Source: Phormidesmis priestleyi Ana (lineage in GTDB: Bacteria; Cyanobacteriota; Cyanobacteriia; Phormidesmidales; Phormidesmidaceae). Taken from it: a stretch of 41,232 nucleotides of DNA. Positions 1 to 41,232 of the stretch are shown one piece after another. The notes under the pieces are model-generated. The model did not search any database. It was not told the DNA's origin and saw only the letters and a program-made list of their open reading frames with translations. The stretch is taken from assembly GCA_001314865.1 (NCBI GenBank), contig LJZR01000029.1, positions 31,364 through 72,595 of the forward strand. The letters are read 5' to 3'. The number at the start of each line of letters is the position of its first letter. Position 1 is the stretch's first letter. The position numbers and the translations under genes were made by a program.

Positions 1-60
1 CGTATGAACATGAACCGCTTCACTTGTGCAGCAGGGACACGGGTGGGAAAACAAATCCAT
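1..60 (-). CDS. N-terminal fragment of a gene cut by the window edge, possibly a zinc-ribbon methyltransferase
   Basis: Seen: an ATG at 60-58 on the minus strand opens a frame that stays open to the window edge and reads MDLFSHPCPCCTSEAVHVHT. The CPCC-TSE pattern resembles the short N-terminal cysteine motif (CPxCGS-like) found on many sugar or class I SAM methyltransferases in polysaccharide clusters. It lies downstream of the ABC ATPase, on the same strand, after a 273-bp AT-rich spacer. That spacer holds an imperfect hairpin near 231-254 and no clear terminator. No strong ribosome binding site is visible. Only 20 codons can be read, so the family is a guess. Confidence 0.4.
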   Translation of the reverse strand, partial: MDLFSHPCPCCTSEAVHVHT

Positions 61-333
61 AGTACGACGATGGGAAACTTATATCCCCCCTATTATCGCC
101 TAAGCTATACGCATTAATGCTTTATGCTATCCCATTTCGCGGAACCAGTGCCGAGCTTTGAGCTGAGTCTTAAAAAAACTGATAAAGCTTACAGGCAATA
201 ATTTTTTTTATATACTCTCGACGACTAATGACTGGACTTTTGAAAGCCCAGAACCCTAGCAGCAGTAGGACTAGCTAGTTTATTTTTGAGCCGTCGGTAG
301 TATAATGAAACAGCCCTGCACTATTAGTGTATT

Positions 334-1638
334 TTATACGAAAGTCTTCGACATCAATTTCGATGCCCATTTTTGATCAACTAAAATACATGAGCGTTTT
401 GTTGTAAGCTTCCCAGTTCCGTAGAAATCTCCACATTCAACACTAAGAGTAACAGCTTCTTGAACCCAGTCTTGAATAGTATTTCCATCTCTCAGAATCA
501 GATTAATAGAGTAATTTCCTGGAGAGAGGGGAAGCTTGTTAACTATGCAAGAAATATAACCTGCAGGAAGAAATTCGCAAAGCTCTTGCGAGGCAAATTG
601 ATTACTTAATTCAGTTAAGCACCCACCACCAGGTTGATTAATACTTATTCCGGCAACAGCATTCTTTGACGAAAAGTTTTTGGAGGATGCATAGTATATT
701 CTAAACTCCGTGTACTGACCAGAAAGTAAGATTGCTTGCTCATTACCACTCCTATCAAATGCTGAAAAATGAGTTATCTTAACTTTCCCTTCGCCCTTTC
801 TGTCCTTCCTATCAGATAGATTGTCTGCAGTAATGACCTTGATTTGTTCTAGATAAGCCTCCATCGCTGTGTGGACAGATTCAAGTGGAGATTGAATAAC
901 TCCTTCCTTGAGTACCATAGCTTTTGAACAAAGTGCAGAAACAGCGGCCATATTATGGCTAACAAAAATAACTGTACGGCCTTCTCCTGCGACATCTTGC
1001 ATTTTCCCCAAGCACTTCTTCTGAAACTGCGCATCCCCAACCGCCAACACCTCATCCACAATCAAAATCTCCGGCTCCAAATGCGCCGCCACCGCAAACG
1101 CCAACCTTACATACATCCCACTGCTATACCGCTTCACCGGCGTATCCAAAAACCGCTCCACCTCAGCAAACGCCACAATCTCATCAAACTTTCGGCGAAT
1201 CTCCGCCTTACTCATTCCTAAAATTGCACCATTCAGGTAAATATTCTCCCGCCCCGTCAGCTCCGGATGAAACCCCGTCCCCACCTCCAGCAAACTCGCC
1301 ACCCGCCCCCGAATCTTAATCCGCCCCTTCGTCGGCTCCGTAATCCGACTCAAAATCTTCAACAGCGTAGACTTTCCCGCCCCATTGCGGCCAATAATGC
1401 CGACTCTGTCCCCCTGCTTAATGTCGAACGACACATCCTTAAGAGCCCAAAAGTCTTCGGAGGGGGAGTGGGGAGTTGGGAATGGGGAGCGGGACTTTAG
1501 AGGGTTAAAGCGCTTGGCGAAGCCCTTAGCACCATTAGCCACCACATCCCGCAGCGCCGTATATCGCTCACCCTCTTGCTGGTGCCCAATAACATACTTC
1601 TTGCCTAGGTTTTCGACTCGGATAACAGTATCAGACAT
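334..1638 (-). CDS. wzt: ABC transporter ATP-binding protein for polysaccharide export, Wzt-like with C-terminal recognition domain
   Basis: Energises export of lipid-linked polysaccharide through the inner membrane together with the permease at 2258-3088. Seen: Walker A GRNGAGKST at residues 83-91, Q-loop region, a signature segment around YSSGM, Walker B ILIVDEVLAVGD and switch FVSHNM. A separate C-terminal domain (about 285-430) is the position where Wzt-type proteins bind the glycan. Residues 49-61 (SRSPFPTPHSPSE) are encoded by a heptanucleotide-like repeat inserted in frame before the conserved FWALKDVSF. At about position 1010 composition changes: the N-terminal half is GC-rich (about 55-60% in sampled lines) and the C-terminal half AT-rich (about 40%), suggesting replacement of the specificity domain. 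The permease is upstream on the same strand, separated by a 620-bp spacer with a palindromic array. KpsT/TagH-type alternatives are less likely because of the long C-terminal domain. Confidence 0.93.
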   Translation of the reverse strand: MSDTVIRVENLGKKYVIGHQQEGERYTALRDVVANGAKGFAKRFNPLKSRSPFPTPHSPSEDFWALKDVSFDIKQGDRVGIIGRNGAGKSTLLKILSRITEPTKGRIKIRGRVASLLEVGTGFHPELTGRENIYLNGAILGMSKAEIRRKFDEIVAFAEVERFLDTPVKRYSSGMYVRLAFAVAAHLEPEILIVDEVLAVGDAQFQKKCLGKMQDVAGEGRTVIFVSHNMAAVSALCSKAMVLKEGVIQSPLESVHTAMEAYLEQIKVITADNLSDRKDRKGEGKVKITHFSAFDRSGNEQAILLSGQYTEFRIYYASSKNFSSKNAVAGISINQPGGGCLTELSNQFASQELCEFLPAGYISCIVNKLPLSPGNYSINLILRDGNTIQDWVQEAVTLSVECGDFYGTGKLTTKRSCILVDQKWASKLMSKTFV

Positions 1639-1785
1639 AAAAATTGGAAATAATAGAGCGTATTAACCAAACAAAAAATAGCTACTGAGACTACCTTGTA
1701 AACAAGGTATTGAAGCGCGTACCGCAATCATTCTTACAAACTGTAAGTAAGTAGGTCGAAAAGTTTAGGGTTAGTCCGAACTCAG

Positions 1786-1815
1786 AACCCCTCAAACTTG
1801 GGGGGCAGGGGGGCC
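1786..1815. repeat. Partial copy of a C/G-block palindromic repeat
   Basis: This stretch (CCCCTCAAACTTGGGGGGC followed by AGGGGGGCC) matches the C-block/TTG/G-block core of the larger interspersed repeat at 5859-6006, 6017-6184 and 13548-13740. The flanking parts of that repeat are missing here. It lies in the spacer between the ABC ATPase and permease genes. Confidence 0.55.
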
Positions 1816-1901
1816 AATGCAGTCATTCCATTGCCCTCATAGACTTCATTATGCTGAGCTACTTAAGTAAGCTACCCTGCTCAGCAAGCATTCATAAGCT
1901 A

Positions 1902-2185
1902 CGTTTACTAGTTAGTAACTAACCTATAAGCGTTTATAGCTTTTGCTTACTAGTTAGCAACTAACTAGTAAGCGTTAGTAAGTTTTGCTTACTGGTTAGC
2001 AACTAACTAGTAAGCGTTTATAGCTTTTGCCTACTGGTTAGCAGCTAACTAGTAGGCGTTTATAAGTTTTGCTTACTGGTTAGCAACTAACTAGTAAGCG
2101 TTTATAGCTTTTGCCTACTGGTTAGCAACTAACTAGTAAGCGTTTATAGCTTTTGCTTACTGGTTTACAGCCAACTAAGTAGGTC
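1902..2185. repeat. Array of seven palindromic units with exact 42-bp period
   Basis: Six hairpins start at 1945, 1987, 2029, 2071, 2113 and 2155, each exactly 42 bp from the last. A diverged unit precedes them at about 1902. The model unit is GCTTACTAGTTAG, loop CAA, CTAACTAGTAAGC (13-bp arms), separated by 13-nt A/T-rich spacers ending in TTTT. The unit at 2029-2057 has GCCTAC paired with GTAGGC instead of GCTTAC with GTAAGC, so both arms changed together. The unit at 2113 has only one arm changed. The first and last units are degenerate. The array lies between the permease stop (2258) and the ATPase start (1638), so it would be transcribed within the exporter mRNA. A 10-bp direct repeat TAAGTAGGTC sits at 1748-1757 and again at 2176-2185. 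Confidence 0.9.
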
Positions 2186-2220
2186 AGAGGGCATCACAAG
2201 CGAGTCAAACCGCGATTACC

Positions 2221-2257
2221 CACTCCCTACTCCCCACTCCCTACTCCCCACTCCCCC
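2221..2257. repeat. STRR-like heptanucleotide tandem repeat (CCCCACT / CCCTACT type)
   Basis: Tandem 7-mers of the form CCCTACT and CCCCACT run up to the base before the permease stop codon at 2258. This type is known from cyanobacteria as short tandemly repeated repetitive (STRR) sequence. Related stretches occur at about 1455-1494 (inside wzt), 3346-3362, 3880-3905, 6488-6540 and 40274-40297. Confidence 0.8.
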
Positions 2258-3088
2258 CTAAATCACATCCGCAAACGTCCGCTCCACCCGCCGAAAATAC
2301 TGAACCCCCGTCACCAAAATCACCAACACCAACCCCAGCGACAAACAAAAACCCGGCCAATAAATCGCCGAATCATTCCCCAAAATCGCCCAGCGAAACC
2401 CATCAATCACCCCCACCATCGGATTGAGCGAATACAACAGCCGCCACTTCTCCGGCACAATACTGCTACTAAACCCCACCGGCGAAATATACAAACCAAA
2501 CTGCACCACAAATGGCACAATATAGCGAAAATCCCGATACTTCACATTCAAAGAACACAGCCACAACCCCGCCCCCATCGACGCCGCAAACGCAATGGCA
2601 ATAAACAGCGGCAGCGTAACAATCCGCCAGCTCGGCACAAAATTATACCAAATCATCAACCCCAGCAAAATCATCCCCGAGATCATAAAATCCACAAAAC
2701 TGGTCACCACCGCACTCGTCGGCACCACCATCCGAGGAAAATACACCTTAGAAATCAAATTGGCATTGCTAATTAAACTCTCACTCGCCGAACTCAAAGA
2801 ATTCGAAAAAAACTGCCAAGGCAACATCGCCGAAAACACCAAAATCGGATAAGGCACCCCCTCCGACGGCAGCTTCGCCAAATTCCCAAACACAATCGTA
2901 AACACCACCATCGTCAAAAACGGACGAATCAGCGCCCACGCAACCCCAATCACCGTTTGCTTATAGCGAACCGAAATATCCCGCCAAGCCAGCGTATAAA
3001 ACAACTCTCGATAACGCCACAAATCCTTCCAATACTGCTTCTCAGCTCGGCCCGCCTCAATAATCAGTTCCGGTGGTTGAGTTGTCAT
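2258..3088 (-). CDS. wzm: ABC-2 type polysaccharide export permease, Wzm-like
   Basis: Membrane partner of the ATPase at 334-1638, moving undecaprenyl-linked polysaccharide across the cytoplasmic membrane. Seen: about 276 residues, the usual size. An N-terminal cytoplasmic stretch is followed by the family segment RDISVRYKQTVIGVAWALI and PFLTMVVFTIVFGNLA. Several hydrophobic helices follow, then the C-terminal block SLNPMVGVIDGFRWAILG typical of Wzm/RfbA/TagG permeases. The longest frame would begin at a TTG (3112). The ATG at 3088 is preferred because GGAAG lies 5 nt upstream and family members begin near this point. A heptanucleotide repeat abuts its stop codon. The ATPase follows 620 bp downstream on the same strand. 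Confidence 0.93.
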   Translation of the reverse strand: MTTQPPELIIEAGRAEKQYWKDLWRYRELFYTLAWRDISVRYKQTVIGVAWALIRPFLTMVVFTIVFGNLAKLPSEGVPYPILVFSAMLPWQFFSNSLSSASESLISNANLISKVYFPRMVVPTSAVVTSFVDFMISGMILLGLMIWYNFVPSWRIVTLPLFIAIAFAASMGAGLWLCSLNVKYRDFRYIVPFVVQFGLYISPVGFSSSIVPEKWRLLYSLNPMVGVIDGFRWAILGNDSAIYWPGFCLSLGLVLVILVTGVQYFRRVERTFADVI

Positions 3089-3237
3089 AAAAACTTCCAA
3101 TAACTGCAACAATTCTCACGCTTCTCGCGCTTCTCACACTCAATCCCAAACCCGCCACGCTTGCCTTACCCAAATCTAAGTAGCTCAGCATACCCTCATA
3201 ACAAAAACAGATATTTCAGAATGAGTCAAAGCCGCAA

Positions 3238-3591
3238 TCATTCTAATGTCGAAACATCATTCGGTAATAACTGAACAACAAACGCTAACACCAACTCCGC
3301 CATCTCCACTGCCGCCTCAGCCTCATCCTTCTTTTTGAGGGTGGGGAGCATGGAGTAGGGAGTAGGCGTTGGTTCGGGCATAAAACCTTGCCCAAACTCC
3401 TCAAAACGATCCTGCAAACCTACCTTACGCCGACCATCAGGCAGACGCAAAATGCCATAGCAGATCTCCGCAATCGAAATGCTAGTCGTTGCCAAAGATA
3501 CCAAAGGCTCCCTCTCCAACCAACGAACAACCTGAAGATTAGGAACAGGCCGCATCATCTCAGAAAGAACATTAGTATCCAGGATAATCAA
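3238..3591 (-). pseudogene. Chimeric ORF: N-terminal half of a FitB/VapC-type PIN toxin joined to a HEPN-like tail
   Basis: Seen: residues 1-70 (MIILDTNVLSEMMRP, later AEICYGILRLPDGRR) match the first half of FitB-like PIN ribonucleases, with the first catalytic Asp (D5) and the Glu of AEICYG. The second half, which should carry the remaining two acidic metal ligands, is missing. After a proline-rich linker PEPTPTPYSMLP, encoded by a heptanucleotide-like repeat, the last 30 residues (DEAEAAVEMAELVLAFVVQ and LLPND) resemble the C-terminal end of the HEPN protein at 4117-4530 (DAEEAMKMAATVLAFVSQ, KLPDE). The start is a TTG overlapping the TGA stop of the antitoxin by 4 bp (TTGA), the usual coupling of such modules. 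Inference: an inactivated toxin produced by a deletion between two modules. Confidence 0.75.
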
Positions 3592-3830
3592 TCTTCCAGC
3601 CCATCCACTTCACGCATCTCAACCGCAGGATGCGCCCCCAGTTCCACTCCCCAATCTACACCAAACAGCGAAGACGCCAGCGACGCAAGCGTCGTAGACT
3701 CATCTTTCTCCAAAACACATTGCAAAATCAACTGAGCCTCTTCTTCTACAGAGCGCCCACCCTGCGCAGCCCTCGCCTTCAACCGAGCCGTTAGTCGATT
3801 ATCCAGATCCCGAATAGTTATGCTGCTCAT
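3588..3830 (-). CDS. FitA-like ribbon-helix-helix antitoxin
   Basis: Small DNA-binding antitoxin that would neutralise a FitB/VapC PIN toxin and repress its own operon. Seen: MSSITIRDLDNRLTARLKAR at the start is a typical ribbon-helix-helix N-terminus, then AAQGGRSVEEEAQLIL as the helical pair. The C-terminal tail FGVDWGVELGAHP is the region that normally inserts into the PIN domain. The ATG at 3830 is chosen over an upstream start because it begins the conserved strand. The cognate toxin directly downstream (4-bp overlap) is truncated, so this antitoxin is probably orphaned. The gene itself looks intact at 80 residues. Confidence 0.85.
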   Translation of the reverse strand: MSSITIRDLDNRLTARLKARAAQGGRSVEEEAQLILQCVLEKDESTTLASLASSLFGVDWGVELGAHPAVEMREVDGLED

Positions 3831-3864
3831 TACCCCTATCTCACCCATAGTCGCAATACGCCAA

Positions 3865-4107
3865 TTATATAGTACGCATCCCAACCCCAATCCCTATACC
3901 CCCATCCACATAACTCAGCAGCGCAATCCCACCCACAAGCAAATAGTCCACCTGGCGTTCCGCCAAAAGCTCAAACAAGCGGTTAATTGCGATCGCAATA
4001 TCGTCACCCGTCGGCATCAGGTCACTCCAGTTCTTAGGATCAAACCAAATTCCATTCTTAACGATTTCGCTAACTGACGACACCGACATAAGCTTAATAA
4101 CACGCAT
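3865..4107 (-). pseudogene. Truncated nucleotidyltransferase-like gene (N-terminal part only)
   Basis: Seen: 80 residues ending shortly after VDYLLVGGIALLSYVDG, which is the opening of the nucleotidyltransferase active-site region (GG-I-A) in proteins that normally continue with an arginine/asparagine segment and a DxD motif. Here the frame runs into GGIGIGVGMRTI and a stop, encoded by G-rich sequence (GGGGGTATAGGGATTGGGG) resembling the heptanucleotide repeats nearby. The catalytic aspartates are therefore missing. It starts 9 bp after the HEPN stop codon, so it could be the third gene of that operon. Inference: a pseudogene whose 3' part was lost in the same kind of rearrangement that truncated the PIN toxin. 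Confidence 0.65.
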
Positions 4108-4116
4108 CCAATAGGT

Positions 4117-4530
4117 TTATTGAGGCTCTGTCATCTCATCGGGTAACTTCTGCGAGACAAACGCCAGAACGGTCGCCGCCATTTTCATAGCCTCCTCGGC
4201 ATCTTTCCTGTCCGGCTCTAACTCATCGCCAGGATAGCGAAACTCCATAACGTATGGCGTTAGCATACGCGCCTCTGTCTTTAATTGAGAAAAGCTAGAG
4301 TCATACGCGGCGCACATCTCTAGAATCGCTACTAGGTCATGCGATCTTTGTAGTTCACAATCTCTAAAGACTAAATAACCCTTAAGTGCTTTCTCCGCAG
4401 ACTGCTGACAGTGATAAACACCAGCATCTAATAACGGCTCTGCACTAGCCATCAGGATTTGAGCCGCTTTTAGGTCTCTTTTGCTCTTGACAAGCCATTG
4501 CCTAATCTCATCAGCCTTTGGGTTATCCAT
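4117..4530 (-). CDS. HEPN domain protein, partner of an MNT nucleotidyltransferase
   Basis: HEPN proteins paired with minimal nucleotidyltransferases form type VII toxin-antitoxin systems, where HEPN is the RNase toxin and MNT modifies it (known for the family). Seen: 137 residues with SKRDLKAAQILMAS, the YHCQQSAEKALKGYLVF helix and RSHDLVAILEMC, where the HDL follows arginines as in the RNase-type HEPN motif. Next come a tyrosine-bearing MEFRYPGDE loop and a C-terminal helix DAEEAMKMAATVLAFVSQ. The start ATG overlaps the upstream nucleotidyltransferase stop by 8 bp, indicating translational coupling. It appears intact, although a non-toxic HEPN cannot be excluded. Confidence 0.88.
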   Translation of the reverse strand: MDNPKADEIRQWLVKSKRDLKAAQILMASAEPLLDAGVYHCQQSAEKALKGYLVFRDCELQRSHDLVAILEMCAAYDSSFSQLKTEARMLTPYVMEFRYPGDELEPDRKDAEEAMKMAATVLAFVSQKLPDEMTEPQ

Positions 4531-4894
4531 ACAAAGCTTTGCCCTTGCGCAATACCAAACTCACCAAAGAACCTGGCACCGTCGCCTTCCTATCAAATTC
4601 CCTACGCGTCATCACAATAATATCTTTTGGGTAGCCCAATCCCTGCAGAGCCTTATGAGCTTCCTGAGCGCGTCTGTAGCCAGGCTCATTCGACACCGAA
4701 ACCACCACCATCAGGTCAATATCACTATGCTCATTCGGCTCACCATAAGCATAAGAGCCAAACAAAATAATCCGCTCCGGGTTCAAGCTGCTCACCAGCC
4801 GCTCAACCACATCATCTAATAACCCAACTGGCAAAGTCTTCACGATAAAAACGCCTGCAGCACTGCTCCCCCTATCATAAAGGCCCAGGCACAT
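4523..4894 (-). CDS. Minimal nucleotidyltransferase (MNT), HEPN-associated
   Basis: Predicted AMP/nucleotide transferase antitoxin acting on the neighbouring HEPN protein. Seen: PERIILFGSYAYGEPNEHSD directly followed by IDLMVVV, the GSX10DXD signature, then a C-terminal segment PKDIIVMTRREFDRKA typical of this family. The frame is open upstream to 5092, but that part contains a 12-bp inverted repeat (5016-5065) and unlike-protein sequence, so a downstream start is preferred. ATG at 4894 and GTG at 4843 are both possible. The GTG would give about 107 residues (VKTLPVGLLDDVVERL), closest to the family size. HEPN follows with an 8-bp overlap. Confidence 0.85.
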   Translation of the reverse strand: MCLGLYDRGSSAAGVFIVKTLPVGLLDDVVERLVSSLNPERIILFGSYAYGEPNEHSDIDLMVVVSVSNEPGYRRAQEAHKALQGLGYPKDIIVMTRREFDRKATVPGSLVSLVLRKGKALYG

Positions 4895-5015
4895 CTCTCC
4901 CCCAAAACTAACCCTAGCTGGGTCAACCTTAGGATGTCTGCCTGGCCAATCACGTGGCCTCAGCGACTTCGATATTGCGCAAGCCATGAAATAAGCTGAC
5001 TCATAAAACACACTT

Positions 5016-5065
5016 CGACTCCGCTCAGCGCTCGTCGCGCGATAACCGAGGGGTGAGCGGAGTCG
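5016..5065. repeat. 12-bp inverted repeat, interspersed palindrome (CGACTCCGCTCA / TGAGCGGAGTCG)
   Basis: CGACTCCGCTCA at 5016-5027 is mirrored exactly by TGAGCGGAGTCG at 5054-5065, with a 26-nt GC-rich spacer. Palindromes with TTCGACTCCGCTCAG-type arms are widespread in bacterial genomes as REP- or MITE-like elements. This one sits just upstream of the MNT gene. The remaining sequence from 5066 to 5332 shows nothing recognisable. Confidence 0.75.
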
Positions 5066-5332
5066 TTCGCAACTCAAGTCAGCCTCAGACACAAGTCTCC
5101 CTCAAAACCGGCCCCATATCTGGCCAAGCCTGAGGAGACTGAGATCTAAAAAAAGACCATCGAAGCCCACACTCGTCACTCAAAAAAAGATATCGAATAG
5201 AACCTAAGAAAAACAACTTTCTCAAAGTATTCTATCTATGCTGTAAGTAAACCGGTGCTGTAAAAAAATAAATGCTTCAAAAGAGCTAGCAAAGAACAAC
5301 GCTTAGGAGTCTGACTCAGACAACATTATCCT

Positions 5333-5393
5333 CAAGCAACATTACATTAGGAGACCATTACACCAGAACAACATTACATTAGGACACCATCAC
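5333..5393. repeat. Imperfect tandem duplication of about 30 bp spanning a stop codon
   Basis: Two units, 5364-5393 and 5333-5363, share CAACATTACATTAGG and ACCAT(T/C)AC. The first includes the final codons and TAA stop of the gene at 5379-5807, and the second lies in its 3' flank. Confidence 0.7.
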
Positions 5394-5807
5394 AAAATCT
5401 TTCACCCCATAATAATTCATCCGTCGCGACTGCCGCCGAGTAAACTCACTCACCGTTGGGTTCCCTGTCGCCAAAATCACCCCCTGCGCCTGCTGCCACA
5501 AATCCTCAGGAATTCTGTTTAAGGTAAAATCACCCTCTGGCGACTTCACCACCCAATACCACTCATTTTGCTGGCACACCTCACACCAAAACGCCTCCAG
5601 CCACTCATTGTCAAGCGGCACCGTCGTATAGTGCGCCATCACTTGCAGCGAAACCCGCCGTCGCATTCCTCTCTCTTGCAAATGCTCAGCCTTATCCGCA
5701 TACAGCCGATGCTTTTGGCTCACACTATCGATATAGCAGCCATGCCTCGGACAACAAATCGCCCGCCGCTTAGATCGCTTTCGGTTCCGCCGTTTTCGTG
5801 TCTGCAC
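5379..5807 (-). CDS. Conserved-looking hypothetical protein with zinc-ribbon-like cysteines and basic N-terminus
   Basis: Not recognised. Seen: 142 residues. The N-terminus is strongly basic (RKRRNRKRSKRR), followed by CCPRHGC near residues 18-24 and a CEVC pair near 74-77, which together could bind one zinc. An aromatic segment EWYWVVKSPEGDFTL and ends in YYGVKDFVMVS follow. The start is a GTG at 5807 preceded by a strong purine-rich site (GGGGAGGG, about 4-6 nt away), which decides the start. No membrane segment is present. The basic tail plus Cys/His pairs suggest nucleic-acid binding (inference). The last codons and stop are part of an imperfect 30/31-bp tandem duplication (5333-5393). 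Confidence 0.7.
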   Translation of the reverse strand: MQTRKRRNRKRSKRRAICCPRHGCYIDSVSQKHRLYADKAEHLQERGMRRRVSLQVMAHYTTVPLDNEWLEAFWCEVCQQNEWYWVVKSPEGDFTLNRIPEDLWQQAQGVILATGNPTVSEFTRRQSRRMNYYGVKDFVMVS

Positions 5808-5858
5808 AGTCCCTCCCCTGATAAATACTTAAACAATCAAATCTTTAAATCCAAGCCT

Positions 5859-6006
5859 AACTAAGTAACCAATCAAAATAAATTACAAAACACTAACAGA
5901 CGGTTTAACTTGCTCGTAATGCCCCCCGACCATCAATCTTGGGGGCTCTGAGTCCGGTTCCCCCCAAACTTGGGGGGTTAGGGGGGCGTCGGGGTTTAGG
6001 TAATTA
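5859..6006. repeat. Interspersed repeat family, copy 1 (about 150 bp)
   Basis: Begins AACTAAGTAACCA, continues through CACTAACAGACGGTTTAAC and CTCGTAATGCCCCCCGAC. It then has GGGGGCTCTGAGTCCGGTTC and a palindrome CCCCCCAAACTTGGGGGG, ending GGGGTTTAGGTAATTA. Copy 2 follows directly at a 158-bp offset and copy 3 lies at 13548-13740, all in the same orientation. No protein is encoded. Together with copy 2 it fills most of the 5808-6523 spacer. Confidence 0.9.
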
Positions 6007-6016
6007 AGGTTTAGGT

Positions 6017-6184
6017 AACTAAGTAACCAAGCAAAATAAATTACAAAACACTAACAGACGGTTTAACTTACTCGTAATGCCCCCCGACCCCCAAGTTTGG
6101 GGGCTCTGAGTCCGGTTCCCCCCAAATTTGGGGGGTTAGGGGGGCGTCGGGGTTTAGGTAATTAATTATGCACATCTACTTAGC
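6017..6184. repeat. Interspersed repeat family, copy 2
   Basis: Nearly identical to copy 1 over its full length, with CCCCCCAAATTTGGGGGG as a perfect palindrome. It then extends through AATTAATTATGCACATCTAC, an extension shared with copy 3 but not copy 1. The G-block/C-block pairs nest so that GCCCCCC near the left pairs with GGGGGGC near the right. Confidence 0.9.
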
Positions 6185-6238
6185 TCAAAAAATCTAGGCC
6201 GCAAAATCTAGCTCAAAAAATCTAGGTCGCAAAATCTA
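6183..6238. repeat. 28-bp tandem repeat, two copies
   Basis: 6183-6210 and 6211-6238 differ at one base. The unit begins GCTCAAAAAATCTAGG and contains a second internal half (GCAAAATCTA). It directly abuts interspersed repeat copy 2. The rest of the spacer to 6523 shows only a heptanucleotide-like stretch at about 6488-6540. Confidence 0.85.
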
Positions 6239-6523
6239 GGTCAAAAAGATAACCCAGCATCAACAGCTCAAACAACTCAAAAATACTCTTAAGCAACCAT
6301 TCTCCTCACCACCCCAATATTCTTGCATGACCCCAACAATACCGGAAAGATTCAGATCTAATATCAAGTAATGTTTATCTAAACATCAAGCTTATGTTTG
6401 CAGCTATCCGGGCATCTGACCTCAGAGAAATTACACATAGTTACCAAATATATCAACCCCTTTTCATACCTCCCCTTTCATTACTTCTCCCCACTCCCCA
6501 TTTCCCTAATCCCCATTTCCCAC

Positions 6524-7912
6524 CTAATCCCCACAAACCCCCTCAATCACCGCCAAATACGCCTTCGCAACAATCTCCGGTGTAAAATTCGCCACCAAAT
6601 ACGCTCGCCCTGCCTGTCCCATGCGCTCAGCCTTTGCCCCATCCTGCATCAGCCCGCGAATAAACTCCGCCAACCCATGGGCCTCCCCATTTTCAAACGC
6701 CGCCCCACAGTTCGCCGCGCTCAGCAGCGCTCCCAAATACGACCCCGCTGGGCAAATCGCCCCAATCGGCCTGCCCGTCGCCATCGCCGGATACAGCTTA
6801 CTCGGCGCGACTAAGCTCTCCATCCCCGCCGCCACACTCACCACCGATACATCCCCCGCCGTCAGCGAATAGGGCAGCACCCCCTTTTCCTGATACGGCA
6901 AAAACCGAAAATTCTCCAGCCCTCTGGCCTCTACCGCCTCGGCCAACGCCGTTCGCTTCGCCCCCCCGCCAATACATACAAACAGCGCTGGCTCATCTTT
7001 TAGCAGCGTCGCCGTCTCCAGCAGCGTATCAATATCATGGCAGCGGCCCATATTGCCCGAATACAGCACCACAAACCGATCCGTTAGCCCATGCGCTTGG
7101 GCAAACCAATTCTCTTCCTTCGCAATCGGCACAATCTTCTCATCGTCCGACCAGCTATGAATCACCGAAATTTTATCCGCCACCGCCGGACATTGCTCGG
7201 CAATCCGCGCCTTCATCGAATCACTCAGCACAATAATCCCCGCCGCCCGTTGCCACACCCGCCGATTGAGCCACCGCCAGGCCCTCGCCACCGGATGGTT
7301 TTGCTTCACCACATTTAGCTCTACCGCAATATCCGGATACAGGTCATACAGCAAACACACATACCGGCTGCCAAACAAAACATTGGCCAGGTAGCCCACC
7401 ACCGGCAAAAAAGGCGGCGCAGTCGTCACCAGTAGCGCATCGTACTGGCGCGATCGCCGCATCAAATGCGACAGCGATCGCACCGCAAACACCAGCCCAT
7501 TAATCGCCTTACCCCGAATCCGACCCGCAAACAGCTGACTCATGCGCGATCGCTTCACCCACACCCGCCCCGTTTCTTCCACCATGGGCGCGTCATCCTT
7601 TACAAACGCATATCCCGGCTGCCCGGTAAACACTCTCACATCCATGCCCTGTTTACCCAGCTGCGTCGTTAGCTCCTCTATCAGCTGCCCCGTCGCAGCA
7701 AAATCGGGCGGAAAAAACTGCGTCATCACCATCAGCTGCAAAGCTGTTTTTGTGTGATTTGTCTGATTTGTATGATTTGTCTGATTTGTCTGGTTTGTCT
7801 GGTTTGTATGATTTGTCTGAGTCATTTTCCGTCCCGCATCAGCCGCATCAGCCCCCCCAGCGCTCGCTACCCGCCCATCACTCTCTCTTGCCAATGGTTG
7901 ATTGAACACCAT
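6524..7912 (-). CDS. Glycosyltransferase family 4, WcaI-like
   Basis: Predicted to add a sugar to a lipid-linked polysaccharide intermediate at the inner face of the cytoplasmic membrane. Seen: a GT-B fold pattern with N-terminal QFFPPDFAATGQLIEELT, then a hydrophobic hairpin near RYVCLLYDLYPDIAVEL, the C-terminal domain opening VVLYSGNMGRCHDIDTLLE and the nucleotide-sugar region with ATGRPIGAICPAGSYLG. At about 462 residues it is longer than usual because roughly 70 residues precede the core. These include a Gln/Thr/Asn-His run (NQTNQTNQT, NHTNQTNHTK) coded by 9-bp tandem repeats (about 7752-7826). Start is either the first ATG (7912, 2 bp after the upstream stop, suggesting coupling) or the ATG opening MTQTNHT. 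The stop lies in a heptanucleotide-like repeat. It forms an operon with the transferase at 7915-9132. Confidence 0.9.
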   Translation of the reverse strand: MVFNQPLARESDGRVASAGGADAADAGRKMTQTNHTNQTNQTNQTNHTNQTNHTKTALQLMVMTQFFPPDFAATGQLIEELTTQLGKQGMDVRVFTGQPGYAFVKDDAPMVEETGRVWVKRSRMSQLFAGRIRGKAINGLVFAVRSLSHLMRRSRQYDALLVTTAPPFLPVVGYLANVLFGSRYVCLLYDLYPDIAVELNVVKQNHPVARAWRWLNRRVWQRAAGIIVLSDSMKARIAEQCPAVADKISVIHSWSDDEKIVPIAKEENWFAQAHGLTDRFVVLYSGNMGRCHDIDTLLETATLLKDEPALFVCIGGGAKRTALAEAVEARGLENFRFLPYQEKGVLPYSLTAGDVSVVSVAAGMESLVAPSKLYPAMATGRPIGAICPAGSYLGALLSAANCGAAFENGEAHGLAEFIRGLMQDGAKAERMGQAGRAYLVANFTPEIVAKAYLAVIEGVCGD

Positions 7913-7914
7913 GT

Positions 7915-9132
7915 CTATTTCCCTGCTACCGCATTTAATGTTTTGGATAACGTTTTAGATAACGCTTCGGACTGCTCCGACCTATCGCCCGTCTCTGCCT
8001 GCATCGGCCATCGCCACCCGCCCATCGCCATTCCCAACCCCACTGCACCACCCATCGCGCCACTCACCGCGCCCACCATCCATAGCCACGGCCCAGCCAC
8101 CTGCATCATCGCTAGCGAGCCACTGCCTGCGATCGCTGCCAAGCCATACACCACCCACACCGCCCTCCGATGCGACAACCCCAATCGCAACAAACGATGA
8201 TGCAAATGCCGATTATCCGCTTCAAAAGGAGAACTTCCCTGAAACAACCGAGCTAAAATAACCCAACACATATCGCCCAAGGGCACCGCCAAAACAGTCA
8301 GCGGCAGCAGGCCCGCCCAAGCATATTCAGGCAGCGACGCTAAGGATTGCGATTCAACAATACACAAACTCGCCAGCACAAATCCCACAAAATAAGATCC
8401 GCCGTCACCCATAAAAATGCTGGCAGGATGTGAGTTATGATACAGAAAACCCAACAAGCTTCCTAACAACGCCGCCGCCACCAGGGCCAGCATCGGCTGC
8501 ATCGTCACCATCGCCACCACCATCACCGCGCCCGTGGCAATCCCAGCAACGCCCGCCGCCAAGCCATCTAATCCATCCATCCAGTTAATCGCATTCACCA
8601 CACCGGCCAACCACAACACGGTTACAGGCAGGCTCAGCCAAGCCAAATCAACCGGCGACAAACCCGGCAATGCCAAAGTTTCTACGCGGATGCCCAATAA
8701 CCATACCCCCGCCGAGACGGCACACTGCATGCCCAGCCGCTTCACCGCCGACAAATTCAACAAATCATCCGTGAGCCCAATCAAGAAAAAGCCGCTACCG
8801 CCCAGCAGCATCACCCCGCTAGCATCATGCATCGCCACCTTGGCTAAAGCCTGAAATCCGCCAGCTTTTAGCCCCAGCGATTCTAACCCCAGCGATTCAA
8901 CCCCAACGGCCTCAGAAAAAACAATCGCAATAAAAACAATCGCAATCAAAATCGTTGCCATAAAAATAGCCACGCCACCCAACCGCACCACCGGCTCGCG
9001 GTGAACCTTACGGCTACAAGGCACATCTAACCACTCATACTTAACGGCAATAGATTTAATCACAGGCGTCGCTGCGATCGCGATTACCACCGACAACAAC
9101 CCCGCTGCCAAACACATCCAATAAAGAAGCAT
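7915..9132 (-). CDS. WecA/MraY-family undecaprenyl-phosphate sugar-1-phosphate transferase
   Basis: Integral membrane enzyme that moves a HexNAc-1-phosphate from a UDP-sugar to undecaprenyl phosphate, the first step of lipid-linked glycan synthesis. Seen: 405 residues with about ten hydrophobic helices. Motifs are DVPCSRKVHREPVVRLGGVA, GLTDDLLNLS (the DD magnesium site), NAINWMDGLDGLAAG, FMGDGGSYFVGF and the HLHHRLLRLGLSHR loop of the WecA/TagO branch rather than MraY. A 15-bp in-frame repeat gives ESLGLESLGL in a periplasmic/loop region. The downstream glycosyltransferase starts 2 bp after this stop. UppP at 33299-34276 would regenerate the carrier. Exact sugar cannot be told. Confidence 0.93.
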   Translation of the reverse strand: MLLYWMCLAAGLLSVVIAIAATPVIKSIAVKYEWLDVPCSRKVHREPVVRLGGVAIFMATILIAIVFIAIVFSEAVGVESLGLESLGLKAGGFQALAKVAMHDASGVMLLGGSGFFLIGLTDDLLNLSAVKRLGMQCAVSAGVWLLGIRVETLALPGLSPVDLAWLSLPVTVLWLAGVVNAINWMDGLDGLAAGVAGIATGAVMVVAMVTMQPMLALVAAALLGSLLGFLYHNSHPASIFMGDGGSYFVGFVLASLCIVESQSLASLPEYAWAGLLPLTVLAVPLGDMCWVILARLFQGSSPFEADNRHLHHRLLRLGLSHRRAVWVVYGLAAIAGSGSLAMMQVAGPWLWMVGAVSGAMGGAVGLGMAMGGWRWPMQAETGDRSEQSEALSKTLSKTLNAVAGK

Positions 9133-9741
9133 ATCCTTCTCTGTTTACTACATTCATGCGAAATTAAACAGACAGCACCGGAAAAATCCTTTTAACCCAA
9201 AACAAATAAAAACAAATAAAAGATAAATAGAGACAAATAAAGACAAATAGAAGAAAATAAATGTAGATCCAAGATAAAAAGATCTAACTTAGCTTGCGTT
9301 CTAAGCTTGCGTTCTAAACTTGCTTCTAAACTTGCGAAAAAACATATTAAAGAAATAAAAGAGGTGCGCCTTAAACCACCTCATTCAAAGCCTCTCTCCT
9401 CAGAGACAAGGATTTAGGGCGAGGGGGAAGCGATACTTTATTTATTGGCCTATTCCTTAACCCTTTTTGAATGAAAATGTGGCGGCCCTAAGCTGTCGTC
9501 ATCATTAGCCTAAATTAGCCTAACCCATTCTAAAGGCTAATAATCGCTCCAAAGGCTAATAATCGCCCAAACGGCAAATAATACGCTCAAACGGCAAATA
9601 ATACGCTCAAACGGCAAATAATACGCTACAGATGCACCTATGTTGAATATGACATACACACAGAAAATTTGTTATGAAATCTCTGTGAAATCGCTTAAGA
9701 GTAATATATTTTTAAACACACTACACACTTTAATGAGGCAA
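9133..9741. other. Intergenic region with several short tandem repeats
   Basis: No gene is supported. Contents: A-rich decamer-like repeats of ACAAATAAAA/ACAAATAGA type (about 9199-9262). Repeats of CTTGCGTTCTAA follow (about 9289-9340). A hairpin GAGGTG/CACCTC lies at 9361-9382. Paired ATTAGCC (9504-9510, 9514-9520) and GGCTAAT (9535-9541, 9554-9560) could form alternative hairpins. A 20-bp unit, AAACGGCAAATAATACGCTC, is repeated three times at about 9579-9628. It separates the metallophosphoesterase (upstream on the minus strand) from the WecA-type gene, so the latter's promoter may be here. Confidence 0.7.
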
Positions 9742-11160
9742 TCAGGGAACAACTTCCCTTATTTTTTTGATGCCTTGGTCAGCGCCAACATTGAGTGCAT
9801 TTAGCATTCGCGTTGCCCACTGCCCATTCTGCCTTTCAACCATAAAAGGAACAACGCTAATCATATTCGTCCTGTCAGGACAAATATTGATTTTTAAAAA
9901 ACTATATTGGTTCTGTTTTTTGCTTCCTTTGCCATGCCGACCTGCAAAAAAACAAGACGCCGCCACCTTCTCTGTGAATATACGCTGCCCATAGGTAATA
10001 TTTTCTAAAATTTCAACATCCGCATCTCTCCGCTGAGGCCGCAGGCTTGCACCGCTTCCCCCACACACCACCCAGTCCATTTGGGCATCGCCTTGCCCCG
10101 TCTCTAGCGTCTTTAAATGCTCCAAGCAATGCGCATGACCGCTAATCACCAAATCAACAATAGGCTGCTGGGGCGATCGCCCAACCCTAGCGCCCGTCTT
10201 TGCCCCCACAGCGGCCAACACCCCTCGCAAATGCCGACGCACCCACAGTGTTTCTGGCTCCTGCCACCGGCTCGTCTCAGTCGTATAGGGAGAGTGATGC
10301 AAATACACAATTCTGCCGCCCACGCTCGAATCTTGGACAGACTCAACCAGGCCCTGTTCGAGCCAAGCAAGCTGCGCATGGTCAAATCCCTCTACATCCG
10401 GCGCGGTTTTCCAAGTATTAGAATCCAGCGCAAAAAAGTCGATGCCACCATAGCGAAAACGATAGTAACGATTCGGTAGCCGTGTAAACTGACCGGGCTG
10501 GTAGTTCAGGCAATAGGCCAACGCCGCTGCTGGCCCCACCCGCGCTGTACCGGCAGCAGCGCTGTAGTGCCGCTTTAAATGCTGCGAAAGTTGCTCAGGC
10601 GTGAGCCCCGCCAAATCATCCAAAAAGGTTTGGCCATAGGCTTCACCCCCCGGCCCGCCATAATGGCCCCAGTCTATATTAAAAGACTCTCTGAGGCGAT
10701 CGCACAGCTGCTGCAACAGTCGCTGCCACAGCCCAAACCCAACACTCGCATAGTCATGATTACCTGGCACCGGCAGCACCGGTCGCTCAAACACCACCGA
10801 TGTGGCCCGGTAAGCCGCGCTACTCGGCAACTGCTTTAATAAACGCCGATAGGGAGACAAAAATCCGTTTAAATAATTTTCATAAGACCCCATCGGATAG
10901 GTCACATCGCCCGTATGCAACACAAACCGACTCTCACCCAGCTGCCTCAGCAGCTGATTGGCAAACCCTTCAGCAAAAGCAGACCCCTTCTCTTCTATCC
11001 CGGCTTCTATCCCGGCATCCGTATCACCCATCACCAAAAAAGAAAACGACTCTGATGCTGTGGGCGCATCCGCAATCACCAGTCGGCTTTGATCAACCCC
11101 GGCGCTTAACATTTCAGGCTGCCGCCACCGAACTTGTTGAGACAGTACAGAAAAAGTCAT
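9742..11160 (-). CDS. Calcineurin-like metallophosphoesterase, coupled to wzc
   Basis: Predicted dinuclear-metal phosphoesterase. Seen: motif I variant FLVMGDTDAG, motif II LHTGDVTYP, motif III PVPGNHDYA, motif IV YLHHSPY and motif V SGHAHCLEH, in family order and resembling the purple-acid-phosphatase side of the superfamily. 472 residues with no signal peptide or membrane segment, so probably cytoplasmic. A four-residue in-frame duplication (GIEAGIE) follows motif I. Its ATG lies 3 bp after the wzc stop codon, so it is almost certainly co-translated with the tyrosine autokinase. The usual low-molecular-weight Wzb phosphatase is not seen in the window. A role in dephosphorylating Wzc or a polysaccharide intermediate is inference; the substrate is not shown by sequence. 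Confidence 0.9.
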   Translation of the reverse strand: MTFSVLSQQVRWRQPEMLSAGVDQSRLVIADAPTASESFSFLVMGDTDAGIEAGIEEKGSAFAEGFANQLLRQLGESRFVLHTGDVTYPMGSYENYLNGFLSPYRRLLKQLPSSAAYRATSVVFERPVLPVPGNHDYASVGFGLWQRLLQQLCDRLRESFNIDWGHYGGPGGEAYGQTFLDDLAGLTPEQLSQHLKRHYSAAAGTARVGPAAALAYCLNYQPGQFTRLPNRYYRFRYGGIDFFALDSNTWKTAPDVEGFDHAQLAWLEQGLVESVQDSSVGGRIVYLHHSPYTTETSRWQEPETLWVRRHLRGVLAAVGAKTGARVGRSPQQPIVDLVISGHAHCLEHLKTLETGQGDAQMDWVVCGGSGASLRPQRRDADVEILENITYGQRIFTEKVAASCFFAGRHGKGSKKQNQYSFLKINICPDRTNMISVVPFMVERQNGQWATRMLNALNVGADQGIKKIREVVP

Positions 11161-11163
11161 GGC

Positions 11164-13500
11164 TTAAAACAAAAAATCATTTCCGTTTCGCCCATTTCCA
11201 TTTTGCTCATTTCCATCGCGACCATTCCCATTTCGCCCATTTCCAGGAGCGATACCCACTTCAGTTATCTCTTCCTCATCCCTTTCCGCATATCCATAGG
11301 CATAATACCGATAGCCGCCAATCCCGGTCGAACTCACCCCATTGGCCACAATCCCCAATACCGGAATCTGCGCTAGCTTCAAGGTCTCAATCGTCTGCTT
11401 CAAAACCATTCTATCTGTCTTACCCATGCGGCTAATCAGCACCAGCCCATCGGTATACTGACCCAACAAACTCACATCTGCCAGTCCTGTCGTCGGCGGC
11501 GCATCATAAATCACCAAATCAAAGCTGGCCGCAAATGTCGCCATCAGCTGCTTCATCCGCTGAGAAGACAGCAGCTTGGTCGGATCGGGCGGGACTTTAC
11601 CCGAAGTGAGGGCAAAGAGCTGACCATCCGGCCTAACCTGCTTAAGCACAGATTTCAGCGGCAGGTTATCGGCAATTAGGTTAGAAAGCCCCATCTTGTT
11701 AGGCAAATCCAAGCGGTCATGCACCTGGGGTTTGCGCAAATCCACATCGACCACCAGCACCCGCTGCCCCATGGCCGTCGCCACCTGCGCCAAGTTAGCC
11801 GCCACGGTAGATTTTCCCTCTCCCGGCTGCGCCGAGCTAATCAAAATAGATCGAATCGGTTTATCTGAACTCAGCATTCGAATATTCGTATGCAGCACCC
11901 GCAGCGCTTCTAAAAAGCTAGACTCGCTGTTGCCGCCATAGCCGTAGTAAGCCGAACGCGATCTTTTGTTTAGTTTTAGGTTAGCAAGATTGTTCGAAAT
12001 CTCAGAAAATAGGCCTTTTCTTTTGGCTTGGTTATCTCTGAGTATTGCATTCATCGGTAAGGTGCCGAGCAGCGGCAGTTTTGTGCCCGCTTTTAGCTCA
12101 TCTACAGAGTGGTATACATTGTCTAACTTTTCGAGCAAAAGGGCTGCGCCTAGCCCTAACAGTAGGCTGGCGACAAAGCCTAACAGCAGGCTCCGCTGCA
12201 AGTTGGGTGAAATGGGGGCCGTGGGCAGGGTCGGCACTTCAATCAACTGCCAGGGAATCTCCGTTTGGGCCGCCTCAATTTCTAACGTTTCGCGGGTTAA
12301 GCGAAAGCGGCTCAAGGTTTGTACGGCTTCTTCTAGCTCACGCTGCAAATCGGTGTAGCGACGAATCAGCGACGGTAACTCGCCCCCTAGCTGCGCCGCT
12401 GTTTGCTCCTCCTGCGCCAGCGCATTGCTTTGAACAGACAACACCTGTAGGTTGTTCGCGGCGATCGCCTGCTTGGTGCCCACCACTCGCTGGGCTTCCT
12501 GCTGTAGCAGCGGTAACAAATTCTCTCGCTGTTCCTCTAATACCGTAATGGCCAAACTATCCGGCTCAAACCGGGTGAGCTCTTTGGCAATGTCTGTTTC
12601 TACCGAACGCAGCTCACCCAGCAACTGTTGGTAAATAGGCGCACCATCAAGCGCGGCGAGCACCCCATTTTCTCCCTGCAGCGTATTAAAAAACTGCTGC
12701 GCCTCAGCCAACTGTCGTTGTAGCTCAGCCCGCTGTTCAGAAAGTTGGCTAATTTTTCCAGACACCAGTCCAGACTGTGCTTCTGGCGTAATAAAGTTGT
12801 TTCCTCGCCGGAAGCTCTCTAGCTCTCCTTGCAGCGCATCTACCTGAGTTTGCAGTTCTGGCAGCTGCTTTTCAACAAAGTTAATGCCCTGCCGTAGGTT
12901 GGTTTGTCGCTCAGCCAGTGAATATTCCAAATAGGCTTCAGCGAGCTGATCGAGCACAAATTGAATCTGCACCGGATCAGGCCCGGTATAGCTCACCTGA
13001 ATAATTTTAGTTTCCCCCACTCGGGTAATACTCAAGTCTCGCAGCAGGCTAAAGTAAGTTAAGTCCGGATACTTTTGTTGAATTTCTTGAGCCACTGGCT
13101 CAGCCAACTCAGGGCTGCGCAATACTTGAATCTGCGTTTCATAGTCTAGCCCCGATCTACCGACCTGTCGTTCAGATAAAGACGCGGTCAACTCCGAGAG
13201 ATCGCCCTCTGCATTGACAGGTTCTACCAGCATCCGAAAAGAACCCTGATAGACTTTCACTTCTTGGAGCGATCGCACCGTCACAAAAGACATCACCGCC
13301 ACGGCCACCCCTGCAATCACCCAAGCCCGGCGCCGAGCAACCAACAGCAAGTTTCTCAGATCACCCTCTTCCTCTTGCTGAGCATGCTGCTGCCAAGCCG
13401 CGAGTACAGAAGACTGCTCTGGCGCAAAAACAGCCGGGATAGGCCGCACATTATTGGTGGTAAAATCAGCGGGAAAAGAGGGCGTCTGAGAAGGTTCCAT
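11164..13500 (-). CDS. wzc: Polysaccharide co-polymerase / tyrosine autokinase, Wzc-like
   Basis: Inner-membrane regulator of polymer length and export, autophosphorylated on a C-terminal tyrosine cluster. Seen: N-terminal transmembrane helix RRAWVIAGVAVAVMSFVTV, a Wzz domain, long periplasmic coiled coils (about 190-400), a second helix LLLGFVASLLLGLGAALLL preceded by the proline-rich ALPxxPISP-type segment (PTLPTAPISPN), and then the BY-kinase domain. The kinase has Walker A SAQPGEGKSTVAANLA (around residue 560), Walker A' VLVVDVDLRKPQVH, Walker B FDLVIYDAPPTTGLADV and tyrosines in GGYRYYAYGYAERDEEE. The tail is an Asn/Gly/Arg in-frame repeat (GNGRNGNGRDGNEQNGNG). The longest frame starts at TTG 13512; ATG at 13500 is preferred. 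The metallophosphoesterase follows after 3 bp. Confidence 0.95.
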   Translation of the reverse strand: MEPSQTPSFPADFTTNNVRPIPAVFAPEQSSVLAAWQQHAQQEEEGDLRNLLLVARRRAWVIAGVAVAVMSFVTVRSLQEVKVYQGSFRMLVEPVNAEGDLSELTASLSERQVGRSGLDYETQIQVLRSPELAEPVAQEIQQKYPDLTYFSLLRDLSITRVGETKIIQVSYTGPDPVQIQFVLDQLAEAYLEYSLAERQTNLRQGINFVEKQLPELQTQVDALQGELESFRRGNNFITPEAQSGLVSGKISQLSEQRAELQRQLAEAQQFFNTLQGENGVLAALDGAPIYQQLLGELRSVETDIAKELTRFEPDSLAITVLEEQRENLLPLLQQEAQRVVGTKQAIAANNLQVLSVQSNALAQEEQTAAQLGGELPSLIRRYTDLQRELEEAVQTLSRFRLTRETLEIEAAQTEIPWQLIEVPTLPTAPISPNLQRSLLLGFVASLLLGLGAALLLEKLDNVYHSVDELKAGTKLPLLGTLPMNAILRDNQAKRKGLFSEISNNLANLKLNKRSRSAYYGYGGNSESSFLEALRVLHTNIRMLSSDKPIRSILISSAQPGEGKSTVAANLAQVATAMGQRVLVVDVDLRKPQVHDRLDLPNKMGLSNLIADNLPLKSVLKQVRPDGQLFALTSGKVPPDPTKLLSSQRMKQLMATFAASFDLVIYDAPPTTGLADVSLLGQYTDGLVLISRMGKTDRMVLKQTIETLKLAQIPVLGIVANGVSSTGIGGYRYYAYGYAERDEEEITEVGIAPGNGRNGNGRDGNEQNGNGRNGNDFLF

Positions 13501-13547
13501 GAGAATGTACAACCAAGTACTGGATAATTAATAATGGTAGATAGTGG

Positions 13548-13740
13548 CCAAGCAAAATAAATGACAAAACACTAACAGACGGTTTAACTCACTCGTAATG
13601 CCCCTTAAAAATATAAGATTTATCCCTTGAGCCAATAATGGGTTTCCCCAACCTTGGGGGCTCTGAGTCCGGTTCCCCCCAAATTTGGGGGGTTAGGGGG
13701 GCATCGGGATTGAAGTAATTAATTATGCACATCTACTTAT
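13548..13740. repeat. Interspersed repeat family, copy 3 (with internal insertion)
   Basis: Matches copies 1 and 2: CCAAGCAAAATAAATGACAA, CACTAACAGACGGTTTAAC, CTCTGAGTCCGGTTCCCCCC, AAATTTGGGGGGTTAGGGGGG and the extension AATTAATTATGCACATCTAC. About 45 bp of unrelated sequence replaces the first C-block after CTCGTAATGCCCC. It occupies the wza-wzc spacer. Same orientation as copies 1 and 2, so the family brackets the segment from the glycosyltransferase to wzc. Confidence 0.88.
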
Positions 13741-13791
13741 CTGTATTAAACGTACAATTAAACGCATATCCCTAACTCAATCAAAACTCAA

Positions 13792-15273
13792 TCAAAACAA
13801 CAGCTGAAACGGTGCCAAAAGCCTGAAAAAAGGCCCCAGCACATCTTCTAAAGAATCACTAAAGCGCGCCCGACCATTGCGCCCAACCGTAATCACATCA
13901 TTGTTCAAAATCAGCGGATTACTCACCTCGTCTATCCCCTCATTCAAGCTCACTTCAATGCTCCGCTGAGTCACCGTCCCATTGGGATTCAGTCTAATCA
14001 GCTCCACGGTTTCTCGGCCCCGACGAGTGAACCCACCCGCCGCTAGCACTGCCTGCGCCAAAGTGGTATTCGGTGGCACCTGTAGTCGGCCTGGGCTCTC
14101 AACTTCGCCCACCACATTCACATTCACCTCATCCGGAGAAAAGTTCGCCGCTGTAATTTGAGCGATTTCATTGGGTGTGGGGTTACTGGCCACCGGAATA
14201 ATCACCGTATCGCCCTGCTGCAAAACCAAGTCCTGATTAAAACTGCCCGATTGCAACAGCTCCCAAAAATTCAGATCAATAATCTGTTCACGACCGCTAC
14301 GGGTCAGCCGCCGCACCTGAATGCGCCGAATATCAGCCGAAGGTTTAATTCCTCCAGCGCTCTGCACCACCTGAGTGACCGTTGTTCGGCTTTTGTTAGA
14401 TCCCCCTTCAAACTTGTAGGCCCCAGGGCGAAAAACCTCACCCACCACCGCGACCAATATTTCTTCTTCCGCACTAGCCGCGAGGTTAGAGGCTGAAAGT
14501 TGGTTGCTTTCGGTCACATTCACCGTGTTGGTTTCACCAATCACAATGGCATCACCGTCTCGCAGCGCCAAATCCTGCTGCACATCTCCATTGTTCAGTA
14601 GCGCCCACAAATCCAACGAAATAATCTGAGAAGTACGACGACCGTTCGCGCGACGGACCTCTACTTGATACAAATCAGCGGCCTGAGTGACGCCACCTGC
14701 GGCTTGCAGCGCTTGTGAGACGGTTGGAAACTGAGCATTATTAGATGAAAGCGTATACACGCCCGGACTGCTCACTTCTCCAGAGACCGCAATGCGCAAA
14801 GGTCTGGGTTCTTGAAGAACAACGGTAATTTGGGGATAGCGCAGTTCACGCTGATAGGCGATCGCAATCGTACTGCCCGCCTGCTCAGGCGTTAGCCCAT
14901 TCACATTCACAAGCCCAATGGCAGGCAAGTTAATAGACCCATCTGCCGACACTCGCTGAGGGCCACTGTACTCGGGCACGTTAAAGACGCTAATATTAAT
15001 CGTATCTCCAGGCCCTAGCGTATAGGCATCATCCAGCTGCGCTAGCATCACAGTCTCTCTGGTCGTTACCGCTCTGGCCGTTACCTCTTTAGCTACTCCA
15101 GAATTTTCTGATATTTTTGATATATGGTGAGTGCCTGCATTCAAGCCCAAGGCTGTTTCTGGGGCGAATTCTTGGGAGAGTGCTCTTTCAACAAATATTG
15201 CTTCAACAAATATTGCTGAAAAGATCGTTGAAAAAACAACACTTAGTTTTAAAAAAAATACTTTTTGCGTCAT
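13792..15273 (-). CDS. wza: Outer-membrane polysaccharide export protein, Wza-like
   Basis: Forms the outer-membrane/periplasmic channel for exopolysaccharide. Seen: N-terminal signal peptide (KVFFLKLSVVFSTIFSAIF), then DAYTLGPGDTINISVFNVPE, the polysaccharide-export domain, and three or more SLBB segments (VAVSGEV-like: RIAVSGEVSSPGVY, LVAVVGEVFRPGAYK, NVNVVGEVESPGRL). The C-terminal end is amphipathic. About 494 residues, longer than E. coli Wza but usual for cyanobacteria. The frame could start at GTG 15294, but ATG 15273 has GAGG just upstream and begins the signal peptide. No lipobox cysteine was obvious. wzc follows on the same strand after a spacer filled by repeat copy 3. Confidence 0.94.
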   Translation of the reverse strand: MTQKVFFLKLSVVFSTIFSAIFVEAIFVERALSQEFAPETALGLNAGTHHISKISENSGVAKEVTARAVTTRETVMLAQLDDAYTLGPGDTINISVFNVPEYSGPQRVSADGSINLPAIGLVNVNGLTPEQAGSTIAIAYQRELRYPQITVVLQEPRPLRIAVSGEVSSPGVYTLSSNNAQFPTVSQALQAAGGVTQAADLYQVEVRRANGRRTSQIISLDLWALLNNGDVQQDLALRDGDAIVIGETNTVNVTESNQLSASNLAASAEEEILVAVVGEVFRPGAYKFEGGSNKSRTTVTQVVQSAGGIKPSADIRRIQVRRLTRSGREQIIDLNFWELLQSGSFNQDLVLQQGDTVIIPVASNPTPNEIAQITAANFSPDEVNVNVVGEVESPGRLQVPPNTTLAQAVLAAGGFTRRGRETVELIRLNPNGTVTQRSIEVSLNEGIDEVSNPLILNNDVITVGRNGRARFSDSLEDVLGPFFRLLAPFQLLF

Positions 15274-15295
15274 CTGCCTCAATTTAGCCCCCACT

Positions 15296-15333
15296 TATTT
15301 CTAGAAACGTTTGTTTCCATCAGTATTTCTAGA
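15296..15333. promoter_or_regulatory. Possible operator: direct repeat TATTTCTAGA upstream of wza
   Basis: TATTTCTAGA occurs at 15296-15305 and 15324-15333, 28 bp apart, immediately upstream of the wza start. The first site is centred on the palindrome TTTCTAGAAA. This is a candidate regulator site for the export operon. The remaining spacer to gltX (15334-15656) has no convincing gene; a short open frame on the minus strand there looks non-coding. Confidence 0.35.
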
Positions 15334-15656
15334 TTCAGTAATTTATTTAAGATCCCGTACCACTAACTAGTACATTGCAGCTTTTTAGCATCCGGCAGAA
15401 ACTTGAGGCGTCGAACCTACCTTCTAAACTTAAGATGCTGGGCTGAAAATATTCCCCCACTTTTGTGAAGTTTACGAGTATATCTGCTGATCTATAGCTC
15501 ATTAGGTTTATATACTGACGCGGTGGATGTGATTTTAGTTGCGATCGCCACCTAAAGGCCACCTAAAGGCCAAACCAAACGCCAACCAAAGGTAGTCGCC
15601 CGCGCTCATAGCCTTGTAGTACGCTGATAGACTGCAATCTCTATTTAGCTACTCCT

Positions 15657-17198
15657 ATGTCTGTTCGCGTTCGCATTGCGCCTAGCCCCACCGGAAATTT
15701 GCATATTGGTACGGCTCGTACTGCCGTTTTTAACTGGCTGTTTGCTCGCAATCAGGGCGGTCAATTTTTGCTGCGCATTGAAGATACTGACCTAGAACGA
15801 TCCAAGCCTGAGTTCACTGAGAACATTATGCAAGGGCTCAAGTGGTTAGGCCTCAACTGGGATGAAGGCCCGTTTTATCAGTCGCAGCGGATGCCACTGT
15901 ATCGCGCCAAAATTCAAGAACTGCTAGACAAAGGGCTGGCGTATCGGGCCTATGAGACGCCCGAAGAACTCAATGCCATGCGCGAACAGCAGCAGGCCCG
16001 AAAAGAAGCGCCTCGCTATAACAATCAGCACCGCAACCTAACTGCCGATCAAATTGCGGCGTTTGAGGCTGAAGGGCGGCAGGCGGTGATTCGCTTCAAA
16101 ATTGAGGACGAGCGCGAAATTGAGTGGAATGACTTAGTTCGCGGCAGAGTGAGCTGGAAAGGGCGAGACCTGGGCGGCGATATGGTGGTGGCCCGCGCCG
16201 CTTCTTCAGGTTCAAATTTTTCAGGTTCAAATTCTTCAGATTCAAATTCTTCAGATTCAAATTCTTCAGGTTCAAATTCTTCAGATTCAAACGGTGATGT
16301 GGGTCAGCCTTTGTATAACTTTGTGGTAGTGGTGGATGATGCCGATATGAAAATCAGCCATGTGATTCGCGGTGAGGATCATGTAGGGAACACGCCCAAG
16401 CAGATTTTGCTGTACGAGGCGCTGGGGATGAAGGTGCCCATTTTTGCCCATACGCCGCTGATTTTGAATGAGTCGGGGGCGAAGCTGTCTAAGCGGGATG
16501 GGGTGACCTCGGTGGGTGACTTTCAGGCGATGGGCTTTACGGCTGAGGCGCTGGCGAACTATATGACGCTGCTGGGCTGGTCTGCGCCCGATGCGCAGGA
16601 GCTGTTTAGCTTGGCAGAAGCGGCGAAGCTGTTTAGTTTTGACCGGGTCAATAAGGCGGGCGCAAAGTTTGACTGGGATAAGCTCGACTGGATTAACTCG
16701 CAGTATTTGCACGAAAAGTCGGCGGCAGAACTGCTGCCCATGCTGCTGCCCCATTGGCAAGCGGCGGGTTATGCGTTGGATGCTGAGGCCGATGCCGACT
16801 GGCTGCTGCCTTTGGCCGGGATGATCGCGCCTAGTTTGACTCGGCTAAAAGATTGCGTCGATCAAGGTCGGTTTTTCTTTACACCCACGATGGACTTTAG
16901 CGATGCGGCCAAAGATCAGCTCGGCAAAGAAGGCGTCGCTGAGGCGATGCAGGCCGTGCTCGCGGCGTTGAAGGAAACGCCAATTAATAGCGTGGACGAT
17001 ACCCAGTCGTTGATTAATACCGTGACGAAGGCCTTGGGCGTGAAGAAGGGGCTGATTATGCGATCGCTCCGAGCGGCCCTCATGGGTGATATGCAAGGCC
17101 CCGATCTGGCCGAATCCTGGGTGATTTTGCATCGCCGAGGCTTTGATCAGCCAAGGTTAGAAGCCGCGATCGCAACCATTCAATCATTCTCTCAATAA
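15657..17198 (+). CDS. gltX: Glutamyl-tRNA synthetase
   Basis: Class I aminoacyl-tRNA synthetase charging tRNA-Glu, also feeding tetrapyrrole synthesis through glutamyl-tRNA in cyanobacteria. Seen: HIGH motif [18 protein letters not shown] (residues 11-28), family block [25 protein letters not shown] motif AKLSKRDG and an anticodon-binding helical C-terminus. 513 residues, about 30 longer than usual because of an in-frame insert of six 15-bp units giving [10 protein letters not shown] repeats (16206-16290). The insert lies just before the conserved [13 protein letters not shown] strand, in what should be a surface loop. Divergent from wza. The stop codon lies inside a 12-bp tandem duplication (17181-17204). 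Confidence 0.98.
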
Positions 17199-17258
17199 TT
17201 CTCTTTGCCCGATGTTGAGAATTTACGTTAAATTTAGTAAAGACAAGTCTCATAAAAC

Positions 17259-17299
17259 TTGTGATGTCGTAATAAATTTGCTTATTTGCGACATCACAA
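17259..17299 (+). terminator. Perfect 11-bp inverted repeat between gltX and ftsH
   Basis: TTGTGATGTCG (17259-17269) pairs with CGACATCACAA (17289-17299). The 19-nt interior contains AATAA/TTATT that can extend the stem. No U-tract follows, so it may be a weak terminator, a processing site, or an operator (the arms are palindromic) for ftsH, which starts 80 bp downstream. Confidence 0.45.
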
Positions 17300-17379
17300 C
17301 CGCCGATTCCCGCGCATGAGCACCGCTGTGCATATAAAAATGTCTGCGGCTTATCTATAAAAACAGAGGCCACCGAGTC

Positions 17380-19278
17380 ATGAAAAACTTTTCTTGGAAA
17401 ACTGCCGTACTGTGGACCCTGCCCATCCTCGTGGTTGGATTTTTCCTTTGGCAGGGTTCCGTCGGTAGCGCAAATCCCAGCGCCGATACAGGTCGTAATA
17501 CTGCTAGCACTAGCATGACCTACGGACGATTTTTGGATTATTTAGACGCCGGGCGCGTCACATCGGTTGACTTTTATGAAAATGGCCGCACCGCCATTGT
17601 CGAAGCGGTCGATCCTCAAATTGACAATCGGGTACAGCGCTGGCGCGTTGACCTGCCTGGCAATGCCCCTGAGCTCGTAGAGCGTCTGCGGACGGCTGAC
17701 ATCAGCTTAGATTCTCACCAGCCTCGCAACGATGGCGCCATTGTCGGCATTTTGGGCAATTTGCTCTTTCCTATTTTGCTGATTGGCGGTTTGTTTTTCC
17801 TCTTCCGTCGCTCTAACGGTGGCGCGGGTGGTCCGGGTCAGGCGATGAACTTTGGTAAGTCCAAAGCTCGTTTTATGATGGAAGCCAGCACAGGCGTGAT
17901 GTTTGACGATGTCGCTGGGATTGAAGAAGCCAAAGAAGAGCTGCAAGAAGTGGTCACCTTTTTGAAAAAGCCTGAAAGGTTCACTGCAATTGGTGCTCGC
18001 ATTCCTAAAGGCGTGCTGCTCGTCGGCCCGCCAGGAACGGGTAAAACGCTTCTGGCCAAGGCGATCGCAGGAGAAGCCGGTACGCCGTTTTTCTCCATCT
18101 CAGGTTCCGAATTTGTTGAAATGTTCGTCGGTGTGGGTGCCTCCCGCGTCCGCGACCTGTTCAAAAAAGCCAAAGAAAACGCCCCTTGCATCATCTTTAT
18201 TGATGAGATTGACGCCGTGGGTCGCTCTCGTGGTGCAGGCATCGGTGGCGGTAACGACGAGCGAGAGCAAACGCTTAACCAGCTGTTGACCGAAATGGAC
18301 GGTTTTGAAGGCAATACAGGCGTCATTGTCATTGCTGCTACTAACCGGGCCGATGTGCTGGACTCGGCGCTCTTGCGTCCCGGCCGTTTTGACCGTCAGG
18401 TCTCGGTCGATCCGCCTGATATTAAAGGTCGCCGCGAGGTGCTCGAAGTCCATGCTCGTAACAAAAAGGTCGCTGACGATATTTCTTTAGATGTGATCGC
18501 CCGTCGCACCCCCGGTTTCACCGGCGCAGACCTGGCTAACCTTCTCAACGAAGCGGCCATTCTCACCGCCCGTCGCCGCAAAGAAGCCGTGACCATGCTT
18601 GAAATTGACGATGCGATTGACCGCGTTGTCGCGGGTATGGAAGGCACACCGCTCACCGATGGTAAGAGCAAGCGCTTGATTGCTTACCACGAAGTCGGCC
18701 ATGCGATTATCGCCACGATGATCAAGGCGCATGACCCGCTCCAAAAGGTGACGTTAATTCCTCGGGGCCAAGCCCAGGGACTGACCTGGTTTACGCCTAG
18801 CGAAGATCAGATGCTGATTTCTCGTGCTCAGCTCAAGGCCCGCATTTGCGGGGCTTTGGGGGGTCGCGCCGCTGAAGATGTGATCTTTGGCGATTCTGAA
18901 ATTACCACTGGTGCCGGTAACGACCTGCAGCAGGTAACGAACATGGCCCGCCAAATGGTGACTAAGTTTGGCATGTCTGACGATCTCGGTCAGCTGGCGT
19001 TAGAGAGCGAGCAAGGTGAAGTATTCCTGGGCGGAAACTGGGGCGGTCGCTCTGAGTATTCTGAGGAAATCGCTTCTCGAATTGATATCGCTGTGCGTGA
19101 AATCGTTCAGGCCTGCTATGCAACGACCTGTAACATCATTCGTGAGAACCGTGATGTGATTGATCGGGTCGTGGATCTGTTGATTGAAAAAGAGTCGATT
19201 GATGGCGATGAGTTTCGTCGGATTGTGGCTGAGTACACGACCGTTCCTGAAAAAGAGCGCTTTGTCCCGCAGCTGTAG
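17380..19278 (+). CDS. ftsH: ATP-dependent zinc metalloprotease FtsH
   Basis: Membrane-anchored AAA+ protease; cyanobacterial homologs degrade damaged photosystem II D1 protein and other membrane proteins. Seen: transmembrane helix 1 near residues 10-25, a lumenal/periplasmic domain, and helix 2 at 120-142. Walker A GPPGTGKT follows at 216-223, then Walker [16 protein letters not shown], the second region of homology [19 protein letters not shown], and zinc site HEVGH at 437-441. 632 residues, the usual length. It is followed by a clear rho-independent terminator. Which FtsH paralog it is cannot be decided from the window. Confidence 0.98.
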
Positions 19279-19321
19279 GTCGTCGTGCTGACGATTGACC
19301 GCAGATTGACCGCAGATTGCT

Positions 19322-19359
19322 AAAAAGGGGGCTCGCCAAATGTAGGTGAGCCCCTTTTT
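19322..19359 (+). terminator. Rho-independent terminator of ftsH
   Basis: AAAAAGGGGGCTCGCC, a 7-nt loop, then GGTGAGCCCCTTTTT: a long GC-rich stem with one bulged G and one G-T pair, ending in a T-tract. The A-tract on the other side could make it work in both directions. Confidence 0.9.
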
Positions 19360-19484
19360 GCTATCCTCTTTGCTATCCGTAGACCCAATGAGATACCTTT
19401 TAAGGCTGAAGCTTTTCGCTCAGTTTTGAGCTTTAAAACCCTGCTCCCTACCCATTCAACGGATCACTCCTCCCTAATCGCGCT

Positions 19485-20624
19485 ATGCCTACGCTCTACA
19501 TTGCGGTGACAAATCATGGCTTTGGCCATGCGACCAGAGCTGCCTCAATCGCCACAGAAGTTCGACGGCGCTGCCAGGCGGCGGGTCTTCCGCTGACGCT
19601 GATTATGGCGACTAAGGCGCCCAAGTGGTTGCTAGATAGCTATTTAATGGCTGATGACTGCGGTACTGACGGCGGTTCTGACTGCGGTGCTGGCTACATT
19701 CATCGCCCGGTTAGCTTTGATGTGGGCGTATTGCAAAGCGACAGCCTCACCATGGATAAGTCTGCCACGCTGCAAGAGATGCAGTTTATTCAGTCGCGGC
19801 AGGATCACTTTGTTGAAACAGAAGCGGCTTTCTTGAATGAATATCAGGTGGATTTAGTATTAGCCGATATTCCGCCACTAATGGGCAAAATTGCTCGAAA
19901 AGCGGGTGTTCCCTGTTGGTTTATTGGTAATTTTGGTTGGGACTTCATCTATCGGCCTTGGGGTGAAGAATTTGGTGAGTTTATTGATGTTGCCGACTGG
20001 ATTGCTGACTGCTTTGCTCATGGCGATCGCACCTTTCGTCTGCCCTTTTGCGAGCCGATGGCCTCACTGCCCAACATTACCGATGTGGGCCTAACCGGTG
20101 GAACCCCTGCCTATTGTGAAGATCATTTGCGTCGTTTGCTCAACAGCCCCATTCCGCCAGCCCAAACAGTGCTACTGACCTTTGGCGGACTCGGCCTCTC
20201 TGCGATTCCCTATACCGCGCTGGCCAAATTTCCCGACTGGCAGTTTATTACCTTTGATGCCAACGCGCCCGACTTGCCGAACCTGTACCGCGTTGCCGAT
20301 CGTAAAATGCGGCCCGTAGACTGGATGATTGTGTGCGATCGCGTTTTCTCCAAACCGGGCTATAGCACCTTTGCCGAAGCCTGCCTGCTCGATAAGGGCG
20401 TTATCACCATCACCCGTGAAGGCTTTGCCGAAGCCCAAATTTTAATTGACGGCATTCAAGACTATGCCCACCATCGCGTGGTTGATGCCGAAGATTTTTT
20501 CAGCGGCGACTGGTCATTTTTAACCGAACCCCTCGCCTCGCCTCGCAAAGTCGATAAGCTCGATAAGCAAGGAAAGGATGCGATCGCCGCTGCTGTCACC
20601 GACCACCTACTGCGCATCGTTTAA
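19485..20624 (+). CDS. Predicted GT-B glycosyltransferase-like protein
   Basis: Seen: 379 residues starting MPTLYIAVTNHGFGHATRAA, the glycine/histidine-rich opening common to UDP-glycosyltransferase/PseG/MurG-like GT-B proteins. The C-terminal half has LLTFGGLGLSAIPY and RVFSKPGYSTFAEACLLDKG, which matches the nucleotide-sugar donor region of these folds. No signal peptide or membrane helix. A short in-frame repeat (CGTDGGSDCGAG) interrupts the N-terminal domain. The substrate is unknown. It stands alone between the ftsH terminator and yjbQ. The stop codon is embedded in a 12-bp tandem duplication (20619-20654, GTTTAAGCACTG). Confidence 0.8.
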   Translation: MPTLYIAVTNHGFGHATRAASIATEVRRRCQAAGLPLTLIMATKAPKWLLDSYLMADDCGTDGGSDCGAGYIHRPVSFDVGVLQSDSLTMDKSATLQEMQFIQSRQDHFVETEAAFLNEYQVDLVLADIPPLMGKIARKAGVPCWFIGNFGWDFIYRPWGEEFGEFIDVADWIADCFAHGDRTFRLPFCEPMASLPNITDVGLTGGTPAYCEDHLRRLLNSPIPPAQTVLLTFGGLGLSAIPYTALAKFPDWQFITFDANAPDLPNLYRVADRKMRPVDWMIVCDRVFSKPGYSTFAEACLLDKGVITITREGFAEAQILIDGIQDYAHHRVVDAEDFFSGDWSFLTEPLASPRKVDKLDKQGKDAIAAAVTDHLLRIV

Positions 20625-20772
20625 GCACTGGTTTAAGCACTGGTTTACACGCTGTGGCTAGGCGCTGCGATCGCTGCTCTTTTGCAAATGTCACGCCTTC
20701 ATCGCAGTGAGATAGACTGGGGTTAGACCCCATCGTTTCCCCGATCATTCACTGTTGCGACGCATTTACGCT

Positions 20773-21228
20773 ATGGCGGCCAATCCCAGCACAACCCAGA
20801 CCCAGACCCAGACAACTCACTATCAAACCGTTTTACGACTGAGCACTCAGGGTAAGTCTATTGGGCGCTTTACCCGCAAGGTGCAAGATGCGGTCGCCAG
20901 CTCTGGTGTGCGTACTGGGCTGTGCTCTATTTTTGTTCGCCACACCTCAGCGAGCCTGATCATTCAAGAAAACGCTGACCCTGACGTACTGGCTGATATG
21001 GAGACTTTTTTATCTAAGCTGGTGCCTGAGGGCAACCACTATCGCCATCGTGACGAAGGGCCTGACGATATGCCCGCTCATATTCGCACGGCGCTAACGC
21101 ATACCTCCGAGCAAATCCCCATTATGGACGGGCGGCTGGCTTTAGGGACATGGCAGGGCATTTATCTGTGGGAGCATCGCGATCGCCCCCACACGCGCGA
21201 AGTCGTCATTCACATTACTGGACACTAA
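20773..21228 (+). CDS. yjbQ: YjbQ family (UPF0047) protein, possible thiamine-phosphate synthase
   Basis: Small trimeric protein family; some members have weak thiamine-phosphate synthase activity. Seen: HTSASLIIQENADPDVLADM, EGPDDMPAHIRTALTHTSE and a C-terminal GRLALGTWQGIYLWEHRDRP, covering the whole family profile with its conserved histidines. An ATG at 20773 gives 151 residues; a TTG at 20755 would add six residues and is less likely. A Thr/Gln repeat (TQTQTQTT) precedes the domain. era starts 16 bp downstream, so the two are probably co-transcribed. Confidence 0.93.
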   Translation: MAANPSTTQTQTQTTHYQTVLRLSTQGKSIGRFTRKVQDAVASSGVRTGLCSIFVRHTSASLIIQENADPDVLADMETFLSKLVPEGNHYRHRDEGPDDMPAHIRTALTHTSEQIPIMDGRLALGTWQGIYLWEHRDRPHTREVVIHITGH

Positions 21229-21244
21229 CTCCTCTATAACTCCT

Positions 21245-22573
21245 ATGGGCGCATCATCAGGAAACAGTTCCTCGGGTCGTAATCCCTCCAAAAGCGAGGC
21301 ATCCAATCCATGGCATGAGGTGTCAGAGACTTCTGCGCGGCCCCGACACAAAGGGGGAGGCACGCGAAAAAAAAAGAGTGCTTCATTTCCCAAATTTGCG
21401 GCGCCCCAGTACAAGGGCGTGAAACAAAAGCCTTTGCCGCTACCGACTTCTGATGCGCCCAAGCCCAAGCTAAAAGGCGCTAAAGCGACGAAATCTATTG
21501 CCTCGCCTGCTGTTTCTCCTGCCAAATCTCCCGCCGGATCTCCTGCTGTTGCTAAGGGATCTCCTTTAGAATCTCCTGCTGACTATCCGATTGTGCCGTT
21601 AGACAATCCAGAAGCCGTAGAGATTAAGGGCAAGCCAAACATCAGCCAGGGCTTAATTCCCACTGCTGCGCCCGATTTTCGATCTGGATTTGTCAGCATT
21701 GTGGGCCGCCCTAATGTGGGTAAGTCTACGCTGATGAACTACTTAGTCGGCCAAAAAATTGCGATTACTTCTCCCATTGCCCAAACCACGCGCAACCGCC
21801 TTCAGGGCATTTTAACCACTCCGCAGGCGCAAATTATTTTTGTCGATACGCCCGGTATTCATAAGCCGCATCACGAGCTAGGCAAGGTGCTGGTGCAAAA
21901 TGCTCGCGTCGCGATTAACTCGGTCGATGTTGTGTTGTTCGTGGTAGAAGCGACCTCAGTGGCTGGCAAAGGCGACTTATTTGTGGCCAACCTAGTTGCT
22001 CACAGCAGCCGCCCGGTGGTTCTGGGAATTAACAAAATCGATCAGCTCAGTGAGAGCGGTCGCAAGGCCGCAGAAATTAAAAGCAGCTACGAGACGCTGG
22101 CCGAAACGCATGGCTGGGATGTGGTGAAATTCTCGGCTCTCACGGGCGAGGGGCTAGATCTGCTGCAAGAAAAGCTGACTGCCAAGCTAGAGACCGGGCC
22201 TTACTACTATCCGCCTGATCTGGTGACTGACCAGCCCGAGCGCTTTATTATGGGCGAGCTGATTCGTGAGCAGGTGCTGTTGCATACGCGCGAAGAAGTG
22301 CCGCATTCGGTTGCGATCGCCATCGACAAAGTTGAAGAAGACGAAAAAATCACCCGTATCCTCGCTACCGTCAACGTAGAGCGCAAGTCGCAAAAAGGCA
22401 TCCTCATTGGCAAAGGCGGTTTGATGATGAAAGCCATTAGCACCGCTGCGCGTGAGCAAATGCAAAAGCTAGTCGCGGGCCAGGTATACCTAGAAATATT
22501 TGTGCGAGTGCAAGAACGCTGGCGGCAGTCGCGAGTACACTTATCGGAGTTTGGCTACAAGGTCGAGAAATAG
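21245..22573 (+). CDS. era: GTPase Era with long disordered N-terminal extension
   Basis: Ribosome-assembly GTPase binding 16S rRNA 3' end. Seen: G1 GRPNVGKS near 154-161, G2 region TTRNRLQG, G3 DTPG, G4 NKID, G5 SALTGEG, and the KH domain IGKGGLMMKAI with C-terminal EIFVRVQERWR. 442 residues against about 300 normally. The extra 145 residues at the N-terminus are low complexity: Ser/Gly-rich, a basic patch RKKKSASFPK, then Ser-Pro-Ala repeats (SPAVSPAKSPAGSP). They continue in frame from an ATG 16 bp after yjbQ. A start just before FRSGFVSIVGRP would give normal Era, so the extension may be optional. The stop lies in a 22-bp tandem repeat. Confidence 0.96.
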   Translation: MGASSGNSSSGRNPSKSEASNPWHEVSETSARPRHKGGGTRKKKSASFPKFAAPQYKGVKQKPLPLPTSDAPKPKLKGAKATKSIASPAVSPAKSPAGSPAVAKGSPLESPADYPIVPLDNPEAVEIKGKPNISQGLIPTAAPDFRSGFVSIVGRPNVGKSTLMNYLVGQKIAITSPIAQTTRNRLQGILTTPQAQIIFVDTPGIHKPHHELGKVLVQNARVAINSVDVVLFVVEATSVAGKGDLFVANLVAHSSRPVVLGINKIDQLSESGRKAAEIKSSYETLAETHGWDVVKFSALTGEGLDLLQEKLTAKLETGPYYYPPDLVTDQPERFIMGELIREQVLLHTREEVPHSVAIAIDKVEEDEKITRILATVNVERKSQKGILIGKGGLMMKAISTAAREQMQKLVAGQVYLEIFVRVQERWRQSRVHLSEFGYKVEK

Positions 22574-22639
22574 TTGAGAAACCGTCGAGAAATCATTGAG
22601 AAACCGTCGAGAAATCATTGAGAAACCGTTAAGAAATCG
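22562..22639. repeat. 22-bp tandem repeat spanning the era stop codon
   Basis: Units at 22562-22583, 22584-22605 and 22606-22627 plus a partial unit read GTCGAGAAAT(AG/CA)TTGAGAAACC. The first contains the last codons and TAG of era. The others are copies of that coding end in the 3' flank. Confidence 0.9.
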
Positions 22640-22690
22640 TCTTGAGCGCTCCCGTGACTTACCCGTGACTTAATTTCGTACCCCTACTTC

Positions 22691-25078
22691 ATGGCCGCGT
22701 CCCTTCTCAATCACCGCTACCAAATTCTTCAACCGCTTGCCCAGAGCAGGGGTGGTAAAACCTTTCTGGCCGAAGATACGCAGCTCCCCTCGCAGCGGCC
22801 CTGTGTGATTAAGCAGCTTAATCCAACGAGCGACCAGGCGGGAATGTTGGCTCAGCAGCGCTTTTTGCAAGCGGCGGCGGCGCTAGAGGCGGCAAGCAAA
22901 GGGCATGGCCTCATTCCCGACTTGTATGCTTACTTTGCACAAGGCGATCAGTTCTATTGGGTTCGAGAATGGATAGAGGGTCAGCCGCTGAGCGCGGCGG
23001 CGCATCAAAATTGGTCAGAAGATCAAGTGAGAGTACTGCTAGTGGCGGCACTGGGCGCGTTGGCTCATATGCACAGTCACCAGATTATTCACTGCGATAT
23101 TAATCCAGACCATATTATTATTCGCCAGTGTGATCAGCAGCCCTGTTTAATCGATTTTGGCGCAATAAAAGCGGTGATGGCTCCAGTCAGGGGTATGCCT
23201 GGGTTTATAGCGCCGGAGCAAGCCGCTGGCAAACCGCTATTTGCCAGTGATATTTATAGTTTGGCGATGACGGCGATTTATTTGCTGACCGGGCGATCGC
23301 CTACCGAAATTCCCCGCGACAGCAGCAACGATCGTCTACTGTGGCAGCAGTTTGCACCTGCGCTCAGCACTCGTTTTGCCAGCATCCTCATGCGTGCCAT
23401 TCATTCATCGCCGCAAATCCGCTACGCAACGGCAGAGGATATGCTCACGGCCCTACAGCCGCCGTCCCTTCGCGGCATCCCTGTGGATGCAACGGTTGTT
23501 GATCCTGCAAGTTTCTCTCCATCGGTTAAGCCAACCCTGCCAAAATCTGTTGGCTTTTTTCCTTCTTTCAATTCGATCTCACTCAATTTAATAAAACAGT
23601 TGTTAAAACGGCCTTGGAAGCCCATCGGATTCACTGTTGGCGCAGTGATATTGGGGACAGGCGTTATTTTGGGCCTGCAATCACAACTCTCTTTGCACAA
23701 CAGCCTTTCACAGGCCGGTGTTGTTGATATCGGGCAGCTTAAAAATGCGGTAAAAGAGAATCCGAAAGACAGCACGGCTCAGGTTAATTTGGCCGCCGCC
23801 TATCGAGAGTCGGGTGCCTATGATGAGGCGATCGCCCAGTTAGAACCCTTACTGAGCGCAGATCCTCGCAATGCTGCTGCCCTGATTGAAAAAGGCAAAT
23901 TAGCGTTTGCCGTTGGTGACTATTCAACCGCGCTGGGCGCTTTCGATCAGGCGATCGCTCAAACGGCTTCCAATGCTGAGGCATTTAACATGCGAGGCGA
24001 CACCTACTACGAAATGAGCGAATATGACAAAGCGGTAGCCGACTATCGCCGTGCTTTAAGCGTAGATGCTAAAAACGGGCAAGCCTATATCAATTGGTCA
24101 GCGGTGAACTCACTTAAGGGCAATCCTCGGGCATCTTTGCAAAACCTGAACAAGGCGATTGAAAATGCCCCCGGCTCAATTTCGGCCTATGTGAATAGAG
24201 GCCTTCGCAAGGCCGATTTAAATGATTATTTGGGTGCGGCCAAAGACTGGCAGCAGGCAATCTCAATGCCGGTTATCACGGCGGATGAACACGCAAGCAG
24301 AGGCTATGCAAAGTCTCGCATGGGCGATACGGCAGGCGCGATCGCTGACTATGACCAGGCACTAATGATCAACCCAAAGCATGTGCGGACCTATGTCAAT
24401 CGGGCTGCTCTTTTTTATGAGCAGGGCGAAAAAGAACAGACGCTAAACGAGTTAGAAAAGGCGCTGGCGATTAATCCTAATGCGGTGACTGCATTGATAT
24501 TTAAAGGCGAGATTAACGCTTTTAAAACCAATCCTGATTGGGATGCTGCGTTAGCCGCGTACAACAGCGCCCTGGCCGTGAGCCCTAATGATCCAGATGT
24601 GTTGAACAATCGCTGTGGAGCTTACTTTGCGACTCAACAGCTAGATTTAGCATTGACTGATTGCGATCGCGGCCTACGAATCAATCCCCGAAGCGCTTCT
24701 CTGTACAATGGTCGCGGCAACATCCGCTTAAACCAAGACAACTTCGAGGGCGCTATTCAAGATTACAGTCGGGCCATCGATATTTACAACCAGACAGGTC
24801 GCGAGCAAAATGCGCAAGGTGCTTACTCCAACCGGGCGAGCGCACGGTTTAAACTTCAAGATCTGAGCGGTGCATTAGCCGATATCAATCAGGCGCTGGC
24901 GCTAAAGCCTGACGCGCCCGAAGACCATTACAAGCGCGGGCTGATAAAAATAGCCCAAAAAGATAGATCAGGGGGCAGTGCAGATATCCGTAAGGCCGCC
25001 GACCTGTATCGTGATCAGGGCCAAACGGAAAGTCATCAAAAGGTACTGGCGATGATGGCCGAGCTAGGGCTGGAGTAA
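22691..25078 (+). CDS. Ser/Thr kinase-like domain, transmembrane helix, TPR repeats; kinase motifs degenerate
   Basis: Seen: an N-terminal Hanks-type kinase fold with VAIK-like lysine in CVIKQL (K41), catalytic loop HCDINPDHI (134-142), DFG at 155-157, APEQ at 174-177 and DIYSLAMTAIYLLTGRSP. Deviations: the glycine loop reads LAQSRGGKTFLAED with the first two glycines lost. In the catalytic loop the usual lysine (HRDLKPxN) is N138 and the metal-binding asparagine is H141, so phosphotransfer may be weak or absent. A single helix (about 311-330, PIGFTVGAVILGTGVILGLQ) is followed by some 12 TPR-like repeats to the C-terminus, for protein binding outside the membrane. 795 residues. Independent of era by spacing (117 bp). 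Confidence 0.92.
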   Translation: MAASLLNHRYQILQPLAQSRGGKTFLAEDTQLPSQRPCVIKQLNPTSDQAGMLAQQRFLQAAAALEAASKGHGLIPDLYAYFAQGDQFYWVREWIEGQPLSAAAHQNWSEDQVRVLLVAALGALAHMHSHQIIHCDINPDHIIIRQCDQQPCLIDFGAIKAVMAPVRGMPGFIAPEQAAGKPLFASDIYSLAMTAIYLLTGRSPTEIPRDSSNDRLLWQQFAPALSTRFASILMRAIHSSPQIRYATAEDMLTALQPPSLRGIPVDATVVDPASFSPSVKPTLPKSVGFFPSFNSISLNLIKQLLKRPWKPIGFTVGAVILGTGVILGLQSQLSLHNSLSQAGVVDIGQLKNAVKENPKDSTAQVNLAAAYRESGAYDEAIAQLEPLLSADPRNAAALIEKGKLAFAVGDYSTALGAFDQAIAQTASNAEAFNMRGDTYYEMSEYDKAVADYRRALSVDAKNGQAYINWSAVNSLKGNPRASLQNLNKAIENAPGSISAYVNRGLRKADLNDYLGAAKDWQQAISMPVITADEHASRGYAKSRMGDTAGAIADYDQALMINPKHVRTYVNRAALFYEQGEKEQTLNELEKALAINPNAVTALIFKGEINAFKTNPDWDAALAAYNSALAVSPNDPDVLNNRCGAYFATQQLDLALTDCDRGLRINPRSASLYNGRGNIRLNQDNFEGAIQDYSRAIDIYNQTGREQNAQGAYSNRASARFKLQDLSGALADINQALALKPDAPEDHYKRGLIKIAQKDRSGGSADIRKAADLYRDQGQTESHQKVLAMMAELGLE

Positions 25079-25246
25079 GAGAAATCGGTACGGGGCTACG
25101 GTTAAGTTGTGCCTATCTCAGCTATGCCCACCCTATATATGGGTAACTGCCTGCTATTTAGGCGCAAACTCGCTACGCTAGGGTTAAATTCGTAATTGTG
25201 GATCACTTAACTTAACCTTGACGCTATCGACTCGCACCTTCGCCAG

Positions 25247-27061
25247 ATGAGATCTCTATTTCACGCACTCTCTAACTTATTTCGGCGACTTCTGCGACTG
25301 CCAGGGCGTTCGAGCGATTTATCTGAGCGCGATCGCCTCGCCGCCCGCTCTCGAAATCCCCCCCATTTTCAACCCGATCTGCAACCCGATCTGCAACCCG
25401 ATCACGACTACGGGCAAGCGTTTGATGACCGAGTCTCAGCCCCTTTGCGTCGATTGGTCTATCAGGCAACCTACGAACTGCCGCAAAAAAAACGCACACA
25501 TGCCGCCCAAGTCGGCGCCCTATTTCGTCAAAAAGACCGCTCATTTTCCTACGAAAAATATAATTTCACCAAGCTCATCGACTTACTAGAAGCCGTGCCG
25601 GATTTGGTGCAGATGGAGCGCATTGAACCCGATCCGAGCAAACCGGGCGCCGCCCCTGTTTACTATGTGCGTCCGGCCACCGACACTCGTAAGCTTTTGA
25701 CCACCACGCTAGCGAGCTACAACAGTGCAGACGGCTGGGTTCACCTAGATAGCTTATACGAGGCCCTCACCCGTCAAAATCCCTCATTCTCTACTCAGCG
25801 CTATGGCTTTAGCGACTTTAAAGCCTTTATTCAAAGTAGATCGGATCTCGTTGAGTTCAAAGCCGATAGTCCTAGCTATGTCCGGCTCAATCCGAGTCGG
25901 GAGCGGCGGTTGATTGCTAGGCCCAAGCGGATCGTGCCAAGAAAGCCCGCAGCTGGTAACGGTAGCAATCCAAGCAGCAATCCAACTTTAAGTCGGCCAG
26001 CTGATCTAAAAATTGAATCGCTCTCCAAAGCGGCAGGCATTTCGATGGAGATGCTGAACCAAAAGGTGAGCGAGCTAGCCGCGATCGCCCTGCCTGAAAA
26101 TTGGTACTTTGGCCCCCAGCCCCCCGCTGACTTTGCCTATCCCATTCTCAAAAGCTACCTGCGCTATACCTTTATTCGTCTACAGCACGAAGGTAAGGTT
26201 CTGAGCAGCGACAACAACCAATACAAATCCTTTAATACAGGTCTGCTCGACACGTTGCTGCGCCCTATTTATGCGCTGCTCACTCGGCCCGCTAGCGACC
26301 TGCCCAACCGCCAGTGGAATCTAGTCTTCTGCATCGCAGGCGCAGGCTTTGCAGGTAAAAAGCTGGTTGCTCAGTTTCCCCGACTGCCCGCCGCTGCAAA
26401 CTATTTTGAGCAGGCCGATCAAGCCTTTTATTATCTAGCCGCTGGCGCTCCGCAAGTAGACTGGCAGCATGTTGTAAAAGACAATATGGCGCGCCTCCCC
26501 CTGGTCTTTTTAGAACAGTACGCCCCTGCTGGCTTTACGCCGCAGAGTACTCAAGGGCTGACCACGCCCGAGTTTTTTGACTACAAAAGAGCCTTTGTTG
26601 CAGCCCTAGAGGCTGACCCAGCAGGCTATCGCACCATTGTTAATAAGCTAGAAGAAGCCTTAGATCGCACCTTGAAACGAACGCAGATAAACTACAAAAC
26701 GGCTGTCCCTACTTATTATCCCAAACTCAATAGCATCGATTTGCTGTTGCCCTTGTGCCTAGTCAATGAAAGCACCGTAGACCTCGCCCTTGTCGTCAGG
26801 CGTGAGCCCTCAGGTAAATACATTGGCCACACCATATTGACGATGCGGCAGGCTTACAACAACGCTCGACTCATTTGCAAACTCGATGAACACTGGCTCA
26901 CCCGCTCAATGGCGTTGAGTCAGGCGTTTGATGAGGACGAAGAAGAGGATGAAGATGCTGCCGAGGATGCTGCTGAAGATACTGGCGAAGATAATGCTTA
27001 TGACAGTGAAATCGTGAAAACTGGGCTCTCAAGTATTGAAACGCTGAGAATTGATGTTTGA
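25247..27061 (+). CDS. Two LOTUS/OST-HTH-like domains plus DUF3825-like domain
   Basis: Seen: 604 residues. After a basic amphipathic start and a 12-bp repeat region (QPDLQPDLQPD), residues about 55-137 form a winged-helix-like unit. Its end, DRSFSYEKYNFTKLIDLLEAVPDLV...VYYVRP, fits the OST-HTH/LOTUS profile. A second unit, DGWVHLDSLYEALTRQNPSF to YVRLNP (about 155-222), repeats the pattern. The rest (about 255-560) resembles DUF3825: PENWYFGPQPPADFAYPIL, SSDNNQYKSFNTGLLDTLL, RQWNLVFCIAGAGFAGKK. An acidic Glu/Asp/Ala repeat (about 26936-26995) lies near the C-terminus. LOTUS domains bind RNA or RNA helicases, so an RNA-related role is likely (inference). No catalytic motif was recognised. Domain calls are by eye. 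Confidence 0.75.
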   Translation: MRSLFHALSNLFRRLLRLPGRSSDLSERDRLAARSRNPPHFQPDLQPDLQPDHDYGQAFDDRVSAPLRRLVYQATYELPQKKRTHAAQVGALFRQKDRSFSYEKYNFTKLIDLLEAVPDLVQMERIEPDPSKPGAAPVYYVRPATDTRKLLTTTLASYNSADGWVHLDSLYEALTRQNPSFSTQRYGFSDFKAFIQSRSDLVEFKADSPSYVRLNPSRERRLIARPKRIVPRKPAAGNGSNPSSNPTLSRPADLKIESLSKAAGISMEMLNQKVSELAAIALPENWYFGPQPPADFAYPILKSYLRYTFIRLQHEGKVLSSDNNQYKSFNTGLLDTLLRPIYALLTRPASDLPNRQWNLVFCIAGAGFAGKKLVAQFPRLPAAANYFEQADQAFYYLAAGAPQVDWQHVVKDNMARLPLVFLEQYAPAGFTPQSTQGLTTPEFFDYKRAFVAALEADPAGYRTIVNKLEEALDRTLKRTQINYKTAVPTYYPKLNSIDLLLPLCLVNESTVDLALVVRREPSGKYIGHTILTMRQAYNNARLICKLDEHWLTRSMALSQAFDEDEEEDEDAAEDAAEDTGEDNAYDSEIVKTGLSSIETLRIDV

Positions 27062-27101
27062 TTCACTGTATTTTTGAGCAACTATGCTTGAAGTCAGTAT
27101 C

Positions 27102-27130
27102 CTATGAGGCTTTGTAGTTTAGCCTGATAG
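27102..27130. terminator. Weak hairpin between convergent genes
   Basis: CTATGAGGCT and AGCCTGATAG form a 9-bp stem with one G-G mismatch between the convergent LOTUS and ddl genes. There is no T-tract on either side. Confidence 0.3.
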
Positions 27131-27149
27131 CTAGCCAAATAGACGATGA

Positions 27150-28220
27150 CTATGCGCTTCTTTCTAATCCTAGCTGAATGAGCTGATCTACCAGGTCAGG
27201 TAAGTCAATACCCGAGGCTTGCCACATCATAGGGTACATACTGGTAGCGGTGAATCCAGGCATGGTATTGATTTCGTTGATGAGGACTTCGCCCGTTTCT
27301 TCAACGTAAAAGAAGTCAACACGGGAGATGCCTGCACCGTCAATGGCTCGGAAGGCTTGAATGGACATTTCTTGAATGCGATCGCGCACATCATCCGGCA
27401 CGGGCGCTGGAATCAGGTGTTGAGAGCTGCCATCCGTGTATTTGGCCTCATAGTCATAAAACTCGCTGTTGAACTTCGTTTCACCCAGTACTGACGCCTG
27501 AGGATTATCATTGCCCAAAATAGAGCACTCCACTTCGCGCGCTACGACGGCAGCTTCTACAATGACGCGGCGATCATAGCTAGCGGCGCTGTCTAAAGCG
27601 GCCTCTAGCTCCCGCCGATTAGACGCCTTCGCAATGCCAACCGATGAGCCCAAATTGGCCGGTTTTACAAAACAGGGATAGCCTAGTTCAGCTTCAATGT
27701 CGTCACAGAGTTTGGGGAAAATGCAGGGGTTGGAGTAGATTTGCGATCGCGACACCCCGCAATACTTCACCTGCGGCAACCCAATCTGAGCAAAGGCGCT
27801 TTTCATCGCGAGCTTATCCATGCCCAGCGAAGACCCCAACACACCGCAGCCTACATAGGGCATTTTTAGCACTTCAAACAGCCCTTGAATGGTGCCATCT
27901 TCACCATTAGGGCCATGTAAAACCGGAAACCAAATATCCACAGAGTCCAAATCAGATAAATTAGGCAATCGTTGGCTCAACCGTGCTGATGCAGCTAAGG
28001 TCGTCGCGCTAGCATCCTCCACCAAGGGCTGCCCAGAATCAAGCACCTGCTGTGCAGTAGGGCCGCTAATCCAGCTACCGTCTTTGCAAATATGCACAGG
28101 GACAACCTCATACTTAGTCGCGTTGTCACCGATAGTCAGCGCTTTCGCGATCGCCCCGGCCGACCGAATCGAAACTTCATGCTCTCCTGAGCATCCACCA
28201 AACAGCAAGCCTACCCGCAT
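27150..28220 (-). CDS. ddl: D-alanine--D-alanine ligase
   Basis: Makes the D-Ala-D-Ala dipeptide for peptidoglycan precursors in the cytoplasm. Seen: [20 protein letters not shown] at the start, the central [18 protein letters not shown] loop with ATP-grasp lysine, [17 protein letters not shown], and the C-terminal metal/ADP site [19 protein letters not shown] ending in [14 protein letters not shown]. 356 residues, normal. It is convergent with the LOTUS-DUF3825 gene. Upstream, on the same strand, a terminator at 28312-28355 separates it from any transcript further upstream, so ddl must use a promoter between about 28220 and 28312. Confidence 0.98.
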
Positions 28221-28311
28221 AGCCCTTCGCTCCCTAGTCGTTTAACTAAGAAGACTATCATAGGCTCGCAGCCGGTAAGGCGCTAAAGAAAGCCAAGCAG
28301 GCAAAAAAGCC

Positions 28312-28440
28312 AAAAAAAAACGCCTGGGATTCGTCAAAAAATCTGAATCCAAGCGTTCGATCAGGGTGCATCTACCACCTAATTATTCCGAACAAGGCTC
28401 CCTCATCCGGGAGAAAAGATAAAAAGCGCCGCGAATATTC
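28312..28440 (-). ncRNA. Candidate small RNA with promoter, hairpins and rho-independent terminator
   Basis: Seen on the minus strand: a -10-like TATACT (28452-28447), then about 130 nt containing hairpin CTCCCGGATGAGGGAG (28413-28398), hairpin GGTGGTAGATGCACC (28379-28365) and a terminator. The terminator stem is CGCTTGGATTC / GAATCCCAGGCG (28355-28321, one bulge), followed by nine T. No open reading frame of note crosses it. The terminator cannot belong to ddl, which starts downstream at 28220, nor to a protein gene on this strand. No matching -35 box was clear. Family not recognised (not Yfr1-, 6S- or tmRNA-like). An alternative is a read-through guard for ddl. Confidence 0.5.
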
Positions 28441-28541
28441 AGCGAGAGTATAAAAACTGTTGTAGGTTGACTTCCCTTCTGAAATTTTCAGGTGATAATG
28501 AGCCGATCCATATTTTTAAACGCTCAGCCGTTTAATTCGTC

Positions 28542-28586
28542 TAAATAGCAGTTCAAATAGCAGTCCAAATAGCAGTCCAAATAGTA
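28542..28586. repeat. 12-bp tandem repeat upstream of the hypothetical gene
   Basis: AAATAGCAGTTC, AAATAGCAGTCC, AAATAGCAGTCC and AAATAGTAC run in tandem just before the GTG start at 28606. Confidence 0.85.
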
Positions 28587-28605
28587 CAAGAGTGATAACA
28601 ACGCC

Positions 28606-29190
28606 GTGAAATATTTCTTTTTATCTGATGGCTGGATGACCGGTCGCGTGTGGGAACTAGGCGGAGAGTGGGATGAACTCGGCAGACGCCGCAGACCACT
28701 GATAGAAAAGCTCACGATCAGCATTCAAGAAAACAACGAAACCCTCTGGCTCTTTCAAGTAGAAGAAGCCGTTTTGATGTTAGAAGTGATGCCTAAAACC
28801 TCAGTCCATCCGCCTGCAAGTTCGACCGCCCACCTAGCCGTCGGTCAGGTTGTCCTAAAAAGACTTCTCACCGCTGATCAGGCCATTGAGCGCTTGTGTC
28901 AACACCAGGCAACTCGCGCAGCAGCAGAGACTCCATCTGCAACTGAAGATGACCCGGAGGCTCATCTAAAGGCCCTTTCAGACGTAAGACAAATAAAAAT
29001 GGGACAAATAGAAACGGGACAAATAGACGCAAGGCAACAATCAGCTCAAAGTAGTGAGCCACCAAATGCCCCATACGCTGAATCGGCTCGCCATGTGCTC
29101 AACGATCTCAACGATTCAGCGTCGCCTTCCTTACAAATCGAAACTGCTGACGGCACGTTGAATCGCCGCGAGCGCACGGTTGTAACCTAA
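28606..29190 (+). CDS. Hypothetical protein overlapping tolC tail to tail
   Basis: Not recognised. Seen: 194 residues from a GTG start. The ordered N-terminal part (KYFFLSDGWMTGRVWELGGE, then LTISIQENNETLWLFQVEE and TAHLAVGQVVLKRLLT) resembles a small beta-rich domain. From about residue 105 the chain is polar and low in order, with a 15-bp in-frame repeat (MGQIETGQID). No signal peptide, membrane helix or cysteine cluster. Its last 60 bp overlap the 3' end of tolC on the opposite strand. The C-terminal extension into tolC may be a run-on: the tail has no family-like features. No strong ribosome binding site was seen. Confidence 0.65.
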   Translation: MKYFFLSDGWMTGRVWELGGEWDELGRRRRPLIEKLTISIQENNETLWLFQVEEAVLMLEVMPKTSVHPPASSTAHLAVGQVVLKRLLTADQAIERLCQHQATRAAAETPSATEDDPEAHLKALSDVRQIKMGQIETGQIDARQQSAQSSEPPNAPYAESARHVLNDLNDSASPSLQIETADGTLNRRERTVVT

Positions 29191-31134
29191 AATCGCCCTC
29201 ACACTGTTTACCTGCGCCTGCGTTAGCTCAGTTTGCGCCGAGAGCACATCAAGCTGAGTGCCAACCCCCGCCTGCAATCTCAGGTTAGCTAGGTTAAGGG
29301 CTTCTTCGGCCTGAGCCACCGCAACTCTGGAGGTCGCGATGTTTTCTTCGTTAGCTCGCAGATTAAAGAACGCTTCCTCAACGTCAAAACGAAACTGATC
29401 GGCATTTTCGCTGAACTGCTCTTCCGCCAACTGACCGGCAATTTCTTGCTGTCTGGCCTGAGCCCGAGCGGCCCCACCGTCAAACACTCGCATGTTGAAG
29501 CGAGCCCCAACGGTATAGCTATCATTAAATTCGCCTGTGTCTACCAGAGGGTTACTGCTGTCTAAAACACTTTGCAAATTATAAGTCGCAAACAAACTCA
29601 CCCGAGGCCGAATCGCGGATAGCGCAATCTGGCGTTGCTCCTCGCTCAATTCGGCCTGACGCAGTTGCTGCTCTAGCTCTGCCCGATTTTGCAGCGCGAG
29701 TACAATACTTTCTTCTAAGCTCAGTGGCCAAATGTCGGCCTTTGCTACTGGCGTCGCTTGCAGTCCGGCATTGGAAGGCAAGTTCAGCAATCTGGCAATA
29801 TCTCGACGCGCAATATCCTGATTAAATCTTGACTGCACCAACTCCTGCCGCGCATTGGCCAACTGTACATCGGCCCTCAGCACATCAAAGCGCGTACCCA
29901 CACCCACCTCTTGACGCAGCTCAGCATCTCGCAAATTACGCTCAGCCTCATTCACAAAAGACTCGTTAATGCGAATCTGCTCACCCGTTTCTTGCAGGGC
30001 GTAATACAGGTTAGCCGTGACTAGTCGTAACTGCTCTTGCTGCGCTTCAACTGCCAAAGCACGCACCTGCTGTTGTAACTCGGCAGCACGAATAGAGGAT
30101 TGCCGCTGACCACCTGTGATCAGGTCATAATCGACCTGTACAGTTCCTCCTAGCGTCGTTTGCGTCGTTTGCTCTAAGTCGCCCTGACGCTGTAAGTCAG
30201 TGCCGACGGTAACGGTAGGCAGTAGGGCGGCTCTGGCTTCAGCCACGGCAGCTTCGGCTTGCTCTAGCTGTAGCTGCGCAGACTGCAAGACTTGGTTATT
30301 TCGATAGGCCAAGTCAATTGCCTGCTCAAGGGTCACGACGGGGTTGCGCTCAATATCGACTTCTTCTACCGTTGTCGGTACATTGAGCGGATTGGGATCG
30401 GCAATTAGGCTGTCTGGAAAGCCGCCAATTTCAGGATTTCCTAAGGTATTTGAAGATGGATCTGGGGAGATGTCTGTCGGCAGCTCGCCGTCGGGAAAAT
30501 TGTCTGGGGTCTCAGGTGATCCCGCGCCAGGGACGACACCAGGGACGACAGGTGCCGCATCTATCAGGTCAGAATCTTCTGGATCTTCATCAGCGGTCTC
30601 GTCTGCGGGCGGAATGGTTTCTTCTAGGGTGGGCAAACCGTCTCCAGCGGGTGCATTTTGTTTTACCTGAGGCGTGGTAGGTTGTTCTGCCGCATCATTT
30701 TCTGCCGTATCATTTTCTGCGGCATCATCTAATTGCTGTGCAACCGGCACAGATTCGACCAATCGTCTAAAGTCCTCTAGCTCCATGGCTTGCTTCGTTG
30801 AAGAGGCATATTGAGAGTTATATTCCTGGGCGAGAGGCTGCCATGCTTGAGACTGCGGCATTTGAGAGAATGCGGGTGCTGGTGAGGTGGCTGTGACCTT
30901 TAGGACATTTAAGCCTTCTAAAAGGGAGCGATTGGGGGTACCCTGAGCGCTATTTAACAGATCGGCAAGTTTGCTGCTGGTGGGCCTTTGCTCAGCGAGG
31001 CTGGTAGCCTCTTGCTCAGCGGGTTGTGATGTCACGCTAGCTTCTGTAGAGGCAGCGTTTGCGGCACGGGATAGTGAAGATACCGAACCACTGAGGATCG
31101 CTAGGAGGAAAGCAGCAGATTTGAAATATCGCAT
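29131..31134 (-). CDS. tolC: TolC-family outer-membrane efflux protein
   Basis: Outer-membrane channel for type I secretion and drug/lipid efflux (HgdD-like in cyanobacteria). Seen: signal peptide MRYFKSAAFLLAILSGSVSS ending near AANAAS. A long Pro/Asp/Glu-rich linker (about 140-260, including a 15-bp repeat AENDTAENDAAE) follows. Then come two OEP repeats: TLEQAIDLAYRNNQVLQSA and PLSLEESIVLALQNRAELEQ, each continuing into coiled-coil and beta-strand (VTVGTDLQRQ, VSLFATYNLQ) segments. About 667 residues, longer than E. coli TolC because of the linker. The frame extends to a TTG at 31185, but ATG 31134 begins the signal peptide. The extreme 3' end overlaps the hypothetical gene. Confidence 0.95.
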   Translation of the reverse strand: MRYFKSAAFLLAILSGSVSSLSRAANAASTEASVTSQPAEQEATSLAEQRPTSSKLADLLNSAQGTPNRSLLEGLNVLKVTATSPAPAFSQMPQSQAWQPLAQEYNSQYASSTKQAMELEDFRRLVESVPVAQQLDDAAENDTAENDAAEQPTTPQVKQNAPAGDGLPTLEETIPPADETADEDPEDSDLIDAAPVVPGVVPGAGSPETPDNFPDGELPTDISPDPSSNTLGNPEIGGFPDSLIADPNPLNVPTTVEEVDIERNPVVTLEQAIDLAYRNNQVLQSAQLQLEQAEAAVAEARAALLPTVTVGTDLQRQGDLEQTTQTTLGGTVQVDYDLITGGQRQSSIRAAELQQQVRALAVEAQQEQLRLVTANLYYALQETGEQIRINESFVNEAERNLRDAELRQEVGVGTRFDVLRADVQLANARQELVQSRFNQDIARRDIARLLNLPSNAGLQATPVAKADIWPLSLEESIVLALQNRAELEQQLRQAELSEEQRQIALSAIRPRVSLFATYNLQSVLDSSNPLVDTGEFNDSYTVGARFNMRVFDGGAARAQARQQEIAGQLAEEQFSENADQFRFDVEEAFFNLRANEENIATSRVAVAQAEEALNLANLRLQAGVGTQLDVLSAQTELTQAQVNSVRAILGYNRALAAIQRAVSSFDL

Positions 31135-31762
31135 AGTGCTGAGGCTTCGGTAGACTTTAAAATTCAATGACGACGGTGGAACCAAAATAGGCGTTGAGCT
31201 TACTCTGGGAAGATCCGCTACTTATACATACGAGCCACTTATACATACGAGCTAACATATGACAGGCGACTGCACGACAGACAGTTGCACAACAACAGCT
31301 TCTGCGCAGCACGCGGGTTCAGTGGTAACTCTAATTGCGGCTCTAATGAGCCCTAATTTAATTAGCTCTAGTTAACTAGGACATAGCATTATTATCCGCC
31401 TTCACGAACCGTTTCCCGGATGAGACCGACAGAGAAGCCTGCTCGCTTCACAGTATTTACAAGGCTATTAAGGTCATAAGGTCAATTTTGCTCGATTTCA
31501 TTATGCCCGATAGGATTTCGCCTCTACAGGTTCTACCTTCGCAGCAGTATAAAGCTTCGTCGCACACCAATAATTGCATACCAACAATTGCATACCAACA
31601 ATTGCACACTAATTAATTACCAATTAATTACACATTAACTACACACTCATAATTAATTTCACCCTACAGGTCAGTCAGCATACAGGTCAGCTGGATGCTG
31701 ACTGAAATCTAACTGAAATCTAATAGAGACTAGATATGTGAGTCAGCTGGCTATAGGTTAAG
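31135..31762. other. Long spacer upstream of tolC with repeats and a possible promoter
   Basis: No gene is supported. On the minus strand TTGACC (31485-31480) with an 18-nt spacer to TGTAAA is a moderate promoter match that would give a leader of about 300 nt. That leader contains CTCATCCGGGA (31424-31414), the exact complement of 11 nt in the candidate sRNA. Also seen: duplicated ACTTATACATACGAG (about 31211-31250), AATTGCATACCAAC repeats (about 31570-31610), AATTAATTAC repeats, and ACAGGTCAG / AACTGAAATCT duplications (about 31665-31725). Confidence 0.5.
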
Positions 31763-33163
31763 TCAGTTGGCTAACGCATCTGTTAGACGAGTCGGCAAAG
31801 GAAAACTACGGGTACAAACAGAAGCTAAATCAGACAGTCCATCTATAGATAATACTAAACAGTTCAGTTTGTTTTCAAGATCTCTAACTGACATATCGTC
31901 TAAAAAGTAAGTTTCGAGGGCAGATTGGCTATCGCTTTGCTTAAGCATGAGCGAAGGGATCAATACGGCGTCGCCGAGGTCCTGCCCGCTCAGCTGTGAG
32001 GCAATGTCCTGACCCGTGAGCAGTCCTGTGACGGTGATTTCTTGGCCCCAGTATTCGCTGTTAATGGCAGCGATATGGACGGTGAGTCCGTTGATCTCGT
32101 TGAGCCTTGCGGCTAAGGGCGCAAAAGCGTGCTCTACTGCATTGCCGACAACCCAGGTATAGCAACGAGGGGGTGAAACCTCGGCAGGTAAAGTTTGGGC
32201 AATTTCGTCAAATTCTTTTAAAAACAGGCGAATTGAGCCGACGCCGTTACCGATTTGAGGGTATGACTCGTAGTGATGCTCAGGCGGTAGTGGCTGACGT
32301 CCGATTAAAAACCATTCGTCGGCCAACCAGGCGAACGTAGTGCCCAACTGAGCTTGAAACTCGGTTTGAAGTGCCTGCACCTGGTCGATAACTTCTTGAG
32401 CCTTGGTGGGTGTGACGGGTACTAACTCGTCTTGATCTGGCCGAAAACGGGTGAGCCCGACGGGGACTACCGCTGCCGAGGCGACGGCAGGCACATCGCC
32501 CGTATGGAATCGAGCAAGATCTCGTAATGTGCGCTCTAAATGGGGGCCGTCGTTGATGCCGGGGCAGACCACGACTTGGGCGTGAATTTGCAAGCGGTGT
32601 GCTTGAAACCAGGCTAAATGGTCAAGAATTTTAGCCGCGCGGTCGTTTTTGAGTAGGCGCGATCGCACCTCTCCTTCAGTGGCATGTACCGACACATACA
32701 AAGGCGACAGCCGCAGCCGCGCAATCCGCTCCCACTCTGCCGGGGGAATGTTCGTGAGGGTTAAATAGCTGCCGTACAAAAAGCTCAGTCGGTAGTCGTC
32801 GTCTTTAAGGTAGAGCGTTTCCCTTTTACCGGGCGGCTGCTGGTCAATAAAGCAAAAGGGGCAACGGTTTACGCATTGAATCAGGCCGTCGAACAAAGCG
32901 GTTTCAAACTCTAAACCCAGCTCTTCGTCATAGTCTTTTTCAATTTCTATGCGGTGCGTAATGCCTTTGGTATCGAGCACTTCAAGGGCGAGTTCTTCAT
33001 CGGAGCACAAAAAACGGTAGTCAATGAGGTCTCTGGGGCGCTCTCCGTTTACCGACACTAGGCGATCGCCTGCCTCAAACCCGATTTCCTCAGCGATAGA
33101 ACCGGGCTCCACGCGGGTGATCAGCGCAGGTGAAATGGTCGTAGTTTTGGTAGGAGAGGACAT
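31763..33163 (-). CDS. TIGR03279-type PDZ / radical-SAM-like / DUF512 protein
   Basis: Cyanobacterial-conserved putative FeS oxidoreductase of unknown substrate. Seen: PDZ-like N-terminus (about 10-70, VEPGSIAEEIGFEAGDRLVS), then cysteine motif CVNRCPFCFIDQ (C97, C101, C104, spacing CX3CX2C as in radical-SAM enzymes). KDDDYRLSFLYGSYLTLTN and YVSVHATEGEVRSRLL follow, with a C-terminal DUF512 domain (DEWFLIGRQPLPPEHHYESY). 466 residues, the expected size. No signal peptide. It is followed downstream on the same strand by a long spacer and tolC, so it is probably transcribed on its own. Confidence 0.94.
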   Translation of the reverse strand: MSSPTKTTTISPALITRVEPGSIAEEIGFEAGDRLVSVNGERPRDLIDYRFLCSDEELALEVLDTKGITHRIEIEKDYDEELGLEFETALFDGLIQCVNRCPFCFIDQQPPGKRETLYLKDDDYRLSFLYGSYLTLTNIPPAEWERIARLRLSPLYVSVHATEGEVRSRLLKNDRAAKILDHLAWFQAHRLQIHAQVVVCPGINDGPHLERTLRDLARFHTGDVPAVASAAVVPVGLTRFRPDQDELVPVTPTKAQEVIDQVQALQTEFQAQLGTTFAWLADEWFLIGRQPLPPEHHYESYPQIGNGVGSIRLFLKEFDEIAQTLPAEVSPPRCYTWVVGNAVEHAFAPLAARLNEINGLTVHIAAINSEYWGQEITVTGLLTGQDIASQLSGQDLGDAVLIPSLMLKQSDSQSALETYFLDDMSVRDLENKLNCLVLSIDGLSDLASVCTRSFPLPTRLTDALAN

Positions 33164-33298
33164 TGAGTGCGCAGTTGTGATCAGCGAAAAATAGGGCTTT
33201 GCTCATTATCGCGTAAGTTCAGAGAAAAGCGCGCTCAACGCATTCTTAACGCGATTCTCAAAGCAATTCTCAAAGCGATTCTCAACGGATATTAAGCC

Positions 33299-34276
33299 TC
33301 ACACATTCTCTAGTATGTCTAAGGCGATCGCACCCAAAATGACCGCACCAAAGGCCAGCCGATACCACACAAAAACCCAGGTGCTATGGTTTTTAAGAAA
33401 CTCAATCAGCCAAGCGATCGCCAAATAAGACGACACGACCGCCGCTAGCAACCCGCCCATCAAAGGAACCAAGCCCACCGCACTGTCTGCGCCTACTACA
33501 TCGGTTAAAGACACTAGCCCTGATAGCAAAATGGCAGGCATCCCCAGCAAAAAGGAAAATCTAGCCGCACTCTCCCGCTTGAGCCCCGAAAAGAGTCCTG
33601 CCGTCAGCGTAGACCCCGATCGGGATACGCCAGGAATTAAGGCCAGTGCCTGAGCCAACCCTACAATCACACCGTCGTTTAGACCCAGCTTAGAAAAGTC
33701 GCGTTTGCGCCTACCGACTTTTTCGGCAATGCCCAGCAAGATGGCCATGACGATGGATGTAATCGCGATCGCCGCCGTAGAACGGACTACCGAGCTGTCA
33801 TAGCCCGGAACAAAGAGCTTAATAAATAACCCCATCACCACAATCGGCAAAGTTCCCAGCAAAATGCCGAGCCCCAAACGAAACTCAGGCGTACTGAAGC
33901 GGCCATGAGTCGCGGCCTTGAGAAAGTTCATCGTCACTGAAGACAGGTCGCTCCAAAAATACCAAAGAATGGCGGCGACGCTACCCAACTGGATAACCGC
34001 TGTAAACGAAACGCCTGGATCGCCCCAGCCCAGCATTACCGGCACTACTTTGACATGAGCCGTACTGCTAATGGGCAAAAATTCAGTCAGCCCCTGGACA
34101 AGCCCGATTACCACTGCATGAAACAGCGTCATGGTCTGAGCAGTGGCCTGAGCAGTGGCCTCAGCACTGGCCTGAAGATTGGCCTGAAGATTGGCCTGAA
34201 GATTGGCCTGAAGATTGGCCTGAGCACCAGAAAAACCTGCCCCCACAGCTTGGGCGATCGCAATATCTATCAACAT
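33299..34276 (-). CDS. uppP: Undecaprenyl-diphosphatase UppP/BacA
   Basis: Membrane phosphatase recycling undecaprenyl pyrophosphate to the carrier used by peptidoglycan and polysaccharide synthesis; also gives bacitracin resistance. Seen: motif GLVQGLTEFLPISSTAH with the catalytic Glu, the second motif GVSRSGSTLTAGLFSGLKRE, and about eight hydrophobic helices. The frame begins at TTG 34318. ATG 34276 (MLIDIAIAQAV) is preferred, although ATG 34132 (MTLFHAVVIGL) would give the minimal core. Between them lie four 12-bp units coding ANLQ and a SAEATAQATAQ run. Divergent from the DUF3120 gene. It supports the same lipid carrier used by the WecA-like enzyme. Confidence 0.96.
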   Translation of the reverse strand: MLIDIAIAQAVGAGFSGAQANLQANLQANLQANLQASAEATAQATAQTMTLFHAVVIGLVQGLTEFLPISSTAHVKVVPVMLGWGDPGVSFTAVIQLGSVAAILWYFWSDLSSVTMNFLKAATHGRFSTPEFRLGLGILLGTLPIVVMGLFIKLFVPGYDSSVVRSTAAIAITSIVMAILLGIAEKVGRRKRDFSKLGLNDGVIVGLAQALALIPGVSRSGSTLTAGLFSGLKRESAARFSFLLGMPAILLSGLVSLTDVVGADSAVGLVPLMGGLLAAVVSSYLAIAWLIEFLKNHSTWVFVWYRLAFGAVILGAIALDILENV

Positions 34277-34806
34277 GTTTGAGCCAAAATCCTTCCAAAA
34301 GAGGGCACATACCCCCAAGCCCGAAATCCAGGCTAGAAGGATTGTATATGAGCTATAGCAGTCCGTCTAACCCTATATCACTGAAGATCACTGAATGATC
34401 ACTTGAATGATCACTGGCAACATCTATCAGGACTATATTCCGACCTTGCACTCGCCACATCAGGACATGAATAATGATGGGTAATGATGGCGGCAATGAG
34501 TGGAATTATAAAAAGGGTCTTAAAATAGCGAGCGTAAGACGACGCTTGGTCGGTACACTCCAAAGCAAAATTTACGACAAGGCAATAAAATTACGGTAAA
34601 GCACAACCCTTTCACAGCAATGCTTAGCTCAACTTTTTCAAGGTTGTCCCCTGACCCAACATTCGGTGTAAATGGGCACAGGGCCTCTCCCTAAAAGCAG
34701 ATTGCGGCAACCATAAAGCGTGTTATGTTAAGAATAGTTAATCGATCTCAGAAAACATTGCAAGCTCTTAGACAGCCCGCATCACTTACAAGAGGACTTT
34801 GAGACC
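34277..34806. other. Divergent intergenic region between uppP and DUF3120 gene
   Basis: No gene is supported. Contains repeats of GAATGATCACT (about 34380-34412) and a region (34642-34713) that can fold with GGTTGTC/GGCAACC closing CCCTG/CAGGG and CCC/GGG inner stems. This may be a structured leader or chance. An AT-rich stretch TATGTTAAGAAT near 34725-34736 could hold a -10 box for the DUF3120 gene. Confidence 0.4.
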
Positions 34807-35631
34807 TTGCAGCTTTCTTTCAAGACATACGCACGACAGCCCTTCAATGCGAAATCATTCCTGCGGAAATTGGTTTCAGCGAGTGTTCTAGGCCAAGCCC
34901 TCAGCAACTCTTCTGGGGAACCTTCAGCCATTGTCAGCGCCGGATTAAGACTGGAAAAACGCTACTGGGCGCTCAGTCAGGTAGCTGAAAATACTCAACA
35001 AAATCGCTGGCGGGCCTTCATTACGGCTGCGCTGCTGGTGGCCTTTCCTGTCTTTATTCAAGCTCCACTCGTTAGAATAGCGCCAGCGCTGAGCTTTGCC
35101 CTCACTGCCTTGTGGCTGTGGCTGGGCTATCGCTGGATGAAAGATCCCGCCCTGACCCTATGGGGCGATTTAATTGTGGGCTTTAGCTGGACTTGGTTGG
35201 CGGGCTCGGTGTACTGGGGCTGGTTTCGCACCAATCCATATATTCATTTGCCGCTAGAAGCGCTGGGCCTACCGATTGTGCTGGTGCTGATGTTTTACGG
35301 CAAGGCCAAAATTGGTAACTATTTTTATTTAGGTTCTTTGTTAGGAACTGCTATTACCGACCTTTATTTTTACTGTGTAGGGCTAATTCCCTATTGGCGA
35401 TCGCTCATGATGAGCCCACCTGCCGATGCAGGCTCGATTTTGCATGGCGCTTTGCTACGGATGGAAACCTACGAAGGCGTTGGCTATGCGATTGTGCTGT
35501 TAACGCTACTGGTGATGCTCGGAACCATTCCCATGCGATCGCGAAGTACCAAATGGTGGGCTTTTAGTGGTGCAATTCTAAGCACCATTTTGGTAGATAG
35601 CTTATTTTTTGTAGCCGCTATCTTGTCTTAA
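34807..35631 (+). CDS. DUF3120 family membrane protein
   Basis: Conserved cyanobacterial/plastid membrane protein of unknown function. Seen: about six hydrophobic helices. RWRAFITAALLVAFPVFIQA opens the family core near residue 75, followed by WLWLGYRWMKDPALTLWGDL, GSVYWGWFRTNPYIHLPLEA and a C-terminal STKWWAFSGAILSTILVDSL. No ATG exists before the core. The frame begins at TTG 34807 with AGAGGA about 10 nt upstream, so a TTG start is plausible. The 70-residue N-terminal part is not typical. Upstream is the divergent spacer, downstream an FHA-cyclase gene. Confidence 0.88.
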   Translation: MQLSFKTYARQPFNAKSFLRKLVSASVLGQALSNSSGEPSAIVSAGLRLEKRYWALSQVAENTQQNRWRAFITAALLVAFPVFIQAPLVRIAPALSFALTALWLWLGYRWMKDPALTLWGDLIVGFSWTWLAGSVYWGWFRTNPYIHLPLEALGLPIVLVLMFYGKAKIGNYFYLGSLLGTAITDLYFYCVGLIPYWRSLMMSPPADAGSILHGALLRMETYEGVGYAIVLLTLLVMLGTIPMRSRSTKWWAFSGAILSTILVDSLFFVAAILS

Positions 35632-35792
35632 TAGGCACCTATCGAAAGCTTCAAAGTTAGAACCTGCCCAGCCTAAAATCTGCCCGGCACCACTGAGAAC
35701 TTTACAAAAACATTAAAACCTGGCGACGTTTCCCTACAATTTCTAGCCGGAAGGCTCGTTTTCTCTAACGTACTGTTAGATAGCCTGATTGG

Positions 35793-35831
35793 CTAACGCT
35801 ACTTGCATCAATCCTATGCAGGTAGCGTTAG
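35793..35831. repeat. Strong 16-bp hairpin (CTAACGCTAC arms)
   Basis: CTAACGCTACTTGCAT (35793-35808), loop of seven, ATGCAGGTAGCGTTAG (35816-35831): 16 paired positions with one T-G wobble. No T-tract follows, so it is not a standard terminator. It lies in the spacer between the DUF3120 and cyclase genes. Confidence 0.85.
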
Positions 35832-35882
35832 TGCCAAACCGCACTCAGTGAGATCACGTTGGTGCAAATGCGGGTATCGCTA

Positions 35883-35903
35883 TAGGCTATTGGCGATAGC
35901 CTA
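35883..35903. repeat. 8-bp perfect hairpin TAGGCTAT / ATAGCCTA
   Basis: TAGGCTAT (35883-35890), loop TGGCG, ATAGCCTA (35896-35903), 50 bp after the larger hairpin and about 90 bp before the cyclase frame opens. It could be part of the leader of that mRNA. Confidence 0.7.
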
Positions 35904-35991
35904 CGGGGAAGATTGAAATAAGCAGCAGTCTTCAGCGACATATCTTTTGTGGCGCTAAGCGATTGCCTCATTTTCAATCCGGCCAATCTCT

Positions 35992-37089
35992 TTGGCCGAG
36001 CCTCTTACAGCCCGTTTCATCAAAACCTTTTTTACCTTTCCCCAATTCTTACTGGTAACTGTGGCAACTCCTGAGCCCACTCCTTCACAACTTGGCCCCT
36101 GTTTGGTTCTCAAAGGAGGCCTTAATCAACAATACTTGTCGCTCAATGGGAGCAATTGTTGGACAGTCGGTCGCAGCGACGATAATAACTTTGTCCTAGG
36201 TGATCGTTGGATATCTCGCAACCACGCCATGCTGCAATGTATGGATACTGGCGAATACTACCTTATTGACTTGGGCAGCCGTAATGGCACTTTTATCAAC
36301 GGTCGTCGAGTCAGTGTGCCGGTTACCTTGCATAATGGCGATGCCATTACCTTTGGCCAAACCGAACTCAACTTTTACTGCCCTGCGCTCGAAACCGTTA
36401 GCACCAGTAACTACGGAGAAAATCACAACTTTACCGCGACCGCGACGCTGCATGTGCGCAGGCTCATTTCGGTGCTCGTTGTCGATATTCGCGACTACAC
36501 GGTAATGACTCGCCAGCTAGACGAAAAAGTGCTCTCCGAAGCCATTGGTACCTGGTTTCGCTATGCGGGCGATATTATTGGTGAATATGGTAGCTGGGTT
36601 GATAAGTACATTGGTGACGCGGTGATGGCTGTATGGATTCACGGCACGCAGGAAGTGACACCTCAGGCAATGCTGCGAATTGCCAAAGCCATGAGTGAGC
36701 TGAATCGCATGACCAGCCAGCTACATGAAGAGTTTCCGCTGCCTTTTCCGTTGAAAATTGGGGCGGGTTTGAATACGGGCTATGCCATGGTGGGGAATGC
36801 AGGCAGTAGCGATCGCCCCGACTACACACCATTGGGCGACACCGTTAACGCCGCCTTTCGGTTTGAAAGCTCTACCAAGCAGCTCGGACTGGATATTTCA
36901 ATCGGTGAAACGACTTATCAGGCATTAGCGCAGCTCGGCGCAGGCGACCAAACCTTTAAACGCTACTCAGTTGAGATGAAAGGCTACGAACGCCCGCTGA
37001 TCACCCATGGTTGCGCCTTCTCTGACCTCGATAGATTCTTGAATCACCATAGCCGACAGAACCAAAGCTCAGTTTCCGTACAGTCTTAG
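35992..37089 (+). CDS. FHA domain - class III adenylate cyclase
   Basis: Couples phospho-threonine peptide recognition to cAMP synthesis. Seen: FHA domain with WTVGRSDDNNFVLGDRWISR, NHAMLQC and DLGSRNGTFINGRRVSV. The cyclase domain has VLVVDIRDYT (first metal Asp), DKYIGDAVMAVW (Lys for purine plus second metal Asp) and PDYTPLGDTVNAAFRFES (Thr in the purine-specifying position, Asn and Arg for transition state), so the active site looks complete. No membrane helix. The frame opens at a TTG (35992) without a clear ribosome binding site. GTG 36061 (VATPEPTPSQL), just before the FHA domain, is an equally good start. FHA binding partners could be Hanks-type kinase substrates (inference). Confidence 0.93.
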   Translation: MAEPLTARFIKTFFTFPQFLLVTVATPEPTPSQLGPCLVLKGGLNQQYLSLNGSNCWTVGRSDDNNFVLGDRWISRNHAMLQCMDTGEYYLIDLGSRNGTFINGRRVSVPVTLHNGDAITFGQTELNFYCPALETVSTSNYGENHNFTATATLHVRRLISVLVVDIRDYTVMTRQLDEKVLSEAIGTWFRYAGDIIGEYGSWVDKYIGDAVMAVWIHGTQEVTPQAMLRIAKAMSELNRMTSQLHEEFPLPFPLKIGAGLNTGYAMVGNAGSSDRPDYTPLGDTVNAAFRFESSTKQLGLDISIGETTYQALAQLGAGDQTFKRYSVEMKGYERPLITHGCAFSDLDRFLNHHSRQNQSSVSVQS

Positions 37090-37178
37090 GCGGTCTGACT
37101 GAGACGCTCTTAAACGCTTAGGAAAATGATATCCTCAGATATATGTTGAGAGTAGATTTAACAAGAGGATTTGAGCGA

Positions 37179-37625
37179 ATGAAAAGCGCCATGAAGCAAG
37201 CCCTATACACCGTTGTTGCAGTTGGAATTTTGGTTGGTTCTTTGCTGTTTGGCAATGGGCAACCCGCTGCGGCTAGCACGCAGTTCATCAGCGCCAGTAA
37301 TACCGCTGTGCTTGCGAATGCAGGTGGCCGAGAGCTCCGCAATTCTATAGATGACAAGCTAGCCACCGAATATGGCAATAAAATTGACGTTAACAATACC
37401 AATATCGCCTCATTTAGAAAATTTCGCGGGCTCTATCCCACCATCGCCGGCAAGGTTGTTTCTAACGCGCCCTACGAGTCTGTCGAAGATATTTTGAACA
37501 TTCCTAACCTCAGCGATGTAGAAAAAGGTCGGCTTGAGCAAAATATGGACATTTTCACAATCTCTGCCCCTGACCCCGCGCTGGTAGAAGGTGCTGATCG
37601 ATTCAATAACGGTGTATACAAGTAG
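37179..37625 (+). CDS. psbU: Photosystem II 12 kDa extrinsic protein PsbU
   Basis: Lumenal subunit that stabilises the oxygen-evolving complex. Seen: signal peptide ALYTVVAVGILVGSLLFGNG with cleavage near AAAS, and a mature domain with the family pattern IDDKLATEYGNKIDVNNTNI, FRGLYPTIAGKVV and ESVEDILNIPNLSDVEKGRL, a helix-hairpin-helix-like repeat. The frame opens at 37143, but ATG 37179 has AGAGGA 8 nt upstream and begins directly before the signal peptide, so 149 residues are annotated. It proves the cyanobacterial origin. An 11-bp tandem repeat (ACAAGTAGATA type, 37618-37650) begins in the last codon and repeats the stop. Confidence 0.97.
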   Translation: MKSAMKQALYTVVAVGILVGSLLFGNGQPAAASTQFISASNTAVLANAGGRELRNSIDDKLATEYGNKIDVNNTNIASFRKFRGLYPTIAGKVVSNAPYESVEDILNIPNLSDVEKGRLEQNMDIFTISAPDPALVEGADRFNNGVYK

Positions 37626-37717
37626 ATAACAAGTAGGTAACAAGTAGAGCGAAGCTTTGCTTGTGAGAATGCCCGTGCCTGTTAGAGTAAATTAATCTCT
37701 TGCAGGAGCGTTTCTGG

Positions 37718-39490
37718 TTGGTGAATCCTTCTTCTCAAACCGCATCAGGTCACAACTTAGATCACAACATTGTCGTCGCTGATGATCGCTTTGATGTATT
37801 GGTCATTGGCGGCGGCGCAGCAGGACTGTACTCGGCCCTGTGCTTGCCGAGCCATCTTAAAGTTGCGCTGGTAACCAAAGACAATTTGAGTGTTTCTGCG
37901 AGTGACTGGGCCCAGGGTGGCATTGCTGCGGCGATCGCCCCCGAAGATTCGCCCTCGCTACATGTGGCCGATACCCTCCGGGCAGGCGCTGGCCTGTGTG
38001 AACCCAGCGCTGTTGGGCTATTGGTAGAAGAAGCTCATACCTGTATAAAATCTTTGGTGGATTTGGGCGTTGCCTTTGATCGCACGGGCGAGCAGCTGGC
38101 TTTGACGCTAGAGGCCGCCCATTCGCGTAAGCGGGTGCTGCACGCGGCTGATACCACAGGTCATGCGATTGTTTCAACGCTGGCTTTGCAGGTGCTCAAA
38201 CGAGAAAATATTTGGGTTTTTAATCAAACCTTCGTGCTCGATTTGTGGACGGATGAGGCAGGTTGCAGGGGCGTTTGTCTCTCTCAAGATCTCTCTCAAG
38301 ATTTTTCCTCAAACGATCTCTCTCCAGGCGATCTCTCTCCAGACGATTTCTCCCCAAACGATCTTTCAGCTTCATCCCCACCTTTGACCATTCGATGGGT
38401 TCCTGCTCGCGCTGTGGTACTGGCCACTGGCGGCGGCGGGCAGGTCTTTTCGCAAACGACCAATCCAGCGGCCAGTACAGGTGATGGCATTGCGATGGCC
38501 TGGCGGGCAGGGGCGCAGCTGCGTGACCTAGAGTTTTTCCAGTTTCATCCAACGGCGCTGACCCAACCGGGAGCACCCAGATTTTTGATCAGCGAAGCCG
38601 TCCGAGGAGAAGGCGCGCATTTGTTAGATGCTAAGGGCGATCGCTTTGCCTTTCAGTACCATCCTGACGGCGAACTCGCCCCTCGTGATGTGGTTAGCAG
38701 GGCCATTTTTTCGCATTTGCAAAAGGCAGAAGTGCCTGACAACAAAGTTTGGTTAGACCTAAGCCCGATTGAGCCTGAGCGCATTCGCTATCGCTTTCCT
38801 AACATTATTAAAGTGTGTAAGCGCTGGGGCATTGATGTTTTTAATGAGCCGATTCCCGTATCGCCAGCGGCGCATTATTGGATGGGCGGTATTACCTGCG
38901 ACTTAAGCAGCCAAACCACGATTAAGCATCTCTATGCTGTGGGAGAAAATGCCAGTACGGGCGTACATGGCGCCAATCGGCTAGCCAGTAATTCTCTGTT
39001 GGAATGCTTGGTGTATGGCGCGCAGCTCAAAAATATTCGGCTCGCAGATGAATGCCCCTCGGTTGTAGGAGCAGACGCTAAAAAGGTCGTACTGACAGAT
39101 GAGTGGCTAAAAAATTTGTTGTACTGGCGATCGCACCTCCCTCAACTGATCTGGAAAAATGCAGGTATCTCCCGCGAGCAGTCGCGAATGGAAGTAGCGC
39201 TATGTCAAGTACAGCAGTGGCAAGCCGAGTTTGATGCGCTTTCTTTGAGCCAAGCGCTTAGGCTTAAACCGGGCGAAACGGTTCAGCTGCCTGAATCGGT
39301 GACAGGCGATCAGGTGCGCCTATGGGGTGAAGTGGAAAATTTGTTAGCGATCGCGGCCCTCATTCTCAAATGCGCTAACTTCCGCACCGAAAGCCGAGGC
39401 GGCCACTACCGTAGCGACTATCCAACGCCCGATGACCAGTGGCTAGGCCATACGGTTTTAGAAGGCGACACTTTAAAGCGCTCTCAATAA
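37718..39490 (+). CDS. nadB: L-aspartate oxidase
   Basis: FAD enzyme converting L-aspartate to iminoaspartate, first step of NAD synthesis with NadA. Seen: FAD-binding VLVIGGGAAGLYSALCL, ASDWAQGGIAAAI, VVLATGGGGQVFSQTTNPAA, FFQFHPTAL, RGEGAHLLDAKGDRF and GENASTGVHGANRLASNSLL, all diagnostic of NadB rather than succinate dehydrogenase. The frame opens at TTG 37700. TTG 37718 is preferred because AGGAG lies 9 nt upstream; GTG 37721 is next best. A 15-bp in-frame repeat region (38272-38372) codes LSQDLSQDFSSNDLSPGDLS before the ATIRWVPARAVVLATGGG-like strand. A 28-bp tandem repeat spans the stop codon. Confidence 0.97.
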   Translation: MVNPSSQTASGHNLDHNIVVADDRFDVLVIGGGAAGLYSALCLPSHLKVALVTKDNLSVSASDWAQGGIAAAIAPEDSPSLHVADTLRAGAGLCEPSAVGLLVEEAHTCIKSLVDLGVAFDRTGEQLALTLEAAHSRKRVLHAADTTGHAIVSTLALQVLKRENIWVFNQTFVLDLWTDEAGCRGVCLSQDLSQDFSSNDLSPGDLSPDDFSPNDLSASSPPLTIRWVPARAVVLATGGGGQVFSQTTNPAASTGDGIAMAWRAGAQLRDLEFFQFHPTALTQPGAPRFLISEAVRGEGAHLLDAKGDRFAFQYHPDGELAPRDVVSRAIFSHLQKAEVPDNKVWLDLSPIEPERIRYRFPNIIKVCKRWGIDVFNEPIPVSPAAHYWMGGITCDLSSQTTIKHLYAVGENASTGVHGANRLASNSLLECLVYGAQLKNIRLADECPSVVGADAKKVVLTDEWLKNLLYWRSHLPQLIWKNAGISREQSRMEVALCQVQQWQAEFDALSLSQALRLKPGETVQLPESVTGDQVRLWGEVENLLAIAALILKCANFRTESRGGHYRSDYPTPDDQWLGHTVLEGDTLKRSQ

Positions 39491-39556
39491 AGCGCTCCCA
39501 TTAAAGCGCTCTCAATAAAGCGCTCCCATTAAAGCACTCTCAATAAAGCGCTCTCA
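39473..39556. repeat. 28-bp tandem repeat, three copies, spanning the nadB stop codon
   Basis: 39473-39500, 39501-39528 and 39529-39556 share TTAAAGCGCTCTCAATAAAG and CGCTCCCA. The first includes the last nadB codons and TAA; the third has two to three changes. Confidence 0.92.
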
Positions 39557-39582
39557 CCACGACTCGCCAGGAGAAAAATCCA

Positions 39583-40266
39583 ATGAATACGATTCCTGCT
39601 TTGCCTTACGAGTATCCACTGCCCGATTCCCTCGATCATCTGGCGCTGGTGATTATTGATATGCAGCGTGACTTCTTAGAGCCTGGTGGCTTTGGCGATG
39701 CCTTGGGCAATGATGTCACTCAGCTTCAGGCCATCGTGCCGCAGCTCAAAAAACTGCTGCATACCTTTCGTGACTTAGGTCTGTTAGTCATCCATACCCA
39801 AGAGTGTCACGAGCCTAATCTCTCTGACTGCCCTACCTCAAAGCTGACTAGAGGAAATGCGGCCCTGCGAATTGGCGATCGCAGCGACATGGGCCGTATC
39901 TTAATTCGGGATGAGCCCGGTAATGCAATTATCTCGGATCTCGCGCCGCGCCCCAATGAAGTGATCATTCGCAAACCGGGCAAAGGTGCTTTTTACAACA
40001 CACCCTTAGCGTCTGTTCTGCAAAAATACCAAATTACGCATTTGCTAATCACCGGGGTCACGACCGAAGTTTGCGTTCAATCCACCATGCGCGAAGCAAA
40101 CGATCGGGGATACGAATGTTTGCTCCTTGAAGACTGTACCGCGAGCTACTTTCCGTCATTCAAGGCAGCCACTATCGAAATGTTGCGCGCCCAAGGCGGC
40201 ATCATCGGCTGGACATCGACTACAGATCCTGTATGTCAGAGACTGTTCCAAATTTCTCGGAAGTAG
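39583..40266 (+). CDS. Isochorismatase-fold cysteine hydrolase, biuret amidohydrolase-like
   Basis: Predicted amidase cleaving a C-N bond in a small ureido/amide compound. Seen: catalytic Asp in [18 protein letters not shown], Lys in [13 protein letters not shown] and Cys in [20 protein letters not shown], continuing [10 protein letters not shown], a segment that closely resembles biuret hydrolases (from memory of the family). 227 residues, normal. The ATG has AGGAG 9 nt upstream. A heptanucleotide repeat follows the stop, then a bicupin gene on the same strand 91 bp away. Cyanobacterial substrate is unknown. Ureidoacrylate or other amidohydrolases remain possible. Confidence 0.88.
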
Positions 40267-40273
40267 TGCTGGC

Positions 40274-40297
40274 CCCACTCCCCACTCCCCACTCCCA
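40274..40297. repeat. STRR-like heptanucleotide repeat (CCCCACT)
   Basis: Three near-perfect CCCCACT units begin 7 bp after the hydrolase stop codon. A 15-bp duplication, TGTTTTTTAAGCCTT (40326-40340, 40341-40355), ends directly before the next ATG. Confidence 0.85.
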
Positions 40298-40356
40298 TGC
40301 TCGTCTTACGGATTGTAGGGCTCGTTGTTTTTTAAGCCTTTGTTTTTTAAGCCTTT

Positions 40357-41142
40357 ATGAGTTCCCGCAATACTGCTGAAATCCCAACTGCTGAAATCCC
40401 AGAACCGGGAGATGCGATCGCGCTCAACGAGCTAAACTCAGGCGCAATCAATTCAACCATTATCGATCTTGCCGATCTCACTACCAGTCCAGAACGCTAT
40501 GACTTTTTTACCTTTAGGCCAAACCTAAAAAAGCTCATCTTGGCTGGATCTGAAGATGCCGAGCATATTAGTATTTTGTGGTACACCGTTGCCGATGGCA
40601 GCGTTGGGCTTCACTCCCACCATATGACCGAGGCGGTTTTCACCATTGAAGGAACGCAAACAGATGCCAAAGGCACCTATCCCACAGGTTCTCTGTACTT
40701 CAATCCACCTGGCAGCGGCCACGCAATCTCCGATAGCAGCGGTTTCTTTATACTGGCCTACGCGTCCCCTCCCGACTTTGCAAATACAGACTCACTCAAA
40801 GCCTATACCCCCGTTCACATCGACACAGCTGACTCAGATTTAGAGCATACCTATCCGTTCGTAGAAGCGCAAAAAGCTGTCAACATCTACGACCTGCCTT
40901 TAGATCCAGCAGGGGGCATCTGTTCTACGCTGATTAAAAGCACCTCACCAGAAAGCTACGAATACACAGGAAACTACCTGCTCGTGCTCAGAGGGCGTTG
41001 CAATATTGACGGCGCAATTTATAACGAAAATACATTGGTGGTTGCGACAACCGTTGAACCCAAGTCCTATAAGCTCAGTGCGATAGAAGGCCAACCTTGT
41101 TTGTCTCTAGGGCTTTCTTTGGCAATCTCTCAGGGGTTATAA
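40357..41142 (+). CDS. Cupin-domain protein (two cupin folds)
   Basis: Seen: 261 residues. The first cupin has the metal motif GLHSHHMTEAVFTIEG (HxH, E) and second motif FNPPGSGHAIS, so metal binding is likely. The second half (TLIKSTSPESYEYTGNYLL, VLRGRCNIDG) has cupin strands but lacks the histidines, so it is probably structural. It resembles ChrR-type bicupins. A cytoplasmic role with the adjacent hydrolase is possible (91 bp gap, same strand), but there is no direct sign of shared substrate. The N-terminus has a short duplicated AEIPTAEIPEP. Confidence 0.82.
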   Translation: MSSRNTAEIPTAEIPEPGDAIALNELNSGAINSTIIDLADLTTSPERYDFFTFRPNLKKLILAGSEDAEHISILWYTVADGSVGLHSHHMTEAVFTIEGTQTDAKGTYPTGSLYFNPPGSGHAISDSSGFFILAYASPPDFANTDSLKAYTPVHIDTADSDLEHTYPFVEAQKAVNIYDLPLDPAGGICSTLIKSTSPESYEYTGNYLLVLRGRCNIDGAIYNENTLVVATTVEPKSYKLSAIEGQPCLSLGLSLAISQGL

Positions 41143-41179
41143 CTATTTCTGGTGTATGGCGTAGGAGATAAAAAAAGGC

Positions 41180-41220
41180 GTATCCTTCTGGAAATTGCAA
41201 AAGTACCAGAAAAGGAATAC
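41180..41220 (+). promoter_or_regulatory. Hairpin that can mask the ribosome binding site of the last gene
   Basis: GTATCCTTCTGG (41180-41191) can pair with CCAGAAAAGGAATAC (41206-41220) with small bulges. The right arm holds the ribosome binding site AAGGA (41212-41216), 7 nt before the ATG at 41224. Translation could depend on opening this stem. Confidence 0.45.
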
Positions 41221-41223
41221 ACC

Positions 41224-41232
41224 ATGACTCAA
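41224..41232 (+). CDS. Start of a gene cut by the window edge
   Basis: ATG ACT CAA (MTQ) with a good ribosome binding site AAGGA 7 nt upstream. The rest is outside the window, so the product is unknown. Confidence 0.55.

Follow-up and report, generated by a model that had tools for sequence, protein, structure and literature searches.

The tandem array between wzt and wzm in Phormidesmis priestleyi Ana is, on balance, best read as a lineage-specific copy of a dispersed cyanobacterial satellite-like DNA, built of 21-bp units (idealised GCTTTTGCTTAAGCGTTTGCW) whose spacing of two helical turns is probably maintained by a putative DNA-binding protein that is specific for one face of the helix. 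The array resembles a travelling piece of DNA more than a switch that controls the sugar-export genes on either side. The dispersed occurrence was observed directly: arrays lie at several intergenic places per genome and are missing from relatives at both gene pairs that were checked. Neither excision nor movement of an array was observed. The repeat family is apparently undescribed. The earlier note knew of no described family with this unit, and likewise no description of a 21-bp phased family was found among the entries listed from the literature searched, where subscription papers are thinly covered and older descriptions may exist.

We analysed a window of 41,232 nucleotides, that is, the whole stretch of DNA covered by the earlier note. 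Its positions 1897-2185 are made of seven 42-bp units, which form hairpins with 13-bp arms and 3-nt loops; of this layout, read from the letters in the earlier note, the period was reproduced by TRF (1905-2165, period 42, 6.2 copies, 89% matches, zero indels) and the hairpins by a pair-by-pair reading. The 42-bp unit is better described as two units of 21 bp, first A (GCTTTTGCTTACTGGTTAGCA) and then B (ACTAACTAGTAAGCGTTTATA), which together make the hairpin. Successive hairpins are separated by a stretch that also recurs, slightly varied and mostly in the form GTTTATAGCTTTT. Seven hairpins had been counted in the earlier note; seven units are indeed present, five of them with good hairpins, while the two end units have decayed. 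The array occupies part of a 619-bp gap between wzt and wzm, and no terminator-like site (G+C-rich stem plus T run) was detected in 1600-2300. An Rfam scan returned nothing at 1871-2185 at gathering score; its sole match in the window was NsiR1 (Nitrogen stress-induced RNA 1) at 28312-28377 on the minus strand, which scored 40.6 bits where the gathering threshold is 39.

Table 1. Features of the array in the gap between wzt and wzm and of its surroundings (window positions).
Feature	Position	Strand	Evidence
Leader GCTAyCCTGCTCrGCrAGCATTCATAAGCTACG, common to the C23 array	1871-1902	+	Direct reading and pattern search
First 42-bp unit, degenerate	1897-1938	+	Arms 1903-1915 / 1919-1931, 9/13 pairs
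Five 42-bp units, each 21-bp A GCTTTTGCTTACTGGTTAGCA + 21-bp B ACTAACTAGTAAGCGTTTATA with small variations; 13-bp hairpin, 3-nt loop	1939-2148	+	
Hairpin with two-sided (compensatory) change GCCTAC/GTAGGC	2029-2057	+	Pair-by-pair reading
Last unit, degenerate; right end of the array	2149-2185	+	6/13 pairs
wzt, ABC ATPase with Wzt C-terminal domain, flanking gene	334-1638	-	Pfam PF00005 (ABC_tran), PF14524 (Wzt_C)
wzm, ABC-2 permease, flanking gene	2258-3112	-	Pfam PF01061 (ABC2_membrane)
Heptamer-type repeat CCCACTC, adjoins the array, separate from the 21-bp family	2219-2256	+	TRF

Several other features were seen in the window. A 158-bp tandem repeat in two copies (5858-6165) includes a run like CCCCCCAAACTTGGGGGG, which by eye resembles a run at ~1790-1816 in the wzm-wzt gap, and a 14/28-bp repeat (TAAAGCGCTCTCAA / TAAAGCGCTCCCA) with an AGCGCT palindrome lies at 39473-39556. 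On the minus strand at 4117-5092, a HEPN-domain protein adjoins a small protein with a GSYAYGE...SDIDL nucleotidyltransferase-like motif, and the two presumably form a HEPN/MNT toxin-antitoxin pair. A PIN-domain protein (Pfam) with a small upstream ORF at 3238-3890, also on the minus strand, makes a putative VapBC-like pair.

In the window array, 12-13 of the 13 positions are Watson-Crick paired in the hairpins whose arms start at 1945, 1987, 2029 and 2071; the hairpin at 2113 has 11 such pairs together with one G-T and one A-C. The arms of the degenerate end units start at 1903 and 2155 (Table 1). The compensatory change in both arms at 2029, which the earlier note had pointed out, held up pair by pair. 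So did its account of G-T pairs on the plus strand in most units, with 2113 differing: G-T occurs in four of the five good units (1987, 2029, 2071, 2113), and 2113 has the A-C in addition. Folding was strong on the plus strand (-133.1 kcal/mol, z -8.9) and on the minus strand (-118.1 kcal/mol, z -8.2), and on neither were any of 200 shuffles as good. For the analysis of covariation we used 16 A-B units of the window genome and of genome G019 (15 of them distinct), picked because they look like A-B pairs. Among the 15 distinct units, two-sided changes affect 9 of the 13 pairs, where shuffling gives 4.3 on average, and covariation scores 0.373 compared with 0.198 when shuffled. Helices slid out of register reach at most three pairs; standard pairs fill 87% of the pair cells of the 16 units. 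Pairing is thus maintained in the window genome and G019, as the earlier note had suggested, and the unit is not the common slippage repeat devoid of covariation that the note had named as one possible outcome against its reading. The two-sided changes may come from selection or from templated copying of one arm, which fit these data alike. Since G-T and A-C pairs (18 and 11) are close to what is expected with columns shuffled (19.6 and 13.1), with no strand preference beyond composition, these counts single out no strand, and a functional strand derived from them was rejected.

Beyond these two genomes the pairing signal is uneven. Over 30 arrays, complementarity between neighbouring units lies above permutation (Watson-Crick z +3.8, A-C z -2.2) and complementarity within units lies below it (z -3.5). 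Taken array by array, the between-unit z exceeds 2 in 7 of 29 and is under -2 in one, and in the arrays of G197 the two arms, read by eye, vary without matching each other. Hairpin pairing is therefore a feature of some arrays and not of the whole family.

In 47 non-redundant arrays with 493 units, 441 of 446 steps measure exactly 21 bp at a gap penalty of 8 bits, a strictness that may be overstated because the units were located by a register-based model that favours in-register arrays; with more lenient penalties the exact steps numbered 444 of 473 (4 bits) and 434 of 487 (2 bits). Neighbouring units in these arrays average 57.5% identity. Pattern searches of 242 genomes served as a control on the spacing: two A cores 21 bp apart were matched 107 times with at most three mismatches (73 of these in six genomes), compared with 21 matches at 20 bp and 22 at 22 bp, and the patterns read backwards were matched 10, 5 and 7 times at 21, 20 and 22 bp. 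When at most one mismatch was allowed, 20 matches in four genomes persisted at 21 bp and none at 20 or 22 bp. Autocorrelation of the arrays peaks at 21, 42 and 63 (z 67.8 at lag 21), with no excess at lags 7 and 14 (z -0.3 and -3.1). The 43 arrays of at least six units comprise 477 units, and at 80% identity 293 of these count as distinct within the array concerned. Twelve of the 43 are organised as higher-order repeats, with a best lag of three or four units; identity at this lag is 0.75 or more and exceeds the identity of neighbours by 0.15 or more. The best lag of the window array is four, twice its own two-unit repeat. DNA curvature as a common property was rejected: predicted from wedge parameters, it is heterogeneous across arrays, with a mean percentile of 0.35 relative to periodic shuffles and high values in only part of the arrays, that of the window among them.

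The earlier note had proposed a search for the unit across cyanobacterial genomes with scoring of covariation. Within the class (388 genomes), the structure model R1 matched in 12 of 388, the window genome included, and the sequence model R2 in 39 of 388, representing 20 of 159 genera; two R1 matches in G347 (L031, L039) belong to another palindromic repeat, rich in GTTAAC, and were dropped. Of the 39 R2-positive genomes, 29 have a confirmed array that scores 40 bits or more; such arrays were confirmed, in addition, in G102 (via R1) and in Nostoc sp. JL33. The set of 47 arrays draws on 27 of these 29 genomes, with G287 and G018 left out as redundant (a 30-mer in common with a kept array). As for the other ten R2-positive genomes, G275, G343, G217 and G030 came just under the threshold (34.8-38.1), and the R2 loci of G329, G364, G150, G200, G256 and G347 lay outside the array confirmation. 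In all, eight scanned loci below 40 bits and 19 redundant loci were excluded. In a gapped-pattern scan of genome and viral contigs, only two among the 175 loci listed scored above 40, both from Nostoc sp. JL33; with the ungapped unit matrix the next best listed locus reached 27.3 and the median was 13.2, mostly chance matches, and the background maximum over the other 173 listed loci was 27.3 without gaps and 33.7 with gaps. The distribution is patchy even within the genus, where G006 alone among six congeners has an R2 match. The window array matched neither phages nor plasmids and an array of G019 matched no plasmids; an array of G206 weakly matches three Tolypothrix/Fremyella plasmids. The related plasmid repeat is identical in PCC 7601, PCC 7712 and NIES-3275, with no copy-number variation seen; in Tolypothrix sp. 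PCC 7601 (NZ_CP064881.1, L331:5013-5233) it consists of 63- and 84-bp repeats downstream of a CHAT-TPR gene, and this stretch does not score with the 21-bp matrix, the best score in the locus (13.1) lying elsewhere.

Three more arrays stand in the window genome itself. Those at C23 and C40 have 21-bp A runs and some A-B hairpins; the third, at C5, is diverged. A units in succession make up most of the C23 array, with a few B units among them. The C40 array lies between hsdM and hsdS-type genes; its A units are variable, and two of its B units match the preceding A with other letters, one position off in each case (GATAGGTCAG / CTAACCTATC and GATAGGTTAG / CTAGCCTATC). The leader, which begins at ~1871 in the window, stands upstream of the arrays at C53 (the window) and C23, and its last part also starts the C40 array; in a pattern search it was free of mismatches only at C53 and C23, the other four of six matches having three mismatches. 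The C5 array has 18 units in register, arranged in 42-bp repeats, and a matrix score of 123 with a weak R2 match (E 0.005); the gene that precedes it encodes a NACHT C-terminal helical domain. Having been found after the set of 47 was fixed, the C5 array stands outside that set.

The arrays are intergenic, and the orientations of the flanking genes, taken from simple ORF calling, are spread 14, 11, 9 and 7 over the four arrangements (41 arrays with both neighbours called). No single gene is common to the neighbourhoods examined; recurring neighbour types are NACHT at three arrays, Uma2 at two and TIR at two. The NACHT/STAND-type genes adjoin arrays at L330:1-1038, L054:1452-4841 and L080:1648-3054. 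Small ORFs that look alike by eye adjoin arrays in two different genera (L020:3434-3868 and L021:2722-3012) and had no Pfam or NCBIfam match. In G197, six nearly identical arrays with fairly sharp ends occupy six places; three of them have a right flank in common, which suggests segmental duplication, and two others have ~50 bp of left flank in common. A tyrosine integrase (Phage_integrase, with a SAM-like N-terminal domain) is encoded ~0.7 kb from an array of this genome (L062:2946-3920). Empty sites were found at both gene pairs. In eight relatives wzm and wzt are adjacent and the array is missing; measured between the stop codon of wzm and the aligned start of wzt, the gaps are 4, 14, 44, 46, 71, 95, 96 and 449 bp long. 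Around the best DUF1400 homologues of six congeners (putative orthologues with 55-65% identity), the flanks examined lack the C23 array. The role tied to wzm-wzt that the earlier note had considered is not supported by these comparisons: a regulatory element specific to wzm-wzt would be conserved with the gene pair, and the array is not. What emerged is largely a repeat family unrelated to the apparent operon, another of the outcomes the note had set against its own reading, and no known mobile family matched it.

Four other explanations were weighed against the phased satellite, among which a neutral satellite carries more weight than a transposase-bound element, and the latter more than an array of RNA hairpins. 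A purely selfish or neutral minisatellite, in which copies of a single ancestral 21-bp array spread and lengthened under no selection on phase or pairing, accounts well for the patchy, lineage-specific and intergenic occurrence with no one conserved neighbour and no clear preference in orientation, and duplication of whole units by its nature preserves unit length. It has difficulty, however, with a register kept in all but five steps between neighbours that differ as much as these, and with so many units being distinct within their array. In a neutral simulation that started from identical units, with off-register fractions taken at the neighbour identity observed, indel:substitution ratios of 0.005, 0.01 and 0.05 left 2-3%, 6-7% and 25% of units off register. 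The strict observed fraction (1.1%) requires a ratio below ~0.005, and the 4-bit count (6%) matches one of ~0.01; real ratios are probably higher than these. We consider the neutral course a credible competitor, though an unlikely one. It is rather improbable that the arrays are non-autonomous elements mobilised by a specific transposase with the 21-bp units as its binding sites, in the manner of subterminal repeat arrays, the phase then reflecting the transposase. The leader common to two arrays of the window genome (G000), the fairly sharp ends at six loci in G197 and the one integrase gene near an array (L062) speak for such an element, yet no transposase was among the neighbours given to Pfam, and neither target-site duplications nor terminal inverted repeats could be established.

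At the RNA level, a transcribed hairpin array in the wzm-wzt gap that serves to process, stabilise or attenuate the mRNA would explain the strong folding of both strands, the covariation in A-B units and the excess of between-unit complementarity over the 30 arrays. An operon attenuator or similar mRNA element is nevertheless unlikely, because the array is missing from the wzm-wzt gaps of the eight relatives, its orientation relative to genes is mixed and no terminator-like site accompanies it, and it was rejected as an account of the window array; the few arrays with raised between-unit complementarity, the deficit within units and the G-T and A-C counts with no strand preference beyond composition likewise speak against RNA hairpins, for which we see little room. 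Least of all do we expect decayed protein-coding repeats, according to which the 21 bp would be seven codons left from a heptad-repeat protein (AFAxAFA-like in frame 1). Some frame-1 readings are patterned, L098 and L284 being free of stops in that frame and L083 having 2 stops in 15 units, and three arrays adjoin NACHT-type genes. Against this, pooled stops per unit stay near the column-shuffled values in all six frames (frame 1, 0.487 vs 0.480), the largest drop falls in frame 2 (0.350 vs 0.406 column-shuffled), four translations of three arrays had no Pfam match up to E 0.1, and codon 4 of the consensus is TAA.

The arrays were also compared with known repeats. The STRR (short tandemly repeated repetitive, heptamer) sequences of filamentous cyanobacteria are described, in the excerpt of PMC2670836 used here, as intergenic, tandem and hairpin-capable, with no known function; the hairpins mentioned there are those of STRR alone. 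Our arrays are likewise intergenic, tandem and hairpin-capable, and 21 and 42 are multiples of 7, but the 7-bp period is missing from them (no excess at lag 7 or 14 next to the strong peak at lag 21), and identity with the heptamer STRR was rejected. LTRR of Anabaena/Nostoc PCC 7120 are tandem repeats of intergenic DNA as well, whereas the unit quoted in the excerpt of PMC2408588, aaatccctatcagggattgaaac, is by eye unrelated to the 21-bp unit, and LTRR identity was rejected too. The REP/BIME elements of the GTAG and CGTC families are, in the part of PMC3733652 drawn on, short palindromic intergenic repeats, dispersed and sometimes clustered. Short palindromic, intergenic and dispersed also describes the arrays reported here, whose stem (GCTTAC...GTAAGC), in contrast, has no GTAG or CGTC foot, and whose strict 21-bp step and higher-order repeats are not in that part of the REP account (PMC3733652). 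CRISPR was rejected, there being no unique spacers and the stretch between hairpins being itself repeated, and so was an RNA family described in Rfam, given the empty scan over the leader and array.

The closest parallels are structural. Alpha-satellite-like arrays consist of divergent monomers of fixed length, form higher-order repeats of several monomers and are dispersed within a genome. The cyanobacterial arrays have such divergent fixed-length monomers, partly in higher-order repeats, and are dispersed; unlike alpha satellites they are bacterial, with a 21-bp monomer, a length of a few hundred bp and no known role as centromeres. Plasmid iterons are direct repeats of ~20 bp spaced at two helical turns, a spacing also found here at nearly every step. 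In contrast to iterons, the arrays stand at several loci per genome. No initiator (Rep) gene was seen among the subset of neighbours given to Pfam.

For the phased satellite we propose the following course. A seed of the array would move or be copied to a new site, where unequal exchange, or slippage during replication, would duplicate whole units, several at a time, and so lengthen the array. Indels would be weeded out if each unit must occupy the same face of the helix, and such a demand would most simply reflect the binding site of a putative dimeric or multimeric DNA-binding protein. In the window genome, A and B units that came to stand in inverted order would give rise to hairpins, and the two-sided changes could then stem from selection on a cruciform or an RNA, or from templated copying of one arm during replication. 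Tentatively, the family may be a class-wide satellite, whose divergent 21-bp monomers, set at exactly two helical turns and arranged in higher-order repeats, would serve as dispersed one-faced platforms for a putative fast-evolving DNA-binding protein (chromosome-organising or recombinase), with the sites diverging along with it between lineages.

In other settings, DNA that is organised by proteins is characterised by helically phased arrays with higher-order repeats, and a widespread phased array with a putative binding protein provides a concrete bait sequence in cyanobacteria. Furthermore, a hairpin that lies in an apparent operon and shows a compensatory change can be part of a repeat that travels and not of a regulatory RNA, a lesson that bears on automated RNA discovery in repeat-rich cyanobacteria.
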